From Cyclobacteriaceae bacterium (GTDB lineage: Bacteria > Bacteroidota > Bacteroidia > Cytophagales > Cyclobacteriaceae), in the NCBI GenBank assembly GCA_016787645.1, contig JAEUUF010000015.1:124001-188000 (forward strand): a stretch of 64,000 nucleotides of DNA, read 5' to 3'. Under the pieces are notes generated by a model. It had not been told where the DNA came from, searched no databases, and saw nothing but the letters and a program-made list of their open reading frames with translations. Of the stretch, positions 1 through 64,000 are shown piece by piece. The position numbers were made by a program, and so were the translations under genes. Each line of letters opens with the position of its first letter. Positions within the stretch are counted from its first letter, which is position 1.

Positions 1-1
1 G

Positions 2-523
2 GACTGGGGGAAGTACTTCGCCAGTTCGTCTTTGCGTGTTTGCATTTCGTCCTATGAGCGGCCTAACCCTAAGTCAACGCATGTGGAAGCGAAGACCTGT
101 GGACATTATGTGAATTCCATTCTGGCCACTTCGGAAGCGAAAGCAAAAGGATTTGACGAAGCACTGATGTTGGACATGAATGGCTTCATTGCGGAAGGAC
201 CGGGGGCCAACTTCTTCATGGAGAAGGACGGTGTTTTGGTGACACCCAAATCCGGCAACATCCTTCCAGGCATTACCCGCAGCGTGGTGATCAAGATATG
301 CCATGAACTCGAGATCCCGGTTTCAGAATCTCAGATCGCCCCAGAAGATCTTGAGTCTGCGGATGCAGCGTTCTTCTGCGGTACCGCAGCAGAGATAACC
401 CCGATTGCATCAATCGATGGAATATCATTCCAAAAACCTTGGAGGAAAACTGTCGGGCGCATCGTTCAAGAAGCCTATCACTGCATGGTGCTTGATAAGA
501 ATTACAGTTACGTGATCGTCTGA
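2..523 (+). CDS. ilvE: Branched-chain amino acid aminotransferase, C-terminal part (5' end outside window)
   Basis: Fold-type IV PLP aminotransferase that interconverts valine, leucine and isoleucine with their 2-keto acids in the cytoplasm. The frame is open from base 2, so the gene enters from outside the window; 173 residues are visible. The family signature is clear: the PLP-binding lysine (codon 92-94, in VEAKTCG), then EGPGANFF, the GITRS phosphate-binding segment and GTAAEITPI near the C-terminus. It is the first visible gene of an ilv-leu block on the same strand, ending 6 bases before ilvD, which supports a biosynthetic rather than D-amino acid or aminodeoxychorismate lyase role. The start codon and any leader are not visible. 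Confidence 0.93.
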   Translation, partial: DWGKYFASSSLRVCISSYERPNPKSTHVEAKTCGHYVNSILATSEAKAKGFDEALMLDMNGFIAEGPGANFFMEKDGVLVTPKSGNILPGITRSVVIKICHELEIPVSESQIAPEDLESADAAFFCGTAAEITPIASIDGISFQKPWRKTVGRIVQEAYHCMVLDKNYSYVIV

Positions 524-529
524 TAGTCG

Positions 530-2209
530 ATGGAGCTCAACAAATATAGCCGCACGCTTACACAGGACCCGACACTGCCGGCCTCCCAGGCTATGCTCTA
601 TGGTATTGGGCTTACTGAGGCTGACATGGAGAAGGCCCAGGTAGGAATTGTGAGCACCGGCTTCGACGGCAATACGTGCAACATGCACCTGAACGGCCTG
701 GCAACCGAAGTGAAAAAAGGTGTGTGGAATGAAGGGTTGATAGGCCTCATTTTTCATACGATCGGCGTAAGCGATGGTATCTCCAACGGAACGGAGGGGA
801 TGCGGTACTCGCTGGTCAGCCGTGAGATCATTGCCGACTCTATTGAAACAGTGTGCGGAGCACACTACTATGATGGCCTGTTGGCCGTAGTCGGTTGTGA
901 CAAAAACATGCCGGGCTCCGTGATGGCCATGGGACGCCTTAACCGGCCTTCCATCATGATCTATGGGGGCTCAATTGCTGGTGGAAACTGGAAAGGAAGG
1001 TCACTTAATATAGTATCCGCATTCGAAGCGCTTGGGGAAAAACTTTCCGGCCACCTGGCCGAGGAAGACTTCAAAGGCATCATCCAGAATTCATGTCCCG
1101 GTGCCGGGGCATGTGGAGGGATGTACACGGCCAACACAATGGCTTCGGCTATCGAAGTGCTTGGTATGTCCTTACCTGGATCGTCGTCCTTTCCGGCACT
1201 TAGTCCGCAAAAACGGGAAGAGTGCCTCATGGCAGGAAAAGCCATACGCCGTTTGCTGGAAAGAGATATCAAGCCACGCGATATCATGACCCGTGAAGCA
1301 TTTACCAATGCGATCACACTGGTCATGGCCCTCGGTGGTTCCACCAATGCGGTCCTCCACCTGATTGCCATGGCGAAGAGTGTCGATATTCAAATCACGC
1401 TGAAGGATTTCCAACAGATCTCTGATCAAACGCCGTTGCTGGCAGACCTCAAGCCCAGCGGGAAATACCTCATGCAGGATCTTCACGCCATTGGGGGTAC
1501 GCCTGCCGTGATGAAGTACATGCTGGATAAAGGAATGTTGAATGGCGATTGCCTCACGGTGACCGGTGAAACCCTCTCCACCAACCTCGCCCATGTAGCT
1601 CCCCTCGAATTCGATGTACAAAAAGTCATTTGCCCGGTTGAGAAGCCCATCAAATCTTCGGGTCACTTGCAGATCCTCCACGGTAATCTGGCGGAGCAAG
1701 GGGCCGTCGCCAAAATCACAGGGAAGGAAGGCGAACGATTCAAAGGAAGAGCGAGAGTGTTTGACGGAGAATTTGAATTGGCGGATGCCATTGCCGCGGA
1801 CAGTATACAACCTGGTGACGTGGTGGTCATCCGGTACGTAGGACCTAAGGGTGCGCCGGGAATGCCCGAGATGCTCAAGCCCACAAGCCTCATCATGGGC
1901 GCCGGTCTGGGTAAGTCGGTTGCGTTGATCACGGATGGAAGATTCTCTGGTGGATCACATGGCTTTGTGATTGGTCATATTACCCCGGAAGCCTTTGAAG
2001 GCGGCATGCTCGCGTTGGTTGAGCAAGGCGATTGGATTGAGATTGATATCAGTCGTCACGAAATCAATCTTCTGGTAGATGAAAAAAACCTCGCTCTGCG
2101 TAAGTCCCGATACAAGCCGAGGCCGCTACGGGTAACGAAGGGCACTCTATATAAATATGCCAAAACCGTAAAAACGGCCTCGGATGGCTGCGTGACCGAT
2201 GAAAGCTGA
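530..2209 (+). CDS. ilvD: Dihydroxy-acid dehydratase
   Basis: Dehydrates 2,3-dihydroxy-isovalerate and 2,3-dihydroxy-3-methylvalerate to the 2-keto acid precursors of valine/leucine and isoleucine. The 559-residue length is normal for IlvD/Edd proteins. The three iron-sulfur cluster cysteines fall where expected: C50, C123 (in CDKNMPG) and C195 (in [13 protein letters not shown]). The C-terminal [14 protein letters not shown] motif of the dehydratase family is present, and the operon context excludes a 6-phosphogluconate or sugar-acid dehydratase. Start ATG at 530 lies 6 bases after the ilvE stop; the 3' end overlaps ilvB by 11 bases, suggesting translational coupling. Confidence 0.96.
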
Positions 2210-3944
2210 TCAGCACACTGCAGAGGTTTGTTCAGGCGCCGAGATCCTCTTACGCTCCTTGGTCGCCGAAAAGGTGGATGTCCTTTTTGGATATCCGGGT
2301 GGCGCCATCATGCCCGTGTATGATGCGCTCTATGATTATGCTGACCGCCTCAACCACATCCTGGTGCGTCACGAACAGGGAGCTATCCATGCAGCCCAGG
2401 GTTATGCACGTGCTTCAGGTCGAGTGGGTGTAGCGTTGGCTACCTCGGGACCCGGGGCAACCAACCTGGTCACCGGTCTTGCCGACGCCCTGATTGACTC
2501 AACTCCTGTCGTCTGTATAACGGGACAAGTGTTCGCTCATTTGCTGGGAACCGATGCGTTCCAGGAAATTGATGTGGTTAACACTACTATTCCGGTCACC
2601 AAGTGGAATATCCAGGTGACGGAGGCAAAAGATATCGCGCCAGCAGTAGCCAAAGCATTTTATATCGCGCGGACTGGACGACCAGGCCCGGTGCTGATCG
2701 ACATCACCAAGAACGCGCAGAACGAAAAGATCGAATTCTCCGAGTATGTTCCGTGCACCAATATCCGCACTTACCGTCCCAAACCAGAGTTGTCATTGAC
2801 TCAGATCAAAGCCGCGGCTGAACTAATTAACCAATCAAATCGCCCTTACATCCTCGCTGGTCAGGGTATCCTTCTTTCGGGAGCCTCCGACTTGTTGGTG
2901 GCATTCTCCGGGAAGACAGGAATACCAGTGGCTTGCACCTTGTTGGGATTGAGCGGTTTCCCGGTGACCCACCCGAATTATGCGGGGTTCCTGGGCATGC
3001 ATGGAAATTATGCGGCCAACATCAACATTAATGAGTGTGATGTGCTGATCGCGATTGGCATGCGGTTCGATGACCGGGTGACGGGCAATGTGAACAAGTT
3101 TGCCCGTCAGGCGAAGGTCATTCACATTGACATCGACAAAGCGGAGATCAACAAAAATATCCGGGCGGACATTGCTGTTCACGCCGATGCCGCGGAGGCC
3201 TTGACGGAACTGATGGGATTATGCGAAACCCGAAATCACCGCTCCTGGATGGAAAGCTTCGCACGGCTAAATGATGTCGAACAGCAAAGAGTATCTATCC
3301 ACAGCTTTCTGCGGGAAGGTGAGCTGACGATGGCTGAAGTGATTGATGAGTTGGCCTCCCAGGCAGATCCCTTGACCATCATTACTACGGATGTAGGCCA
3401 ACATCAGATGGTGACGTCGCGATACTACCCTTATCGTACCCCCCGAACACTGATTACATCCGGTGGAGCCGGTACAATGGGGTTTGCATTACCGGCCGCC
3501 ATTGGCGCAAAGCTCGGCATGCCCGATCGCCAGGTCATCGCGGTAATTGGCGATGGAGGTTTTCAAATGACCATGCAGGAGATGGGTGTAATCATGCAGT
3601 ATGGAATCCCGGTGAAAGTGCTCGTGCTCAACAACAGCTTCCTGGGAATGGTACGCCAGTGGCAGCAGCTTTTTCACGATAAACGCTACTCTTTTACGGA
3701 AATGTCCAACCCGGACTTTGTCGCCATTGCAGGGGCTTATGGTATTGCTGCCGCTAAACTGGAACGCCGTGAAAATTTGAAGGAGGCAATCAGTGCCCTG
3801 CTCAATTCATCTTCCTCCTATTTTCTCGAAGTGCGGGTAGGCAAGGAAGAAAATGTATTTCCAATGATCCCGGCAGGAGCAGGAGTTTCCGACATGCTGC
3901 TGGAAGCGCCCAGGACCGAATATCCCGAAAGTGTCAATCGTTAA
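2199..3944 (+). CDS. ilvB: Acetolactate synthase, large (catalytic) subunit
   Basis: Thiamine-diphosphate enzyme that condenses pyruvate with pyruvate or 2-ketobutyrate, the committed step of branched-chain synthesis. The 581-residue protein has the three-domain layout of the family: N-terminal TPP pyrimidine domain with catalytic Glu59 (in [14 protein letters not shown]), a central domain, and a C-terminal TPP pyrophosphate domain with the GDGG...NN motif starting at residue 451. [11 protein letters not shown] and the following residues resemble the acetolactate synthase consensus rather than pyruvate oxidase. It overlaps ilvD by 11 bases and is followed by its regulatory subunit 12 bases downstream. 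Confidence 0.96.
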
Positions 3945-3956
3945 ATCAATCCATCC

Positions 3957-4250
3957 ATGATCAAGCAAGACCTATTCATGCACCTCTCTGCCGACAACAA
4001 CTTCTCGGTACTGAACAGGATCATCAACATCCTGAACCGGCGCCGCGTGCGAATCCGAACGTTGGCAGCACAAGAGCATCCGGATGACTTTAGGAAGGGG
4101 AGCGTGTCAATGGTTATCCATACGACTACGGAGATGGCGGACAAGGTCAAACTGCAGTTGGAGAAGCTGATTGAGGTTGATCAGGTCACTTACCAGGTGC
4201 AGCCTGTGTCCGAACCTGCGGAGAAAGAGAAAATAATCTATTCACTATAA
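3957..4250 (+). CDS. ilvN: Acetolactate synthase, small (regulatory) subunit, ACT domain only
   Basis: Activates the IlvB catalytic subunit and usually mediates valine feedback inhibition. Only 97 residues, essentially a single ACT domain (about residues 5-75) with the HLSADNNFSVLNRIINIL opening typical of the family. It has no second C-terminal domain as in the 160-190 residue IlvH-type subunits, so it resembles the short IlvN/IlvM of enterobacteria in size. It sits between ilvB and ilvC with gaps of 12 and 9 bases. The call relies on position and ACT fold; whether it still confers valine sensitivity cannot be read from sequence. Confidence 0.88.
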   Translation: MIKQDLFMHLSADNNFSVLNRIINILNRRRVRIRTLAAQEHPDDFRKGSVSMVIHTTTEMADKVKLQLEKLIEVDQVTYQVQPVSEPAEKEKIIYSL

Positions 4251-4259
4251 ACAATTACC

Positions 4260-5333
4260 ATGGCACAAATCAATTTTGGCGGAACGATCGAAGAAGTGGT
4301 CACCCGCGAAGAATTTCCGATGGATAAAGCACGAGAGATTCTGCGCGACGAAACAATAGCCATACTTGGCTACGGCGTACAAGGCCCTGCTCAGTCGCTT
4401 AACCTGAGAGACAATGGGTTTAATGTTATTGTCGGACAGCGAAAGGGCAGCCCAAGCTGGAACAAGGCTGTACAACACGGGTGGGTTCCCGGAGAAACGC
4501 TCTTCGAGATGGAAGAAGCTGCCCAGCGGGCGACGATCATTCAATTCTTGCTCTCCGATGCAGGACAAATTGCTGCATGGCCGAAAATCAAACCTCACCT
4601 GACCCCCGGAAAAGCATTGTACTTTTCGCACGGATTTGGAGTTACGTTCTCCGATCAGACCGGGATCGTGCCTCCAAAGGATGTCGATGTGATCCTGGCG
4701 GCACCAAAAGGTTCCGGAACGTCAGTGAGAAGGTTGTTCCTCCAGGGCAAAGGCATCAACAGTAGCTTCGCCATTTACCAGGATGCTACGGGAACGGCCC
4801 GTGACAGAGTCATCGCCCTTGGCATTGGCGTGGGCTCAGGTTATCTCTTTGAGACTGATTTTCGAAAAGAAGTTTATTCCGACCTCACCGGTGAGCGCGG
4901 TACATTGATGGGTGCAATTGCCGGCATCTTTGAGGCGCAGTATGAAGTCTTACGCTCGAAAGGACACAGCCCTTCCGAAGCGTTTAATGAAACGGTGGAG
5001 GAATTGACGCAGAGCTTGATGCCCCTCGTCGCTGAGAATGGCATGGACTGGATGTATGCCAACTGTTCCACCACTGCCCAGCGCGGCGCACTGGATTGGA
5101 AGAAGAAATTCAAGGCCGCAACCTTGCCGGTGTTCAAGGAACTCTATGAGAGTGTGGCGAGCGGTAAGGAAGCCAAACGCACCATTGAACATTGCAGCCA
5201 GCCCGACTACCGCAGCAAGCTGGAAGAAGAGTTGAAAGAACTGCGCAACAGTGAATTGTGGCAGGCCGGAAAAGCGGTGAGGTCGCTGCGGCCGGAAAAA
5301 AATGCAGTGGAGGCAAGCATGATCAACGCATAG
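4260..5333 (+). CDS. ilvC: Ketol-acid reductoisomerase
   Basis: Converts acetolactate to dihydroxy-isovalerate (and the isoleucine homologue) by Mg-dependent alkyl shift and NAD(P)H reduction. At 357 residues it is a class I enzyme with one knotted domain. Seen: the Rossmann motif GYGVQG (residues 37-42), His124, and the metal-binding acidic residues E204, D208 and E212 in FRKEVYSDLTGE. Arg61, Lys62 and Ser64 in the loop after the second beta strand suggest NADPH preference (inference). The LNLRDNG stretch after the Rossmann motif recalls fungal rather than enterobacterial enzymes. Last ilv gene before a 172-base gap with a hairpin. Confidence 0.95.
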   Translation: MAQINFGGTIEEVVTREEFPMDKAREILRDETIAILGYGVQGPAQSLNLRDNGFNVIVGQRKGSPSWNKAVQHGWVPGETLFEMEEAAQRATIIQFLLSDAGQIAAWPKIKPHLTPGKALYFSHGFGVTFSDQTGIVPPKDVDVILAAPKGSGTSVRRLFLQGKGINSSFAIYQDATGTARDRVIALGIGVGSGYLFETDFRKEVYSDLTGERGTLMGAIAGIFEAQYEVLRSKGHSPSEAFNETVEELTQSLMPLVAENGMDWMYANCSTTAQRGALDWKKKFKAATLPVFKELYESVASGKEAKRTIEHCSQPDYRSKLEEELKELRNSELWQAGKAVRSLRPEKNAVEASMINA

Positions 5334-5373
5334 TGAAGTCTTAACTAACAATCGTAAGTAGAACTTTTTATTC

Positions 5374-5408
5374 TGTCCGGATCTTTTCATGTGAAAAAGT
5401 TTTGGACA
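5374..5408 (+). other. Possible leader hairpin in the ilvC-leuC gap
   Basis: Nested inverted repeat upstream of the leuC terminator-like hairpin: an outer TGTCC (5374-5378) can pair with GGACA (5404-5408), and an inner CTTTTCA with TGAAAAAG (one base unpaired). CCGGAT at 5379-5384 could alternatively pair with ATCCGG at 5451-5456 inside the downstream hairpin, which would let the two structures compete. Pairing was judged by eye; no energy calculation was done. Confidence 0.3.
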
Positions 5409-5428
5409 TTAGCGCATAAGCATTGAAG

Positions 5429-5468
5429 CGCCCTGTCAGATGAGTTTCTCATCCGGCAGGGCGGTTTC
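5429..5468 (+). terminator. Hairpin between ilvC and leuC (terminator or attenuator)
   Basis: CGCCCTG (5429-5435) pairs perfectly with CAGGGCG (5457-5463), with an inner ATGAG/CTCAT stem, followed by a moderately T-rich GTTTCATTTT tract. It lies 40 bases upstream of leuC, so it may end the ilv transcript partially, or act as a conditional terminator for the leu genes. The T tract is interrupted, so efficiency is doubtful. Confidence 0.5.
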
Positions 5469-5505
5469 ATTTTAGTCCAATGCGTGCAAACGAACAGTTG
5501 TTGTG

Positions 5506-6918
5506 ATGCCGAAGACGATCGTTGAAAAAATTTGGGATGCTCACGTGGTTCACCGCGCGGATGGTTTTCCTGATGCGCTGTTCATTGACCGTCATTTCAT
5601 ACATGAAGTAACCAGTCCGCAGGCCTTTGACGGGTTGCGCAAACGGGGAATCCCGGTTTTCAATACCCGACGCACCACGGCAACCGCTGACCACAACGTA
5701 CCCACTAAGGATCAGCACCTGCCCATCAAGGAGGCACTTTCCCGTCACCAGGTGGAGACATTGCGTAAGAACTGCAAAGAGTTCGGCGTCGAACTTTATG
5801 ACCTGGGACACCCGTTCCAGGGAATTGTTCACATTATCGGTCCCGAGCTTGGCTTGACACTTCCAGGTATGACCATCGTCTGCGGCGACAGTCATACATC
5901 CACTCACGGAGCGTTTGGAGCAATTGCCTTTGGTATTGGCACCAGTGAAGTGGAACAGGTGCTGGCTACTCAATGTGTGCTTCAGCCCCGGCCCAAAACG
6001 ATGCGAATTGAAATCAATGGTAAGCTGGGACGGGGAATAGTCAGCAAAGACATTATCCTGTACATCATTTCGAAGATTTCAAGCAGCGGAGCCACCGGCT
6101 ACTTTGTAGAGTATGCAGGCGAAACCATCCGAGGCCTTTCCATGGAGGCACGAATGACCATCTGCAATATGAGCATCGAGATGGGAGCACGTGGTGGTTT
6201 GATTGCACCGGATGAAACCACATTCCAATATATACGGGGAAGAAAATTTTCACCGCAGGGTGCAGCCTATGATGCTGCCGTTGCCAACTGGAAGAAGCTG
6301 GTCACGGATGAAGGTGCTGCGTATGATAAAGTGCTAACCTTCGACGCGGCCGATATCGCGCCCATGATCACCTATGGAACCAACCCGGGTATGGGCATGC
6401 GCGTCACCGACCGGATTCCTACGGCCGCTGAACTGGCCTCTTTGGGTGACCCGACTTCCTATCGCAACGCGCTTTCCTACATGGGCCTTGAAGAAGGAAC
6501 ACCCATCCTGGGAAGATCCATCGATTATGTCTTTATCGGTAGCTGTACGAACGCCCGAATAGAGGATCTCCGCCAGGTGGCTTCCCTGGTCAAAGGAAAG
6601 AAGCGTGCCGACGGTGTCGAGGTCTGGGTGGTGCCGGGCTCAAAACAAGTGGAAGCGCAGGCTCGCAAAGAGGGACTCGACAGGATCTTCGCGGATGCGG
6701 GATTTGAATTGCGTAGCCCTGGATGTTCCGCTTGCCTCGGCATGAACGAAGACAAAGTGCCGGCAGGCAAGTATTGCATTTCAACCTCCAACAGAAATTT
6801 CGAGGGAAGGCAAGGTCCCCGCTCACGTACATTCCTGGCCAGCCCGTTGAGCGCAGCGGCGGCAGCCATCACGGGAAAGGTCACGGATGTTAGATCCTGG
6901 ATGGAAACAAACGAATGA
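5506..6918 (+). CDS. leuC: 3-isopropylmalate dehydratase, large subunit
   Basis: Aconitase-family subunit carrying the [4Fe-4S] cluster that isomerises 2- to 3-isopropylmalate. With the ATG at 5506 as start (a GTG directly before it at 5503 is also possible) the protein has 470 residues and begins [15 protein letters not shown], matching LeuC N-termini. Cluster cysteines are C347 (GSCTNAR), C407 and C410 (GCSACLGMN), the same numbering as in enterobacterial Leu[14 protein letters not shown] is intact. It is followed 4 bases later by leuD, its obligate partner. Confidence 0.96.
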
Positions 6919-6922
6919 GACC

Positions 6923-7528
6923 ATGACCAAAGAGAAATTCACCACGCTTCGGTCCACCGCCGTTCCGCTGCCGATCGAAAACATCGACACCGATCAAATC
7001 ATTCCGGCCCGTTTCCTGAAAGCAACAACACGTGAAGGATTTGGCGATAATCTTTTCCGGGATTGGCGATACGATTCGGCCAATCAGCCGAAAGCAGACT
7101 TTGTATTGAATAACCACTCTTATTCCGGGAAGATCCTGGTGACCGGAAAGAATTTTGGCTGCGGCAGCAGCCGTGAGCATGCGGCCTGGGCGATTTACGA
7201 TTATGGATTCCGTGTGGTGATCTCCAGTTTCTTTGCGGATATCTTCAAGAACAACGCGCTGAACAACGGCTTGCTGCCCCTGGTGGTGAGCGAAGCTTTT
7301 CTGCAACATTGCTTTGAGACGATTCAGCAGGATCCAAAAACGGTCATGGTGGTGGACCTCGAGCACCAGGTGGTCTCCATTGGGCAACGCAGAGAGTCTT
7401 TTGATATCAACCCCTATAAGAAAACCTGTCTGATCAACGGGCAGGATGATATCGACTACCTCCTCGGGCTGCGGGAATCAATTCTTCAGTTTGATAAAGC
7501 TCAACAAGTTATTACGCCCTTGTCATGA
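6923..7528 (+). CDS. leuD: 3-isopropylmalate dehydratase, small subunit
   Basis: Swivel-domain partner of LeuC. The frame is open further upstream to an ATG at 6887 inside leuC, but the start at 6923 gives 201 residues, the usual LeuD length, and places the conserved [13 protein letters not shown] at residues about 19-31. The active-site loop [16 protein letters not shown] is intact. The stop overlaps the leuB start in an ATGA junction, indicating coupled translation. Confidence 0.95.
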
Positions 7529-8622
7529 AGAAGGTAATTGCACTTTTGCCGGGTGATGGTATTGGCCGTGAAGTGACGGCCCAGGGCAAACGCGTGCTGG
7601 AAGAAGTGGCCAAGGTGTTTGGTCATTCATTTGAATTCCCCGAGGGGATCATTGGACATGAGGCCATCGAAAAGACGGGCAACGCACTTCCCGATGAGAC
7701 GCTGACTTTGTTGAGATCCTCAGAGGCCATTCTCTTCGGTGCCGTGGGCCACCCCAAGTATGACAACGATCCTTCCCTGCCGGTTCGACCGGAGCAGGGA
7801 TTGTTGAAGATGCGCAAAGAGCTTGGTCTCTATGCCAACCTTCGCCCTATCCGGCTGTTCGATGAATTGCTGGGGGCTTCCAGCATCAAACCTGAAATCC
7901 TGCGCGGAGCGGATATTCTTTTCTTCCGCGAACTCACCGGCGATGTCTACTTCGGAGAAAAAGGAAAGAAGAACGAAGGGAAGACGGCCTATGACGTAAT
8001 GATCTATCACGAGTACGAAGTTGAGCGAATCGCCCACAAGGCATTCCAGGCCGCTCGAGCCCGAAAGATGAAGGTAACTTCGGTGGATAAAGCCAACGTG
8101 CTCGAAAGTTCACGTCTGTGGAGGAGAGTAATCCAGGAAGTGGGCAAGCAGTATCCGGACGTTACCCTCGAGCATGAATTTGTTGACGCGATGGCGATGA
8201 AGTTGATCCAGCAGCCACGAAGATTTGATGTCGTGGTTACCGGCAATCTTTTTGGCGACATTCTTACCGATGAAGCCTCCCAGATCGCAGGATCCATGGG
8301 CATGCTGGCCTCCGCGTCGGTTGGCGATACGGTGGGACTCTATGAGCCGATCCATGGCAGCGCGCATGATATTACGGGCAAAGGAATTGCCAACCCCCTG
8401 GCCTCTATTTTGTCGGCCGCTCTTATGCTGGAGATTTCCTTTGGCTGGAAGGAAGAGGCAGAGGCTGTGGTGAAGGCTGTGAAGCAAGTGCTCGCCTCCG
8501 GATATCGAACCGCCGACATTGCCGATTCGGACACCCCGAAAGAAATGATACTGAACACCCAAGCCATGGGCGACTGTGTGGTTGCCCAGTTGGCGCGGAA
8601 ACCCATTGCAGTTATTCAATAG
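7525..8622 (+). CDS. leuB: 3-isopropylmalate dehydrogenase
   Basis: NAD-dependent oxidative decarboxylation of 3-isopropylmalate to 2-ketoisocaproate. 365 residues, the normal LeuB size. LLPGDGIG at the N-terminus, the substrate-binding [12 protein letters not shown], the metal-binding [18 protein letters not shown] segment and the C-terminal [14 protein letters not shown] motif are all present; these distinguish it from isocitrate dehydrogenase. Starts within the leuD stop codon (4-base overlap). Confidence 0.96.
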
Positions 8623-8645
8623 TTACGACCTAACCCTTTCTTACC

Positions 8646-9809
8646 ATGAGCGACAAAGTCCAGATCTTCGACACCACCCTTCGCGACGGCGAACAGGTTC
8701 CGGGTTGTCAATTGAAAACCGAGGAGAAAGTGATCATCGCCCGTGAGCTCGAAGCGCTCGGTGTGGATGTAATCGAAGCCGGTTTTCCGATTTCCAGCCC
8801 CGGTGACTTTCTCTCAGTGGTCGAACTTTCCAAGGCATTGAAGCATGCTACCGTATGTGGACTCACCCGGGCCAAGAAAGACGACATCGATGTGGCGGCG
8901 GAAGCACTGCTCCATGCCAAGCGTGGTCGAATTCATACGGGCATCGGCTCATCGGATGTCCACATCAAGCATAAATTCAAGTCAACCCGTGAGCAGGTCC
9001 TTGAGCAAGGAGTATGGGCGGTGAAGTATGCCAAGGAAAAGAACTATGAAGTGGAGTTCTATGCCGAAGACGCAGGCCGCGCCGACCTGGCCTTCCTTGC
9101 ACAGATGATTGAAGCCGTGATCGCCGCAGGGGCAGACGTGGTAAATATCCCGGACACCACGGGCTACTGTTTGCCTCATTTGTATGGAAAGCGTATTCAA
9201 TACCTGTTTGAGAACGTGAAGAATATTCACAAAGCAGTAGTTTCTGTACACTGTCACAATGACCTGGGCCTGGCTACGGCCAACACAATGGCGGGTATTC
9301 TCAATGGTGCTCGCCAGGCAGAAGTCACCATCAACGGCATAGGCGAACGTGCCGGTAATACCTCCCTCGAAGAGGTGGCCATGATCATTCAGACACATAA
9401 GGACCTGGGCCTGACGACAGACATCAAGTCCGACCGCATCTTTGAGATCAGTCACATGGTCAGTGAAATGATGCGCATGCCGGTGCAGCCCAACAAGGCG
9501 ATTGTGGGGCGAAATGCATTCGCACATTCCTCGGGTATCCATCAGGACGGCTTCCTGAAGCATGCCGAGAACTATGAAATCATCAACCCGGCTGATGTCG
9601 GCGTTCCCTCCTCCAGCATTGTGCTCACCGCGCGCAGTGGGCGGGCGGCCCTCCGGCACCGGTTGGAGTTGCTGGGACACCGCGTAGAGGGTGAGGTACT
9701 CAATAATATTTATGAACACTTCCTGCTTGTCGCGGATGAGAAGAAGATGGTGGATGATGATGACCTCAGTATGCTTGTGGCCAGTCATCTGGTACTGGTG
9801 AACAAATAG
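8646..9809 (+). CDS. leuA: 2-isopropylmalate synthase, catalytic domain only
   Basis: Condenses acetyl-CoA with 2-ketoisovalerate, the first committed leucine step. 387 residues: a complete HMGL-like TIM barrel and linker with [10 protein letters not shown] (metal-binding Asp9 and catalytic Arg13), [12 protein letters not shown] with metal-binding His202 and His204, [13 protein letters not shown] and GIHQDG. It stops about where the C-terminal LeuA allosteric (leucine-binding) domain begins in the roughly 520-residue enterobacterial enzyme. Homocitrate or citramalate synthase would be the alternatives, but the leuCDB context argues for isopropylmalate synthase. The feedback response cannot be inferred from this sequence alone. 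Confidence 0.88.
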
Positions 9810-9814
9810 CCGGC

Positions 9815-9846
9815 TTGACCTACTTGAAATTGACGCAATAACTTTG
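9815..9846 (+). promoter_or_regulatory. Candidate Bacteroidota promoter for the SET-domain gene
   Basis: TAACTTTG at 9839-9846 matches the Bacteroidota -7 consensus TAnnTTTG, with a -33-like TTGA at 9815-9818 and a 20-base spacer. It lies in the 98-base gap after leuA, so the SET gene probably has its own transcript. Confidence 0.45.
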
Positions 9847-9907
9847 TTGAGGTCGGCTACTACCGCTACCTACTAACTGCTAACTTGCGGCGCAATTTGA
9901 AGACGCC

Positions 9908-10405
9908 ATGGCGCTGCTCGAGAAACATCTTTACGTCAAGAAATCAAGCCTGCCAGGGGCTGGCAAAGGCCTTTATACCAAAGTGCCGATCAAGAAAGGA
10001 ACCCGGATCGTCGAATACAAAGGAGAAATTCTCACCTGGAAGGAAGTAGAGAAAATGCCGGACTACCGTAACGGCTACGTTTTCTATTTCAATCTGAAGT
10101 ATGTCATCGATGCCTGGAAGACAAAGAAGTCGGTCGCCCATTTTGCCAACGATGCGATGGGAATCATCCGGGTGCCCGGGGTGAAGAATAATTCAGAGTA
10201 CGATACCGAGGGAAAACGTTGCTACATTGTCGCTACCCGGGACATCCCGGCCCGGTCCGAAATCCTCGTCTCCTATGGGGCGGAATACTGGCGGGCGATA
10301 CGGTCCAACATTCGCGAAGAACAAAAGAAGCAGGAGAAGGCAGGTAAATCCGGCAAGCAAATCAACCTGCCTCACCAAAGCATGGTGCGCAAGAAGGCGG
10401 CCTAG
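9908..10405 (+). CDS. SET-domain protein (putative protein-lysine methyltransferase)
   Basis: 165 residues, nearly all SET domain. Seen: the SAM-binding GAGKGLY near residue 20, a FANDA segment at the position of the usual N-H pseudoknot motif, and the C-terminal catalytic EILVSYGAEYW. No pre-SET or post-SET cysteines and no signal peptide, so it is a small cytoplasmic enzyme. The substrate is unknown; bacterial stand-alone SET proteins modify chromatin-like proteins, ribosomal proteins or nothing known. Neighbours do not help: leuA upstream, a convergent lipoprotein downstream. The two stop codons share a CTAG so the genes overlap by 4 bases tail to tail. The C-terminal 25 residues are Lys/Gln-rich. 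Confidence 0.8.
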   Translation: MALLEKHLYVKKSSLPGAGKGLYTKVPIKKGTRIVEYKGEILTWKEVEKMPDYRNGYVFYFNLKYVIDAWKTKKSVAHFANDAMGIIRVPGVKNNSEYDTEGKRCYIVATRDIPARSEILVSYGAEYWRAIRSNIREEQKKQEKAGKSGKQINLPHQSMVRKKAA

Positions 10406-10842
10406 TTGGATCCCTTCTCGGAAGCGATGATTCCAAGCATAGCCTCCCTGACTTTGCGGATTTTTTCCATTTCTGATTCCAGGTATTCCCGTGCCTCCTC
10501 CTGGCCAACGCTGTCGGGTAGAGGGGAAAACTGGTGCATCCAATCCATCATCATATTGCCCACCGAGTCAAGATTGGCGATCCGCTTTTCCAGTTGCTGC
10601 CGCTCTTCGCTCGTCAGGGTGGGAGTGGATTGAATCTGATCCTGCAGTTTCTTCTTTAGGGAGTAGATATCCTCCATCTTAGGCATTACCTCATCATGGA
10701 TGTCCATCACCTGGTCGTACAGCACCTGGTTGGCGCTGACCGAATCGGCGTCCTCACTGCCACTGGCCTGGCCTTCCCGCGATGGGTTACTGCAATTGAT
10801 CAGTATCAGTAAGACGAAGAAAGTGAAGAGGGTAGCTTTCAT
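10402..10842 (-). CDS. Small putative lipoprotein with coiled coil, unknown function
   Basis: The frame opens at 10863 but the ATG at 10842 gives a clean lipoprotein signal: MKATLFTFF, a hydrophobic stretch and a lipobox ILINC with Cys17. The 146-residue product continues with a Ser/Gly-rich linker and then an acidic/basic alternating helix-rich region (about residues 40-146), predicted by eye as coiled coil. I do not recognise a family. Convergent with the SET gene and divergent from the pheA leader, so it probably forms a single-gene transcript. Confidence 0.7.
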   Translation of the reverse strand: MKATLFTFFVLLILINCSNPSREGQASGSEDADSVSANQVLYDQVMDIHDEVMPKMEDIYSLKKKLQDQIQSTPTLTSEERQQLEKRIANLDSVGNMMMDWMHQFSPLPDSVGQEEAREYLESEMEKIRKVREAMLGIIASEKGSN

Positions 10843-10976
10843 GGTTGGGTGATTTGAGCGCAAAGTAATGCACGTTCGTAGCTAACGGTAGTTAGTGTGC
10901 CCAGAATTTTCTTAAAAAAATCCGATTGTCAGGATTTCCTGTTGGAGAACCGGAGTTTTTACCGTTTCTTGCTCCT

Positions 10977-11057
10977 GTGAACGCGAAACGATTTTATTTC
11001 TATAGCTATTTTTTTCAGGCCCCGGAGGGACTTGATGGAATAGTGCATCGTTCGTAA
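10977..11057 (+). CDS. Phe/Tyr-rich leader peptide of the pheA operon
   Basis: Twenty-six codons from a GTG at 10977 to TAA at 11055-11057. After MNAKR come F-Y-F-Y-S-Y-F-F (codons 6-13, bases 10992-11015): seven aromatic codons out of eight. This is what a ribosome-stalling leader peptide for an aromatic amino acid operon should look like, and it sits 60 bases before pheA with a terminator in between. The frame stays open upstream, so a TTG at 10926 is an alternative start. Too short for standard gene callers. No Shine-Dalgarno, as is usual in this phylum. Function is inferred from composition and position. Confidence 0.75.
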   Translation: MNAKRFYFYSYFFQAPEGLDGIVHRS

Positions 11058-11090
11058 CCGTCACGCAAAAGCACACCAGAGAGTCCCGCC
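11024..11090 (+). promoter_or_regulatory. Antiterminator pairing of the pheA attenuator
   Basis: GGAGGGACTT (11024-11033), immediately behind the aromatic codons of the leader, can pair with GAGTCCCGCC (11081-11090): nine pairs including one G-U, with a single A-G mismatch. The GGGACTT in it is identical to the 3' arm of the terminator (11097-11103), so the two compete for the same AGTCCC. A ribosome stalled on the Phe/Tyr codons would leave this segment free and prevent the terminator. Confidence 0.65.
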
Positions 11091-11112
11091 AGAAGCGGGA
11101 CTTTTTGTTTTA
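11082..11112 (+). terminator. Intrinsic terminator (attenuator) in the pheA leader
   Basis: Perfect 8-bp stem AGTCCCGC (11082-11089) / GCGGGACT (11095-11102), loop CAGAA, followed by TTTTGTTTT. It ends 5 bases before the pheA ATG, so it can only make sense as a conditional terminator. Confidence 0.85.
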
Positions 11113-11117
11113 GAGCC

Positions 11118-11996
11118 ATGAAACAGAAAACAAAAAATCGACCGGCCACCCGCCGGGTCACAACGAGCAAGAAACCCAGGGTAGCCATCCAGGGCATAGC
11201 CACCAGCTTCCATGAAGTGGCCGCCTTCACCCATTTCGGAGGAACAGTGGATACGGTCGAATGCCTGACCTTCCACCGCCTTTGTGAAGTGATCGACAAG
11301 GGACAAGCGGACTACGGCGTGATGGCGATCGAGAACTCGATTGCCGGAAGTATTCTTCCCAACTATTTCCTGCTTCAGCAGTATCACTTTTCCATCGTGG
11401 GCGAGTTGTACCTTCCCATTCACCTCCACCTGGCCGCCTTACCCGGCGTGAAGCTCAAGGATATTCGTACGGTCGAGTCCCACCCGATGGCCATCCGGCA
11501 ATGCACGGAGTTTCTGCAACAGCTTCCCAACGTGATGGTAAGGGAAAGTGAGGATACTGCGCTGTCAGCGAAGACGATCCGCGACCGGCAACTCACCGAT
11601 GTCGCAGCTATCGCCAACAGCCAGGCCGCGGAAAAATTTGGTCTCCAGATCCTCGAACGCCGTATTGAGACGAACCGCAAAAACTTCACGCGCTTCCTGG
11701 TGCTTACCAAATCCAAAGCACCGGTGGCAGGCAGCAACAAGGCCTCACTTTCGTTTGAAGTGGCCAATGAAGTAGGAAGCCTTGCCGATGTCCTCGTGGT
11801 ATTCCGTGACTTTGCCATCAACCTGACGAAGATCCAATCCATACCGATTATCGGAAGACCTAGCGAATACACGATTCATGTCGATGTGGAATGGAGTCGG
11901 CGTGACCGCTATGATGAAGCGATGCGAAAAATTCTGCGGGAAACCCGGAACCTGAGTGTATTGGGTGAATACAAAAAAGCAACCATAAAGTTTTGA
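11118..11996 (+). CDS. pheA: Prephenate dehydratase
   Basis: Converts prephenate to phenylpyruvate. 292 residues with an N-terminal periplasmic-binding-protein-like catalytic domain (about 20-195) containing ENSIAGS (residues 72-78) and the catalytic TRF motif (191-193), and a C-terminal ACT domain (about 207-285) with VGSLADVL and GRPSEY at the phenylalanine-binding positions. No fused chorismate mutase; that activity sits at the end of the operon. It lies directly behind an attenuator, so transcription probably responds to charged tRNA-Phe/Tyr, and the ACT domain suggests feedback by phenylalanine as well. Confidence 0.95.
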   Translation: MKQKTKNRPATRRVTTSKKPRVAIQGIATSFHEVAAFTHFGGTVDTVECLTFHRLCEVIDKGQADYGVMAIENSIAGSILPNYFLLQQYHFSIVGELYLPIHLHLAALPGVKLKDIRTVESHPMAIRQCTEFLQQLPNVMVRESEDTALSAKTIRDRQLTDVAAIANSQAAEKFGLQILERRIETNRKNFTRFLVLTKSKAPVAGSNKASLSFEVANEVGSLADVLVVFRDFAINLTKIQSIPIIGRPSEYTIHVDVEWSRRDRYDEAMRKILRETRNLSVLGEYKKATIKF

Positions 11997-11997
11997 T

Positions 11998-13203
11998 ATG
12001 ATCCAAACTGCAAAACGAATTGAGCGCGTCGAGGAATACTACTTCAGTCGAAAACTGGCGGAAGTGCGTCGCCTCGACCGACCGGAACTTCCGGTAATTA
12101 ACCTGGGCATTGGAAGCCCGGACCTGGCACCTTCCGCTGAAACGATACGCACGCTGAACGAGTCGGCACGTGTCGAACATCACCATGGCTACCAGAGCTA
12201 TAAAGGAATCGCTCCGCTGCGCAAAGCCATTGCCAAGTGGTACGAATCTGTCTACCGGGTAGCGCTTGAACCGGAAAGTGAGGTACTCCCACTTATGGGT
12301 TCCAAGGAAGGGATATTCCATATCACGATGGCCTTCGTCAATGAAGGAGACGAGGTCCTGATACCGGATCCCGGTTACCCCACATATGCATCAGCCACGC
12401 GCCTGGTCGGTGGTGTTGTACGTACTTACGCCATGAAGGAATCCCTTCGCTGGGGTATCGACTTCGAGGAATTGAGCAGACAGGATTTATCAAAGGTTAA
12501 AATCATGTGGGTGAATTTTCCCCACATGCCCACCGGCCGTGTGGCCGAAGAGAGCGAAATGCAAGCACTCGTCGAACTGGCCCGGAAACATAAGTTCCTT
12601 CTTGTCAACGATAACCCATACAGCTTGATCCTGAATGACGAACCGTCAAGCCTCCTGTCTGTTCCAGGTGCCCAAGATATTGCGATGGAATTAAACTCAT
12701 TGAGCAAGTCGCATAACATGGCCGGATGGCGGATAGGATGGGCGGCCGGCCGGCGTGAATACATCGATGCGGTATTGAAAGTAAAGAGTAACCTCGACTC
12801 CGGCATGTTTCTCAGCCTGCAACATGCCGCCGTGGAAGCACTGAAGAGCGGGCCGGAATGGTTTGAACAGTTAAACGTGACTTACCGAAGCCGAAGCCGG
12901 GCAGCGAAGAGAATCCTTGATGAACTCGATTGCCAGTATTACGAAAAACAAAGCGGGCTCTTTTTGTGGGCTAAAGTGCCTTCGTCAGTAAACGACGTTG
13001 AAGCCTGGGTGGACGATATCTTATATGGCACCAGTGTTTTTGTGACACCGGGTACCGTGTTTGGCGAGGCGGGCCGACGTCACATCCGAATATCCCTCTG
13101 CGCACCGGAAGCTACCTTTGTGGAGGCACTGAAGCGCATACAGCAGTGGAAGGCAGGCGCTCCTGACCTGAACAAGCGTCAACCTAAAATGAACGCCGCA
13201 TGA
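11998..13203 (+). CDS. Class I/II PLP aminotransferase, probably aromatic
   Basis: 401 residues, fold-type I aminotransferase (AspC/DapL-like). NLGIGSPD near residue 38, VNFPHMPTGR, the PLP-binding Lys237 in SLSKSHNMAGWR and a C-terminal HIRISLC are present. It starts one base after pheA and overlaps tyrA by 4, so it is an integral member of the aromatic operon. That position suggests that it transaminates phenylpyruvate and 4-hydroxyphenylpyruvate (or prephenate) with glutamate; sequence alone would also permit aspartate or diaminopimelate specificity. Confidence 0.87.
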   Translation: MIQTAKRIERVEEYYFSRKLAEVRRLDRPELPVINLGIGSPDLAPSAETIRTLNESARVEHHHGYQSYKGIAPLRKAIAKWYESVYRVALEPESEVLPLMGSKEGIFHITMAFVNEGDEVLIPDPGYPTYASATRLVGGVVRTYAMKESLRWGIDFEELSRQDLSKVKIMWVNFPHMPTGRVAEESEMQALVELARKHKFLLVNDNPYSLILNDEPSSLLSVPGAQDIAMELNSLSKSHNMAGWRIGWAAGRREYIDAVLKVKSNLDSGMFLSLQHAAVEALKSGPEWFEQLNVTYRSRSRAAKRILDELDCQYYEKQSGLFLWAKVPSSVNDVEAWVDDILYGTSVFVTPGTVFGEAGRRHIRISLCAPEATFVEALKRIQQWKAGAPDLNKRQPKMNAA

Positions 13204-14123
13204 ATGCCTGCATCATCGGACTGGGTTTGATCGGGGGATCGATCGGTTTGGAACTGAAAGGGAAGCCTGGCTTTGGAGTTCGTATTGGAGTAGATCGCAA
13301 TCAAGAAAGTGCGGCCAGCGCTCTCTCACTTGGTCTTATTGATCGGATCGAGGAGGAAGGCGTTGCCCTGAGTGCGGCCGATGTGGTGCTCCTGGCCATT
13401 CCCGTCAATGCCATTAAAGCACTGTTGCCACAAATCCTTGATGTGATCAAGCCAGGAGCAGTTGTCATTGATTTAGGCTCAACCAAGTCCTCAATTTGCA
13501 AAGCCGTTGAAGGGCATGTCCATCGAGGACAATATGTGGCGGCGCACCCCCTGGCAGGAACCGAAAATTCAGGCCCTTCCGCGGCGATTACCGGGCTTTT
13601 TCGTGGTAAAATGAATATTGTCTGTGAACGGGAGAAATCGGACCCAGCTGCGCTGACCACGGCAGAAAACCTATTCTCCCTGCTGGGATTGAAGACTATC
13701 TTTATGGACCCAGAGGATCATGACAAGCATGTGGCCTACGTTTCCCACTTGTCTCATGTAAGTTCATTCTTGCTGAGCCAGACAGTGCTCGACATGGAAA
13801 AAGATGAAAAGCACATCTTTAACCTGGCGGGCAGCGGATTCGCCTCCACCGTTCGGCTGGCCAAGAGTTCGCCGGACATGTGGACCCCGATTGTAGAGCA
13901 GAACGCTGAATTCCTGGGGCAGGCATTAACAGAGTACATCATGCACCTTCAGCGTTTTCAATATCACCTGATGAAACGGGATACGAAGGCGATCCGGGCG
14001 GTGCTGGAGGAAGCCAACAAAATTCGACGGGTACTTGATGCGAAGGTTAATGACCCCATGGAACAGAAAGAACTGAAAGTTGTTATAGAAACAAGCCGGC
14101 AGGGCAACGGAGCTGCCCGATAA
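13200..14123 (+). CDS. tyrA: Prephenate dehydrogenase
   Basis: NAD(P)-dependent oxidation of prephenate (or arogenate) on the tyrosine branch. 307 residues: N-terminal Rossmann domain with GLGLIGGS (residues 7-14) and the catalytic-region His116 in AHPLAGTENSG, then the helical dimerisation domain with HVAYVSHLSHV. There is no C-terminal ACT domain and no fused chorismate mutase. Coupled to the aminotransferase by a 4-base overlap. Confidence 0.94.
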   Translation: MNACIIGLGLIGGSIGLELKGKPGFGVRIGVDRNQESAASALSLGLIDRIEEEGVALSAADVVLLAIPVNAIKALLPQILDVIKPGAVVIDLGSTKSSICKAVEGHVHRGQYVAAHPLAGTENSGPSAAITGLFRGKMNIVCEREKSDPAALTTAENLFSLLGLKTIFMDPEDHDKHVAYVSHLSHVSSFLLSQTVLDMEKDEKHIFNLAGSGFASTVRLAKSSPDMWTPIVEQNAEFLGQALTEYIMHLQRFQYHLMKRDTKAIRAVLEEANKIRRVLDAKVNDPMEQKELKVVIETSRQGNGAAR

Positions 14124-14128
14124 ACAAG

Positions 14129-15229
14129 ATGAATATGAATTTATCATTTGACACGATATCAGGAGCGTTCGGAAAACAACGCCCGTTTATCATCAGTGGG
14201 CCATGTAGTGCAGAAACCGAAGACCAAATGCTGACGACTGCCCGACTGCTGGCGGCCACCGGGAAGGTACATGCTTTGCGCGCCGGTATCTGGAAACCAC
14301 GGACCCGGCCAGGCCAATTCGAAGGAGCAGGCTTGGAGGGATTGAAATGGCTGGCGCAAGCAGGAAAGGAAACCGGGCTCCCCATCACCACTGAAGTGGC
14401 CAATGCGTCGCATGTCGAGGCTTGCCTCAAAGTAGGAGTTGATATTCTCTGGGTGGGCGCCCGAACTACCGTCAATCCATTTTCGGTACAGGAAATCGCC
14501 GACGCCTTGCGTGGTGTGGATATCCCGGTGATGGTTAAGAATCCCGTCAACCCCGACCTCGAATTGTGGATTGGCGCACTCGAGCGGATCGAGCGTGCCG
14601 GGATTAAGCGAATGGCAGCCATTCATCGCGGCTTCTCCTCGTTTGATAAGGGGCCGTTTCGGAATGCACCGATGTGGGACCTGGCTATTGAATTGAAGAC
14701 CCGGCTGCCGGAGTTGGAAATGTTTTGTGATCCAAGTCACATCTCCGGAAACCGGGAACTCATTGCCATGGTATCCCAGAAGGCGCTTGACCTTGATATG
14801 GCTGGCCTCATGATTGAAAGTCACCTTAACCCGGATGCGGCATGGAGTGATGCCAAGCAGCAGGTGACCCCAGCCTCCCTGTCCTCCTTGCTCGATGGCC
14901 TGGTGGTTCGTACGGTGACTTCCAATGACAAAACCTTTAAGGATACGCTGGGTCTTCTCCGGGAACAGATCGACCAGATCGACGATGAAATCATGCAAAA
15001 GATGGCCAACCGGATGAAGGTCTCCAGACAGATTGGACAGTATAAAAAGGACAACAACGTAACGATCCTCCAGGTCGGCCGATGGGAGGAGATCATCAAC
15101 ACCCGCGTTGCCCTGGGAAAGGCCATGGGGCTTGATGAGGGATTTACCCGCGACCTGCTTCGCCTGGTCCACCATGAATCCATCCAGGTGCAGACAAAAG
15201 TGATGAATGGCGCGACAGTGAAGGTTTAG
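14129..15229 (+). CDS. Bifunctional DAHP synthase / chorismate mutase (C-terminal AroQ)
   Basis: Catalyses both entry into the shikimate pathway and the chorismate to prephenate step. Residues about 1-260 are a type I-beta DAHP synthase (ISGPCSAETEDQ, GIWKPRTRPGQFEGAG, CDPSHISGN); residues about 272-355 are an AroQ helical chorismate mutase (LREQIDQIDDEIMQKMANRM, then a conserved Arg/Lys pattern). The mutase is C-terminal, the reverse of the Bacillus arrangement, and matches the characterised Prevotella nigrescens type. It supplies the mutase missing from PheA and TyrA here, completing the operon. Start at the first of two close ATGs, 5 bases after tyrA. Confidence 0.93.
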   Translation: MNMNLSFDTISGAFGKQRPFIISGPCSAETEDQMLTTARLLAATGKVHALRAGIWKPRTRPGQFEGAGLEGLKWLAQAGKETGLPITTEVANASHVEACLKVGVDILWVGARTTVNPFSVQEIADALRGVDIPVMVKNPVNPDLELWIGALERIERAGIKRMAAIHRGFSSFDKGPFRNAPMWDLAIELKTRLPELEMFCDPSHISGNRELIAMVSQKALDLDMAGLMIESHLNPDAAWSDAKQQVTPASLSSLLDGLVVRTVTSNDKTFKDTLGLLREQIDQIDDEIMQKMANRMKVSRQIGQYKKDNNVTILQVGRWEEIINTRVALGKAMGLDEGFTRDLLRLVHHESIQVQTKVMNGATVKV

Positions 15230-15267
15230 CGGATATGATCGTCCTGCATTAATTTTGCCTAGTTTTG
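15225..15267 (+). promoter_or_regulatory. Candidate promoter(s) for the desaturase gene
   Basis: Two overlapping perfect TAnnTTTG boxes: TAATTTTG at 15250-15257 and TAGTTTTG at 15260-15267. A TTTA at 15225-15228, within the upstream stop codon region, lies 21 bases before the first box and could serve as -33. This separates the desaturase from the aromatic operon. Confidence 0.45.
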
Positions 15268-15286
15268 CCCCTTTATTAACCCAATT

Positions 15287-16315
15287 ATGTCAGCCACTGC
15301 CAGTTTTCGCTTTTCCACAACCCCAGAACCCCACCGCCTTCGCACCCGCGAAATCATGGTGAAACACCCCGAGGTGAGAGCACTGATTGGCAAGAACCCG
15401 ATGTCGATGGTAGCAATCCTTGGTTTGGTGGGAGGTATGGTGGCAGGTGCTTACTTGCTTAAGGACGCATCCTGGTGGGTGATTCTTCTGGCCGCATACT
15501 TTGGGGGGGCATTTGCCAATCATGCACTGTTCGTCATGATCCATGAGTGCACGCACCACCTGTTGTTCAAACGCAAATCTTGGAATCAAGCTGCGGCGAT
15601 TATCGCGAATCTACCGCACACGTTGCCCAGTGCGATTTCATTCGCCCGGTATCATATTAAGCACCATGCTTTCCAGGGAGTGCATGAACTTGACGCTGAT
15701 CTTCCTGATTACTGGGAGGCCAAACTCATTAACCATTCCTTTTTGGGCAAAGCGTTGTGGCTGCTTTTCTTCCCCATTTTCCAGGCCATCCGAACGGTAC
15801 GCCTGAAGGAGATCAAGCCGATTGACGGCTGGATCATTGCTAACCTGGTGATACAGGTTGCTTTTGATGTGGCCATCTGGATGCTGATCGGACCCAAAGC
15901 TTTCTTCTTCCTGCTGTTCAGTTTCTTTTTTTCGGTGGGACTTCATCCGCTCGGAGCCCGCTGGATCCAGGAACACTACCTCACCCTGGATGAAAAGCAG
16001 GAGACTTACAGTTACTATGGACCATTGAACACTGTAGCCTTCAATGTGGGTTATCACAACGAGCATCACGATTTTCCTTCCATCCCATGGAACAAGCTGC
16101 CTGACCTGAAGCGCAATGCTCCGGAGTATTATGATACACTTAAGGCACACACCTCATGGACAAAACTTTTTTTTCGATTCCTGTTTGACAAGAACATCTC
16201 ACTATACCTCCGCATACTTCGGCAAGAGCGGGGCAAGGTGGCGCTGACGGACGAATCGAAACCCGATACGGAACTGGTGATTGGCGAAGATCGCCCGACT
16301 CAAACACGATCATGA
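15287..16315 (+). CDS. Membrane fatty-acyl desaturase of the sphingolipid delta-4 desaturase (DES) type
   Basis: 342-residue di-iron membrane desaturase with hydrophobic segments around 40-82 and 155-220. Histidine boxes are H86-ECT-H90, H123-IK-HH127 and H257-NE-HH261. Beyond the generic boxes it matches eukaryotic dihydroceramide delta-4 desaturase closely: the N-terminal REIMVKHPEVRALI block (the Lipid_DES region), FANLP-like IANLPHTLP, SISF-like AISFARYH, GLHP, and ETYSYYGPLN...FNVGYHNEHHDFP. Sphingoid bases are made by many Bacteroidota, so a ceramide-, sulfonolipid- or capnine-type lipid is the likely substrate; that is inference. No acyltransferase or serine palmitoyltransferase gene is adjacent. 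Ends in a 4-base overlap with the next gene. Confidence 0.87.
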   Translation: MSATASFRFSTTPEPHRLRTREIMVKHPEVRALIGKNPMSMVAILGLVGGMVAGAYLLKDASWWVILLAAYFGGAFANHALFVMIHECTHHLLFKRKSWNQAAAIIANLPHTLPSAISFARYHIKHHAFQGVHELDADLPDYWEAKLINHSFLGKALWLLFFPIFQAIRTVRLKEIKPIDGWIIANLVIQVAFDVAIWMLIGPKAFFFLLFSFFFSVGLHPLGARWIQEHYLTLDEKQETYSYYGPLNTVAFNVGYHNEHHDFPSIPWNKLPDLKRNAPEYYDTLKAHTSWTKLFFRFLFDKNISLYLRILRQERGKVALTDESKPDTELVIGEDRPTQTRS

Positions 16316-16737
16316 GAATATTGCTCACGCTTTTCATTCTCAGCTGGGTAATCCCGGCCGCGGCCCAGTTGGACCAGGAAAAAACGGTGTTGTCGTTGTC
16401 CGCAAAGAAATTTGATTGGCTCATTCACAAGCAGGCTGATTCGCTGGATCGAGTCTTGGATGCCAGGGTACAATACGTGCATTCAAATGGATGGATCCAG
16501 AACAAGAAGGAAGTGCTGGAGGACCTGCGGAGCGGCAAGCTGGTTTATGAAAAGGTCACGGTCAAGGAAGCTACCGTACGGCTTTATGGAAAGACCGCCA
16601 TTGTGAATGGCTTGGGCACCTTTGAGGGGATCAATAATGGGACTGCTTTCCGGATGGACCTTCGTTATACGGAGGTGTACATACAGACCTCCGGCGGCTG
16701 GCTGCTGGCAAGCCGCCATTCCAACCGGATGCCTTGA
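16312..16737 (+). CDS. Exported SnoaL/NTF2-like (DUF4440-type) protein
   Basis: 141 residues with a signal peptide (MRILLTLFILS to AAAQ, about 19 residues) and one NTF2-like alpha+beta domain: an N-terminal helix pair, the YVHSNG strand typical of DUF4440, and a final WLLASRHSNR strand. Such domains bind small hydrophobic ligands or act as isomerases, but most are uncharacterised. It starts inside the stop codon of the desaturase gene (ATGA), so the two are co-translated and might act on the same lipid; this is only context. Confidence 0.8.
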   Translation: MRILLTLFILSWVIPAAAQLDQEKTVLSLSAKKFDWLIHKQADSLDRVLDARVQYVHSNGWIQNKKEVLEDLRSGKLVYEKVTVKEATVRLYGKTAIVNGLGTFEGINNGTAFRMDLRYTEVYIQTSGGWLLASRHSNRMP

Positions 16738-16827
16738 CCCGGCACGCGCCCGGATGTAAGATTTGAGCGAAAATTCAATATATTTATATAATGGCTCGCT
16801 CTAATATTGTACATAATTGTCTACCCC

Positions 16828-17712
16828 ATGAAGGCATATTTTTTAATCTTGGCCATGTTCAGTTACATCGGCACCCTCGTTGCACAGACTGACGGCGCGG
16901 AACCGGAAAACTTCATTGTTGTGATTGGCGCGTTTTCCTCCGAGGAAAATGCGACTCGGTTTGTAAAACAAGCCAAGAAATACAAAGTCTCACCGAAGGC
17001 CGAGCTAAACAAGATCAGGGGACTTTATTACGTCTATGTGCTGGAGTCAGGTGATAAGACTTCGGCTATGATCGAGGCCGAGCGTCTCCGCGAAGAAACG
17101 CCGATGAAAGATACGTGGGTGTATAATGGTCATCTCGGCGATGTCATCGTGCGCGTACCCGTAGTGGAAACACCGGCACCCCAGCCCGTCGTAGAAGAGG
17201 TCAAGGTGGTTGTGACCGAGCCGCCGCCCCCTCCGCCCGTTAAGACGGAAGAAGAGAAGATCAAAGAAGCGGTTGAGAGCAAGAAGACAACCCTGAAGAA
17301 AGGTGAGACAGAAACGTTAAATTTTATTTATTTCTATCGAGATGCTGCGGTGCTGAGGCCGGAATCAAAGTATGAAGTAGATCGGCTGGTTCGCTTGCTG
17401 AATGATCATCCAGAGGAGAAAATAAGAATCCATGGCCACACCAATGGCAATGACAAAGGCCGCATCATCCGGTTGCCAGCGGGTTCAAAAGATTTTTTCT
17501 CCCTTGAAAATACGGTCGAAGATTATGGCTCTGCCGTCAAGCTTTCTGAATTACGCGCCCAGGTAATCCACGACTACCTGTTAGCCAATGGCATTGCCGA
17601 CAAACGGATGTCCATCAAGGCATGGGGTGGAAAGAAGCCGCTGTACAAAGTGGATGATGAGCGCGCAGAGGCCAACGTCCGTGTTGAAATCGAAGTGCTT
17701 AACAAAGATTAA
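16828..17712 (+). CDS. Exported SPOR-like / OmpA C-terminal domain protein (paralog 1)
   Basis: The ATG at 16828 gives a good signal peptide (MKAYFLILAMFS...LVAQ); the frame opens at a TTG 21 bases earlier. 294 residues: a SPOR-like repeat (about 28-110, with VVIGAFSSEENATRF and YYVYVLESGD), a Pro/Val/Glu-rich linker, and an OmpA-type domain (about 175-294). In the OmpA domain the usual GHTD reads GHTN and about 27 extra residues separate it from LSELRA. The following gene has the same architecture, so the two form a tandem duplication. Probably periplasmic/outer-membrane and near peptidoglycan. A TAATATTG box at 16802-16809 is one mismatch from the promoter consensus. Confidence 0.85.
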   Translation: MKAYFLILAMFSYIGTLVAQTDGAEPENFIVVIGAFSSEENATRFVKQAKKYKVSPKAELNKIRGLYYVYVLESGDKTSAMIEAERLREETPMKDTWVYNGHLGDVIVRVPVVETPAPQPVVEEVKVVVTEPPPPPPVKTEEEKIKEAVESKKTTLKKGETETLNFIYFYRDAAVLRPESKYEVDRLVRLLNDHPEEKIRIHGHTNGNDKGRIIRLPAGSKDFFSLENTVEDYGSAVKLSELRAQVIHDYLLANGIADKRMSIKAWGGKKPLYKVDDERAEANVRVEIEVLNKD

Positions 17713-17839
17713 CATCCGTTAATCGGTTACCCTCCCCAAAGTTTGCTGATTCAGCATCTGCGGATCCCGGCAATAAACCCGGTTCTGCAGGTATGTAGGT
17801 ATTTTGCTATCTTCGAAGATTCGAATAACGCAACCCCTT

Positions 17840-19030
17840 ATGAAGGCATTGAACCGCTGTCTCATCCTTTTATTGTTTCTTTCCGTCGCCATCCCACTTA
17901 CTGCGTGGGCCCAGCAGGACGAGTACTATGTTACGATTGGAGTATTTGCCATTAAGGACAATGCCATTCGCTACACCACCAAAGCCAACAAGGCGGGATT
18001 CAGTGCCCAATACGCGATAAACACCAAGAATCATAACTACTACTACGTATATCTCCTTCAGACCGCGGAACGCAGGAAGGCGGTATCCTTCATGCTGAAG
18101 GTCAGGGCGGAATCAGAATACAAAGACGCCTGGATTTTTATAGGACACCTTGGCGTAGACCAGGTCGCTGAAGAAAAACCAGCCGAGCAGCCCGTCACAC
18201 CGGCAGTTACGCCCGTGGTAGCCCCGGTTGTGGCACCTATTGTGGCCGAAGATAAGCCGGCTGACGTGACGCCCGTCAAGAAGGATTCAGTAGTCGAAGT
18301 GAAAGTGCCAGCCAAGCGCGTAGTAAAAGGAAAGTTGTTCATGTTTAAGTTCATCAATGCCGAAAATGGAAATGAAATCAGGGGAGAAGTTCATTTCTCT
18401 GAATCGAAAAAGGCAACCCAGTATCAGGCATTCAAGGCAGATGAGGCGATCGATCTTCCGGCACCAAAGAATTCGGCTGGATTGTACTATATCAATACCA
18501 TCGCCCCCGGTTACAAACCGCTGCTCACACCCTTTAATTACAAAGACCCGCTTCCCGTCTCTTCAGGCACAGGTCCTGAAGGTGAAATCATCATTCCCCT
18601 CAGCCTCGAACGTGCCAAGCGCGGCGATTATATTGAATTCAACAACGTAAGTTTCTACCGGAACTCCGTCGTGCTTCACCCCCAGTCAGAAATGGAACTG
18701 ATGGGATTGGCGGACTTGATGAAAGAACACAAAGATTACCAGGTTCGCATTCATGGTCACTGCAATGGTACCGAGGACAGGGATATCATTACTCTTGGAA
18801 CGAGCACCAAGTTTTTTGAAAGCGACCCTACCAATGTCAAGAAGAGAGCTTCCGCCAAAGAACTCACGGAACTTCGTGCCGAAGCAGTAAAACGCTACCT
18901 CGTTGGCCAGGGCGTCGAAGAAGACCGAATCAAGGTGAAAGGCGAAGGCGGTAAATTAATGGTGTATCCGCAAAACAGCGTTTATGCCAACTACAACGAC
19001 CGGGTTGAAATCGAGATCACCCGGCACTGA
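17840..19030 (+). CDS. Exported SPOR-like / OmpA C-terminal domain protein (paralog 2)
   Basis: Start ATG at 17840 gives a signal peptide (MKALNRCLILLLF...AWAQ). 396 residues: SPOR-like segment (about 24-110, TIGVFAIKDNAIRY and NYYYVYLLQTAE), a low-complexity Pro/Val/Ala linker (about 115-150), a carboxypeptidase-regulatory-like beta domain (about 165-265, FKFINAENGNEIRGEV), then an OmpA-type domain (about 270-396). The OmpA signature reads GHCN instead of GHTD and carries a roughly 27-residue insertion before LTELRA, as in paralog 1. A TATCTTCG box at 17808-17815 is one mismatch from the -7 consensus. Envelope location is inferred. Confidence 0.84.
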   Translation: MKALNRCLILLLFLSVAIPLTAWAQQDEYYVTIGVFAIKDNAIRYTTKANKAGFSAQYAINTKNHNYYYVYLLQTAERRKAVSFMLKVRAESEYKDAWIFIGHLGVDQVAEEKPAEQPVTPAVTPVVAPVVAPIVAEDKPADVTPVKKDSVVEVKVPAKRVVKGKLFMFKFINAENGNEIRGEVHFSESKKATQYQAFKADEAIDLPAPKNSAGLYYINTIAPGYKPLLTPFNYKDPLPVSSGTGPEGEIIIPLSLERAKRGDYIEFNNVSFYRNSVVLHPQSEMELMGLADLMKEHKDYQVRIHGHCNGTEDRDIITLGTSTKFFESDPTNVKKRASAKELTELRAEAVKRYLVGQGVEEDRIKVKGEGGKLMVYPQNSVYANYNDRVEIEITRH

Positions 19031-19033
19031 TCG

Positions 19034-20404
19034 TCAGTTCATCATCGCTTTGAGGATGTCATGCTGGGTGATGATATGCACCCGGTCCTGATCATCTCGC
19101 ACCAACAAGGCGCGGTTGCTCTTGTTCAGCATGGACGATAGTACATCGAGGGTTGTGCCCTGGGCCACAAATTGCATCGGTTTGTCCATGAGGTCTCCCA
19201 CCTTGCTCTCGGTTGCTTTTGGGTCGCTGATGATTTTCTCCAGCAGGTTGGCTGAGGCAATGCTTCCCACAAACTCCTCCTTGTCTACTACTGGGACCTG
19301 ATCAACGCCTTGCTGGTTCATGATCCGGATGGCCTCACCAATCAGTGCATTCCGGTCAACTGTAAATAGCCCGTTCTTGTCCTTGCGACGCGAAATGATG
19401 TCGCGGGCAGAAGCAAACGTACGCTCTTCCAGGAACCCATGATCCTTCATCCAGTTGTCGTTATACACCTTGTTGAGGTAGCGCGTACCATGGTCAGGGA
19501 GAAGTACGACCATCAGGTCATCTTTCTTCAGATTTACCCGGGCATACTCCAGTGCCCCGTGGATGGCAGATCCGCTGCTCCACCCCACGAAGAGACCTTC
19601 TTCCCGGCTAAGCCGGCGGGCAGCGATGGCGCCGTCTTTGTCAGTGACCTTGATAAATTGATCAATGACATCAAAGTCGACGTTTTTGGGAAGAATGTCT
19701 TCACCGAAACCCTCCGTGAGGTAGGGGTAGATTTCATTCCGGTCAAAAATGCCGGTCTCCTTGTACTTTTTGAACACGGAACCGTAGGTGTCGATACCCA
19801 CGGTTACCAGTTTCGGATTTTGTTCCTTGAGGTACCGGGCGGTCCCGCACATGGAGCCGCCGGTGCCCACCGTAGCGGCATAATGAGTGATACGTCCACC
19901 GGTCTGTTTCCAGATTTCGGGCCCCGTCGTTTCGTAGTGCGCCGCGGCATTGGAAGGATTATCGTATTGATTGGGGTAATAGGAATTCGGTATTTCCTTG
20001 TTGAGTTTTCGTGCTACCGAATAGTATGACCTTGGATCGTCGGGTTCGACATTGGTAGGACATACAACCACTTCGGCTCCAACTGCTTTTAAGATGTTGA
20101 TTTTCTCCTGGGACTGCTTGTCTGCCATGGTAAAGATGCAGTGATAACCCTTGGCAACGGCCGCCAAAGCCAGTCCCATCCCGGTATTGCCAGACGTACC
20201 CTCAATGATGGTTCCGCCCGGTTTCAGGACCCCGGCCTTTTCGGCGTCTTCGATCATTTTGATCGCCATTCGGTCTTTGGTCGAATTACCTGGATTGAAA
20301 TATTCTACTTTGACCAGGATCGTACCTGGTATCCCTTTCGACATCCGGTTGAGTCGTACCATGGGGGTGTTCCCGATGGTTTCTACAATGGAGTTATAGA
20401 TCAT
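19034..20404 (-). CDS. cbs: Cystathionine beta-synthase (PLP domain plus CBS-domain pair)
   Basis: 456 residues. The N-terminal fold-type II PLP domain has Lys43 in NPGNSTKDR, the phosphate-binding loop EGTSGNTGMG and VGTGGSMCG; the C-terminal part (about 345-456) is a tandem CBS-domain module that usually senses adenosyl ligands. The domain layout matches eukaryotic-type cystathionine beta-synthase without the heme-binding N-terminus. Cysteine synthase would be the alternative, but plain cysteine synthases lack CBS domains. Converges with the OmpA paralog, only 3 bases apart. A TACCTTTG box lies just upstream. Confidence 0.85.
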   Translation of the reverse strand: MIYNSIVETIGNTPMVRLNRMSKGIPGTILVKVEYFNPGNSTKDRMAIKMIEDAEKAGVLKPGGTIIEGTSGNTGMGLALAAVAKGYHCIFTMADKQSQEKINILKAVGAEVVVCPTNVEPDDPRSYYSVARKLNKEIPNSYYPNQYDNPSNAAAHYETTGPEIWKQTGGRITHYAATVGTGGSMCGTARYLKEQNPKLVTVGIDTYGSVFKKYKETGIFDRNEIYPYLTEGFGEDILPKNVDFDVIDQFIKVTDKDGAIAARRLSREEGLFVGWSSGSAIHGALEYARVNLKKDDLMVVLLPDHGTRYLNKVYNDNWMKDHGFLEERTFASARDIISRRKDKNGLFTVDRNALIGEAIRIMNQQGVDQVPVVDKEEFVGSIASANLLEKIISDPKATESKVGDLMDKPMQFVAQGTTLDVLSSMLNKSNRALLVRDDQDRVHIITQHDILKAMMN

Positions 20405-20423
20405 GGTGAATCGATTCTGCCCG

Positions 20424-20431
20424 CAAAGGTA
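20424..20431 (-). promoter_or_regulatory. Candidate -7 box for the cystathionine beta-synthase gene
   Basis: TACCTTTG on the minus strand matches TAnnTTTG and ends 20 bases before the ATG at 20404, inside the 44-base gap after pyrB. No convincing -33 TTTG was found. Confidence 0.42.
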
Positions 20432-20448
20432 AGAAACTCCCCCTGAGA

Positions 20449-21375
20449 TCAGGAGGTGGTTCCTGCAAGGAGGTACATCACGGCCATTCGGACGGCAACA
20501 CCGTTTTCAACCTGGTCCAGTATGATCGAATGGTGGGAATCTGCCGCATCGCTACTCAGTTCAACGCCCCGGTTGATGGGTCCCGGGTGCATGAGAAGTA
20601 TCGGCTTCTTCAGCGTGTCGAGTGTTTTGCGGTTGATACCATAATAAAGCGAGTACTCCCGCAAGGAAGGAAAATACTTCAACTGTTGCCGTTCGAGCTG
20701 GATGCGAAGCACATTGGCCACGTCACACCAGGCGAGGGCCTTGTGTAAATCGAGTTCTACCTTGACGCCTATTTTTCCAATGAATTTGGGGAGCAAGGTG
20801 GGAGGGCCGCACACCATAACTTCGGCCCCCAGTTTGTTCAAAGCGAAAATGTTGGAAAGAGCCACCCTGGAATGGAGAATATCCCCGATGATCGCCACCT
20901 TCTTACCAGCCACTCCCTTCAGCTTCTCACGAATGCTGTAGGCATCGAGCAGGGCCTGGGTGGGGTGCTCATGGGTTCCGTCGCCGGCGTTGATAATGTT
21001 AGCTTTGATATGGCGGGAGAGGAAATGCGGCGCCCCTGCGCTGGCATGGCGCATAACAATCATGTCCACTTTCATGGCCAGGATATTGTTGACCGTATCC
21101 AGCAGGGTTTCACCTTTCTTTACCGAACTGGTGGAGGCCGAGAAATTGATGACATCGGCGGAGAGGCGTTTCTGAGCCAACTCGAATGAAAGCCGCGTGC
21201 GTGTCGAATTCTCAAAGAAAACGTTGGCGATCGTTACGTCGCGGAGGGAGGGAACCTTCTTAATGGGCCGGTTGATTACCTCCTTGAAATTATCCGCAGT
21301 TTCGAAAATGAGTTCAATATCTTCGGTGGTGATATTTTTTATTCCCAGCAGGTGGGGTTGACTCAGCCGCGGCAT
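20449..21375 (-). CDS. pyrB: Aspartate carbamoyltransferase, catalytic subunit
   Basis: Forms carbamoyl-aspartate in de novo pyrimidine synthesis. 308 residues with the carbamoyl-phosphate loop [12 protein letters not shown], the [12 protein letters not shown] motif, RHAS-type segment [10 protein letters not shown] and the aspartate-binding [10 protein letters not shown]. No pyrI regulatory gene is adjacent. Lies 4 bases downstream of pyrR in the same direction, as in the classical pyrR-pyrB pairing of Gram-positives. Confidence 0.95.
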
Positions 21376-21379
21376 AATT

Positions 21380-21919
21380 TCATTCTTTATTGATTAGCCA
21401 AATCCTGTTGTGTTGGTGGTCGCTGTCCATTTCAACGAGCACTTTTTGCGTATCAAGCGTGTTCACATACTGGCCCACGTAGTTAGCTGAAATGGGCAGT
21501 TCGCGGGTGCGTCGTCGATCGATAAGGACGAGCAGTTCTACTTTTTCGGGCCGTCCAAAGGCGATCATAGCATCGAGCGCGGCACGAACGGTGCGGCCCG
21601 TATACAGCACATCGTCAATAAGTATTACCTGCTTTCCTTCGATCAAAAAGGGTACGCGGGTTTCGCTGGCTTTTGGGGGTTCTTCCCGGCGGCGGAAATC
21701 ATCACGGTGAAAAGTGGCATCCAGGTAGCCCAGGGGAACATCCTTATCCAGGGCCTGGGAAAGTTTTTCGCGAATTCGCTCGGCGAGGAAAATACCACGA
21801 GGTTGTAGCCCGAGGAGAACAGTGGAGTCAAATGCTCCATGGTTTTCAATCAATTCCTGACACAACCGGTCAATCGTCACACGGAGGAGATCGGAGTCAA
21901 GAATGAGTTTTTTCTGCAT
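21380..21919 (-). CDS. pyrR: PyrR: pyrimidine regulator / uracil phosphoribosyltransferase
   Basis: 179 residues from the ATG at 21919. Phosphoribosyltransferase fold with the PRPP motif [13 protein letters not shown], the PyrR-type [11 protein letters not shown] stretch and [13 protein letters not shown]. The frame is open to 21931, but a perfect promoter -7 box overlaps that position, so 21919 is the start. In Gram-positives PyrR binds pyr mRNA leaders; here the predicted 5' UTR is almost absent, so there is no room for a PyrR-controlled attenuator in front of its own operon. It may act as UPRTase or at another site. Confidence 0.9.
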
Positions 21920-21928
21920 GCCTGGCCG

Positions 21929-21936
21929 CAAATATA
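21929..21936 (-). promoter_or_regulatory. Candidate -7 box for pyrR-pyrB
   Basis: TATATTTG on the minus strand, a perfect TAnnTTTG match, ending 9 bases before the pyrR ATG at 21919. Transcription would start within a few bases of the start codon, giving a nearly leaderless message. Confidence 0.5.
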
Positions 21937-21963
21937 GCGGTTTCCGGTTGTCGGCCGGGTGGA

Positions 21964-23472
21964 CTAGCGGTAAGTAATTTTGTTGATGAAGAAAACTTGC
22001 CGGTACCCTTTGCGCCGGCTTTTGAGGGTCTGGATTCCAGAAGCATAAAAATAGTTGCCGTACCAGGCGTCAAGACGTTCGGTATGCTCATCTTCCTTGT
22101 CCAGTTCTTCGTCGAATCCGGCAGAGGGCATGGGTTCTTCCGCCTTTCCTTCGAGCACGTTGTCATTTTTTATGATCTTCGTCCGGATTGTATTGTCGAA
22201 GAGATACATCAGCAGGATGCGTTGATCTTCTGCCTGTACTCGTACAAACTGTTGGAGTTGAAAGGTTTTAATGTCATTGATTTCAAAACTGTTGTCCCAG
22301 GAAAGCAGGCCATTCTTTTTGAATCCGATGACCACCGCATGCGTGTACCGATACCCGTCGAAGATCCGTTCGGTGCGGGCCTGGGGGTTATAGTACCGGG
22401 GGTAAGTGTAGTGGGGATAAAACGCCTCACCCACCAGTAGCAACTCGTTGTTGTGGTCAATGAGGTCGTGTACCAGCAGGCGATAGTTGAATTTAAGTTT
22501 CTTGCCTTTAATAGTGCGTCGTTCAATCCGATCCTTAACCCGTTGTTGCCTGCGGGCTCTCATATAGCTGAAGAAGTTTTTGAGTTCCGCAAAATTGTAG
22601 TACTGAATCGTATACCCCCCGATGGGATCAATGGTTGCGACGAAAACACCCCGTGAATATTCCGTGAAGCGTCCATAAATGCCCGCCACTACCTGCCGAC
22701 CATCGGGGAGTTTCATAGATCTTCCGAAAAGCAGGTGCTTGTCTTCGTCAGGCTGAAGAATAGTTGTTCGAAGAAGTTCTCCCTCGTTGTCATAGGTGCG
22801 GATCCACAAGGCTCTTCGCTTCTCAAAATTCCGTGAGCTAACAATAATATCTATGGTGCCATCGGGCAGGAGTTTGATCTGATTCAGTTCTCCCGGTGAA
22901 TTAAAAAAACCCGGAAGGATGCGAGACGTCTGAAGGGTAAAGTTGTAGTAAAGCACCAGGGGCCGACTGTTAAAATAACCTCCAATCAAGGCGGCTTTTG
23001 GAGTGACCACTAACTCAGCCGGGTAAAAAGGGATGATGTTTTTCACCTGGAACACTTTGTATCCACCATTGGCCTGGTTGATGCCGACAATGACGAAATC
23101 CTTGCCCACATAAGCTGGATCCTTCAGTAACATGTAGAAGATGTTTCCTGAGGATTTCGATTGTATCACGTCCAGCTTCTTGCTCACAGGGATGACGCCT
23201 TCCCAGTTTTGACGGAGGGAAGTGTCTAGTTTGATGAGTTCAAATTGATCATCTTTTTTACCGGGCACCCGTCGGTAAACCATTATGCCGTTTGCGCCGA
23301 GGTTTGCTGCGGTATACCGGGGCTCATCGCGTTGCTGACGTTTAATTTCGAAACGGGCTGATTGGGTCACCTGTGCGGCCAGCGGCACCGTCCAAGTCAC
23401 CACCAATACCAGCGGGAGCAGCTTAGAAGTCCAGCCGGTTAACATAGAATACATAGCGCGATTCAACTTCAT
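21964..23472 (-). CDS. Exported protein of unknown function, tandem paralog B
   Basis: 502 residues with an N-terminal signal peptide ending around PLAAQ (residue 33). I do not recognise a domain. The body is strand-rich with regularly spaced short motifs such as IGGYFNS, ILPGFF, VAGIYG and a Tyr/Pro-rich loop (HYTYPRYYNPQ), and it ends WYGNYFYASG...YRQVFFINK. These correspond in order to motifs of the gene just upstream, so the two are diverged tandem duplicates. The start is uncertain: ATG at 23472 overlaps the upstream gene by 50 bases; ATGs at 23454 and 23445 keep the signal peptide and shorten the overlap. Probably periplasmic or surface-associated; a beta-propeller-like fold is a guess. 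Confidence 0.78.
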   Translation of the reverse strand: MKLNRAMYSMLTGWTSKLLPLVLVVTWTVPLAAQVTQSARFEIKRQQRDEPRYTAANLGANGIMVYRRVPGKKDDQFELIKLDTSLRQNWEGVIPVSKKLDVIQSKSSGNIFYMLLKDPAYVGKDFVIVGINQANGGYKVFQVKNIIPFYPAELVVTPKAALIGGYFNSRPLVLYYNFTLQTSRILPGFFNSPGELNQIKLLPDGTIDIIVSSRNFEKRRALWIRTYDNEGELLRTTILQPDEDKHLLFGRSMKLPDGRQVVAGIYGRFTEYSRGVFVATIDPIGGYTIQYYNFAELKNFFSYMRARRQQRVKDRIERRTIKGKKLKFNYRLLVHDLIDHNNELLLVGEAFYPHYTYPRYYNPQARTERIFDGYRYTHAVVIGFKKNGLLSWDNSFEINDIKTFQLQQFVRVQAEDQRILLMYLFDNTIRTKIIKNDNVLEGKAEEPMPSAGFDEELDKEDEHTERLDAWYGNYFYASGIQTLKSRRKGYRQVFFINKITYR

Positions 23473-24991
23473 TATTCAGGGTGGCTTTCACTCTGCGGTA
23501 TCCCCAGGCATAAAAGTGCTGGCCGAACCAAAAGCGCAGACCGCCTTCGTCCTCCTCATCTTTGAGCACGTCCTCAGGTTGTAGCAGTTGGACGGTAGTT
23601 TTTTCTGGTGTGGGTCGAATCAGGGGATCACTGGATTCGGACTGATAGACAATATCCGTCTTGTATTTGTAGGCAAGAAGGATAGAATCCTTGCGGAGAA
23701 TAAAGTCGCCAGTTTGGTCGAGGATAGGACGCCGCACATCATCAAACTTGAGCGTCGCGCCCTCCGGCATTGCCGTGGGTGAGGAAAATCGGAGCACAAG
23801 CGACTCAATCATCTTCACTTCTGAATTCCGCGTAGCCTCCGGGTAGTAGGGATTGTCGTAGATGCCCGAACGGTTGGGGTAACCCGCCGAACTATACGGG
23901 TAGTAAAGACTATTCCAGGCTGGATTTCCGTAGGGATAGTAATTCACATGACTGGGCGGATGAAACACCTCAGCGAAAAGGAAATAACTTGTGCCGATTT
24001 CCTCCAGGCGGATCGGGAGCAGGCTGGCTTTAAAGTTGGGAACCTTTCCCTGTGATTTCTCTCTCGCAATCTTGCTCTGAACTTTACGTGCTTTCTTTTC
24101 CGGGAGGTAATCCAAAAAGTGAGAGATGGATCCCAGGTCAGTGTAGACGATCGGCTGATCGCGAAACGGGTCAGCCACCAGCGAGTAGAATCCGAGCGCA
24201 TCATTTGCATTACCCTCCCCATATGTGCCGGCAATCATCAATTCATCGTGGATCAGCCGACTGGTCATCCCAGAACGGATCTTGTAGCGCTCGTCCACGT
24301 CCACCACATCTTCCAATAGGAGGTTGCCCTCTGGATCGTACGTCCGAAGCAGGAGACGCTGATGATCAGCGCGGCGTTTTTCGAGCAGCAGCACATTAAA
24401 ACTGTTGTTCGAATTGGCCCTGAGATCCAATAGCGAAATGTCTTTTGTGAATAGTCCAGGCAGGACTTTGGGGTGGTCACTCGTATGATCATACAGGAGA
24501 ATGGCCGCTTCACTATTGATATACCCGCCGAACAAGGCCGTTGTTCCAGCCACGGTAAAGTGAGTCAACTGAAAATTCAGATCGAACCGCACTTTGTCCA
24601 ACTGGTTGGTGGACCTTCTGAAATCCAGGACTGCCAATTGAAAATTCAGATACGTGGTTTGGGATTCACGGAAGAGGAGATAAAGTGTACCCGGTACGTG
24701 CTCAAACCCAACCAGGTTTAGTCGGGTGTCGAGGTCGAGTTCGGTGGACCAGTACTTGGTGAGTGTAGTGTCGACCAGGTCGACTTGCCATTTTTTGTTC
24801 CCTTGTGCAAACTTCTGCAGGTCGCGAACCAAGGCAAGTCCTTCCGTTCCCATGGAGATGATGTCATAAGGCTTGTCGGCCGCCTTGCCGGGTATTTCCA
24901 ACCGGTAGGTTTGCCGCAATTGTGCATGAGAGCGGGCACATACGGAAGCCATGAGCCCTGCACAAAGTAGCCAGGTAGGAAAAGAGGTCAA
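23423..24991 (-). CDS. Exported protein of unknown function, tandem paralog A
   Basis: 522 residues. A TTG start at 24991, overlapping the EVE gene stop as TTGA, is the only one that preserves the full signal peptide (MTSFPTWLLCAGL...SHAQ); the first in-frame ATG falls inside it. Unknown family. Shared with paralog B in the same order: FGGYINS, VLPGLF, LLLRTYD, IAGTYG, FAEVFHPP, a Tyr/Pro/Asn-rich loop (YYPYGNPAWNSLYYPY) and the ending WFGQHFYAWG...RYVFYVNR. Strand-rich with no transmembrane segment apart from the signal peptide. Translation coupled to the upstream EVE gene. Confidence 0.78.
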   Translation of the reverse strand: MTSFPTWLLCAGLMASVCARSHAQLRQTYRLEIPGKAADKPYDIISMGTEGLALVRDLQKFAQGNKKWQVDLVDTTLTKYWSTELDLDTRLNLVGFEHVPGTLYLLFRESQTTYLNFQLAVLDFRRSTNQLDKVRFDLNFQLTHFTVAGTTALFGGYINSEAAILLYDHTSDHPKVLPGLFTKDISLLDLRANSNNSFNVLLLEKRRADHQRLLLRTYDPEGNLLLEDVVDVDERYKIRSGMTSRLIHDELMIAGTYGEGNANDALGFYSLVADPFRDQPIVYTDLGSISHFLDYLPEKKARKVQSKIAREKSQGKVPNFKASLLPIRLEEIGTSYFLFAEVFHPPSHVNYYPYGNPAWNSLYYPYSSAGYPNRSGIYDNPYYPEATRNSEVKMIESLVLRFSSPTAMPEGATLKFDDVRRPILDQTGDFILRKDSILLAYKYKTDIVYQSESSDPLIRPTPEKTTVQLLQPEDVLKDEEDEGGLRFWFGQHFYAWGYRRVKATLNNEVESRYVFYVNRLDF

Positions 24992-25392
24992 GGGTTGGTG
25001 CTTAGCTCAAGAATATACTGAAACTCTTCCCGGGAAACAGGTTGGACAGACAATCGTGCGGCTCGAACGAGGACCATCTTTTGCAGCGCTTTGTCCTGCT
25101 TGATTTGGGCCAGGCTCACCAGCTTTTTAAGGGCTTTGTCCGGGGCCAGGTCTACGGCGACCCATGCTGGGCTCTTTGGTTCGGGGTAAGGGTCCTTGGT
25201 GACCAGGGCAATTCCAACGATGGCCTTTTGATCGCCCGTATGGTATATGAAAGCGCGGTCGCCCTTGGCCATTGCGTTAAGGTTCTTGCGGGCCTGGAAG
25301 TTGCGTACGCCATCCCAAACTCCTTTTTTTTCCTTCACCAGGTCTTCCCATGAATAGGTTTCCGGTTCTGTCTTGAGCAGCCAGTAATTCAT
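24988..25392 (-). CDS. EVE-domain protein
   Basis: 134 residues from the ATG at 25392, exactly one EVE domain (PUA-like fold): MNYWLLKTEPETYSWEDL at the start, GVWDGVRNFQARKNL, AFIYHTG and the GIA...DPYPEP strand pair. EVE/YTH-like domains bind modified bases in nucleic acids. The open frame extends 66 codons upstream, but that part lacks similarity to the family and overlaps the promoter region of the divergent glycosyltransferase. It heads the transcript with the two exported paralogs, which may be only a convenience of gene packing. Confidence 0.87.
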   Translation of the reverse strand: MNYWLLKTEPETYSWEDLVKEKKGVWDGVRNFQARKNLNAMAKGDRAFIYHTGDQKAIVGIALVTKDPYPEPKSPAWVAVDLAPDKALKKLVSLAQIKQDKALQKMVLVRAARLSVQPVSREEFQYILELSTNP

Positions 25393-25480
25393 AAGCATTA
25401 AATCAACTTCTAAAGTAGCAATTTGGTTTCTATACGAGGAGAAATCAGTACCCCCGGTCAGGGGATTATCAGGCAAAGCG

Positions 25481-25488
25481 TACCTTTG
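25481..25488 (+). promoter_or_regulatory. Candidate -7 box for the family 9 glycosyltransferase
   Basis: TACCTTTG, a perfect TAnnTTTG match, ending 13 bases before the ATG at 25502. No clear -33 element. Confidence 0.45.
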
Positions 25489-25501
25489 AATAACCCTGGC
25501 C

Positions 25502-26509
25502 ATGAAGATACTCATCCTTCGGTTTTCCTCCATAGGCGATATTGTTCTCACCACGCCCGTTATCCGTACGGTGAAGACGCAACTGGACAAGGCGGAGGTT
25601 CATTATGCGACAAAGGTCCAGTATAAGGCTCTGTTTGAGGCGAACCCCTACGTCGACAAAATGCACTACCTGGGGGAGAGCATGCGTGAATTGATTTTCG
25701 AGTTGAACCAGGAGCGGTTTGACTACGTCATTGACCTTCATCACAACCTAAGGACGCTGCGCATCAAACGAGCGCTTGGTGTTCCGGCCTTCAGCTACAA
25801 CAAACTCAACATTGAGAAGTGGCTGATGGTCAATCTGAAGATCAACAAGCTGCCCAATCTTCACCTTGTAGACCGCTACATGAAGACGGTTGAATCATTG
25901 GGTGTGCATATGGATGCACTTGGGCTGGATTACTTCATCCCTGAGAAGGACGAAGTTCCCGCAGAGTGGCTCCCGGATGGATTTCGGGACGAGTTTGTAG
26001 TGTATGCCATTGGCGCCCAGCATGGAACCAAGAGACTACCCGTTGAAAAGATGATTGAACTCTGTGACCGGATCAACAAGCCGGTCCTGTTGTTGGGCGG
26101 GCCGGAAGATGCCGAGCGTGCAGAAGAAGTCAGTCGTTTCTTTAGTCGAGCCGGTGAAACAGAAGAACGAAGTGATGCACTCCGACGGCTGAACAAGAAG
26201 ACGATTGTTTATAGTGGTTGTGGCAAATTCAATCTCAACCAGTCGGCAAGTTTGGTAAAGCAGGCCCGGTATGTGTTCACCCACGATACCGGTCTCATGC
26301 ATATCGCGGCGGCATTCAAGAGGGAGATCTTCAGCCTGTGGGGAAACACCATTCCGGCATTTGGCATGTACCCCTACCGTACCAAGTTTACCGTACTCGA
26401 AAACAACCGGATTTCCTGCCGCCCCTGCTCCAAAATCGGATTCGAGAAGTGTCCAAAAGGTCACTTTAAGTGCATGAAGGAAATGACCTTGGACTTCTAC
26501 CTGCCTTAA
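25502..26509 (+). CDS. Glycosyltransferase family 9 (ADP-heptose:LPS heptosyltransferase type)
   Basis: 335 residues, GT-B fold. MKILILRFSSIGDIVLTTPVI is the classical heptosyltransferase N-terminus, and FVTHD-type FTHDTGLMHIAAAFK plus LWGNT near the C-terminus are the donor-binding motifs. The tail carries a Cys-rich segment (CRPCSKIG, KCPKG, KCM) as in many Bacteroidota members. Cytoplasmic face of the inner membrane, adding a sugar to the lipopolysaccharide core; the actual sugar is unknown. Divergent from the EVE gene. Confidence 0.9.
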   Translation: MKILILRFSSIGDIVLTTPVIRTVKTQLDKAEVHYATKVQYKALFEANPYVDKMHYLGESMRELIFELNQERFDYVIDLHHNLRTLRIKRALGVPAFSYNKLNIEKWLMVNLKINKLPNLHLVDRYMKTVESLGVHMDALGLDYFIPEKDEVPAEWLPDGFRDEFVVYAIGAQHGTKRLPVEKMIELCDRINKPVLLLGGPEDAERAEEVSRFFSRAGETEERSDALRRLNKKTIVYSGCGKFNLNQSASLVKQARYVFTHDTGLMHIAAAFKREIFSLWGNTIPAFGMYPYRTKFTVLENNRISCRPCSKIGFEKCPKGHFKCMKEMTLDFYLP

Positions 26510-26641
26510 GATCCGGGAGACCCCCTCTTACCAATGGTCTGATCAGGGTATGAATGTAAGTTTTTCTTTGTTTTTGCCCTTTTTTGGGCATAATAACCCG
26601 GCTGAAACTGGTTAATTTGCATTTTGACAAAGTACGCCCCT

Positions 26642-29600
26642 ATGAAGGCTTTTACCCTCGCCTCCTTGTTTTGCCTCGCTGCCCTGTCGGTGCACGCTGC
26701 CACCATCTCCTCAACAGGGGCAGGTGGTGATTGGAGCGTGGGAACCACTTGGGTGGGTGGCGTTGTACCTGTCGCAGGTGATGATGTGATCATTGTCAGC
26801 GGAGCCACGGTAACCCTATCTACCAACCAGGCTTGCGCGGCCCTCACCTTGAATGGAAGTGCGATCCTCAATTTCAGCACCAACAGCCGAACACTCACCG
26901 TCAATGGCACGATGACCATGAACGGGACGAGCCAAGTGACCGGAAATAACAACAACCGCATCCTCAGTTTGCAAGGTGACTTCAACATACCCGCAGGACA
27001 AACGGGATCCATTGGGGGCGTGCGCGTTGCCCAAGTCATCACTGGAACTTTTAACCTGGCAGGTACCTTCACACCAACCGACAATACCGGGACAAAAACA
27101 TTTGGTAACGCGATCTTAACCGACGGATGCCTTATTGACGCTTCAGTGACCGAAGCAATAACCATTGCAGGCAACCTTAGCGTTATCCCTGGCACCCCTG
27201 GTCAACATTCAAAAATTGGTCGAATTAGCATCACAGTTACCGGCACAACGCTGGTCACGGGGTACCTGGAATTTGCGAATTCCGGAGCGGGGACGAAGAC
27301 GTTTAACAATACGATCACCGTGGCCGCGGGAGGCACCTGGGATAACATCATCGGAGAGGACCCGGTCATCAACTGTAGCATCGTCAACGACGGCGTTTGG
27401 CCGCAGCCGACCGGAGGGAATGGTCGATACGATGTGAATGTGGCGGGTACATACACGTATTCAGGTACCCGTGAAATCGCATTTACGCGGCTTCGCATTC
27501 AAAGCGCCGCAACTGTGACAAACAAAGGAAGCCTGCTGCTGACGATGACGGGAAACCAGGCCCTCACGGTGAACAGCGGAGGTATCTTCAATAATGGGGA
27601 CGGGATTTCGTCGGCGACACTTACGTTCACTGCATATACCACCGTGGTCAACCTGGGAGGAGGTGGAAGTGTTGTTAATTTCGCAAATGCGAACAACACG
27701 GTTGTCTATTCCTCTTCCAACAACCAGAATGTTTACGCTACCACCTATGACCGACTGGTTTGCTCCGGGAACAATACCGCCACTATTGGCGGCGCGACGA
27801 CGGTCAACACTTCCCTGAGCATTTCAGGTTCCACCATTGTAGATGTTACCGGCGGTACGGACCTCAGTGGTACGGGTACACTCACCATGACGGGCACAAG
27901 TTTGTTGCGAATATCTTCAGCGGGTACGGTTCCGGCCCTTACGGGAGCAGGGCATTCGTTGGCTGCGGGAACAACCATCGAATTCTATCGGGCGGGTGCC
28001 CAAACCGCCGCGAGTAGTGCAAACTATCCATATCAGAATGTACTGATTAGCGGAAACGCCGGATCAGCAGTCAACTTCAATTCGGTCTCTTCGATCGCGG
28101 GTGACTTGACGCTCACCAATGCGGGAACCTTCACGAATGGAGCCGGAACCCCCCCGCTGATCACCGTGGCCGGAGCGTTCAGTTACGGGTCAACAGCAAC
28201 CACGACGCTGAACACCAACCTTGCAGCAGGAAATGTGACCCTGTCCTCTACCGGAGGATTTACTTTTTCCAACCGGACGATTACGATTAATCAAAATGAC
28301 GGATTCTGGGCTGTCACCGGAACACCGGTAATCACTCAAGCGGGTACCGCTCAAGTGGTCTTTACCACAGGGACCAACCAGCAGATTTCCGGGACAACCG
28401 CCCCGACATTTAACCGGTTGGTGATCAACAATAACAACGATGTTACACTTAATGTGAGTACAGCGACCGTGACGGGTACATTGACCCTGACGAATGGACG
28501 CCTGATCACAGGTTCCAATACGGTGGTTATGGCATCAGGATCTTCCGTGGCCCGCACCAACGGATTTGTGGAAGGGAACTTGAACAAGGCCATCGCTTTA
28601 GGAACCAGCACGACGACTTATGAAGTAGGCACCAATGCCGACTACACGCCTGCCAGTATCACGTGCACTTCGGTGACCACGGCGGGGACCCTTACGGTGT
28701 CCAGCGTCGATGGAGATCATCCGGAAATCAATTCGGGGCTCATTGAGCCCAATAACACCGTTAACCGATACTGGAGCATAGCGAACAATGGAATTGTTTT
28801 TTCTACCCTCTCCACAGGAGGACAGATTTCCGGTTCGTTCACCTGGGTAAACGGAGACGAAGATCCGTTGCTGGACAATTCCGCCATTCTGAAATGGTAC
28901 AACAACTCAACCCTCACGTGGACAGGTACTGACCAATTGGATCAAGTCGCGGAGCAAAACCCTCCGATGACGGTAACGACCAACATCGCCACGAATCTTT
29001 GTACCTTCACCATCCTCGATCCAAGTCAATTGCCTACAACCAACCGGGTGGACTTCCAGGTGGGCGAGAAGGTGGATCCTACTTATGTGTATAACCGTCT
29101 CACCGGCGCTAATAACTGGAATAATCTCGCCACCTGGATCCAGCAACGGAGCGGTGTAATATCACTTACCAACGGAAGCGGGACCATTACCGGTGCCTCC
29201 ACCACATTTGCTACTGAACTTGTGGTGGGTGATAAGATCATGCTGATAGCAGATCCGGCAACCGTCTATACAGTTACTTCCATTGGTCCCGGTCAAACCC
29301 TAACGGTTGGACCGGCGGTGCCATCGGTAACCACGTCGGGAGGGTACGGAAGGCAATATATTCCGGGGATCAATTCGCCCACCAGCGATGTGGATGCGGT
29401 AGTGATCGGTAACACGAATATTGCGGATGCTGGAACTACGATCACCCTGGACATTGATGCGCAGATCCTCACCCTGGATGTTGGATCAACCGCAAGAACA
29501 ACCGCACAGGTACTCACTCACCAGAATTCTACCCGGGACCTGGTGGTCTTGGCCAATGCCAACGTAAATCAACCCAGTGGTGCGGCTAGTAATATTTGGA

Positions 29601-31855
29601 ACATCAACGATGGCACCGCCAATGTACTGGGTGATGTCACCATCGGATCGGCCGTCAACACTGTCACCCGCGTTTCCAGAATAAATATAACGACTGGGAC
29701 GTTGAGTGCGGGCAATCTTAAGTTCAGGCCTTTTATAGGGGCTGGCCGGGAAGTGCAAACCATCCTGAATATTTCCGGGGCCGGGACTGTCAACTTATTG
29801 GGTGCACTTACATTTAATGGAAACCGGGGTACACTCAGCAGTGCAGCAGGCAGTACGTTCAATTTTGTTCGTAGTGCCTCCGGGCAAACCATCACTGTAC
29901 CCTCCTCAAGTACAGGGGCATGGGTCTATGCGAATATCCACGCCAACAATACCAGCGCGGCCGGAGTCGCGTTTGGGTTCACTTCGTCGGCCACCAGCGT
30001 CACAGGCAATGTGAGGGTTCAGACAGGTCTGATGACGGTGGGTAATTTTGATATCGTCGGTGCAGCAGGCAGCACTTTCCAGGTAGCCAACGGTGCCACC
30101 TTTGAAATGCGCAGCGGCGCCGGGGGTGGGACAGGATCATTCCCTTCAGGTTTCGGCACGATCTCCCTGGGGGCCACTAGCACGGTCGCCTATAATCAAA
30201 CCGGGAATACCAACCCATGGACGATCGTGACCACGACATATGGTAATCTGATTGTTGGACAAAATGGATCCACTCGAAATTTTCAGCTCGCCAACGCGAC
30301 TACCACGGTTGTTAGTGACCTTACAGTTGGCAGCGGAACATCAACACCAACTTTGCGCGCGACTGGAGCGGCCACCCTTACTGTTTCTGGCAACATCACG
30401 ATCAATTCCCTCGCCAGTCTGGATGCCTCTAACATCACCAACCTGAATGTGGGTGGTAACTGGACCGATGACGGGGATTTTACCGAATCAACCAATACAG
30501 TAACCTTTAACAGCCCCGCCGCCAACGTGCTTCAAACCCTTGGCGGATCGGTGGCCGAGACGTTCAATAACCTGACCATCAACGGAAGCGCAGCCACCGA
30601 TGTAGTGCGGATGACCAACAATGCAACCGTATTGAACAACCTTGTGCTGACCCAGGGAGGGTTGGAGCTGAATGGAAATACGCTGACAGTCAGCAATAGC
30701 GCGGTAGGCGCGATATCAAGAACCAGCGGGTATGTCAAGAGCGAAAGTGTTACAGCACCGTATGGGACCCTTAGGTGGTTTATCAACAATACCACAGGCT
30801 CCCATGTTTACCCGTTCGGAGTATCATCTACGCAGTATATCCCGGTAACTTTGAATGTGACTGTCGCCGGGAACCGCGGAGTTGGGTCGGGTTATGTACC
30901 GATTTCTACTTATGCCACAGCGGCTACTAACCCTCCGGGTGAATACCCATCTGGCGTAACCAACCTGAATGGAACTACCGGTGGAGCTTCGGTGACAGAC
31001 CGCTACTGGAACATTACGTTGGGATCGTCCGAATTTGCCACAACACGCCCTACCTCCACCGTGACCTTTACGGCCCTTAATACGGAAAAGCCCACTACAT
31101 GGACTGCCATCGGGGAGCCACCAACAAATCCCAATCAATTGGTAGCACAACGATGGAATACAGCCGCTTACTGGGACCCGGCCCAGACTAGCCCGGCACA
31201 GAGCTATACCAATAATTCACCAGCCGCTGGCACCTTCCAGGTGGCAGTTCCTTCGGTTACCAACTACTCGACTTCCTGGACGATTACAGATTCTTCTGTT
31301 CCGCTGCCGATCGAGTTACTGAGTTTTACGGCGACTGTCAAAAATGGTATGGTTGAATTGAACTGGGTGACGGAGACCGAAATGAACAATGACCATTTCA
31401 TCGTGCAGCGCACTTCCTCTGGAGAGGATTTTGAAGACGTCGCCAAGATCAAAGGGAAAGGGACCACAACCCAACGGCAGCGTTATTCGGCGATCGACGC
31501 AGTACCCATGCCTGGGAGGATTTATTATCGATTGAAGCAAACGGACTTCGATGGTACAACGGCTTATTCCAAATTGGTTTCAGTCGATGTGCCAGATTCA
31601 TTCTTCAGAACCGTTTACCCCAATCCTAGCACCGGTGCCGAGCTGAATGTTGCACTCTCGCTGGGAGACATTGGGAAGAAGGCAGGAATTCACATTGTTG
31701 ATGTCACCGGTAAAGAAGTCTATCAAAGCAAACCTTTCCTTGTGGAAAGCAGGGTGGTTCAATGGCAACTCAGTACGGCACTTCCGGCCGGAATCTATTT
31801 CATTTCGATTGTACTCGAGAATGAGATCAAGCAGGTTAAGCTGATTGTAAGGTAA
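26642..31855 (+). CDS. Giant secreted repeat protein with T9SS type A sorting domain
   Basis: 1737 residues from the ATG at 26642 (the frame opens 18 bases earlier). Signal peptide MKAFTLASLF...VHA. Most of the protein is Thr/Asn/Gly-rich beta-helix-like sequence with endlessly varied strands such as TLTVNGT and LTLTNG; two modules begin with a W-x3-TW pattern (GDWSVGTTW near residue 30, NNWNNLATW near 820). Around residue 1560 comes PLPIELLSFTAT and a fibronectin-like segment common in secreted Bacteroidota proteins. The last roughly 80 residues are a type IX sorting domain (VYPNPSTG, VDVTGKEVY, GIYFISI...VKLIVR). Surface adhesin or matrix protein is likely; the ligand is unknown. Confidence 0.88.
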   Translation: MKAFTLASLFCLAALSVHAATISSTGAGGDWSVGTTWVGGVVPVAGDDVIIVSGATVTLSTNQACAALTLNGSAILNFSTNSRTLTVNGTMTMNGTSQVTGNNNNRILSLQGDFNIPAGQTGSIGGVRVAQVITGTFNLAGTFTPTDNTGTKTFGNAILTDGCLIDASVTEAITIAGNLSVIPGTPGQHSKIGRISITVTGTTLVTGYLEFANSGAGTKTFNNTITVAAGGTWDNIIGEDPVINCSIVNDGVWPQPTGGNGRYDVNVAGTYTYSGTREIAFTRLRIQSAATVTNKGSLLLTMTGNQALTVNSGGIFNNGDGISSATLTFTAYTTVVNLGGGGSVVNFANANNTVVYSSSNNQNVYATTYDRLVCSGNNTATIGGATTVNTSLSISGSTIVDVTGGTDLSGTGTLTMTGTSLLRISSAGTVPALTGAGHSLAAGTTIEFYRAGAQTAASSANYPYQNVLISGNAGSAVNFNSVSSIAGDLTLTNAGTFTNGAGTPPLITVAGAFSYGSTATTTLNTNLAAGNVTLSSTGGFTFSNRTITINQNDGFWAVTGTPVITQAGTAQVVFTTGTNQQISGTTAPTFNRLVINNNNDVTLNVSTATVTGTLTLTNGRLITGSNTVVMASGSSVARTNGFVEGNLNKAIALGTSTTTYEVGTNADYTPASITCTSVTTAGTLTVSSVDGDHPEINSGLIEPNNTVNRYWSIANNGIVFSTLSTGGQISGSFTWVNGDEDPLLDNSAILKWYNNSTLTWTGTDQLDQVAEQNPPMTVTTNIATNLCTFTILDPSQLPTTNRVDFQVGEKVDPTYVYNRLTGANNWNNLATWIQQRSGVISLTNGSGTITGASTTFATELVVGDKIMLIADPATVYTVTSIGPGQTLTVGPAVPSVTTSGGYGRQYIPGINSPTSDVDAVVIGNTNIADAGTTITLDIDAQILTLDVGSTARTTAQVLTHQNSTRDLVVLANANVNQPSGAASNIWNINDGTANVLGDVTIGSAVNTVTRVSRINITTGTLSAGNLKFRPFIGAGREVQTILNISGAGTVNLLGALTFNGNRGTLSSAAGSTFNFVRSASGQTITVPSSSTGAWVYANIHANNTSAAGVAFGFTSSATSVTGNVRVQTGLMTVGNFDIVGAAGSTFQVANGATFEMRSGAGGGTGSFPSGFGTISLGATSTVAYNQTGNTNPWTIVTTTYGNLIVGQNGSTRNFQLANATTTVVSDLTVGSGTSTPTLRATGAATLTVSGNITINSLASLDASNITNLNVGGNWTDDGDFTESTNTVTFNSPAANVLQTLGGSVAETFNNLTINGSAATDVVRMTNNATVLNNLVLTQGGLELNGNTLTVSNSAVGAISRTSGYVKSESVTAPYGTLRWFINNTTGSHVYPFGVSSTQYIPVTLNVTVAGNRGVGSGYVPISTYATAATNPPGEYPSGVTNLNGTTGGASVTDRYWNITLGSSEFATTRPTSTVTFTALNTEKPTTWTAIGEPPTNPNQLVAQRWNTAAYWDPAQTSPAQSYTNNSPAAGTFQVAVPSVTNYSTSWTITDSSVPLPIELLSFTATVKNGMVELNWVTETEMNNDHFIVQRTSSGEDFEDVAKIKGKGTTTQRQRYSAIDAVPMPGRIYYRLKQTDFDGTTAYSKLVSVDVPDSFFRTVYPNPSTGAELNVALSLGDIGKKAGIHIVDVTGKEVYQSKPFLVESRVVQWQLSTALPAGIYFISIVLENEIKQVKLIVR

Positions 31856-31858
31856 GCG

Positions 31859-33742
31859 CTAGTAGGCCCTGACCAGGCGACCTTCCATATAGTTTACATA
31901 CGATTGATTCGCGACCCGCATCCCGCCGGGAGTAGGGTAGTTGCCCGTGAAATACCAGTCACCCGAATGACCCGGGATGGCTTTGTGAAGCGCTTCCACA
32001 GTTTGGAAAACCACCTTAAGCTCTGCTTTCATATTTGCGGGCTTCACGATGTCGGCGATCTTGTCGGAAATCTCCTCGTAGGTAAACTGATCGTAGAGTT
32101 GTTTTACGTGATTGACCGGAGCCGGATCACTGGCGGCCCGAAGGCATTTTTCATACACCTCGCCCAGCATGAAATCTTTTCCCTGTTCCTTGAGGAGCTG
32201 GATCACCGCGCGGAAAGCAACGAAATCGCCCATGCGGCTCATGTCAATGCCATAACAATCCGGGAAGCGAATTTGCGGGGCGGATGATACCACCACGATC
32301 CGTTTCGGGGCCAGGCGATCAAGCATCTGAAGAATGCTCTTTTCGAGCGTAGTGCCTCGAACGATTGAGTCATCAATCACCACCAGGGTGTCCTTGTCCT
32401 TCTTCACTACTTCATAGGTGGTATCGTAGACATGGGCCACCAATTCGTCGCGGGAATCATCGTCGGTAATGAAGGTCCGTAACTTGGCGTCCTTGATAAC
32501 GATCTTTTCGATGCGCGGACGGAAGGAAAGGATGTCCTCCAATGAATCTACGGAAGGCTTGCCATCAATGATGATTTCGGTTTGGCGGCGTACCAGGTAA
32601 TTCTCAATCTCCGCCATCATTCCATAAAAGGCGGTCTCAGCCGTATTCGGAATGTAGGAGAAGATGGTGTTCTTGAGGTCGAAATTGATGGCCTTGAGTA
32701 CTTGCGGCACCAACAACTTGCCCAGCATCTTCCGCTCGCGGTAGATATCCGGGTCGTTTCCGCGGGAGAAGTAGATGCGTTCAAAGCTGCACGCTGTCTT
32801 CTCGCTGGTGGGTAGAATCGGGTGCTGCGCGAATTCACCACTCTTGGTGATCACGAGCGCATGACCGGGTTTCACTTCTTCAATCTGGTTATAGTCCACA
32901 TTGAATGCGGTCTTGATGGCCGGCTTCTCGGAAGCCACCACCACTACTTCGTCATCTGCATAGAAGTATGCAGGCCGGATGCCATTCGGGTCACGAACGA
33001 CAAATGCAGAACCTGAACCGATCAGGCCTGCCATAGTGTATCCTCCGTCGAAATCCTTGCAGGCCCGCTTAAGAATTCGGGCAAGATCGATTTCGTTTTC
33101 AATGATGTCGGAGATTTCCTGGTTGGAGAACTGGTCCTTGTAACGCTCAAACTGTGTCTGGACCTCTTCATCGAGGAAATGCCCGATCTTCTCCATCACG
33201 GTAACCGTGTCCACCTTTTCTTTGGGGTGTTGTCCAAGCTTTACCAGGATGTCAAAAAGCTCATCCACGTTGGTCATGTTGAAATTACCTGCCATGACGA
33301 GGTTCCTGCTGCGCCAGTTGTTTTGTCGCAGGAAGGGATGAACGTTTTCGATGGAATTGAAGCCATGGGTGCCATACCGCAGGTGACCCAACCAGAGTTC
33401 TCCGAAGAAGGCGAGGTTCCGTTTCAGCCACTTTTCGTCCTTAAACTTGTCCTTGCCGGCTTTCTGGGCCTTGCGGTATTTCTTGCCAATTTTCTTGAAA
33501 AGACTGGCCACGGGCTGACTTTTCATTGACCGGTACCGGCTGATGTAGCGATAACCGGGCTCTTGATCCAGCTTGATATTGGCTATTCCGGCACCGTCCT
33601 GACCACGGTTATGCTGTTTTTCCATCAGGATGTACATCTTGTTCAGCCCGTAGGTAGCCCCATACTTTTCCAGGTAGTACGACATGGGCTTGCGCAACCG
33701 TACCAGGGCAATCCCGCACTCATGAAGAATGGTGTCGCTCAT
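31859..33742 (-). CDS. PurF-like amidophosphoribosyltransferase, long Bacteroidota form
   Basis: 627 residues from the ATG at 33742 (the promoter box at 33758-33765 rules out 33760). Class II glutamine amidotransferase domain with the nucleophile at Cys9 in HECGI, followed by RGQDGAGIA and GHLRYGTHG, and a phosphoribosyltransferase domain with the PRPP loop VVIDDSIVRGTT. It is about 120-150 residues longer than ordinary PurF: a Lys-rich insertion lies around residues 80-110 and the C-terminal region is extended. Residues before Cys9 may be a propeptide. Many Bacteroidota carry such a form in addition to a standard PurF; whether it makes phosphoribosylamine or another ribosylated product is not known from sequence. 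Confidence 0.83.
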   Translation of the reverse strand: MSDTILHECGIALVRLRKPMSYYLEKYGATYGLNKMYILMEKQHNRGQDGAGIANIKLDQEPGYRYISRYRSMKSQPVASLFKKIGKKYRKAQKAGKDKFKDEKWLKRNLAFFGELWLGHLRYGTHGFNSIENVHPFLRQNNWRSRNLVMAGNFNMTNVDELFDILVKLGQHPKEKVDTVTVMEKIGHFLDEEVQTQFERYKDQFSNQEISDIIENEIDLARILKRACKDFDGGYTMAGLIGSGSAFVVRDPNGIRPAYFYADDEVVVVASEKPAIKTAFNVDYNQIEEVKPGHALVITKSGEFAQHPILPTSEKTACSFERIYFSRGNDPDIYRERKMLGKLLVPQVLKAINFDLKNTIFSYIPNTAETAFYGMMAEIENYLVRRQTEIIIDGKPSVDSLEDILSFRPRIEKIVIKDAKLRTFITDDDSRDELVAHVYDTTYEVVKKDKDTLVVIDDSIVRGTTLEKSILQMLDRLAPKRIVVVSSAPQIRFPDCYGIDMSRMGDFVAFRAVIQLLKEQGKDFMLGEVYEKCLRAASDPAPVNHVKQLYDQFTYEEISDKIADIVKPANMKAELKVVFQTVEALHKAIPGHSGDWYFTGNYPTPGGMRVANQSYVNYMEGRLVRAY

Positions 33743-33757
33743 GCGAAAATCAAAGGG

Positions 33758-33765
33758 CAAAGGTA
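33758..33765 (-). promoter_or_regulatory. Candidate -7 box for the long PurF-like gene
   Basis: TACCTTTG on the minus strand, perfect TAnnTTTG, ending 15 bases before the ATG at 33742. It overlaps the upstream in-frame start candidate at 33760, so it decides the start. Confidence 0.48.
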
Positions 33766-33802
33766 ATCGGAATCGGGTTGCCGTTCAACCGGCGGATGAA
33801 AC

Positions 33803-35875
33803 TTAGCGGGTCACGGCCTCCTGGGGCACTTCAGCGGCAACGTCGGCCTTGGGAAGTGTGAAGTAGAAGGTGGATCCCTCGCCCACCTTGCTTTCAAAAC
33901 CAATCTTTCCGCCAATCTTTTCGACAAACTCCTTGCACAGGATCAGGCCAAGCCCGGTACCCTTTTCGTTGGCGGTCCCACGCGTGCTGTAGCTGGAGGT
34001 CTTGGTAAAGAGGAACTCCTGTACTTCAGGTTTGATGCCGATGCCTGTATCGCTGACCGAAACCAGTAGTTCATGGTCGCGTTCCTGGGCATCTACCCAA
34101 ATGCGCCCGCCCGATTCCGTGAACTTGATTGCATTGAGAATCAGGTTACGGAGAATCAGGTTGATGATGTTACGGTCGCCGATCCCCATCAAGTGTCGTT
34201 CAATTCGATTTTCAAATTGGATGTTTTTGGGGTACAGGGTTTTGAGTGCCACAAAACTTTCGTCGGTCACGTCGGCCAGGTTTACCGGTTCACGGTGCAG
34301 GGTCAGTTTGTCCATCTGGAGGAGTGTCCAGTCCAGGAGGTTGCTGATGAGCGTGCGGGTGTGGTTGAATTGCGTCCGAAGCGAGTCGGTCAGGTTGGCA
34401 AATTCTTCGGGGGAAATCTTCTGACGGCTTAACAAATCAAGTGTACCGCTCAATGCATTCATCGGCGACCGGAGGTCGTGCGAAATAATCGAGAAGAACT
34501 TATCCTTTACCTGGTTGAGTTGCTCCAGTTCGACGCTTCTTCGTTTGATTTCTTCCTGGTGGTCGAGGAGTAAACGGTTGATACGTTTACGCCGACGTCC
34601 ACTGCGGTACACCGTGTACAACAGAATAATGGACAAGACGGCTACGATCACGAGGATGTTCTGAATGAGTTCCTGCCTCCGAATTTCCGAGAACTGTTTT
34701 TGCTGAATTTCACTCAATGCCTGGATTTCCAGGTCTTTGTTCATGGTCTGGAAGCGTACTTCCTCCTGGAGGAGTTTCTCCATGGTGGCTTTGCTGAACA
34801 GGCTGTCGCGGAGGCCATCGTGACGACGGTGAAAGCTTAACGCCTTCTGAAAATCTTTCTTGCTCTCATACAGAGCGGCCAATGCGTTATAAGTGTCGAG
34901 GGTGAGATTTCGGGCATTAAGTTCTTTGGCGGAAGCCAAACTCCTTTGGAATAGCTTCAGTGCCTCGTCATACTGGCCTAACTTTGCCATGGCCCGCCCC
35001 GAACCGAGGTTGCACTCAGCGAGTGTAAAGTGGTTGCTGATTACTGCCTGGTCCATCCGAACGGAATCGAAATAGGCCAGCGACTTGGTATACTCGCCTT
35101 TGTCCAGGTACACATTGGCCAGGTTGATCAGCGTTCGAGGCAATAGAACTCGAATTTTTAATTTCCGACAAAGTGCCAATGATGCGAGTAGGTTCTTTTC
35201 GGCATTTACAAAGTCTCCTTTCTTCCTGAACAGCTCACCCACCTCAACCCGGGAGTAGGCGGGACCGAGTTCGTCTTTGATAGCCTCGCTGATCTTCTCT
35301 GAAGCCGCCAGATGTTGATAGGCAAGGTCAAATTGACCCAGTTGGGTAAAAACGGTGCCCATATTATGCAGGGCCACACCCATCATCAGGGAATCCTTCT
35401 GATTGGGTATTTCATGAAAGCGTCTGGTGATCCGGAAACTCTCGCCGAGGTAGTAGTACGCATCCGCGTATTCGCCCATATCCCGGTAGTCATTGCCGAT
35501 ATCGATATATGCCTTCGCAAGGTTCGAGCTGTCTTTATGCTGAGCATACAGACTGGCACATTGAAGGTCGTATTTCAACGCCTCAGCATAATCACCCTCC
35601 ATGGTCTCCAGGAAAGCCAGCCGCAGGAATGCTCGACCTTTGGCCCAGTCTCCCAACTTGCCGGACAGTTCGACCGCGTCATTGGCGTACCTGCGTGATT
35701 GCCTGTAATCGGAATATTCTGCTGCTTCAGACAGTTGCATGAGCAGCAGAAATTTCACGGAGTCATTGCTCTCTTTATCCAACAATTGCCTGAGGCTGTC
35801 CATGGAAACTTGTGCCTGCGCGAAGACCGAGGTCAACACCAGGAAGGCCAGGAGCATAGATCTTAAGACAGCCAT
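33803..35875 (-). CDS. TPR-containing membrane sensor histidine kinase
   Basis: 690 residues from the ATG at 35875 (a TTG lies three codons upstream). Signal peptide MAVLRSMLLAF...AQAQ; about eight TPR-like helical repeats (roughly 40-390) in the periplasm; one transmembrane helix (ILVIVAVLSIILLYTVY); a coiled linker; then a HisKA domain with phospho-acceptor His in SIISHDLRSP and a HATPase domain with the N box (LRNLILNAIKF), DTGIGI and GTGLGL motifs. There is no receiver domain and no response regulator gene nearby, so the partner is elsewhere. TPR-input kinases are common in Bacteroidota; the signal is unknown. Confidence 0.9.
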   Translation of the reverse strand: MAVLRSMLLAFLVLTSVFAQAQVSMDSLRQLLDKESNDSVKFLLLMQLSEAAEYSDYRQSRRYANDAVELSGKLGDWAKGRAFLRLAFLETMEGDYAEALKYDLQCASLYAQHKDSSNLAKAYIDIGNDYRDMGEYADAYYYLGESFRITRRFHEIPNQKDSLMMGVALHNMGTVFTQLGQFDLAYQHLAASEKISEAIKDELGPAYSRVEVGELFRKKGDFVNAEKNLLASLALCRKLKIRVLLPRTLINLANVYLDKGEYTKSLAYFDSVRMDQAVISNHFTLAECNLGSGRAMAKLGQYDEALKLFQRSLASAKELNARNLTLDTYNALAALYESKKDFQKALSFHRRHDGLRDSLFSKATMEKLLQEEVRFQTMNKDLEIQALSEIQQKQFSEIRRQELIQNILVIVAVLSIILLYTVYRSGRRRKRINRLLLDHQEEIKRRSVELEQLNQVKDKFFSIISHDLRSPMNALSGTLDLLSRQKISPEEFANLTDSLRTQFNHTRTLISNLLDWTLLQMDKLTLHREPVNLADVTDESFVALKTLYPKNIQFENRIERHLMGIGDRNIINLILRNLILNAIKFTESGGRIWVDAQERDHELLVSVSDTGIGIKPEVQEFLFTKTSSYSTRGTANEKGTGLGLILCKEFVEKIGGKIGFESKVGEGSTFYFTLPKADVAAEVPQEAVTR

Positions 35876-35991
35876 AGCAACCAACGTTACTCACCTTTCG
35901 ACAAAGGGTGAGGGATCACAAATATGGGGCATTTGTCCTGTCGAAATTATTCAAAAATGATCGAAATCCTACATCAACAAACCTTGAGCGA

Positions 35992-36801
35992 TCAACCCCA
36001 AAGTGGATATTTTTCAAGATGTACCGCTTCTGTGAAGAACAAGCGCGTGGAAGCCTCAAAAGACTCTGTGAAATCAGAGACGAGGAAGTGATCGGTGCCT
36101 CTTGTTTCAGGGTTCAGCAATTGGGCAGATGAAAGATAGTTCCATAAGGCTTCGGCTACCACTTCAGAGGAATCCAGGATGGGTATCCGCCCGCTGAAGA
36201 AGGCGTCAATCTCCTTCCTGATCAGTGGGTAGTGGGTACAGCCCAGGACGAGTGCTTCAATGGGAGCCAGTCGTGGATCGTTAAGATAGGAGTGAATGAT
36301 ATCGTGGCTGATGCGGTTGTCAAAGAAGCCTTCTTCAATCATGGGTACCAACAGCGGAGTGGGCAGTGATATAAGCGTTACTCCTGAGTTTCGCTCTTCA
36401 AGTTTTCTTGCATATATCCCAGACTGGATTGTGCGTTTGGTACCAATCAATCCCACCTTCCGGTTGGCAAAGTCGCGCGTAACCAACTCAACCATCGGAT
36501 CAATGACGTTAATTACTTCTACGGCGCCATGCACATATTCTCGCAGGAGATCGTACGCTGCAGAACTCGCCGAGTTACATGCGATCACGATCACCTTGCA
36601 ATTCCGGCGCAAGAGGACGTCGGCAATCTTTATGGAATAGGCCTGGATCGCGGCTTCCGATTTGTCGCCGTAAGGCAAGTGCGCCGTATCGCCAAAATAG
36701 AGGAGACTTTCATTCGGCATACGCTGTCGGATGGCGTGTGCCACCGTAAGTCCGCCAATGCCGCTGTCGAAGATGCCGATGGGTTGAGATGCTTCTGCCA
36801 C
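35992..36801 (-). CDS. murI: Glutamate racemase
   Basis: Makes D-glutamate for peptidoglycan. 269 residues with IGIFDSGIGGLTV, FGDTAHLPYG and the two catalytic cysteines C75 (ACNSAS) and C188 (GCTHYP). The only start that gives the full N-terminus is a GTG at 36801. Divergent from fabI with an 81-base gap; a CAACTTTG box at 36806-36813 is one mismatch from the -7 consensus and would leave almost no leader. Confidence 0.93.
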   Translation of the reverse strand: MAEASQPIGIFDSGIGGLTVAHAIRQRMPNESLLYFGDTAHLPYGDKSEAAIQAYSIKIADVLLRRNCKVIVIACNSASSAAYDLLREYVHGAVEVINVIDPMVELVTRDFANRKVGLIGTKRTIQSGIYARKLEERNSGVTLISLPTPLLVPMIEEGFFDNRISHDIIHSYLNDPRLAPIEALVLGCTHYPLIRKEIDAFFSGRIPILDSSEVVAEALWNYLSSAQLLNPETRGTDHFLVSDFTESFEASTRLFFTEAVHLEKYPLWG

Positions 36802-36882
36802 ACCGCAAAGTTGATACTTGGCGCGAACTGTCCGCTACTAAACCTGATTTTTGTATTATTGTGCCTTACAAACCGACCCACT

Positions 36883-37695
36883 ATGGCCTACAACCTGCTT
36901 CGCGGCAAACGCGGTATCATTTTCGGCGCACTGGACGAGAATTCGATCGCCTGGAAAACAGCGCTCAAAGTAAAGGAAGAAGGAGGGCAGTTCACCCTTA
37001 CGAACGCCCCCATTGCCATGCGAATGGGCAAGATCAAGGAGCTCGGCGAAAAATGCGGATCGGAGATTATTCCCGCCGACGCAACGTCAGAGGCCGACCT
37101 GAACACGCTCTTCACTCGGTCTGTCGAGGTATTGGGTGGTAAGCTCGATTTTGTATTGCACTCGATCGGGATGAGTCCCAATGTACGCAAAGACAGATCC
37201 TATGGCGACCTTAATTACGAGTGGTTCCTCAAGACCCTGGATATTTCAGGCTTGTCGTTTCATAAAGTTCTTCAGACCGCCGAAAAGACCGACGCGATGA
37301 ATGAATGGGGATCAATTCTCGCACTAACCTATATCGCTGCCCAGCGCGCCTATCCCGATTATTCGGACATGGCGCAGGCAAAGGCCGTACTGGAGTCTAT
37401 TGCCCGGAGCTATGGTCAACGTTTTGGTAAGCTTAAAAAAGTGCGGGTCAATACGATATCCCAATCGCCCACGGTCACCACGGCCGGAGCGGGCATCAGC
37501 GGCTTTGACGTGTTCTTCGATTTTGCGAAAATGATGTCCCCGCTGGGTAACGCTTCAGCCGAAGATTGCGCCAACTATATCGTGCTGATGTTCTCCGATT
37601 ATAGCCGCATGGTAACAATGCAGAACCTCATGCATGATGGTGGATTCTCCACCTCGGGCATCACCGAGGAGCTAATCGAGCGCCTCAAAAAATGA
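36883..37695 (+). CDS. fabI: Enoyl-[acyl-carrier-protein] reductase (NADH)
   Basis: Last reductive step of each fatty acid elongation cycle. 270 residues from the ATG at 36883; the open frame runs further back through murI in antisense but has no similarity there. The short-chain dehydrogenase core shows the FabI-specific active site Y150...Y160-x6-K167 (ALTYIAAQRAYPDYSDMAQAK), HSIGMSP and the ISQSPTVTTAG loop. Followed 8 bases later by ispE. Confidence 0.94.
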   Translation: MAYNLLRGKRGIIFGALDENSIAWKTALKVKEEGGQFTLTNAPIAMRMGKIKELGEKCGSEIIPADATSEADLNTLFTRSVEVLGGKLDFVLHSIGMSPNVRKDRSYGDLNYEWFLKTLDISGLSFHKVLQTAEKTDAMNEWGSILALTYIAAQRAYPDYSDMAQAKAVLESIARSYGQRFGKLKKVRVNTISQSPTVTTAGAGISGFDVFFDFAKMMSPLGNASAEDCANYIVLMFSDYSRMVTMQNLMHDGGFSTSGITEELIERLKK

Positions 37696-37703
37696 AATAG
37701 GTA

Positions 37704-38510
37704 ATGGTGACCTTCCCCGGGTGCAAGATCAACCTGGGCCTCCATGTGTTGAACCGGCGGCCGGACGGGTATCATGACATTCACACTTGCTTCTATCCCG
37801 TTCCCTGGACGGATTTGCTGGAAGCGATACCCGCCGAGGAATTTTCCTTTACGTGTACTGGCCTCCCCATACCGGGACCTGTCGAGCACAATCTGTGTGT
37901 AAAGGCTTTCGAACTTTTGAAGCGTGATTTCGAACTGCCACCGATTCAGGCTCACCTCCACAAGATGGTTCCCATGGGTGCAGGGTTGGGCGGTGGATCA
38001 GCGGACGCCGCTCAATGTTTGAGAATTGTGAATGAACTTTTTTCCCTGGGGTTGACCAGGGAGCAGTTGTCGGGCTATGCGAGCCGCCTTGGAAGTGACT
38101 GTTCATTTTTCATTTATCCTACTCCGGCGTTGGGTAGTGGGCGCGGAGAGATTCTTGATCCAGTTGCTGTATCGCTGAATGGACTCTACCTGGTAATTGT
38201 TTCTCCCGTATTGCATGTGTCGACAGCCGAAGCGTATGCCGGGGTATCCCCAGGGCCACCACGCGAGGATCTTCGAAGCACCCTTTCTCGCCCACTCAGC
38301 GAATGGAAGGATAACCTGGTGAATGATTTTGAGCAATCAATTTTTTCGCGGTTTACTGAACTGCCGGCCACTAAGAAACGGCTTTATGATTCCGGGGCCC
38401 TGTATGCAAGTATGAGTGGTTCGGGCTCGTCAGTTTTTGGATTGTTTGATAAGCAGGTTGATCGCGAAACTATTTTCCCTGGATCATTGGGATGGTCGGG
38501 CTGGCTCTAG
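37704..38510 (+). CDS. ispE: 4-diphosphocytidyl-2-C-methyl-D-erythritol kinase
   Basis: GHMP-family kinase of the non-mevalonate isoprenoid pathway. 268 residues: KINLGLHVLNRRPDGYHDI at the N-terminus, the ATP-binding MGAGLGGGSADAA loop (about 91-103), the catalytic-region GSDCSFF, and the C-terminal MSGSGSSVFGLF. Coupled to fabI by an 8-base gap; its 3' end overlaps the convergent transporter gene by 27 bases. Confidence 0.93.
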   Translation: MVTFPGCKINLGLHVLNRRPDGYHDIHTCFYPVPWTDLLEAIPAEEFSFTCTGLPIPGPVEHNLCVKAFELLKRDFELPPIQAHLHKMVPMGAGLGGGSADAAQCLRIVNELFSLGLTREQLSGYASRLGSDCSFFIYPTPALGSGRGEILDPVAVSLNGLYLVIVSPVLHVSTAEAYAGVSPGPPREDLRSTLSRPLSEWKDNLVNDFEQSIFSRFTELPATKKRLYDSGALYASMSGSGSSVFGLFDKQVDRETIFPGSLGWSGWL

Positions 38511-39386
38511 TCTACTCTTGATGAGCGGGTAGATGAACACGGCGCAAAAAATCACAAAGGCCCCCAGGTAGAAGTGAGTACTCATTCGCTCAGCTTCCCC
38601 AAATACCAGGAGGGCCATCAGGATGCCATACACCGGTTCGAGGTTAAGTGTCAGTTGAAAAAGGAAGACACTGATCCGTTTGAACAATTCAACGGCGGCG
38701 GAGTAAGCATACACGGTACAGAGCCAGGCCAGCAGCAGGATCCAAAGTCCATCAGCAGCCGTAAGTGATAACCGGAGTTGATGACCTTCTGCCCACTGAC
38801 TTTGATAGAGTGGAAAGAACAATGCAATAAATCCCATTGCACTGATCATCTCATAGAACGTAATCACATAGGGGTCAACCTGTTTTACCAGGCGTGCGTT
38901 GATCAGGGCAAAGATGGCACAGGTGAATCCCGAAAGAATCCCGATCCATAACCCAGCGGAATACCCGAAGTCGGAGCCAAAAATGATAAGCAAGCCGCCA
39001 AGGACCAGCAGGCCCAGCAGCACTTCAAACCAATTGTGGCGAGTGCGGTTGAACAGGGGTTCCAGGATGGCTGTCCAGAAACTGGCTGTGGCAAATCCGA
39101 CGAGGCTTACCGAGACGTTTGCAATTCGGCCGGAAAGAAAGAAAGTAAGCCAATGAAACCCCACGATGATTCCGGTAAGCAAAAGTGTGGTGAGGTTACT
39201 CCCGGACACCCGGAATGATCTTCCCGTAAGGAGTAGAAACAACGCCATTCCCGCGGCTGCAAAGAGCGTGCGGTAAAAAACCATTTCAACCGCTGGTATC
39301 GTTATGAGCTTACCCAGAATACCCGTGAAGCCGAACAGGATAACAATGAAGTGCAGCCGAAGAAAGTCTGGCGTGCCCGGTTTCAT
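38484..39386 (-). CDS. EamA/DMT-family transporter
   Basis: 300 residues forming about ten hydrophobic helices as two internally repeated five-helix EamA halves. The substrate cannot be read from sequence; relatives export amino acids or metabolites or are nucleotide-sugar transporters. It starts within the stop region of the LptF/G-like gene (4-base overlap), so tgt, the permease and this transporter form one leftward operon. Tail-to-tail overlap with ispE. Confidence 0.86.
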   Translation of the reverse strand: MKPGTPDFLRLHFIVILFGFTGILGKLITIPAVEMVFYRTLFAAAGMALFLLLTGRSFRVSGSNLTTLLLTGIIVGFHWLTFFLSGRIANVSVSLVGFATASFWTAILEPLFNRTRHNWFEVLLGLLVLGGLLIIFGSDFGYSAGLWIGILSGFTCAIFALINARLVKQVDPYVITFYEMISAMGFIALFFPLYQSQWAEGHQLRLSLTAADGLWILLLAWLCTVYAYSAAVELFKRISVFLFQLTLNLEPVYGILMALLVFGEAERMSTHFYLGAFVIFCAVFIYPLIKSRLEPARPSQ

Positions 39387-40483
39387 CGCGGCGTGAATCG
39401 GTAGAGCACGAGCGAGACAACGGTAAAAATGCAGTTGGGCGTCCAGGCCGCCAGGATGGGGTGCATGCTGCCAGTCTCGGCGAACCTCCGGGTTAGTAGA
39501 AAGAACAGGATGAAAATAAAGGCCAGTACAAACCCAAGTGCGATTTGGAGACCGGTGCCGCCCCGGCTCTTCCTGGAAGAAACGGTTACTCCCATAAATA
39601 CGAGGATAAAGGTGGTGAAAGGCGCTGCGGTCCGTATGTGTTTCTCCACCTCGTACATGGCTACCCCTGAGGCCCCGCGGAACCTGAGTTTCGCAATGTG
39701 CTCAGTGAGTTCAGGGGTGGTCATTCCTTCGTAGCTGCGTTCCTGCGCTTCAAAATCTTTTGGAGAAATGGCCAATGCGGTATCCATCTCATTGCCATAG
39801 GTCAGGAAGGTCTTGGGGTCGGTAGTCGATGCGGAAGTGAAAACGTCGTTGACCCGGTGAAGTTTCCAGTATTTCAGTGACCACGTCCGTTTCACGGTGT
39901 CCCAGGTGATGTTGTCGGACGTCAATTTTTCGACCAGCACATTGTCCTGGAATCGCTCAAGGCTGAACTGGTAGCCCACGTTAGTGACATTGTTATAATT
40001 CTGGATGAACAGGTACACCTGTGGAGCCACCTGGAGGTGAATGTTGCGGGCATCATAGTAGTACCGGTTATTGAAGTACTGAAGTTCGAACGCCAGTCGT
40101 GATTTTGTTGCTGCAGGGATTACCCATCCGTTTAGCGCAAAACTGATGGAGGCCACAACGCCCGCGGCAATGAAGTAAGGCACCAGGAAGCGTCGAAAAC
40201 TCACACCTCCACTGAGGATGGAAATGATTTCCGTATGGCTGGCCATCCGTGACGTAACATAGATGATCGCGATGAATATGGTGATCGGTGTGATCAATCC
40301 CATAATCCATGGGATGAAATCCAGGTAGTATCCGAGTACGGCGCCCGAACCCAGGTTGTTCTTGGCGAACTTGTCCATTTTCTCCGTGATGTCGATCACG
40401 GTGATGATAGCCATGAGGATGAGGACCACGAAGAAAAACGTGGAGAGCACTCGCTTCATGATGTATTGATCAATGATCTTCAT
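39383..40483 (-). CDS. LptF/LptG-family permease (YjgP/YjgQ)
   Basis: Inner-membrane subunit of the lipopolysaccharide export bridge. 366 residues: N-terminal transmembrane helices (MKIIDQYIMKRVLSTFFFVV, then two more), a large periplasmic beta-jellyroll-like domain (about 110-270) and three C-terminal helices. Both LptF and LptG share this architecture; sequence by eye does not settle which one this is. Lies 8 bases downstream of tgt and overlaps the transporter gene by 4. Confidence 0.88.
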   Translation of the reverse strand: MKIIDQYIMKRVLSTFFFVVLILMAIITVIDITEKMDKFAKNNLGSGAVLGYYLDFIPWIMGLITPITIFIAIIYVTSRMASHTEIISILSGGVSFRRFLVPYFIAAGVVASISFALNGWVIPAATKSRLAFELQYFNNRYYYDARNIHLQVAPQVYLFIQNYNNVTNVGYQFSLERFQDNVLVEKLTSDNITWDTVKRTWSLKYWKLHRVNDVFTSASTTDPKTFLTYGNEMDTALAISPKDFEAQERSYEGMTTPELTEHIAKLRFRGASGVAMYEVEKHIRTAAPFTTFILVFMGVTVSSRKSRGGTGLQIALGFVLAFIFILFFLLTRRFAETGSMHPILAAWTPNCIFTVVSLVLYRFTPR

Positions 40484-40491
40484 GGGTCATG

Positions 40492-41622
40492 CTAGAGCCT
40501 TGCCGACACGATTTTCACCATCTGGTTCTTCCAATGGGCAAAGGTACCCTCTTCGATCTTCTTCCGGGCCTCGCGCACCAGCCAGAGGTAAAACGTCAGG
40601 TTATGCAGCGTAGCAATTTGCGCGCCTAAAATTTCCTTGCTGATTATCAGGTGGCGAAGATAGGCCCTGCTGTAAAAGGTGCTGGCATAGCCGCCCAAGG
40701 CGGGGTCGATAGGACCAAGGTCATCCTTCCACTTTTCGTTCCGGATATTGATGATCCCCTGTGAAGTGAACAGCATCCCGTTCCGGGCATTCCGGGTTGG
40801 CATAACGCAGTCGAACATGTCGATACCAAGCGCGATCGATTCCAGGATGTTCTCCGGTGTGCCCACACCCATCAGGTAGCGAGGCTTGTTATCGGGTAAG
40901 ATAGAGCAAACGAGATCGGTCATCGCATACATGTCTTCCGCAGGTTCACCCACTGAGAGACCGCCGATCGCGTTGCCGGGTTGATCCTGCGCGGCAATGA
41001 ACTCGGCCGATTCCTTCCGAAGGTCGGGGAACGTGCTGCCCTGCACAATGGGGAAGAGAGCCTGTTCATATCCATATGCGGATTTTGTGCCATTCATGCG
41101 ATCCACACAACGTACGAGCCAGTCGTGTGTTATCTTCATCGACTTGCGGGCATAGGCATACTCGCAAGGGTACGGAGTACACTCGTCAAACGCCATGATG
41201 ATGTCCGCGCCGATGGTGCGCTGGATGTCGATTACACTTTCAGGGCTGAAGAAATGTTTGGAGCCATCGATGTGCGATTTGAAAGTAACTCCTTCCGCTT
41301 TGATCTTTCGGTTGTCCGAAAGGGAATACACCTGGTAGCCACCGCTGTCAGTCAGGATCGGTCGGTTCCAGCCCATGAACTGATGGAGACCACCGGCTTT
41401 GGTCAGCAGGTCAAGTCCGGGACGCAGGTAAAGGTGATACGTATTCCCCAGGATGATTTTCGCGTCGATATCCTGCTCGAGTTCCCGTTGGTGAACGGCT
41501 TTGACCGAGGCGGCCGTACCCACGGGCATGAAGATCGGGGTGGGTATCTCGCCGTGATCCGTGGACAGGACGCCGGCACGGGCCTTCGACTGGGGATCCT
41601 TGGCGAAGAGCTCAAATTTCAT
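40492..41622 (-). CDS. tgt: tRNA-guanine transglycosylase lacking the zinc-binding cysteines
   Basis: Exchanges guanine 34 for the queuosine precursor in GUN-anticodon tRNAs. 376 residues from the ATG at 41622 (a GTG at 41628 is inside the promoter box). TIM-barrel motifs are intact: PVGTAASVKAV, LGNTYHL, LTDSGGYQVYSL, GLSVGEP and the nucleophile region DCVMPTRNARNG. The C-terminal zinc site of bacterial TGT (CxCxxC followed by His) is not there: the matching stretch reads DPALGGYAS, while the His in ATLHN is kept. Fold and activity may still be normal. Confidence 0.92.
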   Translation of the reverse strand: MKFELFAKDPQSKARAGVLSTDHGEIPTPIFMPVGTAASVKAVHQRELEQDIDAKIILGNTYHLYLRPGLDLLTKAGGLHQFMGWNRPILTDSGGYQVYSLSDNRKIKAEGVTFKSHIDGSKHFFSPESVIDIQRTIGADIIMAFDECTPYPCEYAYARKSMKITHDWLVRCVDRMNGTKSAYGYEQALFPIVQGSTFPDLRKESAEFIAAQDQPGNAIGGLSVGEPAEDMYAMTDLVCSILPDNKPRYLMGVGTPENILESIALGIDMFDCVMPTRNARNGMLFTSQGIINIRNEKWKDDLGPIDPALGGYASTFYSRAYLRHLIISKEILGAQIATLHNLTFYLWLVREARKKIEEGTFAHWKNQMVKIVSARL

Positions 41623-41627
41623 TCCCA

Positions 41628-41635
41628 CAAATATA
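41628..41635 (-). promoter_or_regulatory. Candidate -7 box for tgt
   Basis: TATATTTG on the minus strand, perfect TAnnTTTG, ending 5 bases before the ATG at 41622. The predicted transcript would begin at or next to the start codon (leaderless). Confidence 0.48.
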
Positions 41636-41666
41636 GACTTCCGGACCTCACCTGAATTGATTCGTC

Positions 41667-41674
41667 TATCTTTG
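41667..41674 (+). promoter_or_regulatory. Candidate -7 box for the GT2 glycosyltransferase / sigma factor pair
   Basis: TATCTTTG, perfect TAnnTTTG, ending 16 bases before the GTG at 41691. Together with the tgt box it makes a compact divergent promoter in a 68-base gap. Confidence 0.48.
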
Positions 41675-41690
41675 GGCTCTTTTATCAGAC

Positions 41691-42797
41691 GTGTTGACTT
41701 CCTTTCAGATCGTCGCCTGGATTGTGATTACCCTGCAGCTAATGATGCTGGGCCGTTACCTTGCCGCGTTTTGGCGCCGCGCTCCATTCGGAGCCGGGGC
41801 TGCGCCGCCCGTTTCAGTGATCGTTTGCGCCCATGACGAGGAGGCCAACCTCAGGACGTTGGTCCCTTTATTGCTGGGTCAGGATTACCCTGAATTCGAG
41901 GTAATTATTGTCGAAGATCGTTGCAACGACCATACCTATGATTATCTCCTGGAGGCCACCCGGCTTCACCCCCGTCTCAAAATGGTGAGAGTGCAATTCC
42001 TTCCAGAGCACATCACCGGGAAGAAGTATGCGCTTACGCTGGGCGTGAAGGCGGCTATTCACGACTGGGTACTGCTCACCGATGCCGACTGCCGACCCGC
42101 GGGCAATCAATGGATCCGCTCCATGGCTTCCCGGATGACGCAAGACAAGCAGATCGTGTTGGGCTATTCTCCATACCTCAATTTCCCGGGGTACCTCAAT
42201 TCATTTATTCGATTTGAATCGCTTATCACCGGTGTCCAATTCATGGGGAGCGCATTGCTGGGCAAGCCGTACATGGGGACGGGCCGCAACCTGGCTTACC
42301 GCAAATCACTTTTTCTTAACCATAAAGGTTTTCACGGGCATCTTTCAGTGAACGGGGGTGACGATGATCTATTTGTTAACCGACATGCCTCGCGCCTCAA
42401 TACAACGGCTTGTGTGGATGAGGGCAGCCTTATGCGTTCGATACCCAAGGAAAATTGGCGTTCATTTCTCTATCAGAAGTTGCGTCATCTTAGCGTTGGT
42501 CGACACTACCGGTTGCGTGACCGAATGCGGATTGGAATATTTATGATTACCTGGATGCTGAGTTGGCTGTTGGTAATCCCTGTCATGGTCCATCCGTCGG
42601 CAGCATGGTCATTTCTATGGGTGGGCTTCCTTGTCCGGGAGATCATGCTGGTCCTGCTGGTGCACCGTGCCTCCCGGACGCTGGGGGACCCATTCGAATC
42701 GTGGAAAACTCCGCTTTTAGATTTTAATTATGCCATTTACTATCTTGGAACGGGCCTTGTGGCGCTAGCATCCAAACGAATTCGATGGAAGATTTAG
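41691..42797 (+). CDS. Membrane-anchored glycosyltransferase family 2
   Basis: 368 residues, starting at GTG 41691 (or the following TTG). One N-terminal transmembrane helix, a GT-A domain with VSVIVCAHDEEANL, the metal-binding LLTDADCRP (DxD-type), NGGDDDLFVN for the acceptor-side acid and KLRHLSVGRHYR near the processive-GT position, then C-terminal hydrophobic helices. Likely transfers a sugar to a lipid or polysaccharide at the membrane; donor unknown. Overlaps the sigma factor gene by 13 bases. Confidence 0.87.
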   Translation: MLTSFQIVAWIVITLQLMMLGRYLAAFWRRAPFGAGAAPPVSVIVCAHDEEANLRTLVPLLLGQDYPEFEVIIVEDRCNDHTYDYLLEATRLHPRLKMVRVQFLPEHITGKKYALTLGVKAAIHDWVLLTDADCRPAGNQWIRSMASRMTQDKQIVLGYSPYLNFPGYLNSFIRFESLITGVQFMGSALLGKPYMGTGRNLAYRKSLFLNHKGFHGHLSVNGGDDDLFVNRHASRLNTTACVDEGSLMRSIPKENWRSFLYQKLRHLSVGRHYRLRDRMRIGIFMITWMLSWLLVIPVMVHPSAAWSFLWVGFLVREIMLVLLVHRASRTLGDPFESWKTPLLDFNYAIYYLGTGLVALASKRIRWKI

Positions 42798-43393
42798 AAA
42801 ACCGCTTTTCCTCCAAAGCGCTGGAGGACTTTGAATTGATCGACCGGGCGGTAGGCGGTGATGACAAGGCTTTTGCCAAATTATTGCAGCGGTACAAGCG
42901 GCCGGTGTACCACATGATCCTCAAGATGGTTCGCAACGTAGATGACGCCGAGGACCTGATGATTGAGTCATTCGCAAAAGCGTTTCGCAGCCTGCACCGT
43001 TTCAAGAAAGATTTCACCTTCAGCACCTGGTTGTTCCGAATCGCCACGAACAATACCATTGATTATATCCGCAAGAAAAAAATCAATACCCTGAGCATTG
43101 AGAATACGTACACCGACGATGATGGCCAGTCGGTTTCCATCGATGTGCCTGACCGTAATCTCGATCCCCAGGAGGAGACCATCAAGTTGCAGAAAGAAGA
43201 ACTGATGCAGGTGTTTGTCGGGATGCTGCCGGCCAAATACCAGAAGTTGGTGAGGCTCCGTTACTTCAATGAATTGTCGTACGAGGAAATCGCCGTGGAG
43301 CTGGACGCCCCGCTGGGAACGGTCAAGGCGCAGTTACATCGCGCCCGCGAACTTATGTACGACATGGTCAAGAACAAGAAGGATCACATCTGA
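42785..43393 (+). CDS. RNA polymerase sigma factor, ECF (sigma-70 family)
   Basis: 202 residues: region 2 (about 25-95, with AEDLMIESFAKAFRSLHRF and FSTWLFRIATNNTIDYIRKKK), a linker with an acidic stretch, and region 4 (about 140-195, LPAKYQKLVRLRYFNELSYEEIAVEL...GTVKAQLHRAREL). No anti-sigma gene follows, unlike typical ECF loci, and it is translationally tied to a glycosyltransferase by a 13-base overlap. Such orphan ECF factors are often constitutive in Bacteroidota. The target promoter is unknown. Confidence 0.92.
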   Translation: MEDLENRFSSKALEDFELIDRAVGGDDKAFAKLLQRYKRPVYHMILKMVRNVDDAEDLMIESFAKAFRSLHRFKKDFTFSTWLFRIATNNTIDYIRKKKINTLSIENTYTDDDGQSVSIDVPDRNLDPQEETIKLQKEELMQVFVGMLPAKYQKLVRLRYFNELSYEEIAVELDAPLGTVKAQLHRARELMYDMVKNKKDHI

Positions 43394-43418
43394 TCAGCCC
43401 GCGCATTCATCTGCTTGC

Positions 43419-46010
43419 TCAAGGTTTCTCCTCAATGGTAAGATATACTTCGCCCCGAACAGGCCGCCCTTCGGCGGTAATACCTTCTACGACAACCCGA
43501 TAAAGTCCGGCGAGGTCTGACGCAAAGAAGGAAACGGTTGCTGTTCCGGAAGCGTCCGGTCTTACCACCGGGTTCCAGTAGAGGGTGGCCCGATAGTCCG
43601 GTTGGGCGGAATCGCTGCGCGGAAGTTCATAGTCCGGTTCCTGAAAAGTGCGTGTCCTTGCAAACCCCGGGAGCTTGATGGTTTGAAAATTAGGATCGGT
43701 GTTGTCAATGGACGCGCCAGTTTTGGTATATACGGCGATCACCCCGCTGGCCCCCTGGGATCCATACAACACGTTTAGGCGCTTGGTGAATTCAATCGAT
43801 TCGATCGTATTGAAATCAATGGACTGTAGAACAGTTCCTGCGTCGCCAGCGATGGGCATGTCATTGATGGTCACCAGTGGGCTGATGGAGTTGGTGATGG
43901 AAGAGCCATAGGCGCGGGAGAAGAATACGGTGCCGGCACCCGGATTCACAATGAGCCCTGGCACTTTACCAACCAGGGCATACAAGAGGTTGCCGGTACC
44001 GAAATTGAGATTCTTGGCGGTCAGCGTATAATCGGCCCGGCCATAGACCCGGCGTTTGGCGCGTTCGGTCTCCTCCGCGCTTTCACGCCGCCCCGTCACT
44101 TCAATTTCTTCAAGCAGTTTGCTGTCTTTAGGAACTTCATACTCGGATATAAAGCGCTGAGCGGTGCCCACCTTGACGATGCTCCATTCAGGAGTAAACG
44201 GGACGTGAAGTGGGGGAACCTCCCTCGGGAGCACTACTACCTTGCCATAAGGACGGCCCTTGGCTTTGTCGGACTTGTACGAGAAGAGTGCACTATCGGT
44301 AAATTGAAGTCCTGTCTGCCAAAACTTGCCGTCGTCATCTGTTTCAGCGAAAAGTACATCGCCGGTCTCCCATTTAATGAAGCTCAACTGGGTGCGTTCC
44401 CCATTCCCTTTGTCATTGAGAAACTCCGCGTAAAAACTAACGCCGCGTTCAATTCGATGCTCGAGTTCGTTGATCCTTGGAATCTCGGCGCGATCAATAG
44501 GGAAGGTGTTCACGATCGTGATCGGTTCAGGTACAGGAATCACCTGGGCCGCATCAGTGACTGCTACCGACAACTCGGAATCTGCGCTTTGCAGCCCTTC
44601 CTCCAGGCGAATATCGAGTGTGACTTTGTCTCGGACCCGGTAGGTTTTTTGCCGCGAAACAATGCTCACTGCGCCGGCTTCGGGAGCTGACCTGCCCGCC
44701 GATGGGTCAGCCTTATTCATCATATTCAGGATTCTCAAGGGTTTGGTAAACAGCCCGGAATCTCCAAAGTTCAGCCTGAGGTTGGTGTAGGCTCTTAAAT
44801 AGTAAGTTCCTTCTGCCATCGAATCCGGAAGGATTAAATCTCCATGGCTCGTGCCTTTCTCGATTCGAAACATCTTCTCAACCATCACCTGCTTTTTAGC
44901 GCTAAGCAGTTCAACGTAAAGCACATCGCACAATGAATCGCGCCAGGTACGGTTATAGTAATTGAGATAAGCCTTGAACCAAAGTGGCTCGCCGGGATAA
45001 TAGTAAGGTTTGTCGGTCTGCACGTAAACCTTCTCGTAAAAGTACCGGAGGGCCTCCGCGTAGGTTGATTCAATGTCGTGGATAGGTCGATAATCGATAG
45101 GCAGCTGGTAGGTGAGGCCGGGCTTGTTCATGGCACCCTCCAATTGTACTTGCCTGGGGTTGATCATGACCCCTGTCTTCGTAAAATCAACCGGCCCGTG
45201 AAAGGTTACGATCGTTTGTTTCTCTTTGTAATGAACTATCAGGGACCCCTCCCAATTGATCCGGTAATAACCGCTGACCGCTGTCGGTGAGGCATTGAGG
45301 GCTGGCAGCGATTGGCCGTTAACATCGGTCAGGTTGAATCCTTCCTCGGCCGACTTGCCGGAGACGGTTGATGCCAGCCAATGTCGAACCGATCCCTGGT
45401 ACATCTCTATGCGGGTGCGCTCCACGGCCATGTTCTGGTTGACATTCGATCCCTGGTATTCCTGGTAGCAATAGGCGGCGTCAGCGATGTCGAGAAAAGA
45501 GGTGGGTGAAAAATACGCGGTGATGCGATAACCCGCATTGGGATACTCGGTCACCACCGGACCAGAAAACACCCGAAACTTTCCTTCGGCCGTTTCGACT
45601 TCCACATGGGTGTCGGGGTTGTACATTAAGAGGCCTTCCTGACCAAGGAAAGCCTGGTCGAACGCGGTTTGCGATTCGGGAGTTGTTTTGCCTCGAGGCT
45701 TTTTCTCGACGGCGGAGAATTTCAGGTTCAGCGTGTAAGAACGATCTGCCTGGATGCGCATTGGGGCACGGTAGAGCGTGAACCCTTTCTTATACGCAAC
45801 GATCTCGTGAAGGCCGGGAGGGATCTCATTCAAAGTAAACTGCCCGAAGTCATCCGTCTGTGCGCGCACATAGGACCGATTGATAAAGATCTCAGCACCC
45901 GCTATGGGCTTACCGTTCGGAGCAACCATAATACCGGTCACCTGGGCCACCGTTGTCAGCGAAGTTAGAATTGCAACGACAAGCGGAAAGAGCAGAGATC
46001 GGAAAATCAT
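43419..46010 (-). CDS. Exported multidomain protein: CarboxypepD_reg, macroglobulin-like and TonB-plug domains, no barrel
   Basis: 863 residues with a signal peptide (MIFRSLLFPLV...TVAQ). Residues about 23-100 are a CarboxypepD_reg beta-sandwich (GKPIAGAEIFI, TDDFGQFTL). Around 335-430 is a macroglobulin-type domain (VYVQTDKPYYYPGEPLWFKAYL). Around 625-760 is a TonB-receptor plug-like domain (LEEIEVTGRR, LLYALVGKVPGLIV, TINDMPI, IESIEFTKRLNVLYG, GVIAVYTKTG). The last 90 residues return to a macroglobulin-like strand pattern (GTATVSFFASDLAGLYRVVVEG). There is no 22-strand barrel, so it cannot be a TonB transporter itself. Lies 11 bases downstream of the S51 peptidase gene, same operon. Confidence 0.82.
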   Translation of the reverse strand: MIFRSLLFPLVVAILTSLTTVAQVTGIMVAPNGKPIAGAEIFINRSYVRAQTDDFGQFTLNEIPPGLHEIVAYKKGFTLYRAPMRIQADRSYTLNLKFSAVEKKPRGKTTPESQTAFDQAFLGQEGLLMYNPDTHVEVETAEGKFRVFSGPVVTEYPNAGYRITAYFSPTSFLDIADAAYCYQEYQGSNVNQNMAVERTRIEMYQGSVRHWLASTVSGKSAEEGFNLTDVNGQSLPALNASPTAVSGYYRINWEGSLIVHYKEKQTIVTFHGPVDFTKTGVMINPRQVQLEGAMNKPGLTYQLPIDYRPIHDIESTYAEALRYFYEKVYVQTDKPYYYPGEPLWFKAYLNYYNRTWRDSLCDVLYVELLSAKKQVMVEKMFRIEKGTSHGDLILPDSMAEGTYYLRAYTNLRLNFGDSGLFTKPLRILNMMNKADPSAGRSAPEAGAVSIVSRQKTYRVRDKVTLDIRLEEGLQSADSELSVAVTDAAQVIPVPEPITIVNTFPIDRAEIPRINELEHRIERGVSFYAEFLNDKGNGERTQLSFIKWETGDVLFAETDDDGKFWQTGLQFTDSALFSYKSDKAKGRPYGKVVVLPREVPPLHVPFTPEWSIVKVGTAQRFISEYEVPKDSKLLEEIEVTGRRESAEETERAKRRVYGRADYTLTAKNLNFGTGNLLYALVGKVPGLIVNPGAGTVFFSRAYGSSITNSISPLVTINDMPIAGDAGTVLQSIDFNTIESIEFTKRLNVLYGSQGASGVIAVYTKTGASIDNTDPNFQTIKLPGFARTRTFQEPDYELPRSDSAQPDYRATLYWNPVVRPDASGTATVSFFASDLAGLYRVVVEGITAEGRPVRGEVYLTIEEKP

Positions 46011-46021
46011 TCGCTTGACCC

Positions 46022-46810
46022 TTAAGGGATAAGTTCAGCCTTGAGTTCACGTTCGGCAATAGCGCCATCCTTGAGTTCGACGAAAAAGGATCGGCTCTTG
46101 GGATTTGATGTGACGCACCGCACCAGTGTTTCATTTTCGAAATAAATGCCGGACTGGTTATCGCACGCATAGCCCGAGGAGAGTTCCTGGCTGAGAATGA
46201 GTTGATGATACAGCGGACGCCGGAATTCTTCGACATTGTAATGCGGACAGTGCGAATGCTTTATCCAGCCAAGGCAATCGACTTTACTCAGTTCCTTTGG
46301 GCGCGAGTCGGTGGTACCACTTTCAAACCAGCAGAGCGATCCGGCGCTGGCACCGGCCATGACTACGCCGGCCTCGTACGCTTTGCGCAAGGCAAGGTCG
46401 ATGCCCTGGCTTTTCCAGATGGCAATCATGTTCAGGGTATTGCCCCCACCGACAATTACCGCGTCCATCTTCAAAAGCGTTTCTTCAAAGGATTCCTTCG
46501 TAGTGTACGAATTGATAAACACCCGCATGACATATGGCTGCAGTGCAAGACCCTCCACCAGGGTGTACCAATTGGTGATGCTGACGAGGCTGTCTCCGGT
46601 GGCTGTTGGAACGAAGCACACCTTCGGGTTCACCTTGCCTGTCAACTTAACCAGGTAGTTAAGAATGGGTTTGTCCGTGCCGCCGCCCCAGATGAATAGT
46701 TTGCGGGTGGCGATCGTAGAATCAACGACGTCCTCGCCAAGAGCTATGGATGGTAGTCCAAGGCTTGCAGCAGTCGTGGAAACCGATTGGATGAACGTTC
46801 TGCGTTTCAT
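46022..46810 (-). CDS. Peptidase S51 family (cyanophycinase-like), exported
   Basis: 262 residues. N-terminus MKRRTFIQS...ALG resembles a twin-arginine/Sec signal. The serine-peptidase core has IWGGG, a VGGGNTLNMI oxyanion-type segment, the nucleophile Ser155 in AGASAGSLCWF and a later HCPHYN segment. S51 members are dipeptidase E, cyanophycinase and relatives; the GASAGS motif supports the family but not the substrate. First gene of a leftward pair with the plug-domain protein; divergent from rsmG. Confidence 0.85.
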   Translation of the reverse strand: MKRRTFIQSVSTTAASLGLPSIALGEDVVDSTIATRKLFIWGGGTDKPILNYLVKLTGKVNPKVCFVPTATGDSLVSITNWYTLVEGLALQPYVMRVFINSYTTKESFEETLLKMDAVIVGGGNTLNMIAIWKSQGIDLALRKAYEAGVVMAGASAGSLCWFESGTTDSRPKELSKVDCLGWIKHSHCPHYNVEEFRRPLYHQLILSQELSSGYACDNQSGIYFENETLVRCVTSNPKSRSFFVELKDGAIAERELKAELIP

Positions 46811-46927
46811 GCGTAATATTCCTGATAACGGAATGGGAAGTTACTGGTTATTCCTGAAATCGAGTGTCCGGTTTGGTGGCCTAGCCCGAGGCTTGTAGCT
46901 TGCATCACCTGCCCAGAATATTCAATT

Positions 46928-47563
46928 ATGAGCCCAACGGGTGCCTCCGCGATTTACCACTACTTCCCCGGTCTGAATCCTCGTCAGTGTGAGCAATTTG
47001 AGAAACTGGGACCCCTATATAAGGAGTGGAACGACAAGATCAATGTCATTAGCCGCAAGGACATCGATAACCTGTACATCAACCATGTGCTGCATTCCCT
47101 GGGAATCGCCAAGGTGATTTCATTTCTTCCGGGCGCTGAAGTTCTCGATGTGGGTACCGGAGGTGGATTCCCGGGTATTCCACTGGCTATTCTCTTTCCG
47201 GAAACCCACTTTCACCTGGTGGATTCAATTGGCAAGAAGATCACCGTGGTGAACGAAGTGAGCAAAGCCTTGGGTCTTGCGAATGTTACTGCTGAACAAA
47301 TCCGTGCCGAACAACTCAAGCACAAATATGATTTTGTCGTCAGCAGGGCGGTCACCCAAATGAAGGAATTTTATGGCTGGGTGCACAACAAGATCAAACG
47401 TGACTCCGCGCATGCGCTTGACAATGGTATCCTTTATCTAAAAGGCGGGGACCTGGATGAAGAGATGAGCCAATTGAAGCGGCCATATCAACTCTACGAC
47501 CTCACTGATTATTTCTCTGAAGAATTCTTTCAGACAAAAAAGATAGTCTATCTGCCCATTTAG
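46928..47563 (+). CDS. rsmG: 16S rRNA (guanine527-N7)-methyltransferase
   Basis: 211 residues. SAM-binding LDVGTGGGFPGIPLA, the preceding NVISRKDIDNLYINHVLHSL typical of RsmG (GidB), and VVSRAVTQMKEF in the C-terminal half. Modifies G527 in the small-subunit decoding region. No gidA or parAB neighbours. Single-gene transcript between a divergent S51 peptidase and a convergent acyltransferase. Confidence 0.93.
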   Translation: MSPTGASAIYHYFPGLNPRQCEQFEKLGPLYKEWNDKINVISRKDIDNLYINHVLHSLGIAKVISFLPGAEVLDVGTGGGFPGIPLAILFPETHFHLVDSIGKKITVVNEVSKALGLANVTAEQIRAEQLKHKYDFVVSRAVTQMKEFYGWVHNKIKRDSAHALDNGILYLKGGDLDEEMSQLKRPYQLYDLTDYFSEEFFQTKKIVYLPI

Positions 47564-47574
47564 TCAGGCCTGTT

Positions 47575-47608
47575 CCGGCATTCATGCCCTTGCCCCGGCA
47601 TTCATGCC
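47575..47608. repeat. Two direct copies of a 14-base near-palindrome at a convergent junction
   Basis: CCGGCATTCATGCC occurs at 47575-47588 and again at 47595-47608, separated by CTTGCC. Each copy holds an inverted repeat GGCAT-tc-ATGCC. It lies between the convergent ends of rsmG and the acyltransferase gene; the second copy covers the acyltransferase stop codon. Confidence 0.8.
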
Positions 47609-48345
47609 GTAGGTTGCTCAGCAATCATCTCCAGCATTTCCTTTCGCACCCGCTCGCGCAGTGTTGGGAGATCGGCGTTCGTCAGGCCGGCTGTTGAAAT
47701 CTCCGGACGGATCTTGATGGTAATCGTCCCGGGTTCAATGTGCATGCGTTTTGGTGGCATCAGTTTGCCCGCGTTGAGGATCACCATGGGCAAGATGGGC
47801 TGTTGCATCTCAATGGCAATGCGGAAAGCCCCGTCATAAAACGGCTGTAACGGTTCCGTAGTCCTGTTCTGGGTTCCCTCCGGAAAAATCAAAATAGAGA
47901 TTCCGCGACGCAGCACATCCTTCAAATGTTCCATGCTCTTGCGACGGCTCTCGTTGCTGGAACGATCAACAATGACGGAGGCGTGATCTATGATCCAGCC
48001 CAGGACAGGAATTTTGAGGAGCTCCTTCTTGGCCAGCGGCCGGATTTGTTTCGGCACCGTCAGGCATACTCCGGGAATGTCCAGGTAAGAAGTATGATTG
48101 CTGAGGTAGATATATGCCTTACCGGGATGAATGTGCCCGCGACCATAGATTCGGTAAGGGATGAAGTTCAGGATGCTGAACGTTCTTGCCCACAGCTTAA
48201 GGAACCAGTAACTGATATTACCAAAATGGTCGCCAAAAAAGAAAGGAACCAGGATCCCCGGCAGGTACAGGATCATAAAGAACGAGAACACGAAGAGAAC
48301 CCACGCGACATAGAGTTTGCTGGCAACCGTACGTAATACGTTCAA
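47602..48345 (-). CDS. plsC: 1-acyl-sn-glycerol-3-phosphate acyltransferase (PlsC-type)
   Basis: 247 residues; the only workable start is a TTG at 48345, since a stop lies five codons upstream. Two hydrophobic N-terminal segments (about 12-40), then the acyltransferase motifs NHTSYLD (His84, Asp89), VDRSSNESRRKSM and FPEGTQNR (Glu156). Acylates lysophosphatidate or a related lysolipid at the inner membrane. Other PlsC-like proteins acylate ornithine lipids or hopanoids, so the exact acceptor is inferred. Confidence 0.88.
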   Translation of the reverse strand: MNVLRTVASKLYVAWVLFVFSFFMILYLPGILVPFFFGDHFGNISYWFLKLWARTFSILNFIPYRIYGRGHIHPGKAYIYLSNHTSYLDIPGVCLTVPKQIRPLAKKELLKIPVLGWIIDHASVIVDRSSNESRRKSMEHLKDVLRRGISILIFPEGTQNRTTEPLQPFYDGAFRIAIEMQQPILPMVILNAGKLMPPKRMHIEPGTITIKIRPEISTAGLTNADLPTLRERVRKEMLEMIAEQPTA

Positions 48346-48404
48346 CGGGCGGTGATTTTAATCGCGCAAGTAAGCAAAGAAAATGAAATTGGGAGGCCTT
48401 CTGT

Positions 48405-49013
48405 TTACCGCTCGTATTTCCAGTTCCGTCCTTTACCTTCTGAAAGCCATTCGATGGAAGTGGAGATTCGTTTATTCCGGGTAATCTCTGTTTTGGCTTC
48501 CGTGATCCATTCTACATAATCCTTTTTATGGGAGTAAGAGAATTTGTCAAACGTAGCTTTGGCCAGTGGATTCAAGGCCAGTTCTTTGCGGAAATAGGCG
48601 GGAACGGTCAACGGTTTTTTGGGTGAGGCTTTTGGCCGGGCCACTTTCGCACCCATCTCATTGAGCCGGCAAGCTTCCTTGATGTATTTCCTTACCCGGG
48701 CATCGCTGGGAAGGTCTTTCAGGCTGGCAATGCGACCAAAATGTCCCATGGCGGTTTCGCCAACGGGCATGAGTGATTTCTCATAGTCCGCCATCAGTTT
48801 GGCTTTCCAGAAACCGAAGGCACAGTGCTTTTTGAAAGAGGCCATGCTGCAGACTACACCGTGATATTCAAAATGGGGGAAGCCCCACTTGATGGTCTCC
48901 TGCACTTCGGGACACGCCTGGTGGACGAGGTCCCGCAGGTGGTTGAGGATGGGCTGCGCGAAATCGGCCGACTTCGCGATGTAGGCATCTACCCGCTTGT
49001 CTTTCGTTTTCAT
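48405..49013 (-). CDS. YdeI/OmdA-family protein (DUF1801-like plus bacteriocin-protection-like C-terminus)
   Basis: 202 residues, no signal peptide. The N-terminal half (about 10-115) has the DUF1801-type pattern EVQETIKWGFPHFEYHG...CAFGFW; the C-terminal half (about 135-195) has the YdeI pattern VPAYFRKELALNPLAKATFDKFSYSHKKDYVEWI. Members are widespread small cytoplasmic proteins of unknown biochemistry, some linked to stress. 12 bases downstream of the Gfo/Idh gene and likely co-transcribed. Confidence 0.84.
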   Translation of the reverse strand: MKTKDKRVDAYIAKSADFAQPILNHLRDLVHQACPEVQETIKWGFPHFEYHGVVCSMASFKKHCAFGFWKAKLMADYEKSLMPVGETAMGHFGRIASLKDLPSDARVRKYIKEACRLNEMGAKVARPKASPKKPLTVPAYFRKELALNPLAKATFDKFSYSHKKDYVEWITEAKTEITRNKRISTSIEWLSEGKGRNWKYER

Positions 49014-49025
49014 CCTCTTCTGGAT

Positions 49026-50375
49026 TTACGAGAGGAACCTGGTTACTCCGGGTACTGCACAGGCGTACAGGCCATTCGCATCCGGCTTCACCGGCATGTC
49101 AGTATCCCACGCGTAGCTGGCCGGCTGGAGCGACAACCCGGAGTTCAACGCTTTTTCAAATTCAACAACCTGTCCCGAATAGGTTGCCAGGCGACCGAGG
49201 ATAGCCGTCATCGTACTGCGGGCACCGTTTTCCGCATCGGCAAACTTGTACTCACCCTTGGCGATGGCAGCGAACAACTCGTCATGCTCGGACTGGTAGG
49301 GGTTGTTCTCCTTTGTCCGGTCAAACTGGTGCAGGGTGTTTCCTTTCCGGTCGGTGATGCGACCTGCGTCACAGGAGATTGATCCCTTGGTGCCTACAAT
49401 CAACTCATCCACTTTGCTGAGTGTGCCTTTGATATGCCGGCATTGGCTGTTCATGATGGTGCCGTCGGCATACTGGAACTCGACGTAGTGGTGGTCGAAG
49501 ATTTCTCCAAACTCCTTGCCCTTCCGCACCTCGCGGCCTCCCATACCCTGGGCTTTTACGGGATATTCTCCCTTAAACCAGTTGATGACATCGATGTTGT
49601 GAATGTGCTGCTCGACGATATGATCACCACACAGCCAGTTGAAGTAATACCAGTTTCGCATCTGGTACTCCATTTCCGTCATGCCCGGTTTGCGTTCTTT
49701 CACCCACACGCCGTCATTGTTCCACCACGCTTGCGCGGAGACGATTTCGCCAATCATACCGTCTTTGAAGCGTCCGAACAACTCGCGGTACGAGTTTTGG
49801 TAATGCCGCTGAAGTCCAACTACAACATTCAGTTTCTTCTGCTTGGCCACCATGGCGGCTTCGAGCACCCGCTTGACACCGGCAGGATCAGTGGCCATTG
49901 GTTTTTCAACAAAAGCGTGCTTGCCTTGTTTGACCACTTCTTCAAAGTGCAAGGGCCGGAAGCCAGGAGGGGTAGTGAGGATCACTACATCGGCGAGGGG
50001 GATGGCTTTGAGGTAGCCGTCGAAACCTACAAACTTGTGTTCCTCTTTCACCGCCACGCGTTTCTTCACGCTACCGGCAACGCCTGCGATGTCAGTGAGG
50101 TCGTCAGCCATAAGGTTGTTGTAGCATTCGTCTATCCGATCACGGAATGCGTCGGCCATGGCAACCAGTTTTACATTTTGTTTGGTGAGCAGTGCCTGCA
50201 GGGCAGCGCCGGTGCCTCGTCCACCGCAACCAATCAGTGCGATCTTGATCGTGTCATCGGCGGAGGCGTTGAAGAAGGAACTCCCTTCGGATACCAGGGG
50301 CAGGGTGACCAGTGACCCGGCGGCAAGCGCAGACTGCTTAATAAAGGTGCGGCGGCTGTTGGTTGGTTTATTCAT
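49026..50375 (-). CDS. Gfo/Idh/MocA-family oxidoreductase with Tat signal
   Basis: 449 residues. Twin-arginine type leader SRRTFIKQSALAAG, then the Rossmann domain (IGCGGRGTGAALQAL, about 45-60), the EKPMATDPAGV motif that defines the family and a C-terminal alpha/beta domain with WWNNDGVW and HIHNIDVINWF. NAD(P)-dependent enzymes of this type act on sugars and inositols; the Tat signal implies export folded with cofactor. Sits between a SUMF1-like gene (38 bases upstream) and a YdeI-like gene. Confidence 0.88.
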   Translation of the reverse strand: MNKPTNSRRTFIKQSALAAGSLVTLPLVSEGSSFFNASADDTIKIALIGCGGRGTGAALQALLTKQNVKLVAMADAFRDRIDECYNNLMADDLTDIAGVAGSVKKRVAVKEEHKFVGFDGYLKAIPLADVVILTTPPGFRPLHFEEVVKQGKHAFVEKPMATDPAGVKRVLEAAMVAKQKKLNVVVGLQRHYQNSYRELFGRFKDGMIGEIVSAQAWWNNDGVWVKERKPGMTEMEYQMRNWYYFNWLCGDHIVEQHIHNIDVINWFKGEYPVKAQGMGGREVRKGKEFGEIFDHHYVEFQYADGTIMNSQCRHIKGTLSKVDELIVGTKGSISCDAGRITDRKGNTLHQFDRTKENNPYQSEHDELFAAIAKGEYKFADAENGARSTMTAILGRLATYSGQVVEFEKALNSGLSLQPASYAWDTDMPVKPDANGLYACAVPGVTRFLS

Positions 50376-50413
50376 GGCGGAGCGGTTTTGGTACGAATAA
50401 CTAAGGTAGGATT

Positions 50414-51328
50414 TTATTTCAGGTAGCGGGCGTAGAATTCTTCGGCTTCTGCTGCCGACGGCTGACGGGCCGGCCGTACTACCCGAAAGCCCACAAACAT
50501 CCCGTCAGTCATCCACCAGCGGCTTTTGGGAATCTGCGGGTCGCGGATATTCCACTTGGGGTCCGAGGGAATGCGATTCGTGCATCGCAATTGGTTGGCA
50601 GCGTCGAGGTAGGAACCTCCGCGGGCGGATCGAGGGTAACGAGGACCGGGAGCTGCCATCGGATCTTTGTGTGCGGCAGAAGCATATGAGGCAGGATCGT
50701 ACTGGTCCATGGTCCATTCACTCAGGTTGCCCAGCATGTCGAAGAGGCCCCAGGCATTTGGCTTCTTTTGTTTCACCAATTGGAATTTGCCACCGCTGTT
50801 ATCGGCATACCAGCCAACCTCTCCGAGCGTGGTGGGATCCAAGGCTTTTGGTTCACCGGCTTTGCAGGCATACTCCCATTCTGCTTCGGTAGGCAGGCGA
50901 AAAAAAGTTCCGGTCCTGGCGTAAAGCCATCGGCAATACATGAGCGCCGCCTGCTGGCTCATGCTGTTGGCAGGATGGTCAACGTCACGCCCCATTCCCC
51001 ATGTGAGGTCGATGTATTGCGGTGTAGCCCGGGAGATCCCGTCCATGTTTTTCACCTGGGGTACAGATGAATCCTTGAAGTAGGCATCCCATTCCGCAAA
51101 GGTGGTTTCATGCTCGGCAATCCAGTAAGAAGAGAGTTCGACTTCCACCGTGGGCTTCTCGTCCGCATCGGCGAGAATACTCTTGCTCCCCAGGGTAAAT
51201 TTACCTGCCGGGATAGCAATCATAGTGAATGAAATGCTGGTGTTGGGGACCTTCTGAATGTACGTTCCCTTTTGTCCCAATGCGGAAATGGAGAGTAGCA
51301 GCAATAGCAGGAGGGTACGAACCTTCAT
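50414..51328 (-). CDS. Exported SUMF1/formylglycine-generating-enzyme-fold protein
   Basis: 304 residues from the ATG at 51328, which gives a strong signal peptide (MKVRTLLLLLLLSISALG); the open frame begins 54 bases earlier but a promoter box lies between. FGE-sulfatase fold: IPAGKFTLGS, HETTFAEWDAYF, LPTEAEWEYACKAG, GLFDMLGNLSEWTMDQY, RGGSYLD and GFRVVR. The C-terminal cysteine pair of true formylglycine-generating enzymes is absent (the stretch reads AANQLRCTNR with one Cys), so it is more likely a structural or ligand-binding relative. The Bacteroidota gliding/T9SS proteins GldJ and GldK share this fold but are longer. Confidence 0.86.
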   Translation of the reverse strand: MKVRTLLLLLLLSISALGQKGTYIQKVPNTSISFTMIAIPAGKFTLGSKSILADADEKPTVEVELSSYWIAEHETTFAEWDAYFKDSSVPQVKNMDGISRATPQYIDLTWGMGRDVDHPANSMSQQAALMYCRWLYARTGTFFRLPTEAEWEYACKAGEPKALDPTTLGEVGWYADNSGGKFQLVKQKKPNAWGLFDMLGNLSEWTMDQYDPASYASAAHKDPMAAPGPRYPRSARGGSYLDAANQLRCTNRIPSDPKWNIRDPQIPKSRWWMTDGMFVGFRVVRPARQPSAAEAEEFYARYLK

Positions 51329-51348
51329 CGCAAAGTGAGCAGGTATTT

Positions 51349-51356
51349 CAAATGTA
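51349..51356 (-). promoter_or_regulatory. Candidate -7 box for the SUMF1-like gene
   Basis: TACATTTG on the minus strand, perfect TAnnTTTG, ending 20 bases before the ATG at 51328. It supports that start over the one at 51382. Confidence 0.45.
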
Positions 51357-51390
51357 AGTGACAAAAGCGTACTTTTCACCATTCGATTTT

Positions 51391-52953
51391 ATGCCGCGTC
51401 GCCTGGTCCAATTGATTGTTGCTGCCACTGTGTTGCGCATGCTGGCAGCGAGCTTCCTGGAATTCGGCAACGACGAAGTTTACTATTTTCTCTACGCCCT
51501 CGATCTACAGCCCAACTACTTCGACCATCCTCCGGGCGTGGCGTTGCTTATCCGCCTCTCTACGCTAAACCTTTGGTTGACCGATGAGTTCTTCGTGCGG
51601 CTGGGGGCCATTGCTTGTTCCGCAGCAGGAACGGCGCTGGTATATCGGCTAGGAACGGTGTTGAAGAATGAGCAGACCGGATGGTATGCTGCCCTGTTGT
51701 ACACGTCCAACTTGTACACCTCGCTCATCGCCGGTGCTTTTATCATTCCCGACAGCCCGCAGGTAGTGACGTGGCTGGCATCGGTGCTGGTCATGCATGA
51801 AATTGTTACCACGGCCCCCGAACAGAAAATCAACCTGGGGTTGTGGCTAAAGTTCGGTTTGCTGGTCGGCCTCACCATCCTCTGCAAAGTGCATGGGGTG
51901 TTTCTATGGGCGAGCCTCGGCCTTTACGTGCTGCTGTTTCAACGGAAGCGACTGCTCGAACCCGGGCTCTACGCTGCCGCGGTGGTCACGGCCATCGTGA
52001 TCAGCCCGATCCTGATCTGGAACATCCAGAACGACTTTCTCACTTACCGCTTCCACAGCGGGCGTGTGGACCTGCAGGATTCGTGGATACACATCGATTC
52101 CTTCTTCCAGGCCATCGGCGGGCAATTGGTCTACAGCAACCCGGTGAACGGTGTATTCCTGCTCATCGCCCTGTGGAAGATTAAGACGATGAATTACCTC
52201 TCGAAGGAGTCATTGCGATTTGTGTTGTTCAATGGGCTTCCCCTCGTGGCGGTGGTCACGTTCATGTCCCTGTTCAATTCAATGCTGCCTCACTGGAGCG
52301 GGCCCGCCATGATGATTCTTTCCCTGCTGGTCGCTGCTTACCTCGACGAGAAAAGCCAGGCATCTGCCCCGGGGTTAGAGCCTAAAGTATTGAAATGGAG
52401 TCTTTACATGGTGGGTGGATTGATGATTCTCACAATATTACTTGTGCAATTTTATCCTGGAACGCTGGGTAGCCATAACAAAAAGCGGTTCGGGGAAGAT
52501 GACTTTACGCTAGACCTGAGTGGGTGGAGTCGGTTTTCGGAAGAGTTCCGCGTGTGGCTGGATGCCGAAGAGAAGGCTGGCCGCATTCCTGCCGGGCTAC
52601 CGCTTGTGTCGAACAAATGGTTCCCGGGTTCTCACATTGAATATTATGTGGCGCGGCCCATCGACCGACCGGTCATTGGCATCGGGTGGGTGGTTGATAT
52701 TCACCAATATGCTTTCCTTAACCATCGGCGGCCGCCGCTTAAGCCGGGCGACAGCGCCTTGTGCATTGTTCCGAGTAACTACCCGATGAATCTTGATCAA
52801 AGCTATTACCATCAGTTTGCCTCCATTGACATGCAGAAGGTTTTTTATGGTTATCGCAATGGAAGGATGACCCGGTATTTTACTGTTTACCTGATGAAAG
52901 GATACAATGGAAGCGATGAGGCGCATCAGCCGCCTTTCGTCCAATCTAAATAG
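51391..52953 (+). CDS. GT39-type (ArnT/PMT-like) membrane glycosyltransferase
   Basis: 520 residues from the ATG at 51391 (a GTG at 51358 would add 11 residues and overlap the divergent gene's promoter). GT-C architecture: a catalytic first periplasmic loop with FGNDEVYYFLYA and YFDHPPGVALL, about eleven hydrophobic helices up to residue 370, and a C-terminal periplasmic domain of about 150 residues. Uses a polyprenyl-phosphate sugar donor; the acceptor could be lipid A, protein or a polysaccharide. Divergent from the SUMF1-like gene. Confidence 0.88.
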   Translation: MPRRLVQLIVAATVLRMLAASFLEFGNDEVYYFLYALDLQPNYFDHPPGVALLIRLSTLNLWLTDEFFVRLGAIACSAAGTALVYRLGTVLKNEQTGWYAALLYTSNLYTSLIAGAFIIPDSPQVVTWLASVLVMHEIVTTAPEQKINLGLWLKFGLLVGLTILCKVHGVFLWASLGLYVLLFQRKRLLEPGLYAAAVVTAIVISPILIWNIQNDFLTYRFHSGRVDLQDSWIHIDSFFQAIGGQLVYSNPVNGVFLLIALWKIKTMNYLSKESLRFVLFNGLPLVAVVTFMSLFNSMLPHWSGPAMMILSLLVAAYLDEKSQASAPGLEPKVLKWSLYMVGGLMILTILLVQFYPGTLGSHNKKRFGEDDFTLDLSGWSRFSEEFRVWLDAEEKAGRIPAGLPLVSNKWFPGSHIEYYVARPIDRPVIGIGWVVDIHQYAFLNHRRPPLKPGDSALCIVPSNYPMNLDQSYYHQFASIDMQKVFYGYRNGRMTRYFTVYLMKGYNGSDEAHQPPFVQSK

Positions 52954-52990
52954 CCTGTTGTTCGTCAGTGGGTATAAAGTGCAATCCGGG

Positions 52991-52998
52991 TATTTTTG
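52991..52998 (+). promoter_or_regulatory. Candidate -7 box for the barrel protein gene
   Basis: TATTTTTG, perfect TAnnTTTG, ending 5 bases before the ATG at 53004, which fixes that ATG as the start rather than the in-frame codon at 52968. Confidence 0.45.
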
Positions 52999-53003
52999 GG
53001 CGC

Positions 53004-54029
53004 ATGATAAGGAGTGTTTTCATCGGACTGGCATTGGTTTGCATCCCATTGGCCGGAATCCTTGGACAATCCCCCGTCGCCGGTCTGCGGCCACTGGATG
53101 ATGTGGACAGCCTTTATGTGATGGGGTTCACCCGGAAGAGCGATGTTCGCATCCACTACACCTCTCAGCGCTACCTATTAATGTATGGATCAAAGCGGCA
53201 ATCTTCGAAAGCCAGCGGGCAGTTCAGCAATGTGAGTGAATTGTTGGGTGGTGGATTTACGTACAAATTCCTTGATCTCGACCTGGCCTTTTCATTGCCC
53301 CAGTCTAAGATTTTGCAAACCGGTTTGCAGAACCTCACTCAATTCAGGCTTTCCGGAAGCTACTCATCTCGTCGATGGACCATTCGGGGGTATTGGCTGC
53401 AAAGCACGGGCCTCGTGGCCGCTGACGCGGAAGGTAATTTTATTTCTGGCCCTACTGTTGATATGCTGAGCCTGGGGCTTCCGTTCACTTATTATTTCAA
53501 TCATTCCCGCTATTCGTTTCGCGCCGCGGCCTTTCAAAACGAGTTGCAACGAAAGAGTGCCGGCTCTGTTTTACTAAGGGTTGAACCGTTTTATCGTCGA
53601 CTGGGCGTTGCCAATAACCTGGTGCCCACCAGTCTTGACAAGCCGGCTACCTATGGTGAGCAAGCGGGACTGAAGTACGCGTATGCGCCGGGCGTGACTA
53701 TTCAGCCGGGTTATGGATACAATTGGGTAACTCGTAACAGCCGCTGGTTTGTGTCGCCAATGATCTTCATCGGTGGCGGTGTTGCGGTAAATGTATATAA
53801 GGGTAATTCAGGAGAGCGAACTTCGGTCAACGCCGAGTGGAAGGGGAGTGCCGTGCTGAACATTGGTTACAACAGCCCGCGATTCTACGCCGCCTTTCGC
53901 TCCTCATTTGAATATGATTACTTCCTGCTGGACCCATCCTATTTTCAAACCACTGACCTCAAGCTGGGCCTGACCCTCGGATATCGATTTACCTACCTGG
54001 AGAATTTTTTGCCGGAGTCGTTGTTTTGA
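53004..54029 (+). CDS. Putative outer-membrane beta-barrel protein (DUF4421-like)
   Basis: 341 residues with signal peptide (MIRSVFIGLALV...ILGQ). The rest is alternating hydrophobic/polar strands with many aromatic girdle residues, ending in Tyr/Phe-rich strands and a C-terminal Phe, as in outer-membrane barrels; about ten to twelve strands by eye. The pattern resembles the Bacteroidota family DUF4421, whose function is not known. No TonB box or plug. Follows the GT39 gene by 50 bases but has its own promoter candidate. Confidence 0.72.
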   Translation: MIRSVFIGLALVCIPLAGILGQSPVAGLRPLDDVDSLYVMGFTRKSDVRIHYTSQRYLLMYGSKRQSSKASGQFSNVSELLGGGFTYKFLDLDLAFSLPQSKILQTGLQNLTQFRLSGSYSSRRWTIRGYWLQSTGLVAADAEGNFISGPTVDMLSLGLPFTYYFNHSRYSFRAAAFQNELQRKSAGSVLLRVEPFYRRLGVANNLVPTSLDKPATYGEQAGLKYAYAPGVTIQPGYGYNWVTRNSRWFVSPMIFIGGGVAVNVYKGNSGERTSVNAEWKGSAVLNIGYNSPRFYAAFRSSFEYDYFLLDPSYFQTTDLKLGLTLGYRFTYLENFLPESLF

Positions 54030-54045
54030 GAATGCTCTGCCCCGC

Positions 54046-54109
54046 ACCAACACAATTGTTGCTGAGTGTTGGTGTCGCCGCGCTCAAACCTGCACAAACA
54101 CCAACACTG
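54046..54109. terminator. Convergent-junction inverted repeats with competing stems
   Basis: CACCAACAC (54046-54054) is complementary to GTGTTGGTG (54067-54075), and AGTGTTGGTGT (54066-54076) is also perfectly complementary over 11 bases to ACACCAACACT (54099-54109). Two mutually exclusive hairpins thus share one central arm between the barrel gene and the DinB-like gene, which converge here. No long T tract follows either stem, so terminator function is uncertain. Confidence 0.5.
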
Positions 54110-54129
54110 GGCCTTAAGGTAGGCCAGCG

Positions 54130-54675
54130 TTATTTTGGGAAATTGGCACTCGCCCGCAGCCGCTCCACCTGTCCCTGGTGTCGGTTCATATGAAAGCGGA
54201 GAAATTCAAAACGCTGGATGACGTTGATCGGACCTGAAATGGGATGAGGGTGAATGACAGAGGTAAGTTCTTCTTCCGTGATGGCCTCCGCCAGACGGGC
54301 GAGTTGCGGTTGAAGGCTTTCCAACGCGTTTCTCCAAAAAGCGAGTGGGCCTCCCCATTTTGGTTTGGCGATTTCAGGCACCTGCTCTTTTTCTTTCCAG
54401 GTGCGTTCAATTACCTGTTCAATCGGTAATCCTTCGTGCACACGTTCTCCGGTAAACACCGGTTGTTGCCGCCGGGTGGCCTCGAGAACTTTCCACATAC
54501 CATTGATTCCGCCGAACTCCGCCCAGAACAAATGCTCCACGTTGTCGATCACCGACCACGTGAGTTCATCCGGCCGAAACCGAGCCTGCTCCTCCGATAA
54601 TCCGGCCGTTGCATCCAGAAAATTCTTCCTGGCCACAGCCACATCTTTTAACAGCGATTCAAGCTTTGAAACCAT
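54130..54675 (-). CDS. DinB-family protein
   Basis: 181 residues from the ATG at 54675 (18 codons of open frame upstream do not look coding). Four-helix DinB/YfiT fold with the metal-binding histidine triad: one in NVEHLFW and two in FLRFHMNRHQGQ. Members include metal-dependent thiol transferases (bacillithiol, mycothiol) and many of unknown role; cytoplasmic. A TAATTTCG box just upstream is one mismatch from the -7 consensus. Confidence 0.85.
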   Translation of the reverse strand: MVSKLESLLKDVAVARKNFLDATAGLSEEQARFRPDELTWSVIDNVEHLFWAEFGGINGMWKVLEATRRQQPVFTGERVHEGLPIEQVIERTWKEKEQVPEIAKPKWGGPLAFWRNALESLQPQLARLAEAITEEELTSVIHPHPISGPINVIQRFEFLRFHMNRHQGQVERLRASANFPK

Positions 54676-54828
54676 AGTTGACGAAATTAGCGAATTGGTG
54701 TAACGTTTTTGATTCAATCCTCGGTACACCTGCTTTTCTGCGGTAAACTAAACGAAATGCGTTGACAGACACGGCGCTTCGCGTCTCCAGTTTCCCGAGC
54801 CCAGCAACCAGTGGCTTGGCGCCCCTCC

Positions 54829-56022
54829 TCACTTCCTCCTCATCCTGCACATAAAGAACCCATCAAAGCCTGCACTCGGCAGCAGCGTTTCCTGTTCGAT
54901 AAGTTCGAAGTTGGGGTGGGCCGCAAGAAAAATATCCACCTGTTTTTCGTTCTCAGATGGCAACACACTGCAGGTTGAATAAACGAGGATGCCGCCGGGC
55001 TTGACCATCGACGTGTAGTTTTGCAGGATTTCCTGTTGAAGTGATTTTACTTTCTCAATGAACTCCACCGACAACTTCCACTTCGCGTCGGGATTTCGCT
55101 TCAAGACACCCAGGCCGGAGCAAGGCACATCGAGCAGGAGTCGGTCGGCGGAATTTTCCAGCCGCTTGATCACTTTGGAAGAATCGATCAGCCGGGTTTC
55201 AATGGTATCACTGGCGCCTGCGCGACGAGCACGCTTTTTCAATTCGTCCAGTTTCCAGGCTTCGGTGTCCAGTGCGATAATGCGTCCCTTGTTCTGCATG
55301 AGGGCAGCCAGGTGAAGGGTCTTACCGCCACCACCGGCGCAAGCGTCGATCACCCGCATGCCGGGCTTCACTTCCAGGAAAGCCGCAATGCGCTGCGAAC
55401 CAGCATCCTGCACCTCGAACAAACCATCTTTGAAAGCCTGGCGGGTAAATATGTTCTGTCGTTCGTTCAAGGTTAGCGCATCCGGGTAGTCTTCGAGTCG
55501 TTGCGTTTCGATGTTTTCCTCGTCGTTCAATAGGCGTTGCAGACCATCTCGCGTAATTTTTAGTGTGTTGACCCGCAAGACGACCTTCGCAGGTTCGTTG
55601 AGGGCATGAATTTCCTGTTCCCAGGAAGCACCCAGTTCCTGTTCGCCGAGTTCATCCAGCCAGTCGGGGATGGACTCACGGATTTTTCGGATGTGTTGTG
55701 CTTTGTCGTAGCGCTCGTAGAAGTGGCTTTTGCTGAGCCCTTCCAGTTCTTCCCAGTCGGGGAGATCCACCTTATTCCACATGCACCAGGCGCCGAAGAG
55801 TGACCAATAATCATCGGCGGAAGCCTTCGTGAGTTCCAGGAAGAGCCGGTACCATCGCACAATGTCATAGGTGGTTTCCGCGATAAAGCGACGGTCGCGG
55901 GCACCCCACTTCGGGTGCTGCTTCAGGACACGTTCAATCACCTTATCCGCATAGCGGTTCTCAGAAAAGATGTGATGAAGATTTTCAACAACGGCCTCGG
56001 AAAGGTTGCGGTAGAGTCTCAA
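54829..56022 (-). CDS. RsmB/NOP-family RNA m5C methyltransferase
   Basis: 397 residues, TTG start at 56022. N-terminal helical part (about 1-140) recalls the NusB-like domain of RsmB; the catalytic domain has the SAM motif DACAGGGGKTLHLA, the catalytic LLDVPCSGLGVLKRNPD and YSTCSVLPSENE with the second Cys. Methylates C5 of a cytosine in rRNA, most likely 16S, but RsmB versus RsmF type is not settled. 153-base untranslated stretch to the DinB-like gene holds nothing I recognise. Confidence 0.88.
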   Translation of the reverse strand: MRLYRNLSEAVVENLHHIFSENRYADKVIERVLKQHPKWGARDRRFIAETTYDIVRWYRLFLELTKASADDYWSLFGAWCMWNKVDLPDWEELEGLSKSHFYERYDKAQHIRKIRESIPDWLDELGEQELGASWEQEIHALNEPAKVVLRVNTLKITRDGLQRLLNDEENIETQRLEDYPDALTLNERQNIFTRQAFKDGLFEVQDAGSQRIAAFLEVKPGMRVIDACAGGGGKTLHLAALMQNKGRIIALDTEAWKLDELKKRARRAGASDTIETRLIDSSKVIKRLENSADRLLLDVPCSGLGVLKRNPDAKWKLSVEFIEKVKSLQQEILQNYTSMVKPGGILVYSTCSVLPSENEKQVDIFLAAHPNFELIEQETLLPSAGFDGFFMCRMRRK

Positions 56023-56026
56023 GGGC

Positions 56027-56034
56027 TAATTTTG
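56027..56034 (+). promoter_or_regulatory. Candidate -7 box for the hydroxypyruvate isomerase-like gene
   Basis: TAATTTTG, perfect TAnnTTTG, 49 bases before the ATG at 56084, in the divergent gap with the RNA methyltransferase gene. Confidence 0.35.
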
Positions 56035-56083
56035 TGCGAAAGGTAGAAGATATTAAGCGATCCTGACTAACTTGATATTCGCT

Positions 56084-56983
56084 ATGCAACGAAGAAAATT
56101 CATCCAAAACGGTGTAGCGACCCTCGCTGGCGCTGTGCTTTTCCAATCCGCCTTTTCCGCCCCGGCGGCATCACCAACGTTCCGCATGAACTACGCCCCG
56201 CACGAAGGCATGTTCAAAAACAGCGGCGGCGCCGACTTCATCGACCAGATCAAGTTTGCGCACGACCAGGGCTTCCGGGCCATTGAAGATAATGACCTGC
56301 TGAAGCGACCCGTGGCTGACCAAGAGCGCATCGGCAAGACGCTGGACCAATTGGGTATGACCATGGGGGTGTTCGTCATTGAAGGCGGCGACAACTGGAA
56401 GACATCCCTGACGACGGGTAAACCTGAGTTCATCGATACGTTCGTAAAAACCTGCAAGACGTGCGTGGATACCGCCAAGCGAGTAAATGCGAAGTGGATG
56501 ACGGTGGTTCCTGGATATTATGAACGAAAAATTCCCATCGGCCTGCAGACGGCCAATGTCGTGGAGGCACTCCGCCGCGGGGCAGAGATTTTTGAGCCGA
56601 ACGGGCTCATCATGGTCCTTGAACCACTGAGTGACACCCCGGAGCTTTTTCTACGCACCTCCGACCAGACTTTTGAGATTTGCAGGGCCGTCAAGAGCCC
56701 GTCGTGCAAGATACTCTATGATATTTACCACATGCAACGCAACGAAGGTAATCTCATCAACAACATAGAGCGTTGCTGGAGCGAAATCGCCTACTTCCAG
56801 ATTGGCGACAACCCGGGTCGCAAAGAGCCGGGCACGGGGGAAATCAATTACAGGAATGTATTCAAGTACATCTACGACCACGGCTACCGCGGGGTGATGG
56901 GCATGGAGCACGGAAATTTTAGTCCCGGGAAAGAAGGGGAGATGGCCTTGATTGCGGCGTACCGGAGTGTGGATACCTTTTGA
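56084..56983 (+). CDS. Hydroxypyruvate isomerase-like TIM-barrel protein with Tat signal
   Basis: 299 residues from the ATG at 56084. Twin-arginine-type leader MQRRKFIQNGVATLAG, then a xylose-isomerase-like TIM barrel. The C-terminal half closely follows the Hyi pattern: ILYDIYHMQRNEGNLI and QIGDNPGRKEPGTGEINY, with metal-binding Glu in VLEPL and MGMEHG. Hyi interconverts hydroxypyruvate and tartronate semialdehyde, but exported relatives in Bacteroidota probably act on other keto-sugars. 31 bases before the CHAT gene. Confidence 0.85.
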   Translation: MQRRKFIQNGVATLAGAVLFQSAFSAPAASPTFRMNYAPHEGMFKNSGGADFIDQIKFAHDQGFRAIEDNDLLKRPVADQERIGKTLDQLGMTMGVFVIEGGDNWKTSLTTGKPEFIDTFVKTCKTCVDTAKRVNAKWMTVVPGYYERKIPIGLQTANVVEALRRGAEIFEPNGLIMVLEPLSDTPELFLRTSDQTFEICRAVKSPSCKILYDIYHMQRNEGNLINNIERCWSEIAYFQIGDNPGRKEPGTGEINYRNVFKYIYDHGYRGVMGMEHGNFSPGKEGEMALIAAYRSVDTF

Positions 56984-57014
56984 TTTGAAAATTTGAAGAT
57001 TGGAGAATTTGAAG

Positions 57015-59831
57015 ATGAAAACGATTAAAAATTGTTTGAAAGCGTGGGCTGTTGTGTTCTGCCTCCTGGCGGTAACCTCGGCGGAAGCACAGTTCGATGA
57101 CCTGCTGAAGAAGCAAATCGACAAGGGCAAGAAAATTGCCTCCGGAGACCTTGAGGAAGAGCGCGCCCGCATTGACTCTTCTGATTTCAACTATGCCATT
57201 TCGGTAATTGATAACTCCGGCATGATGGATATCCGTGATGCGGGCGAAACCGTGGTGAAGACCGTGACAAGCGTGTCCAGCATCACCAAGAGCAACGACG
57301 AAAAAACGCCAGCCCAGCGCGCACGTGACTTCCTCGACATTGCTGAGAAGCTTTATGAATCACGCGCCTACCCGGCTGCCGAAGGCGCCTTTTTCACCGC
57401 CATGCAGGCCTACGAGACCGAAGGTGTGACGTCCAACATTAACTACAGCAAAGTGTATGCTGACCTTGGGCTTCTTTACGCGACCATGGGACGGTTCGCT
57501 TCGGCGGAGAAGTATACCGGTGAAGCGATGGCCCTGCGCGAAAAGACAGTTGGCAAGAACAGCAAAGCGTACGCCTCCTCGCTCAACAACCTTGGTGTGC
57601 TGATGCAGGAGCTGGCGCGATATCAGGAAGCGGAAGTCAATTTTGAAGAAGCGCTGAAGACCATCGAACGCCGGATTGGCACCGGCAGCCAGGAATATGC
57701 CGTTGCACTCAACAACCAGGCGATCCTGTTTTCAGAGATCGGCCGGTACGACGCGGGTATCGAGAACCTGAAGAAGGCCACGGCGATTCTCGACAAACTG
57801 AAAAAGAAAAATTTGCGCAACCAGGTGGGCTTCCAATCCAACCTGGCCTTGCTCTACCAGCAGACGGGCAGAATGGCGGAAGCGGAGGCCATCTACCTCA
57901 ACCTGGAGAAGGCCTTGGGCAGCACCAACCCGTACTACGCCGGTGTGCTCGACAACCTGGCCTTGCTGTACATCCAGATGGGTAAGCTGGAAAAGGTGGA
58001 AGGCTACTTTCAGAAATCCGCAAGTGTGTACAAGACCCAGTTCGGGGATCAGAACTACAACTACGCGAAGGTGCTCAATGACCTCGGCAATTTCTACCGC
58101 ATGCAAGGTCGCCTCGATGAAGCCGAGAAGAGCCTGCAACAGGCACTGGCCATCCGGCTGACCGCCCTCGGTGAAAATCATCCCGATTATGTAAAGTCAC
58201 AGGAGGATTTGGGCATACTCTATTGGAAGAAAGGCGACCTCGCTAAGGCGAGTGAGTACTACACCGTGGCGATGACCAAGTCCATGGACTTTATCACCCG
58301 CTATTTCCCCCCGATGAGTGAAGCGGAGAAGACGAAGTATTGGGATGTGCTGCAGCCACGTTTCCAGCGCTTTTACAATTATAGCCTGGAAGCAGGCGCC
58401 ACCAACCCGGCCGCCCTGCAGACGATGTTCGAATACCAGATGGCGACGAAAGGGCTGTTGCTTAATTCCACCAACAAGATCAAGCGGGCCATTCTCGACA
58501 GCGGTGATGAAACGCTGATCCAGGACTACCTCGCGTGGCTGGACAAGAAGGAGGCGCTGGCGCGGTATTATTCGCTTTCGAAAGAAGAAATCACCAACCA
58601 GAAAGTTGATCTCGACGCGCTGGAGAAAGATGCCAACGACCGCGAGCGAGCGCTCTCTGCGAAGTCTGCTGCTTTCTCACAAGGTTATGGAGCCAGCCTG
58701 CCCGAGATGAAAGCCGTAACGAATTTATTGGGTGACCTCGATGCACTGGTGGAGGTGGTTCGCGTGCGGAAATTCGACAAGGACCTCACGGCCGATTCGC
58801 GGTATGTGATGCTTGTGCTCACCAAGGGGGCGGCAGCGCCAAAGGTCACCGTGCTGGACAACGGCAAGGACCTGGAGACCAAGTTTGCCAAGTATTACAA
58901 GAACTCTATCCTGCAGCGGATGCCGGATGAGTTTTCCTACATCCAGTTCTGGTCGAAGCTCGATCCGCTTCTGGCCGGCAAAAAGACAATTTACTTTTCA
59001 CCCGATGGTGTATATGCACAGATCAATGTGAATACGATCCGCAAGCCGGCAGGAGATTATGTGGGCAACAAGTACGAGGTGGTCGTGCTGGGCAATTCGC
59101 GCGACCTCGTGTCGGCAAAGGCGAAACGGCCCGCCGGAGCCAAGGAGGCTTTCTTGCTGGGCTTCCCCGATTTCGGCGGCGCGGCCCCCGAGTTGCCAGG
59201 GACGAAGGCGGAGATTGAGGCGGTGGGGAATGTGCTGAAGACGGCGGGTTATTCGGTGAGACGCCACACCATGGCTGAGGCGACCGAGGCGAGCATCAAG
59301 TCGTTGAAAGGGCAATCGCTTGTACACATTGCGACGCACGGCTACTTCCTTCCCGACACCGATGGTGACGCGATGGGAGTGAGCGCCGAGCATGCGAAGA
59401 ACAACCCGTTGCTTCGGTCAGGGTTGATTTTGGCCGGTGCGCCCGATCCCGCGAAGGAAGAGCGACGGGCCGACCTCAGTGGCAACGACAATGGCGTACT
59501 CACCGCTTACGAAGCGATGAACCTGAACCTGGAGGGGACCTCACTGATTGTATTGAGCGCCTGCGAAACCGGCCTCGGTGAAGTGCGCGCCGGGGAAGGT
59601 GTATACGGGTTGCAGCGCGCCTTCCAGGTGGCGGGTGCCCGCACGTTACTGATGAGCCTGTGGAAAGTCGACGATGCCGCCACGCAGCTGCTGATGACCA
59701 GCTTCTACAGTAACTGGACAAAGACCGGTAATAAACTGAAGGCTTTCAAGCAGGCCCAGGCCCAACTGATGGCAAACCCGAAGTACAAGGAACCGTACTA
59801 TTGGGGAGCGTTTGTGATGCTGGGTTTGTGA
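57015..59831 (+). CDS. Exported TPR-CHAT protein (caspase-like peptidase fold)
   Basis: 938 residues from the ATG at 57015 (a TTG lies 15 bases upstream). Signal peptide MKTIKNCLKAWAVVF...AEAQ. Residues about 95-425 are TPR repeats of the tetratricopeptide/kinesin-light-chain style (LNNLGVLMQELARYQEAEVNF, LDNLALLYIQMGKLEK and so on), followed by a helical spacer and a C-terminal CHAT domain (about 640-938). Catalytic dyad: His775 in HIATHGYF and Cys850 in LSACETGLGEV. CHAT domains are clan CD peptidases; TPR-CHAT proteins include separase-like and defence-associated proteases, but most known ones are cytoplasmic. Followed 9 bases later by a VanZ-like gene. Confidence 0.9.
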   Translation: MKTIKNCLKAWAVVFCLLAVTSAEAQFDDLLKKQIDKGKKIASGDLEEERARIDSSDFNYAISVIDNSGMMDIRDAGETVVKTVTSVSSITKSNDEKTPAQRARDFLDIAEKLYESRAYPAAEGAFFTAMQAYETEGVTSNINYSKVYADLGLLYATMGRFASAEKYTGEAMALREKTVGKNSKAYASSLNNLGVLMQELARYQEAEVNFEEALKTIERRIGTGSQEYAVALNNQAILFSEIGRYDAGIENLKKATAILDKLKKKNLRNQVGFQSNLALLYQQTGRMAEAEAIYLNLEKALGSTNPYYAGVLDNLALLYIQMGKLEKVEGYFQKSASVYKTQFGDQNYNYAKVLNDLGNFYRMQGRLDEAEKSLQQALAIRLTALGENHPDYVKSQEDLGILYWKKGDLAKASEYYTVAMTKSMDFITRYFPPMSEAEKTKYWDVLQPRFQRFYNYSLEAGATNPAALQTMFEYQMATKGLLLNSTNKIKRAILDSGDETLIQDYLAWLDKKEALARYYSLSKEEITNQKVDLDALEKDANDRERALSAKSAAFSQGYGASLPEMKAVTNLLGDLDALVEVVRVRKFDKDLTADSRYVMLVLTKGAAAPKVTVLDNGKDLETKFAKYYKNSILQRMPDEFSYIQFWSKLDPLLAGKKTIYFSPDGVYAQINVNTIRKPAGDYVGNKYEVVVLGNSRDLVSAKAKRPAGAKEAFLLGFPDFGGAAPELPGTKAEIEAVGNVLKTAGYSVRRHTMAEATEASIKSLKGQSLVHIATHGYFLPDTDGDAMGVSAEHAKNNPLLRSGLILAGAPDPAKEERRADLSGNDNGVLTAYEAMNLNLEGTSLIVLSACETGLGEVRAGEGVYGLQRAFQVAGARTLLMSLWKVDDAATQLLMTSFYSNWTKTGNKLKAFKQAQAQLMANPKYKEPYYWGAFVMLGL

Positions 59832-59840
59832 ACTCTGACA

Positions 59841-60239
59841 ATGACCACCCGGTCTATCAGAAAAGCTGTCGGATTGACGATCATTGCGGTGATTGCACTG
59901 CTTCATGTGTTCAGCCTTGCCAACTACCTGGACGGCGATTGGAGGTCATGGTATTACAGCTACTTTTCGGACCTGATCCTGCCCTTTGGGATGTACTTCC
60001 TTCTGTGCATCGCTGAGTTTAATGTCACATCGCTCCACCAATGGTATGTGAAAAGTGGGGTTATTATCGGGGTGACTGTACTGGCCGAGGTCCTACAATA
60101 CAACGGAATCTACGCATTCGGAACCACGTTTGACCCCATTGACATTCTTATGTATGTCCTCGGTGTCGGGATAGCCGTAGTTGTCGACCGACTTGTATTC
60201 AGGAGTTTAATTCCACAATGGGATTTGGGAAACAATTAA
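59841..60239 (+). CDS. VanZ-like small membrane protein
   Basis: 132 residues with four hydrophobic helices (about 8-28, 43-60, 70-90, 105-125) and the motif TFDPIDILMYVLGVGIA near the end, typical of VanZ/RDD-like small membrane proteins. VanZ-family proteins are linked to glycopeptide resistance in Gram-positives, but most bacterial members have no known role. Probably co-transcribed with the TPR-CHAT gene. Converges with the Rieske gene. Confidence 0.72.
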   Translation: MTTRSIRKAVGLTIIAVIALLHVFSLANYLDGDWRSWYYSYFSDLILPFGMYFLLCIAEFNVTSLHQWYVKSGVIIGVTVLAEVLQYNGIYAFGTTFDPIDILMYVLGVGIAVVVDRLVFRSLIPQWDLGNN

Positions 60240-60283
60240 TTTCTTCCTCATTCCTGATCCCTGGCCCTGACCTCTGACCCCTT

Positions 60284-60718
60284 CTACGAGAATACTCTCA
60301 GCATCGTACCCGTCAGCGACGTGTTGTATGCCTTCAACGATGTAGTAGCCGGACCCTGGAGTACAACCCCGGCGGGACTGAACTGGCTGCCGTGCGCTGG
60401 ACATACGAACTTGCTTTGCGCTGCCTGGTACGCGATGGTGTTGCCCTGGTGCGTGCAGGCCTGGCTCACTGCGGTATAGGTTGAGGTGACCGAGTTGAGA
60501 CACACGATGATGATGCCATTGGAATAGACAAAACCACCATCGGTCAACAAGGCAGCGTTTGAAGGACTGCTTAAGTCGAGTGTGAAGTCAACCCCGGTAG
60601 GAGGTTTGGTGCTGCCGCTTGGTGCAGGATCAGAGCTTGAACAAGACTCGAGCGCACAACCGGCGCATACCGCAAGCCCGGCGGTGCCGAGCAATTTCAG
60701 GAATTCATTTCTTTCCAT
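60284..60718 (-). CDS. Exported Rieske [2Fe-2S] protein, probable lipoprotein
   Basis: 144 residues. N-terminal MERNEFLKLLGTAGLAVCAGC has a lipobox-like Cys at 18 or 21. The Rieske fold carries both cluster motifs, C88-T-H90 (CTHQGN) and C106-P-A-H109 (CPAHGSQF). Small stand-alone Rieske lipoproteins of this type are common in Bacteroidota without a known partner; there is no cytochrome b, quinol oxidase or oxygenase gene nearby. 14 bases downstream of the class V aminotransferase gene, same strand. Confidence 0.86.
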   Translation of the reverse strand: MERNEFLKLLGTAGLAVCAGCALESCSSSDPAPSGSTKPPTGVDFTLDLSSPSNAALLTDGGFVYSNGIIIVCLNSVTSTYTAVSQACTHQGNTIAYQAAQSKFVCPAHGSQFSPAGVVLQGPATTSLKAYNTSLTGTMLRVFS

Positions 60719-60732
60719 ACGTAGGTTTAGGT

Positions 60733-61917
60733 TCAGCCAATATAAAGAATCTCTCCCAGCGCACGCAGTAACAACGCCACCTCTTCTTCGGTATTATAAT
60801 AGTGTGGTGAGATTCGCAATCCCCATGTCACCCCTTTTGCGTCATAGTCGATAAGTGCGGAGCTGCGTGAACTAATGGATGTGTTGATATTCCTGGCGCG
60901 AAGTGATTTCAATACGACCTCCGGCTCCTTACCCGCAATGGCTACGACAATGATGCTGCTTTGCTTTTGCCCTTTGTCCAATATTTTCAATCCCATTTCT
61001 TTCAGTCCTTCGCGCACCAATTGGCAAAGAAGTACGTTGCGCTGCTCGATCGCTTTCAAACCCACTTTTAGCGCGTAGTCTGCTGCTGCTCGGCTGCCAG
61101 TGACCAATGCGTAGTTGAATTCCCAGTCCTCAAATCGTCTCGCGTCGGGCCGGGGCACGAATCGATCCTTCTCCACCCAATCTGCCCCACGCATATCAAT
61201 GTACAAGGGCCAGAGCTCCTGATTCAGCACACGGTCTGAAACAAAAAGAAATCCCGCTCCTCTTGGTCCTCGAAGGAACTTGCGAAAGGTGGCGGTAAAG
61301 AAATCACAACCGATGGCCTTCATATCTACGGCAAGTTGTCCGGCACTCTGGCAACCATCGACGAGGTATAGGATCCCTCGCTCGTTACAGAGCTTGCCGA
61401 CTTCTTCTACCGGCTGAACGAGCCCACTGTTGGTGGGAACGTGTGTGAGGGAGACCAACCTGGGCTTATGGATGTCCATGAGCTGGCACATACTGTTCAC
61501 ATCCACGCCACCCTCCGGCAGGCTGTCGGCACGCAGCAGTCTTATTCTGAGTCGCTTTTCAAGGGAGAGGAACTGGATCTGGTTCGAGATGTAATCTTCG
61601 TTGGCGATAAGAATGCTGTCGCCCGCCTTGAAGGGCACACACGATATCGCCCGGGCAAAGGAGTTGGTGGCGCTGGAAGTAAACGCGATGTTGCGGGGTG
61701 CGCACCCGAGCAGGAGCGCCATACTGGTATAGAAGCCCGCAATTTCCCCGGCGCGTTCGTCGGCAGCCTCATAACCTCCGGTGAGCGCCTCGTGTGCGAG
61801 GTAGTTCAGTTGCGCATCAATCACGGGTTTGGGCATGAGGGCGGCCCCGGCGTTGTTGAAGTGAATCTTGATGTTGCACCCGGGTGTCTCCGCGCGAAGT
61901 TGATCGATGGTGAGCAT
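60733..61917 (-). CDS. Class V aminotransferase (cysteine desulfurase-like fold)
   Basis: 394 residues, fold-type I PLP enzyme of class V. HFNNAGAALMP at the N-terminus, VPTNSGLVQPVEEV, DGCQSAGQLAVD and the PLP-binding Lys in ATFRKFLRGPRGAGFL. RGPRGAGF is shared with the isopenicillin-epimerase/kynureninase/EgtE branch rather than with IscS, which has a catalytic Cys loop that I do not see here. The substrate is open. Starts at 61917 and leads a two-gene transcript with the Rieske gene. Confidence 0.85.
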   Translation of the reverse strand: MLTIDQLRAETPGCNIKIHFNNAGAALMPKPVIDAQLNYLAHEALTGGYEAADERAGEIAGFYTSMALLLGCAPRNIAFTSSATNSFARAISCVPFKAGDSILIANEDYISNQIQFLSLEKRLRIRLLRADSLPEGGVDVNSMCQLMDIHKPRLVSLTHVPTNSGLVQPVEEVGKLCNERGILYLVDGCQSAGQLAVDMKAIGCDFFTATFRKFLRGPRGAGFLFVSDRVLNQELWPLYIDMRGADWVEKDRFVPRPDARRFEDWEFNYALVTGSRAAADYALKVGLKAIEQRNVLLCQLVREGLKEMGLKILDKGQKQSSIIVVAIAGKEPEVVLKSLRARNINTSISSRSSALIDYDAKGVTWGLRISPHYYNTEEEVALLLRALGEILYIG

Positions 61918-62023
61918 GAACTAAAGTCAGGTTTTAGGTGGCAAGTTACTTGGTCCGCATACCCGAAAATGGAAATTATCGGTAGTGATAAAATTCATAA
62001 TTTTAGACTTCCTAACCACCCTC

Positions 62024-64000
62024 ATGAGACTCTTTTACATTGCTTTTCTTTCCCTTTTCGTTTATACTCTTTCTAGCGCGCAGGAACTTCCCTTCACTAT
62101 CTGTGAGAATTGCTGGAACCCCGACTCCCTGGGCAATCACCGGGCGGTAATTACTGTCCCCTCGGCAGGCAAAACGGCGCTGGTCAAGATCGAATGGCGC
62201 CGCCGCGACCAGAATCCTGAAAAGAAAATGATCCTGGTGACCGATGAGAAGGGTAAGCTGGTCTTGAATGTCGGCCGCGGTGCGGTGAACCGTGAATATG
62301 GTGAGGTGTACTTTGAACCTGTCGCCGGCCCAGGGACCTATTACGTGTACTATCTGAAGTATTTTGTCAAAGGCCGTTCCAATTATCCAACGGTCATCTA
62401 CCCCGAATACAAGGAAACGGCCTCACGGGAATGGGCCGCTCAAATGACCGTGAAGCCGGTCACTGCAACGGTTAAAGAATTCCAGAGTATTGACGCGCTC
62501 AACAGTTTTTATCCCATGGAAGTGATCGCCACACAGGCAGCGACCAATGCATTGCGTGAAAAGAGCAGCGGTAAACCCTTCCTGGTGTTTCCGGAAGACC
62601 GGATGTTCCCGGTGAAAATGCGTTCCGACTTGCCGCAGCGATGGATCCTCCGTGGACCTTCCGACACATTTGCAGGTACGGCTGACAAAGGCGAGAATTA
62701 TTCTTTCCAGCTCGGCCTGTGGGCACACGCGGGCAAAGTTGAAGACATTACTGTTTCTTTTTCTGATCTCACCGGCTCATCCGAAATAATTACCGGCAAC
62801 GCGCTATCGTGCCTCAACACAAAAGGAATTGGCTGGACGGGTCAGCCGTTCGACAAGGACCTTGATGTGGAAGCGGATCAGGTGCAACCGCTCTGGTGCC
62901 TGCTTACCATCCCGGCCAACGCCGCGGAAGGAGAATACACAGGGACGGCAACGATTCATTCCGCGAAAGCTGAACCCGTCAATGTTACGATCAAGCTTAT
63001 CATCACCAGCAAGATGGCCACTAACGGTGGCGTGGACGAGCCGTGGAAGCAAACACGCCTGGCCTGGCTGAACTCGACGCTGGCCGCGAATGATGAGGTG
63101 ATCGCTCCTTACACACCCATCGGGCACAACCGCAATTCACTCAGTATTCTCGGCCGCAAGCTGGAAGTCGACGACAATGGACTGCCCAAGCAGATCATGA
63201 CGTACTTCTCGCCGTACATGACCAAACTGGATAATATCGGCAGACCCTTGTTGTCTTCCGGGTTTGACTTCCAGGTGGTGAAGTCCAACAAAATTCCGGT
63301 CAAGTGGATACATCCAAACAAGTTGACCATACACAAAGAATCTGATGGAGCCGCTAGCTGGACTTCGGTCAGCACAGCGGATGGACTTACGCTGGAGGTC
63401 ACAGGCCGACTGGAGTTTGATGGGTTTGTGATGTATACCATGAAGCTTACCGCCCAGCGCGACCTGCGGCTGGCAGACACTCGGATGCGCGTCCCGATCC
63501 GCAAGCCGTTTGCCAAATACATGATGGGGCTGGGGCAGAAGGGCGGCCTCCGGCCAAAACAGTCTAACTGGTCGTGGGATGTGGCTACCAAGAACCAGGA
63601 TGGCGCCTGGATCGGCGATGTGAATGGAGGAATGCAGTTTTCGCTGCGCGCGGAAAATTATTCGCGCCCGCTCAACACCAATTTCTATTTGCAGAAACCC
63701 CTCAACCTGCCACCTTCGTGGGGAAATGCTGGAAAGGGTGGTATCACCATTAACGAAGATGCCGTCACAGCAACACTCAATGCCTATAGCGGGGCACGAG
63801 AACTCAAAGAGGGAGAGTCACTCTACTATAACTTCACGCTGCTGCTTACTCCTTTCCACACGTTGGATACCGATTTCCAATGGAAAACACGCTTCTATCA
63901 CAAGTACAGCCCGGTGGACACCATTCTCAAACGTGGTGCTTCGGTGGTGAACATTCACCATGCCAATGACATTAACCCCTATATCAACTACCCGTTCTTG
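62024..64000 (+). CDS. Large exported protein, carbohydrate-active-like (DUF6067-type), C-terminus outside window
   Basis: Open from an ATG at 62024 to the window end without a stop: 659 residues visible. Signal peptide MRLFYIAFLSLF...LSSAQ. No catalytic domain is yet visible. The segments read as several beta-sandwich domains (about 20-140, 200-320, 400-600) with YYVYYLKYFVKG, MGLGQKGGLRP...W and YYNFTLLLTPFHTLDT, which recall the large Bacteroidota DUF6067 glycoside-hydrolase-like proteins with the catalytic barrel further on. The family assignment is from memory of the pattern. A TAATTTTA box (one mismatch) lies about 20 bases upstream. Confidence 0.75.
   Translation, partial: MRLFYIAFLSLFVYTLSSAQELPFTICENCWNPDSLGNHRAVITVPSAGKTALVKIEWRRRDQNPEKKMILVTDEKGKLVLNVGRGAVNREYGEVYFEPVAGPGTYYVYYLKYFVKGRSNYPTVIYPEYKETASREWAAQMTVKPVTATVKEFQSIDALNSFYPMEVIATQAATNALREKSSGKPFLVFPEDRMFPVKMRSDLPQRWILRGPSDTFAGTADKGENYSFQLGLWAHAGKVEDITVSFSDLTGSSEIITGNALSCLNTKGIGWTGQPFDKDLDVEADQVQPLWCLLTIPANAAEGEYTGTATIHSAKAEPVNVTIKLIITSKMATNGGVDEPWKQTRLAWLNSTLAANDEVIAPYTPIGHNRNSLSILGRKLEVDDNGLPKQIMTYFSPYMTKLDNIGRPLLSSGFDFQVVKSNKIPVKWIHPNKLTIHKESDGAASWTSVSTADGLTLEVTGRLEFDGFVMYTMKLTAQRDLRLADTRMRVPIRKPFAKYMMGLGQKGGLRPKQSNWSWDVATKNQDGAWIGDVNGGMQFSLRAENYSRPLNTNFYLQKPLNLPPSWGNAGKGGITINEDAVTATLNAYSGARELKEGESLYYNFTLLLTPFHTLDTDFQWKTRFYHKYSPVDTILKRGASVVNIHHANDINPYINYPFL

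Follow-up and report, generated by a model that had tools for sequence, protein, structure and literature searches.

A bacterial member of the sphingolipid delta-4 desaturase family in Cyclobacteriaceae and its candidate long-chain-base substrates

The window, by which we mean the whole 64,000-nucleotide stretch of Cyclobacteriaceae DNA that was analysed, contains an open reading frame of 342 codons with an ATG start and a TGA stop, whose predicted product is termed P0001 (Table 1). A first-pass annotation of this DNA had proposed that a desaturase with the signature of the sphingolipid delta-4 desaturases (DES) is encoded at exactly these coordinates, and this proposal is borne out: both relevant Pfam models are passed and the three histidine boxes are kept. 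The N-terminal Lipid_DES model (PF08557) matches with 43.3 bits (E 2.4e-11; gathering cut-off 23), and the general desaturase model PF00487 matches with 94.8 bits (E 9.7e-27; cut-off 29.7). An AF2 model of the protein is confident, with a mean pLDDT of 93.3. P0001 is the sole PF08557 match in its own genome, where PF00487 matches in eight places, and none of the other seven places was matched by phmmer with P0001 (E <= 1e-3). A search of PDB sequences with P0001 revealed no relative, only one chance row with an E value of 0.37. Identity to stearoyl-CoA desaturase (4YMK, 6WF2, 4ZYO) and to the alkane monooxygenase AlkB (8SBB, 8F6T), enzymes whose substrates differ from those of DES, is 12%-19%. 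The Pfam models thus place P0001 firmly in the DES family, of which it is a further member with a predicted catalytic role.

Table 1. Positions of the desaturase gene, its conserved blocks, and nearby genes in the window
Feature	Position	Strand	Basis or remark
DES-family membrane desaturase P0001, 342 aa	15287..16315	+	PF00487 and PF08557 above cut-off
Lipid_DES (PF08557) N-terminal block, residues 6-38	15302..15400	+	Pfam match
His box 1, H86xxxH90	15542..15556	+	H86 and H90 invariant in 71 aligned sequences
His box 2, H123xxH126H127	15653..15667	+	Invariant in 71 aligned sequences
ETYSYYG block, residues 239-245	16001..16021	+	E239, T240, S242, Y243, Y244, and G245 invariant (n = 71)
His box 3, H257NEH260H261	16055..16069	+	H257, E259, H260, and H261 invariant (n = 71)
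DUF4440 (SnoaL-like) protein, signal-peptide-like N terminus (by eye)	16312..16737	+	PF14534, 63.5 bits (cut-off 25.2)
PLP enzyme with CBS-type tail	19034-20404		2.7 kb from desaturase

Conservation was judged from an alignment of 71 bacterial sequences including P0001, which remained from 121 loci after filtering by length and at 80% identity. All eight histidines of the three boxes (H86, H90, H123, H126, H127, H257, H260, and H261) and the motif Q238-E-T-x-S-Y-Y-G245 are invariant among them. Counts made with fixed patterns gave lower figures for the histidine boxes (97 of 121 with a strict pattern and 68 of 71 with a looser one) because the patterns are at fault, the histidine columns being invariant in all 71. 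Eukaryotic DEGS1/DES proteins share with P0001 the two Pfam domains, the three boxes, and the ETYSYYG and NVGYHNEHHDFP elements, and human DEGS1, in a provisional sequence, keeps 33 of the 34 residues that are invariant in the bacterial set. The claim that the match to dihydroceramide desaturases is almost residue for residue therefore stands for the segment ETYSYYGPLN...NVGYHNEHHDFP, but not for the N-terminal block, where 7 of 14 residues agree by eye with the provisional DEGS1 sequence, nor for the whole protein, at 39% identity to the same sequence.

The reading frame downstream begins within the desaturase gene, its start overlapping the desaturase stop by four bases (ATGA) at 16312, and therefore the suggestion that the SnoaL-like protein is co-translated with the desaturase is a fair reading. 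By phmmer, a homologue of this DUF4440 gene adjoins DES in three of 121 loci (the window, L168, and L169), and an open reading frame of similar size and place lies beside DES in two more (L045 and L046). All five belong to one genus. The protein was accordingly rejected as a general partner of DES, since it lies beside the desaturase only within the window's genus. Probably the DUF4440 gene is a lineage-specific neighbour and not part of the enzyme, and we read its product as accompanying the desaturase in a local operon and having no part in catalysis. On the other side of the desaturase gene, the sequence TAATTTTG (positions 15250-15257, plus strand) lies 30 bases upstream of the start codon and fits TAnnTTTG, the consensus of the -7 promoter element in Bacteroidota. 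The desaturase may therefore be transcribed from a promoter of its own. Recent arrival as foreign DNA was set aside because the G+C content of the gene (0.506) resembles that of the window (0.521). The PLP-enzyme gene on the minus strand (Table 1) was considered as a cysteate synthase and rejected, as it misses the cut-off of the CapA model (NF053679, 459 bits against 600); it falls just below that for cystathionine beta-synthase as well (TIGR01137, 504.6 against 510.25).

A view of the desaturase as a rarity finds no support, given the wide distribution of its family among bacteria. PF08557 matches occur in 40 of 395 genomes sampled from the phylum, or about one in ten, and in none of 14 control genomes, and one wider genome scan brought up at least 582 relatives from bacteria, among them Bacteroidota, Ignavibacteria, Balneolaceae, Myxococcota, Bacteriovoracaceae, Legionella, and Nitrospinaceae. 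Cultured carriers of the gene include Chryseosolibacter histidini and species of Mucilaginibacter and Aquirufa. Closer to the window, 20 of 58 related genomes contain a match to P0001 (E <= 0.001), 18 of them at 58% identity or more and two of them weak. The gene is patchy within the window's genus, where it is found in 16 of the 36 genomes that were among those 58. One of these matches, in a same-genus MAG (L048, G406:C22:29640-30635), contains a single TAG stop. Viral relatives, sought as a source of eukaryote-like sequence, did not turn up in viral_contigs, and BFVD yielded distant desaturases only.

An enzyme of this family would need a long-chain-base lipid, and the first-pass annotation had suggested that genes for serine palmitoyltransferase (SPT) and capnine synthesis be sought in the genome. 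Both kinds are found there. Away from the desaturase, at L040, lies a gene whose product scores as an SPT (530 bits to 3A2B; NF047600 669.6 against a cut-off of 640), and behind it in the same direction follow genes for a GNAT protein and an NAD-epimerase, as identified by Pfam. This row resembles the set of Spt, N-acyltransferase (CerS), and dehydrogenase (CerR) described for Caulobacter in one report (PMC11324152). A second product, encoded at L041, gives 589.8 bits to 7U7H, 572.1 to the cysteate-C-fatty acyltransferase 28EH, and 236.1 to SPT. We take 7U7H to be SulA, in keeping with its matching lysine numbering, the title of the entry being silent on the point. By our own count, L041 aligns a lysine at position 281, which matches Lys281 of SulA and replaces the alanine of SPT, a distinction drawn in a further report (PMC9304779). 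L041 is thus classed as a predicted sulfonolipid synthase (cysteate acyltransferase) of the SulA/CapB type. With an SPT and a SulA-type enzyme, the gene content is that of an organism able to make a long-chain-base lipid.

Across genomes, the association of DES with these two enzymes depends on the breadth of the comparison. Among 57 DES carriers, SPT is found in 40, SulA in 37, and one or the other in 54 (E <= 1e-90); the three that lack both (G400, G404, and G423) are MAGs of 530-810 contigs that are 81%-90% complete. In the 395-genome sample, SPT is present in 300 genomes and SulA in 139, and SPT is no commoner with the DES gene than without it across the phylum (34 of 40 vs. 266 of 355, p 0.11). 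Because nearly every sampled genome has SPT or SulA, having one says little, and this presence was dropped as phylum-wide evidence. The more distant SPT matches (44%-50%) were checked in examples only, such as the one in G176, which gives 376 bits to 3A2B versus 286 for other enzymes. At three loci (L215, L216, and L220), a GNAT gene adjoins SPT and an epimerase-like gene is near.

Within the window's class (98 genomes by our own count), SPT of at least 55% identity occurs in nine of 15 carriers versus nine of 83 non-carriers (p 8.6e-5), and when counted by genus the figures are five of 10 versus six of 42 (p 0.025). Within the window's genus there is no link, with SPT in seven of 17 carriers and four of 11 non-carriers, the latter four being a second high-scoring TIGR01825 paralogue that was taken as SPT.

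Of particular relevance are the 17 carriers without SPT at the same threshold (E <= 1e-90). A SulA homologue in 14 of them, the one in G408 being a fragment, makes the capnine option matter beside dihydroceramide; the other three are fragmented MAGs. When the 12 most complete SPT-less carriers were examined with a curated SPT model, none passed, whereas two of two positive controls did, and all 12 have SulA. The SulA match in the single-contig genome G249 is flagged with one TAA, and a shorter match there is free of stops. Since SulA is widespread in the class (91 of 98 genomes), its presence in SPT-less carriers is an argument by elimination only. Another DES-positive genome without SPT, G425, encodes an 821-residue protein (L222, 4736-7198), part of which resembles aminooxononanoate synthase (TIGR01825, E 1.2e-43).

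The surroundings of DES genes were read at 121 loci, with flanks of up to about 10 kb per side. These comprise the window, 40 other loci, and the best 80 of the at least 582 relatives as ranked by likeness to L009 rather than to P0001, so that this set of 80 leans toward the branch of L009; some of the 80 and of the 40 lie on the same contig. The commonest neighbouring gene family recurs in 12 of the 121 loci. An SPT homologue is found in six, or in five after L108 is set aside, whose SPT-like gene (32%) was judged by eye from its neighbours to serve biotin synthesis. These five are from Legionella (L140 and L147), a Bacteriovorax MAG (L131), and other MAGs (L116 and L122). All five lie within the set of 80 and none among the remaining 41 loci. 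Chance co-location is expected at 0.45 of the 121 loci, or 0.29 within the set of 80, and with the two Legionella counted once the probability of four or more is 2.3e-4 for 80 loci and 1.2e-3 for 121, an estimate that assumes one SPT per 4 Mb and treats loci as independent even though some share a contig.

Other lipid genes also lie at these loci. In Legionella gratiana and Legionella sp. PC1000 (L140 and L147), a sphingolipid-type cluster (about 1-11 kb) accompanies DES and comprises a fusion of AMP-ligase, ACP, and SPT-like aminotransferase parts, an SDR gene, a PF04116 hydroxylase, and a CDP-alcohol phosphotransferase, as recognized by Pfam for L140 and by likeness for L147. At L140 the SDR gene directly precedes the desaturase, and a GNAT-like gene is also present. 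The Bacteriovorax locus has SPT, GNAT, epimerase, and PF04116 hydroxylase genes, and at L116 and L122 the homologues of SPT and GNAT are joined by SDR and CDP-alcohol phosphotransferase genes, along with ketosynthase-like and ACP-like genes recognized by eye. The desaturases encoded there are 42% (L116), 38% (L122), 47% (L131), and 43% (L140) identical to P0001, and the three that were scanned (L131, L140, and L122) score above cut-off for PF08557 and PF00487, as does P0001. In contrast to these five loci, where DES shares its surroundings with SPT, SDR or epimerase, GNAT, and other lipid genes, the window's gene has no such company: a sphingolipid or sulfonolipid base gene beside DES is absent from the flanks read in the window and in the 40 loci outside the set of 80, and no SulA-like gene occurs in any of the 121.

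Two observations on individual loci deserve mention. The contig of L122 (PBTY01000022.1) is recorded as Rickettsiales, and its SPT is 62% identical to that of the window's genome; it is possibly a mislabelled Bacteroidota MAG. Within one genus, DES is found in two settings (e.g., L168 vs. L170; gene names by eye), one with aromatic amino acid genes and DUF4440 and the other with insulinase-like or IspF-like and E1-dehydrogenase-like genes, which suggests that the desaturase gene was gained or moved within the genus.

A tree was constructed from the 71 bacterial members, the provisional human DEGS1 sequence, and three desaturases from the window's own genome as outgroups. A 100/97 branch separates all 71 and DEGS1 from the own-genome desaturases, which favours a place with DES, though the branches leading to the outgroups are of great length and the sole eukaryote is a provisional sequence. 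The placement of P0001 within ordinary acyl-lipid desaturases, an outcome that had been raised beforehand, did not occur relative to those of its own genome. P0001 falls in a clade of 40 (100/99) with Melioribacter, Mucilaginibacter, and others, in which Bacteriovorax L131 is in a basal group. A second clade, with weak overall support (89/56), comprises Saprospiraceae, Balneolaceae, L116, L122, and a group (97/85) that unites DEGS1 with Bacteriovoracaceae L123 and Myxococcota. Legionella is basal, and the root is unsure due to the length of the outgroup branches. Identity to the DEGS1 sequence, 39% for P0001, goes up to 50% in other bacterial members, the figure for L123. Forcing DEGS1 into the window's clade, without outgroups, costs 11 log units (p-AU 0.063), so that this position is disfavoured but not rejected. 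The notion that the origin of the eukaryotic gene is best approached through P0001 is therefore weakened by the grouping of this DEGS1 sequence in the other clade, although the AU test permits the window's clade. P0001 differs from DEGS1/DES in this placement, which is not firm, and in belonging to a genome with genes for both sphingolipid and sulfonolipid base synthases.

Taken as a member of its family, P0001 would be an integral-membrane di-iron desaturase that uses O2 and an external electron donor. It would remove two hydrogens from C4 and C5 of an N-acylated long-chain base, beside the 3-hydroxyl, to yield a sphingosine-type allylic alcohol. Candidate substrates in this genome are dihydroceramide, from the SPT, GNAT, and epimerase products, N-acylcapnine, from the SulA-type enzyme, or both. 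Substrate class, reaction type, regiochemistry, and electron donor are all inferred. In our judgement, action on a long-chain-base lipid of some kind is likely, and so is desaturation rather than hydroxylation. The full proposal, a DES-type C4/C5 desaturase of dihydroceramide and/or N-acylcapnine, is the reading we favour with moderate confidence. Against it count the absence of base-synthesis genes beside the window's gene and the missing link between SPT and DES in the phylum and in the genus.

Two other functions were weighed against it. The fold and di-iron motifs fit hydroxylation as well as desaturation, and P0001 might instead hydroxylate its substrate, either at C4 of the long-chain base or on the acyl chain in amide linkage. 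Vertebrate DES2 is bifunctional, and DES-type enzymes can also hydroxylate. In Caulobacter, the DesA-family desaturase/hydroxylase CC_0202 is reported to hydroxylate an amide-linked acyl chain (PMC11324152), but the Caulobacter control genome has PF00487 without PF08557, and therefore CC_0202 should fall outside the DES family. Furthermore, the L131 and L140 loci each have their own fatty-acid hydroxylase gene (PF04116), next to which another hydroxylase would be partly redundant. We regard a hydroxylase as quite improbable.

It is also conceivable that the substrate is an ordinary lipid (the acyl chain of a glycerolipid) or some other hydroxy-amide lipid found in Bacteroidota, the likeness to DES being only ancestral. 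The scattered occurrence of the gene, its want of a widely shared neighbour, its two settings within the genus, and the failure of SPT to track it there all fit such a function. However, the seven other PF00487 places in the genome could serve acyl lipids, SPT-linked members lie on both sides of the window's clade, and the DES-specific blocks are strongly conserved, which leaves this function unlikely. Within the favoured reading of a long-chain-base desaturase, a narrower version holds that DES in the window's genus and related Bacteroidota has turned to sulfonolipids and makes 4,5-unsaturated capnoids. This we put forward tentatively, as a possibility below even weight; if true, DES-bearing genomes with SulA but without SPT, two of which are single contigs, would be pure makers of unsaturated sulfonolipids. 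No gene for the 4,5-unsaturation of capnoids was found in the literature searched. Halocapnine of Salinibacter, of which the literature searched gave just the name, was set aside as a product of the family. Unsaturated sulfonolipids occur in some members of a set made up of Salinibacter, Algoriphagus, and the flavocristamide producers.

These findings bear on how bacterial sphingolipids are viewed. A December 2025 paper attributes their simplicity to a want of desaturases and also records a d18:1 ceramide, d18:1/24:1, in Sphingobacterium detergens (PMC12724326), and 1-deoxyceramide bases from the Black Sea are given as mostly without unsaturation in another (PMC11334938). Among the matches listed in the literature searches, which covered few subscription journals, none described a bacterial desaturase acting on dihydroceramide or capnoids. 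Because some bacterial DES relatives lie among sphingolipid genes, unsaturated sphingolipids are possible in bacteria, and organisms thought to make mainly saturated sphingolipids may make unsaturated ones too. The presence of the gene in about one-tenth of the phylum sample, and beside SPT in a few lineages, makes bacterial desaturation directly testable. If P0001 is active, it would supply a genetic basis for unsaturated ceramides or capnoids in bacteria. Compounds of both classes are known to act on eukaryotic hosts and neighbours, and the bacterial DES family bears on the source of the eukaryotic gene.
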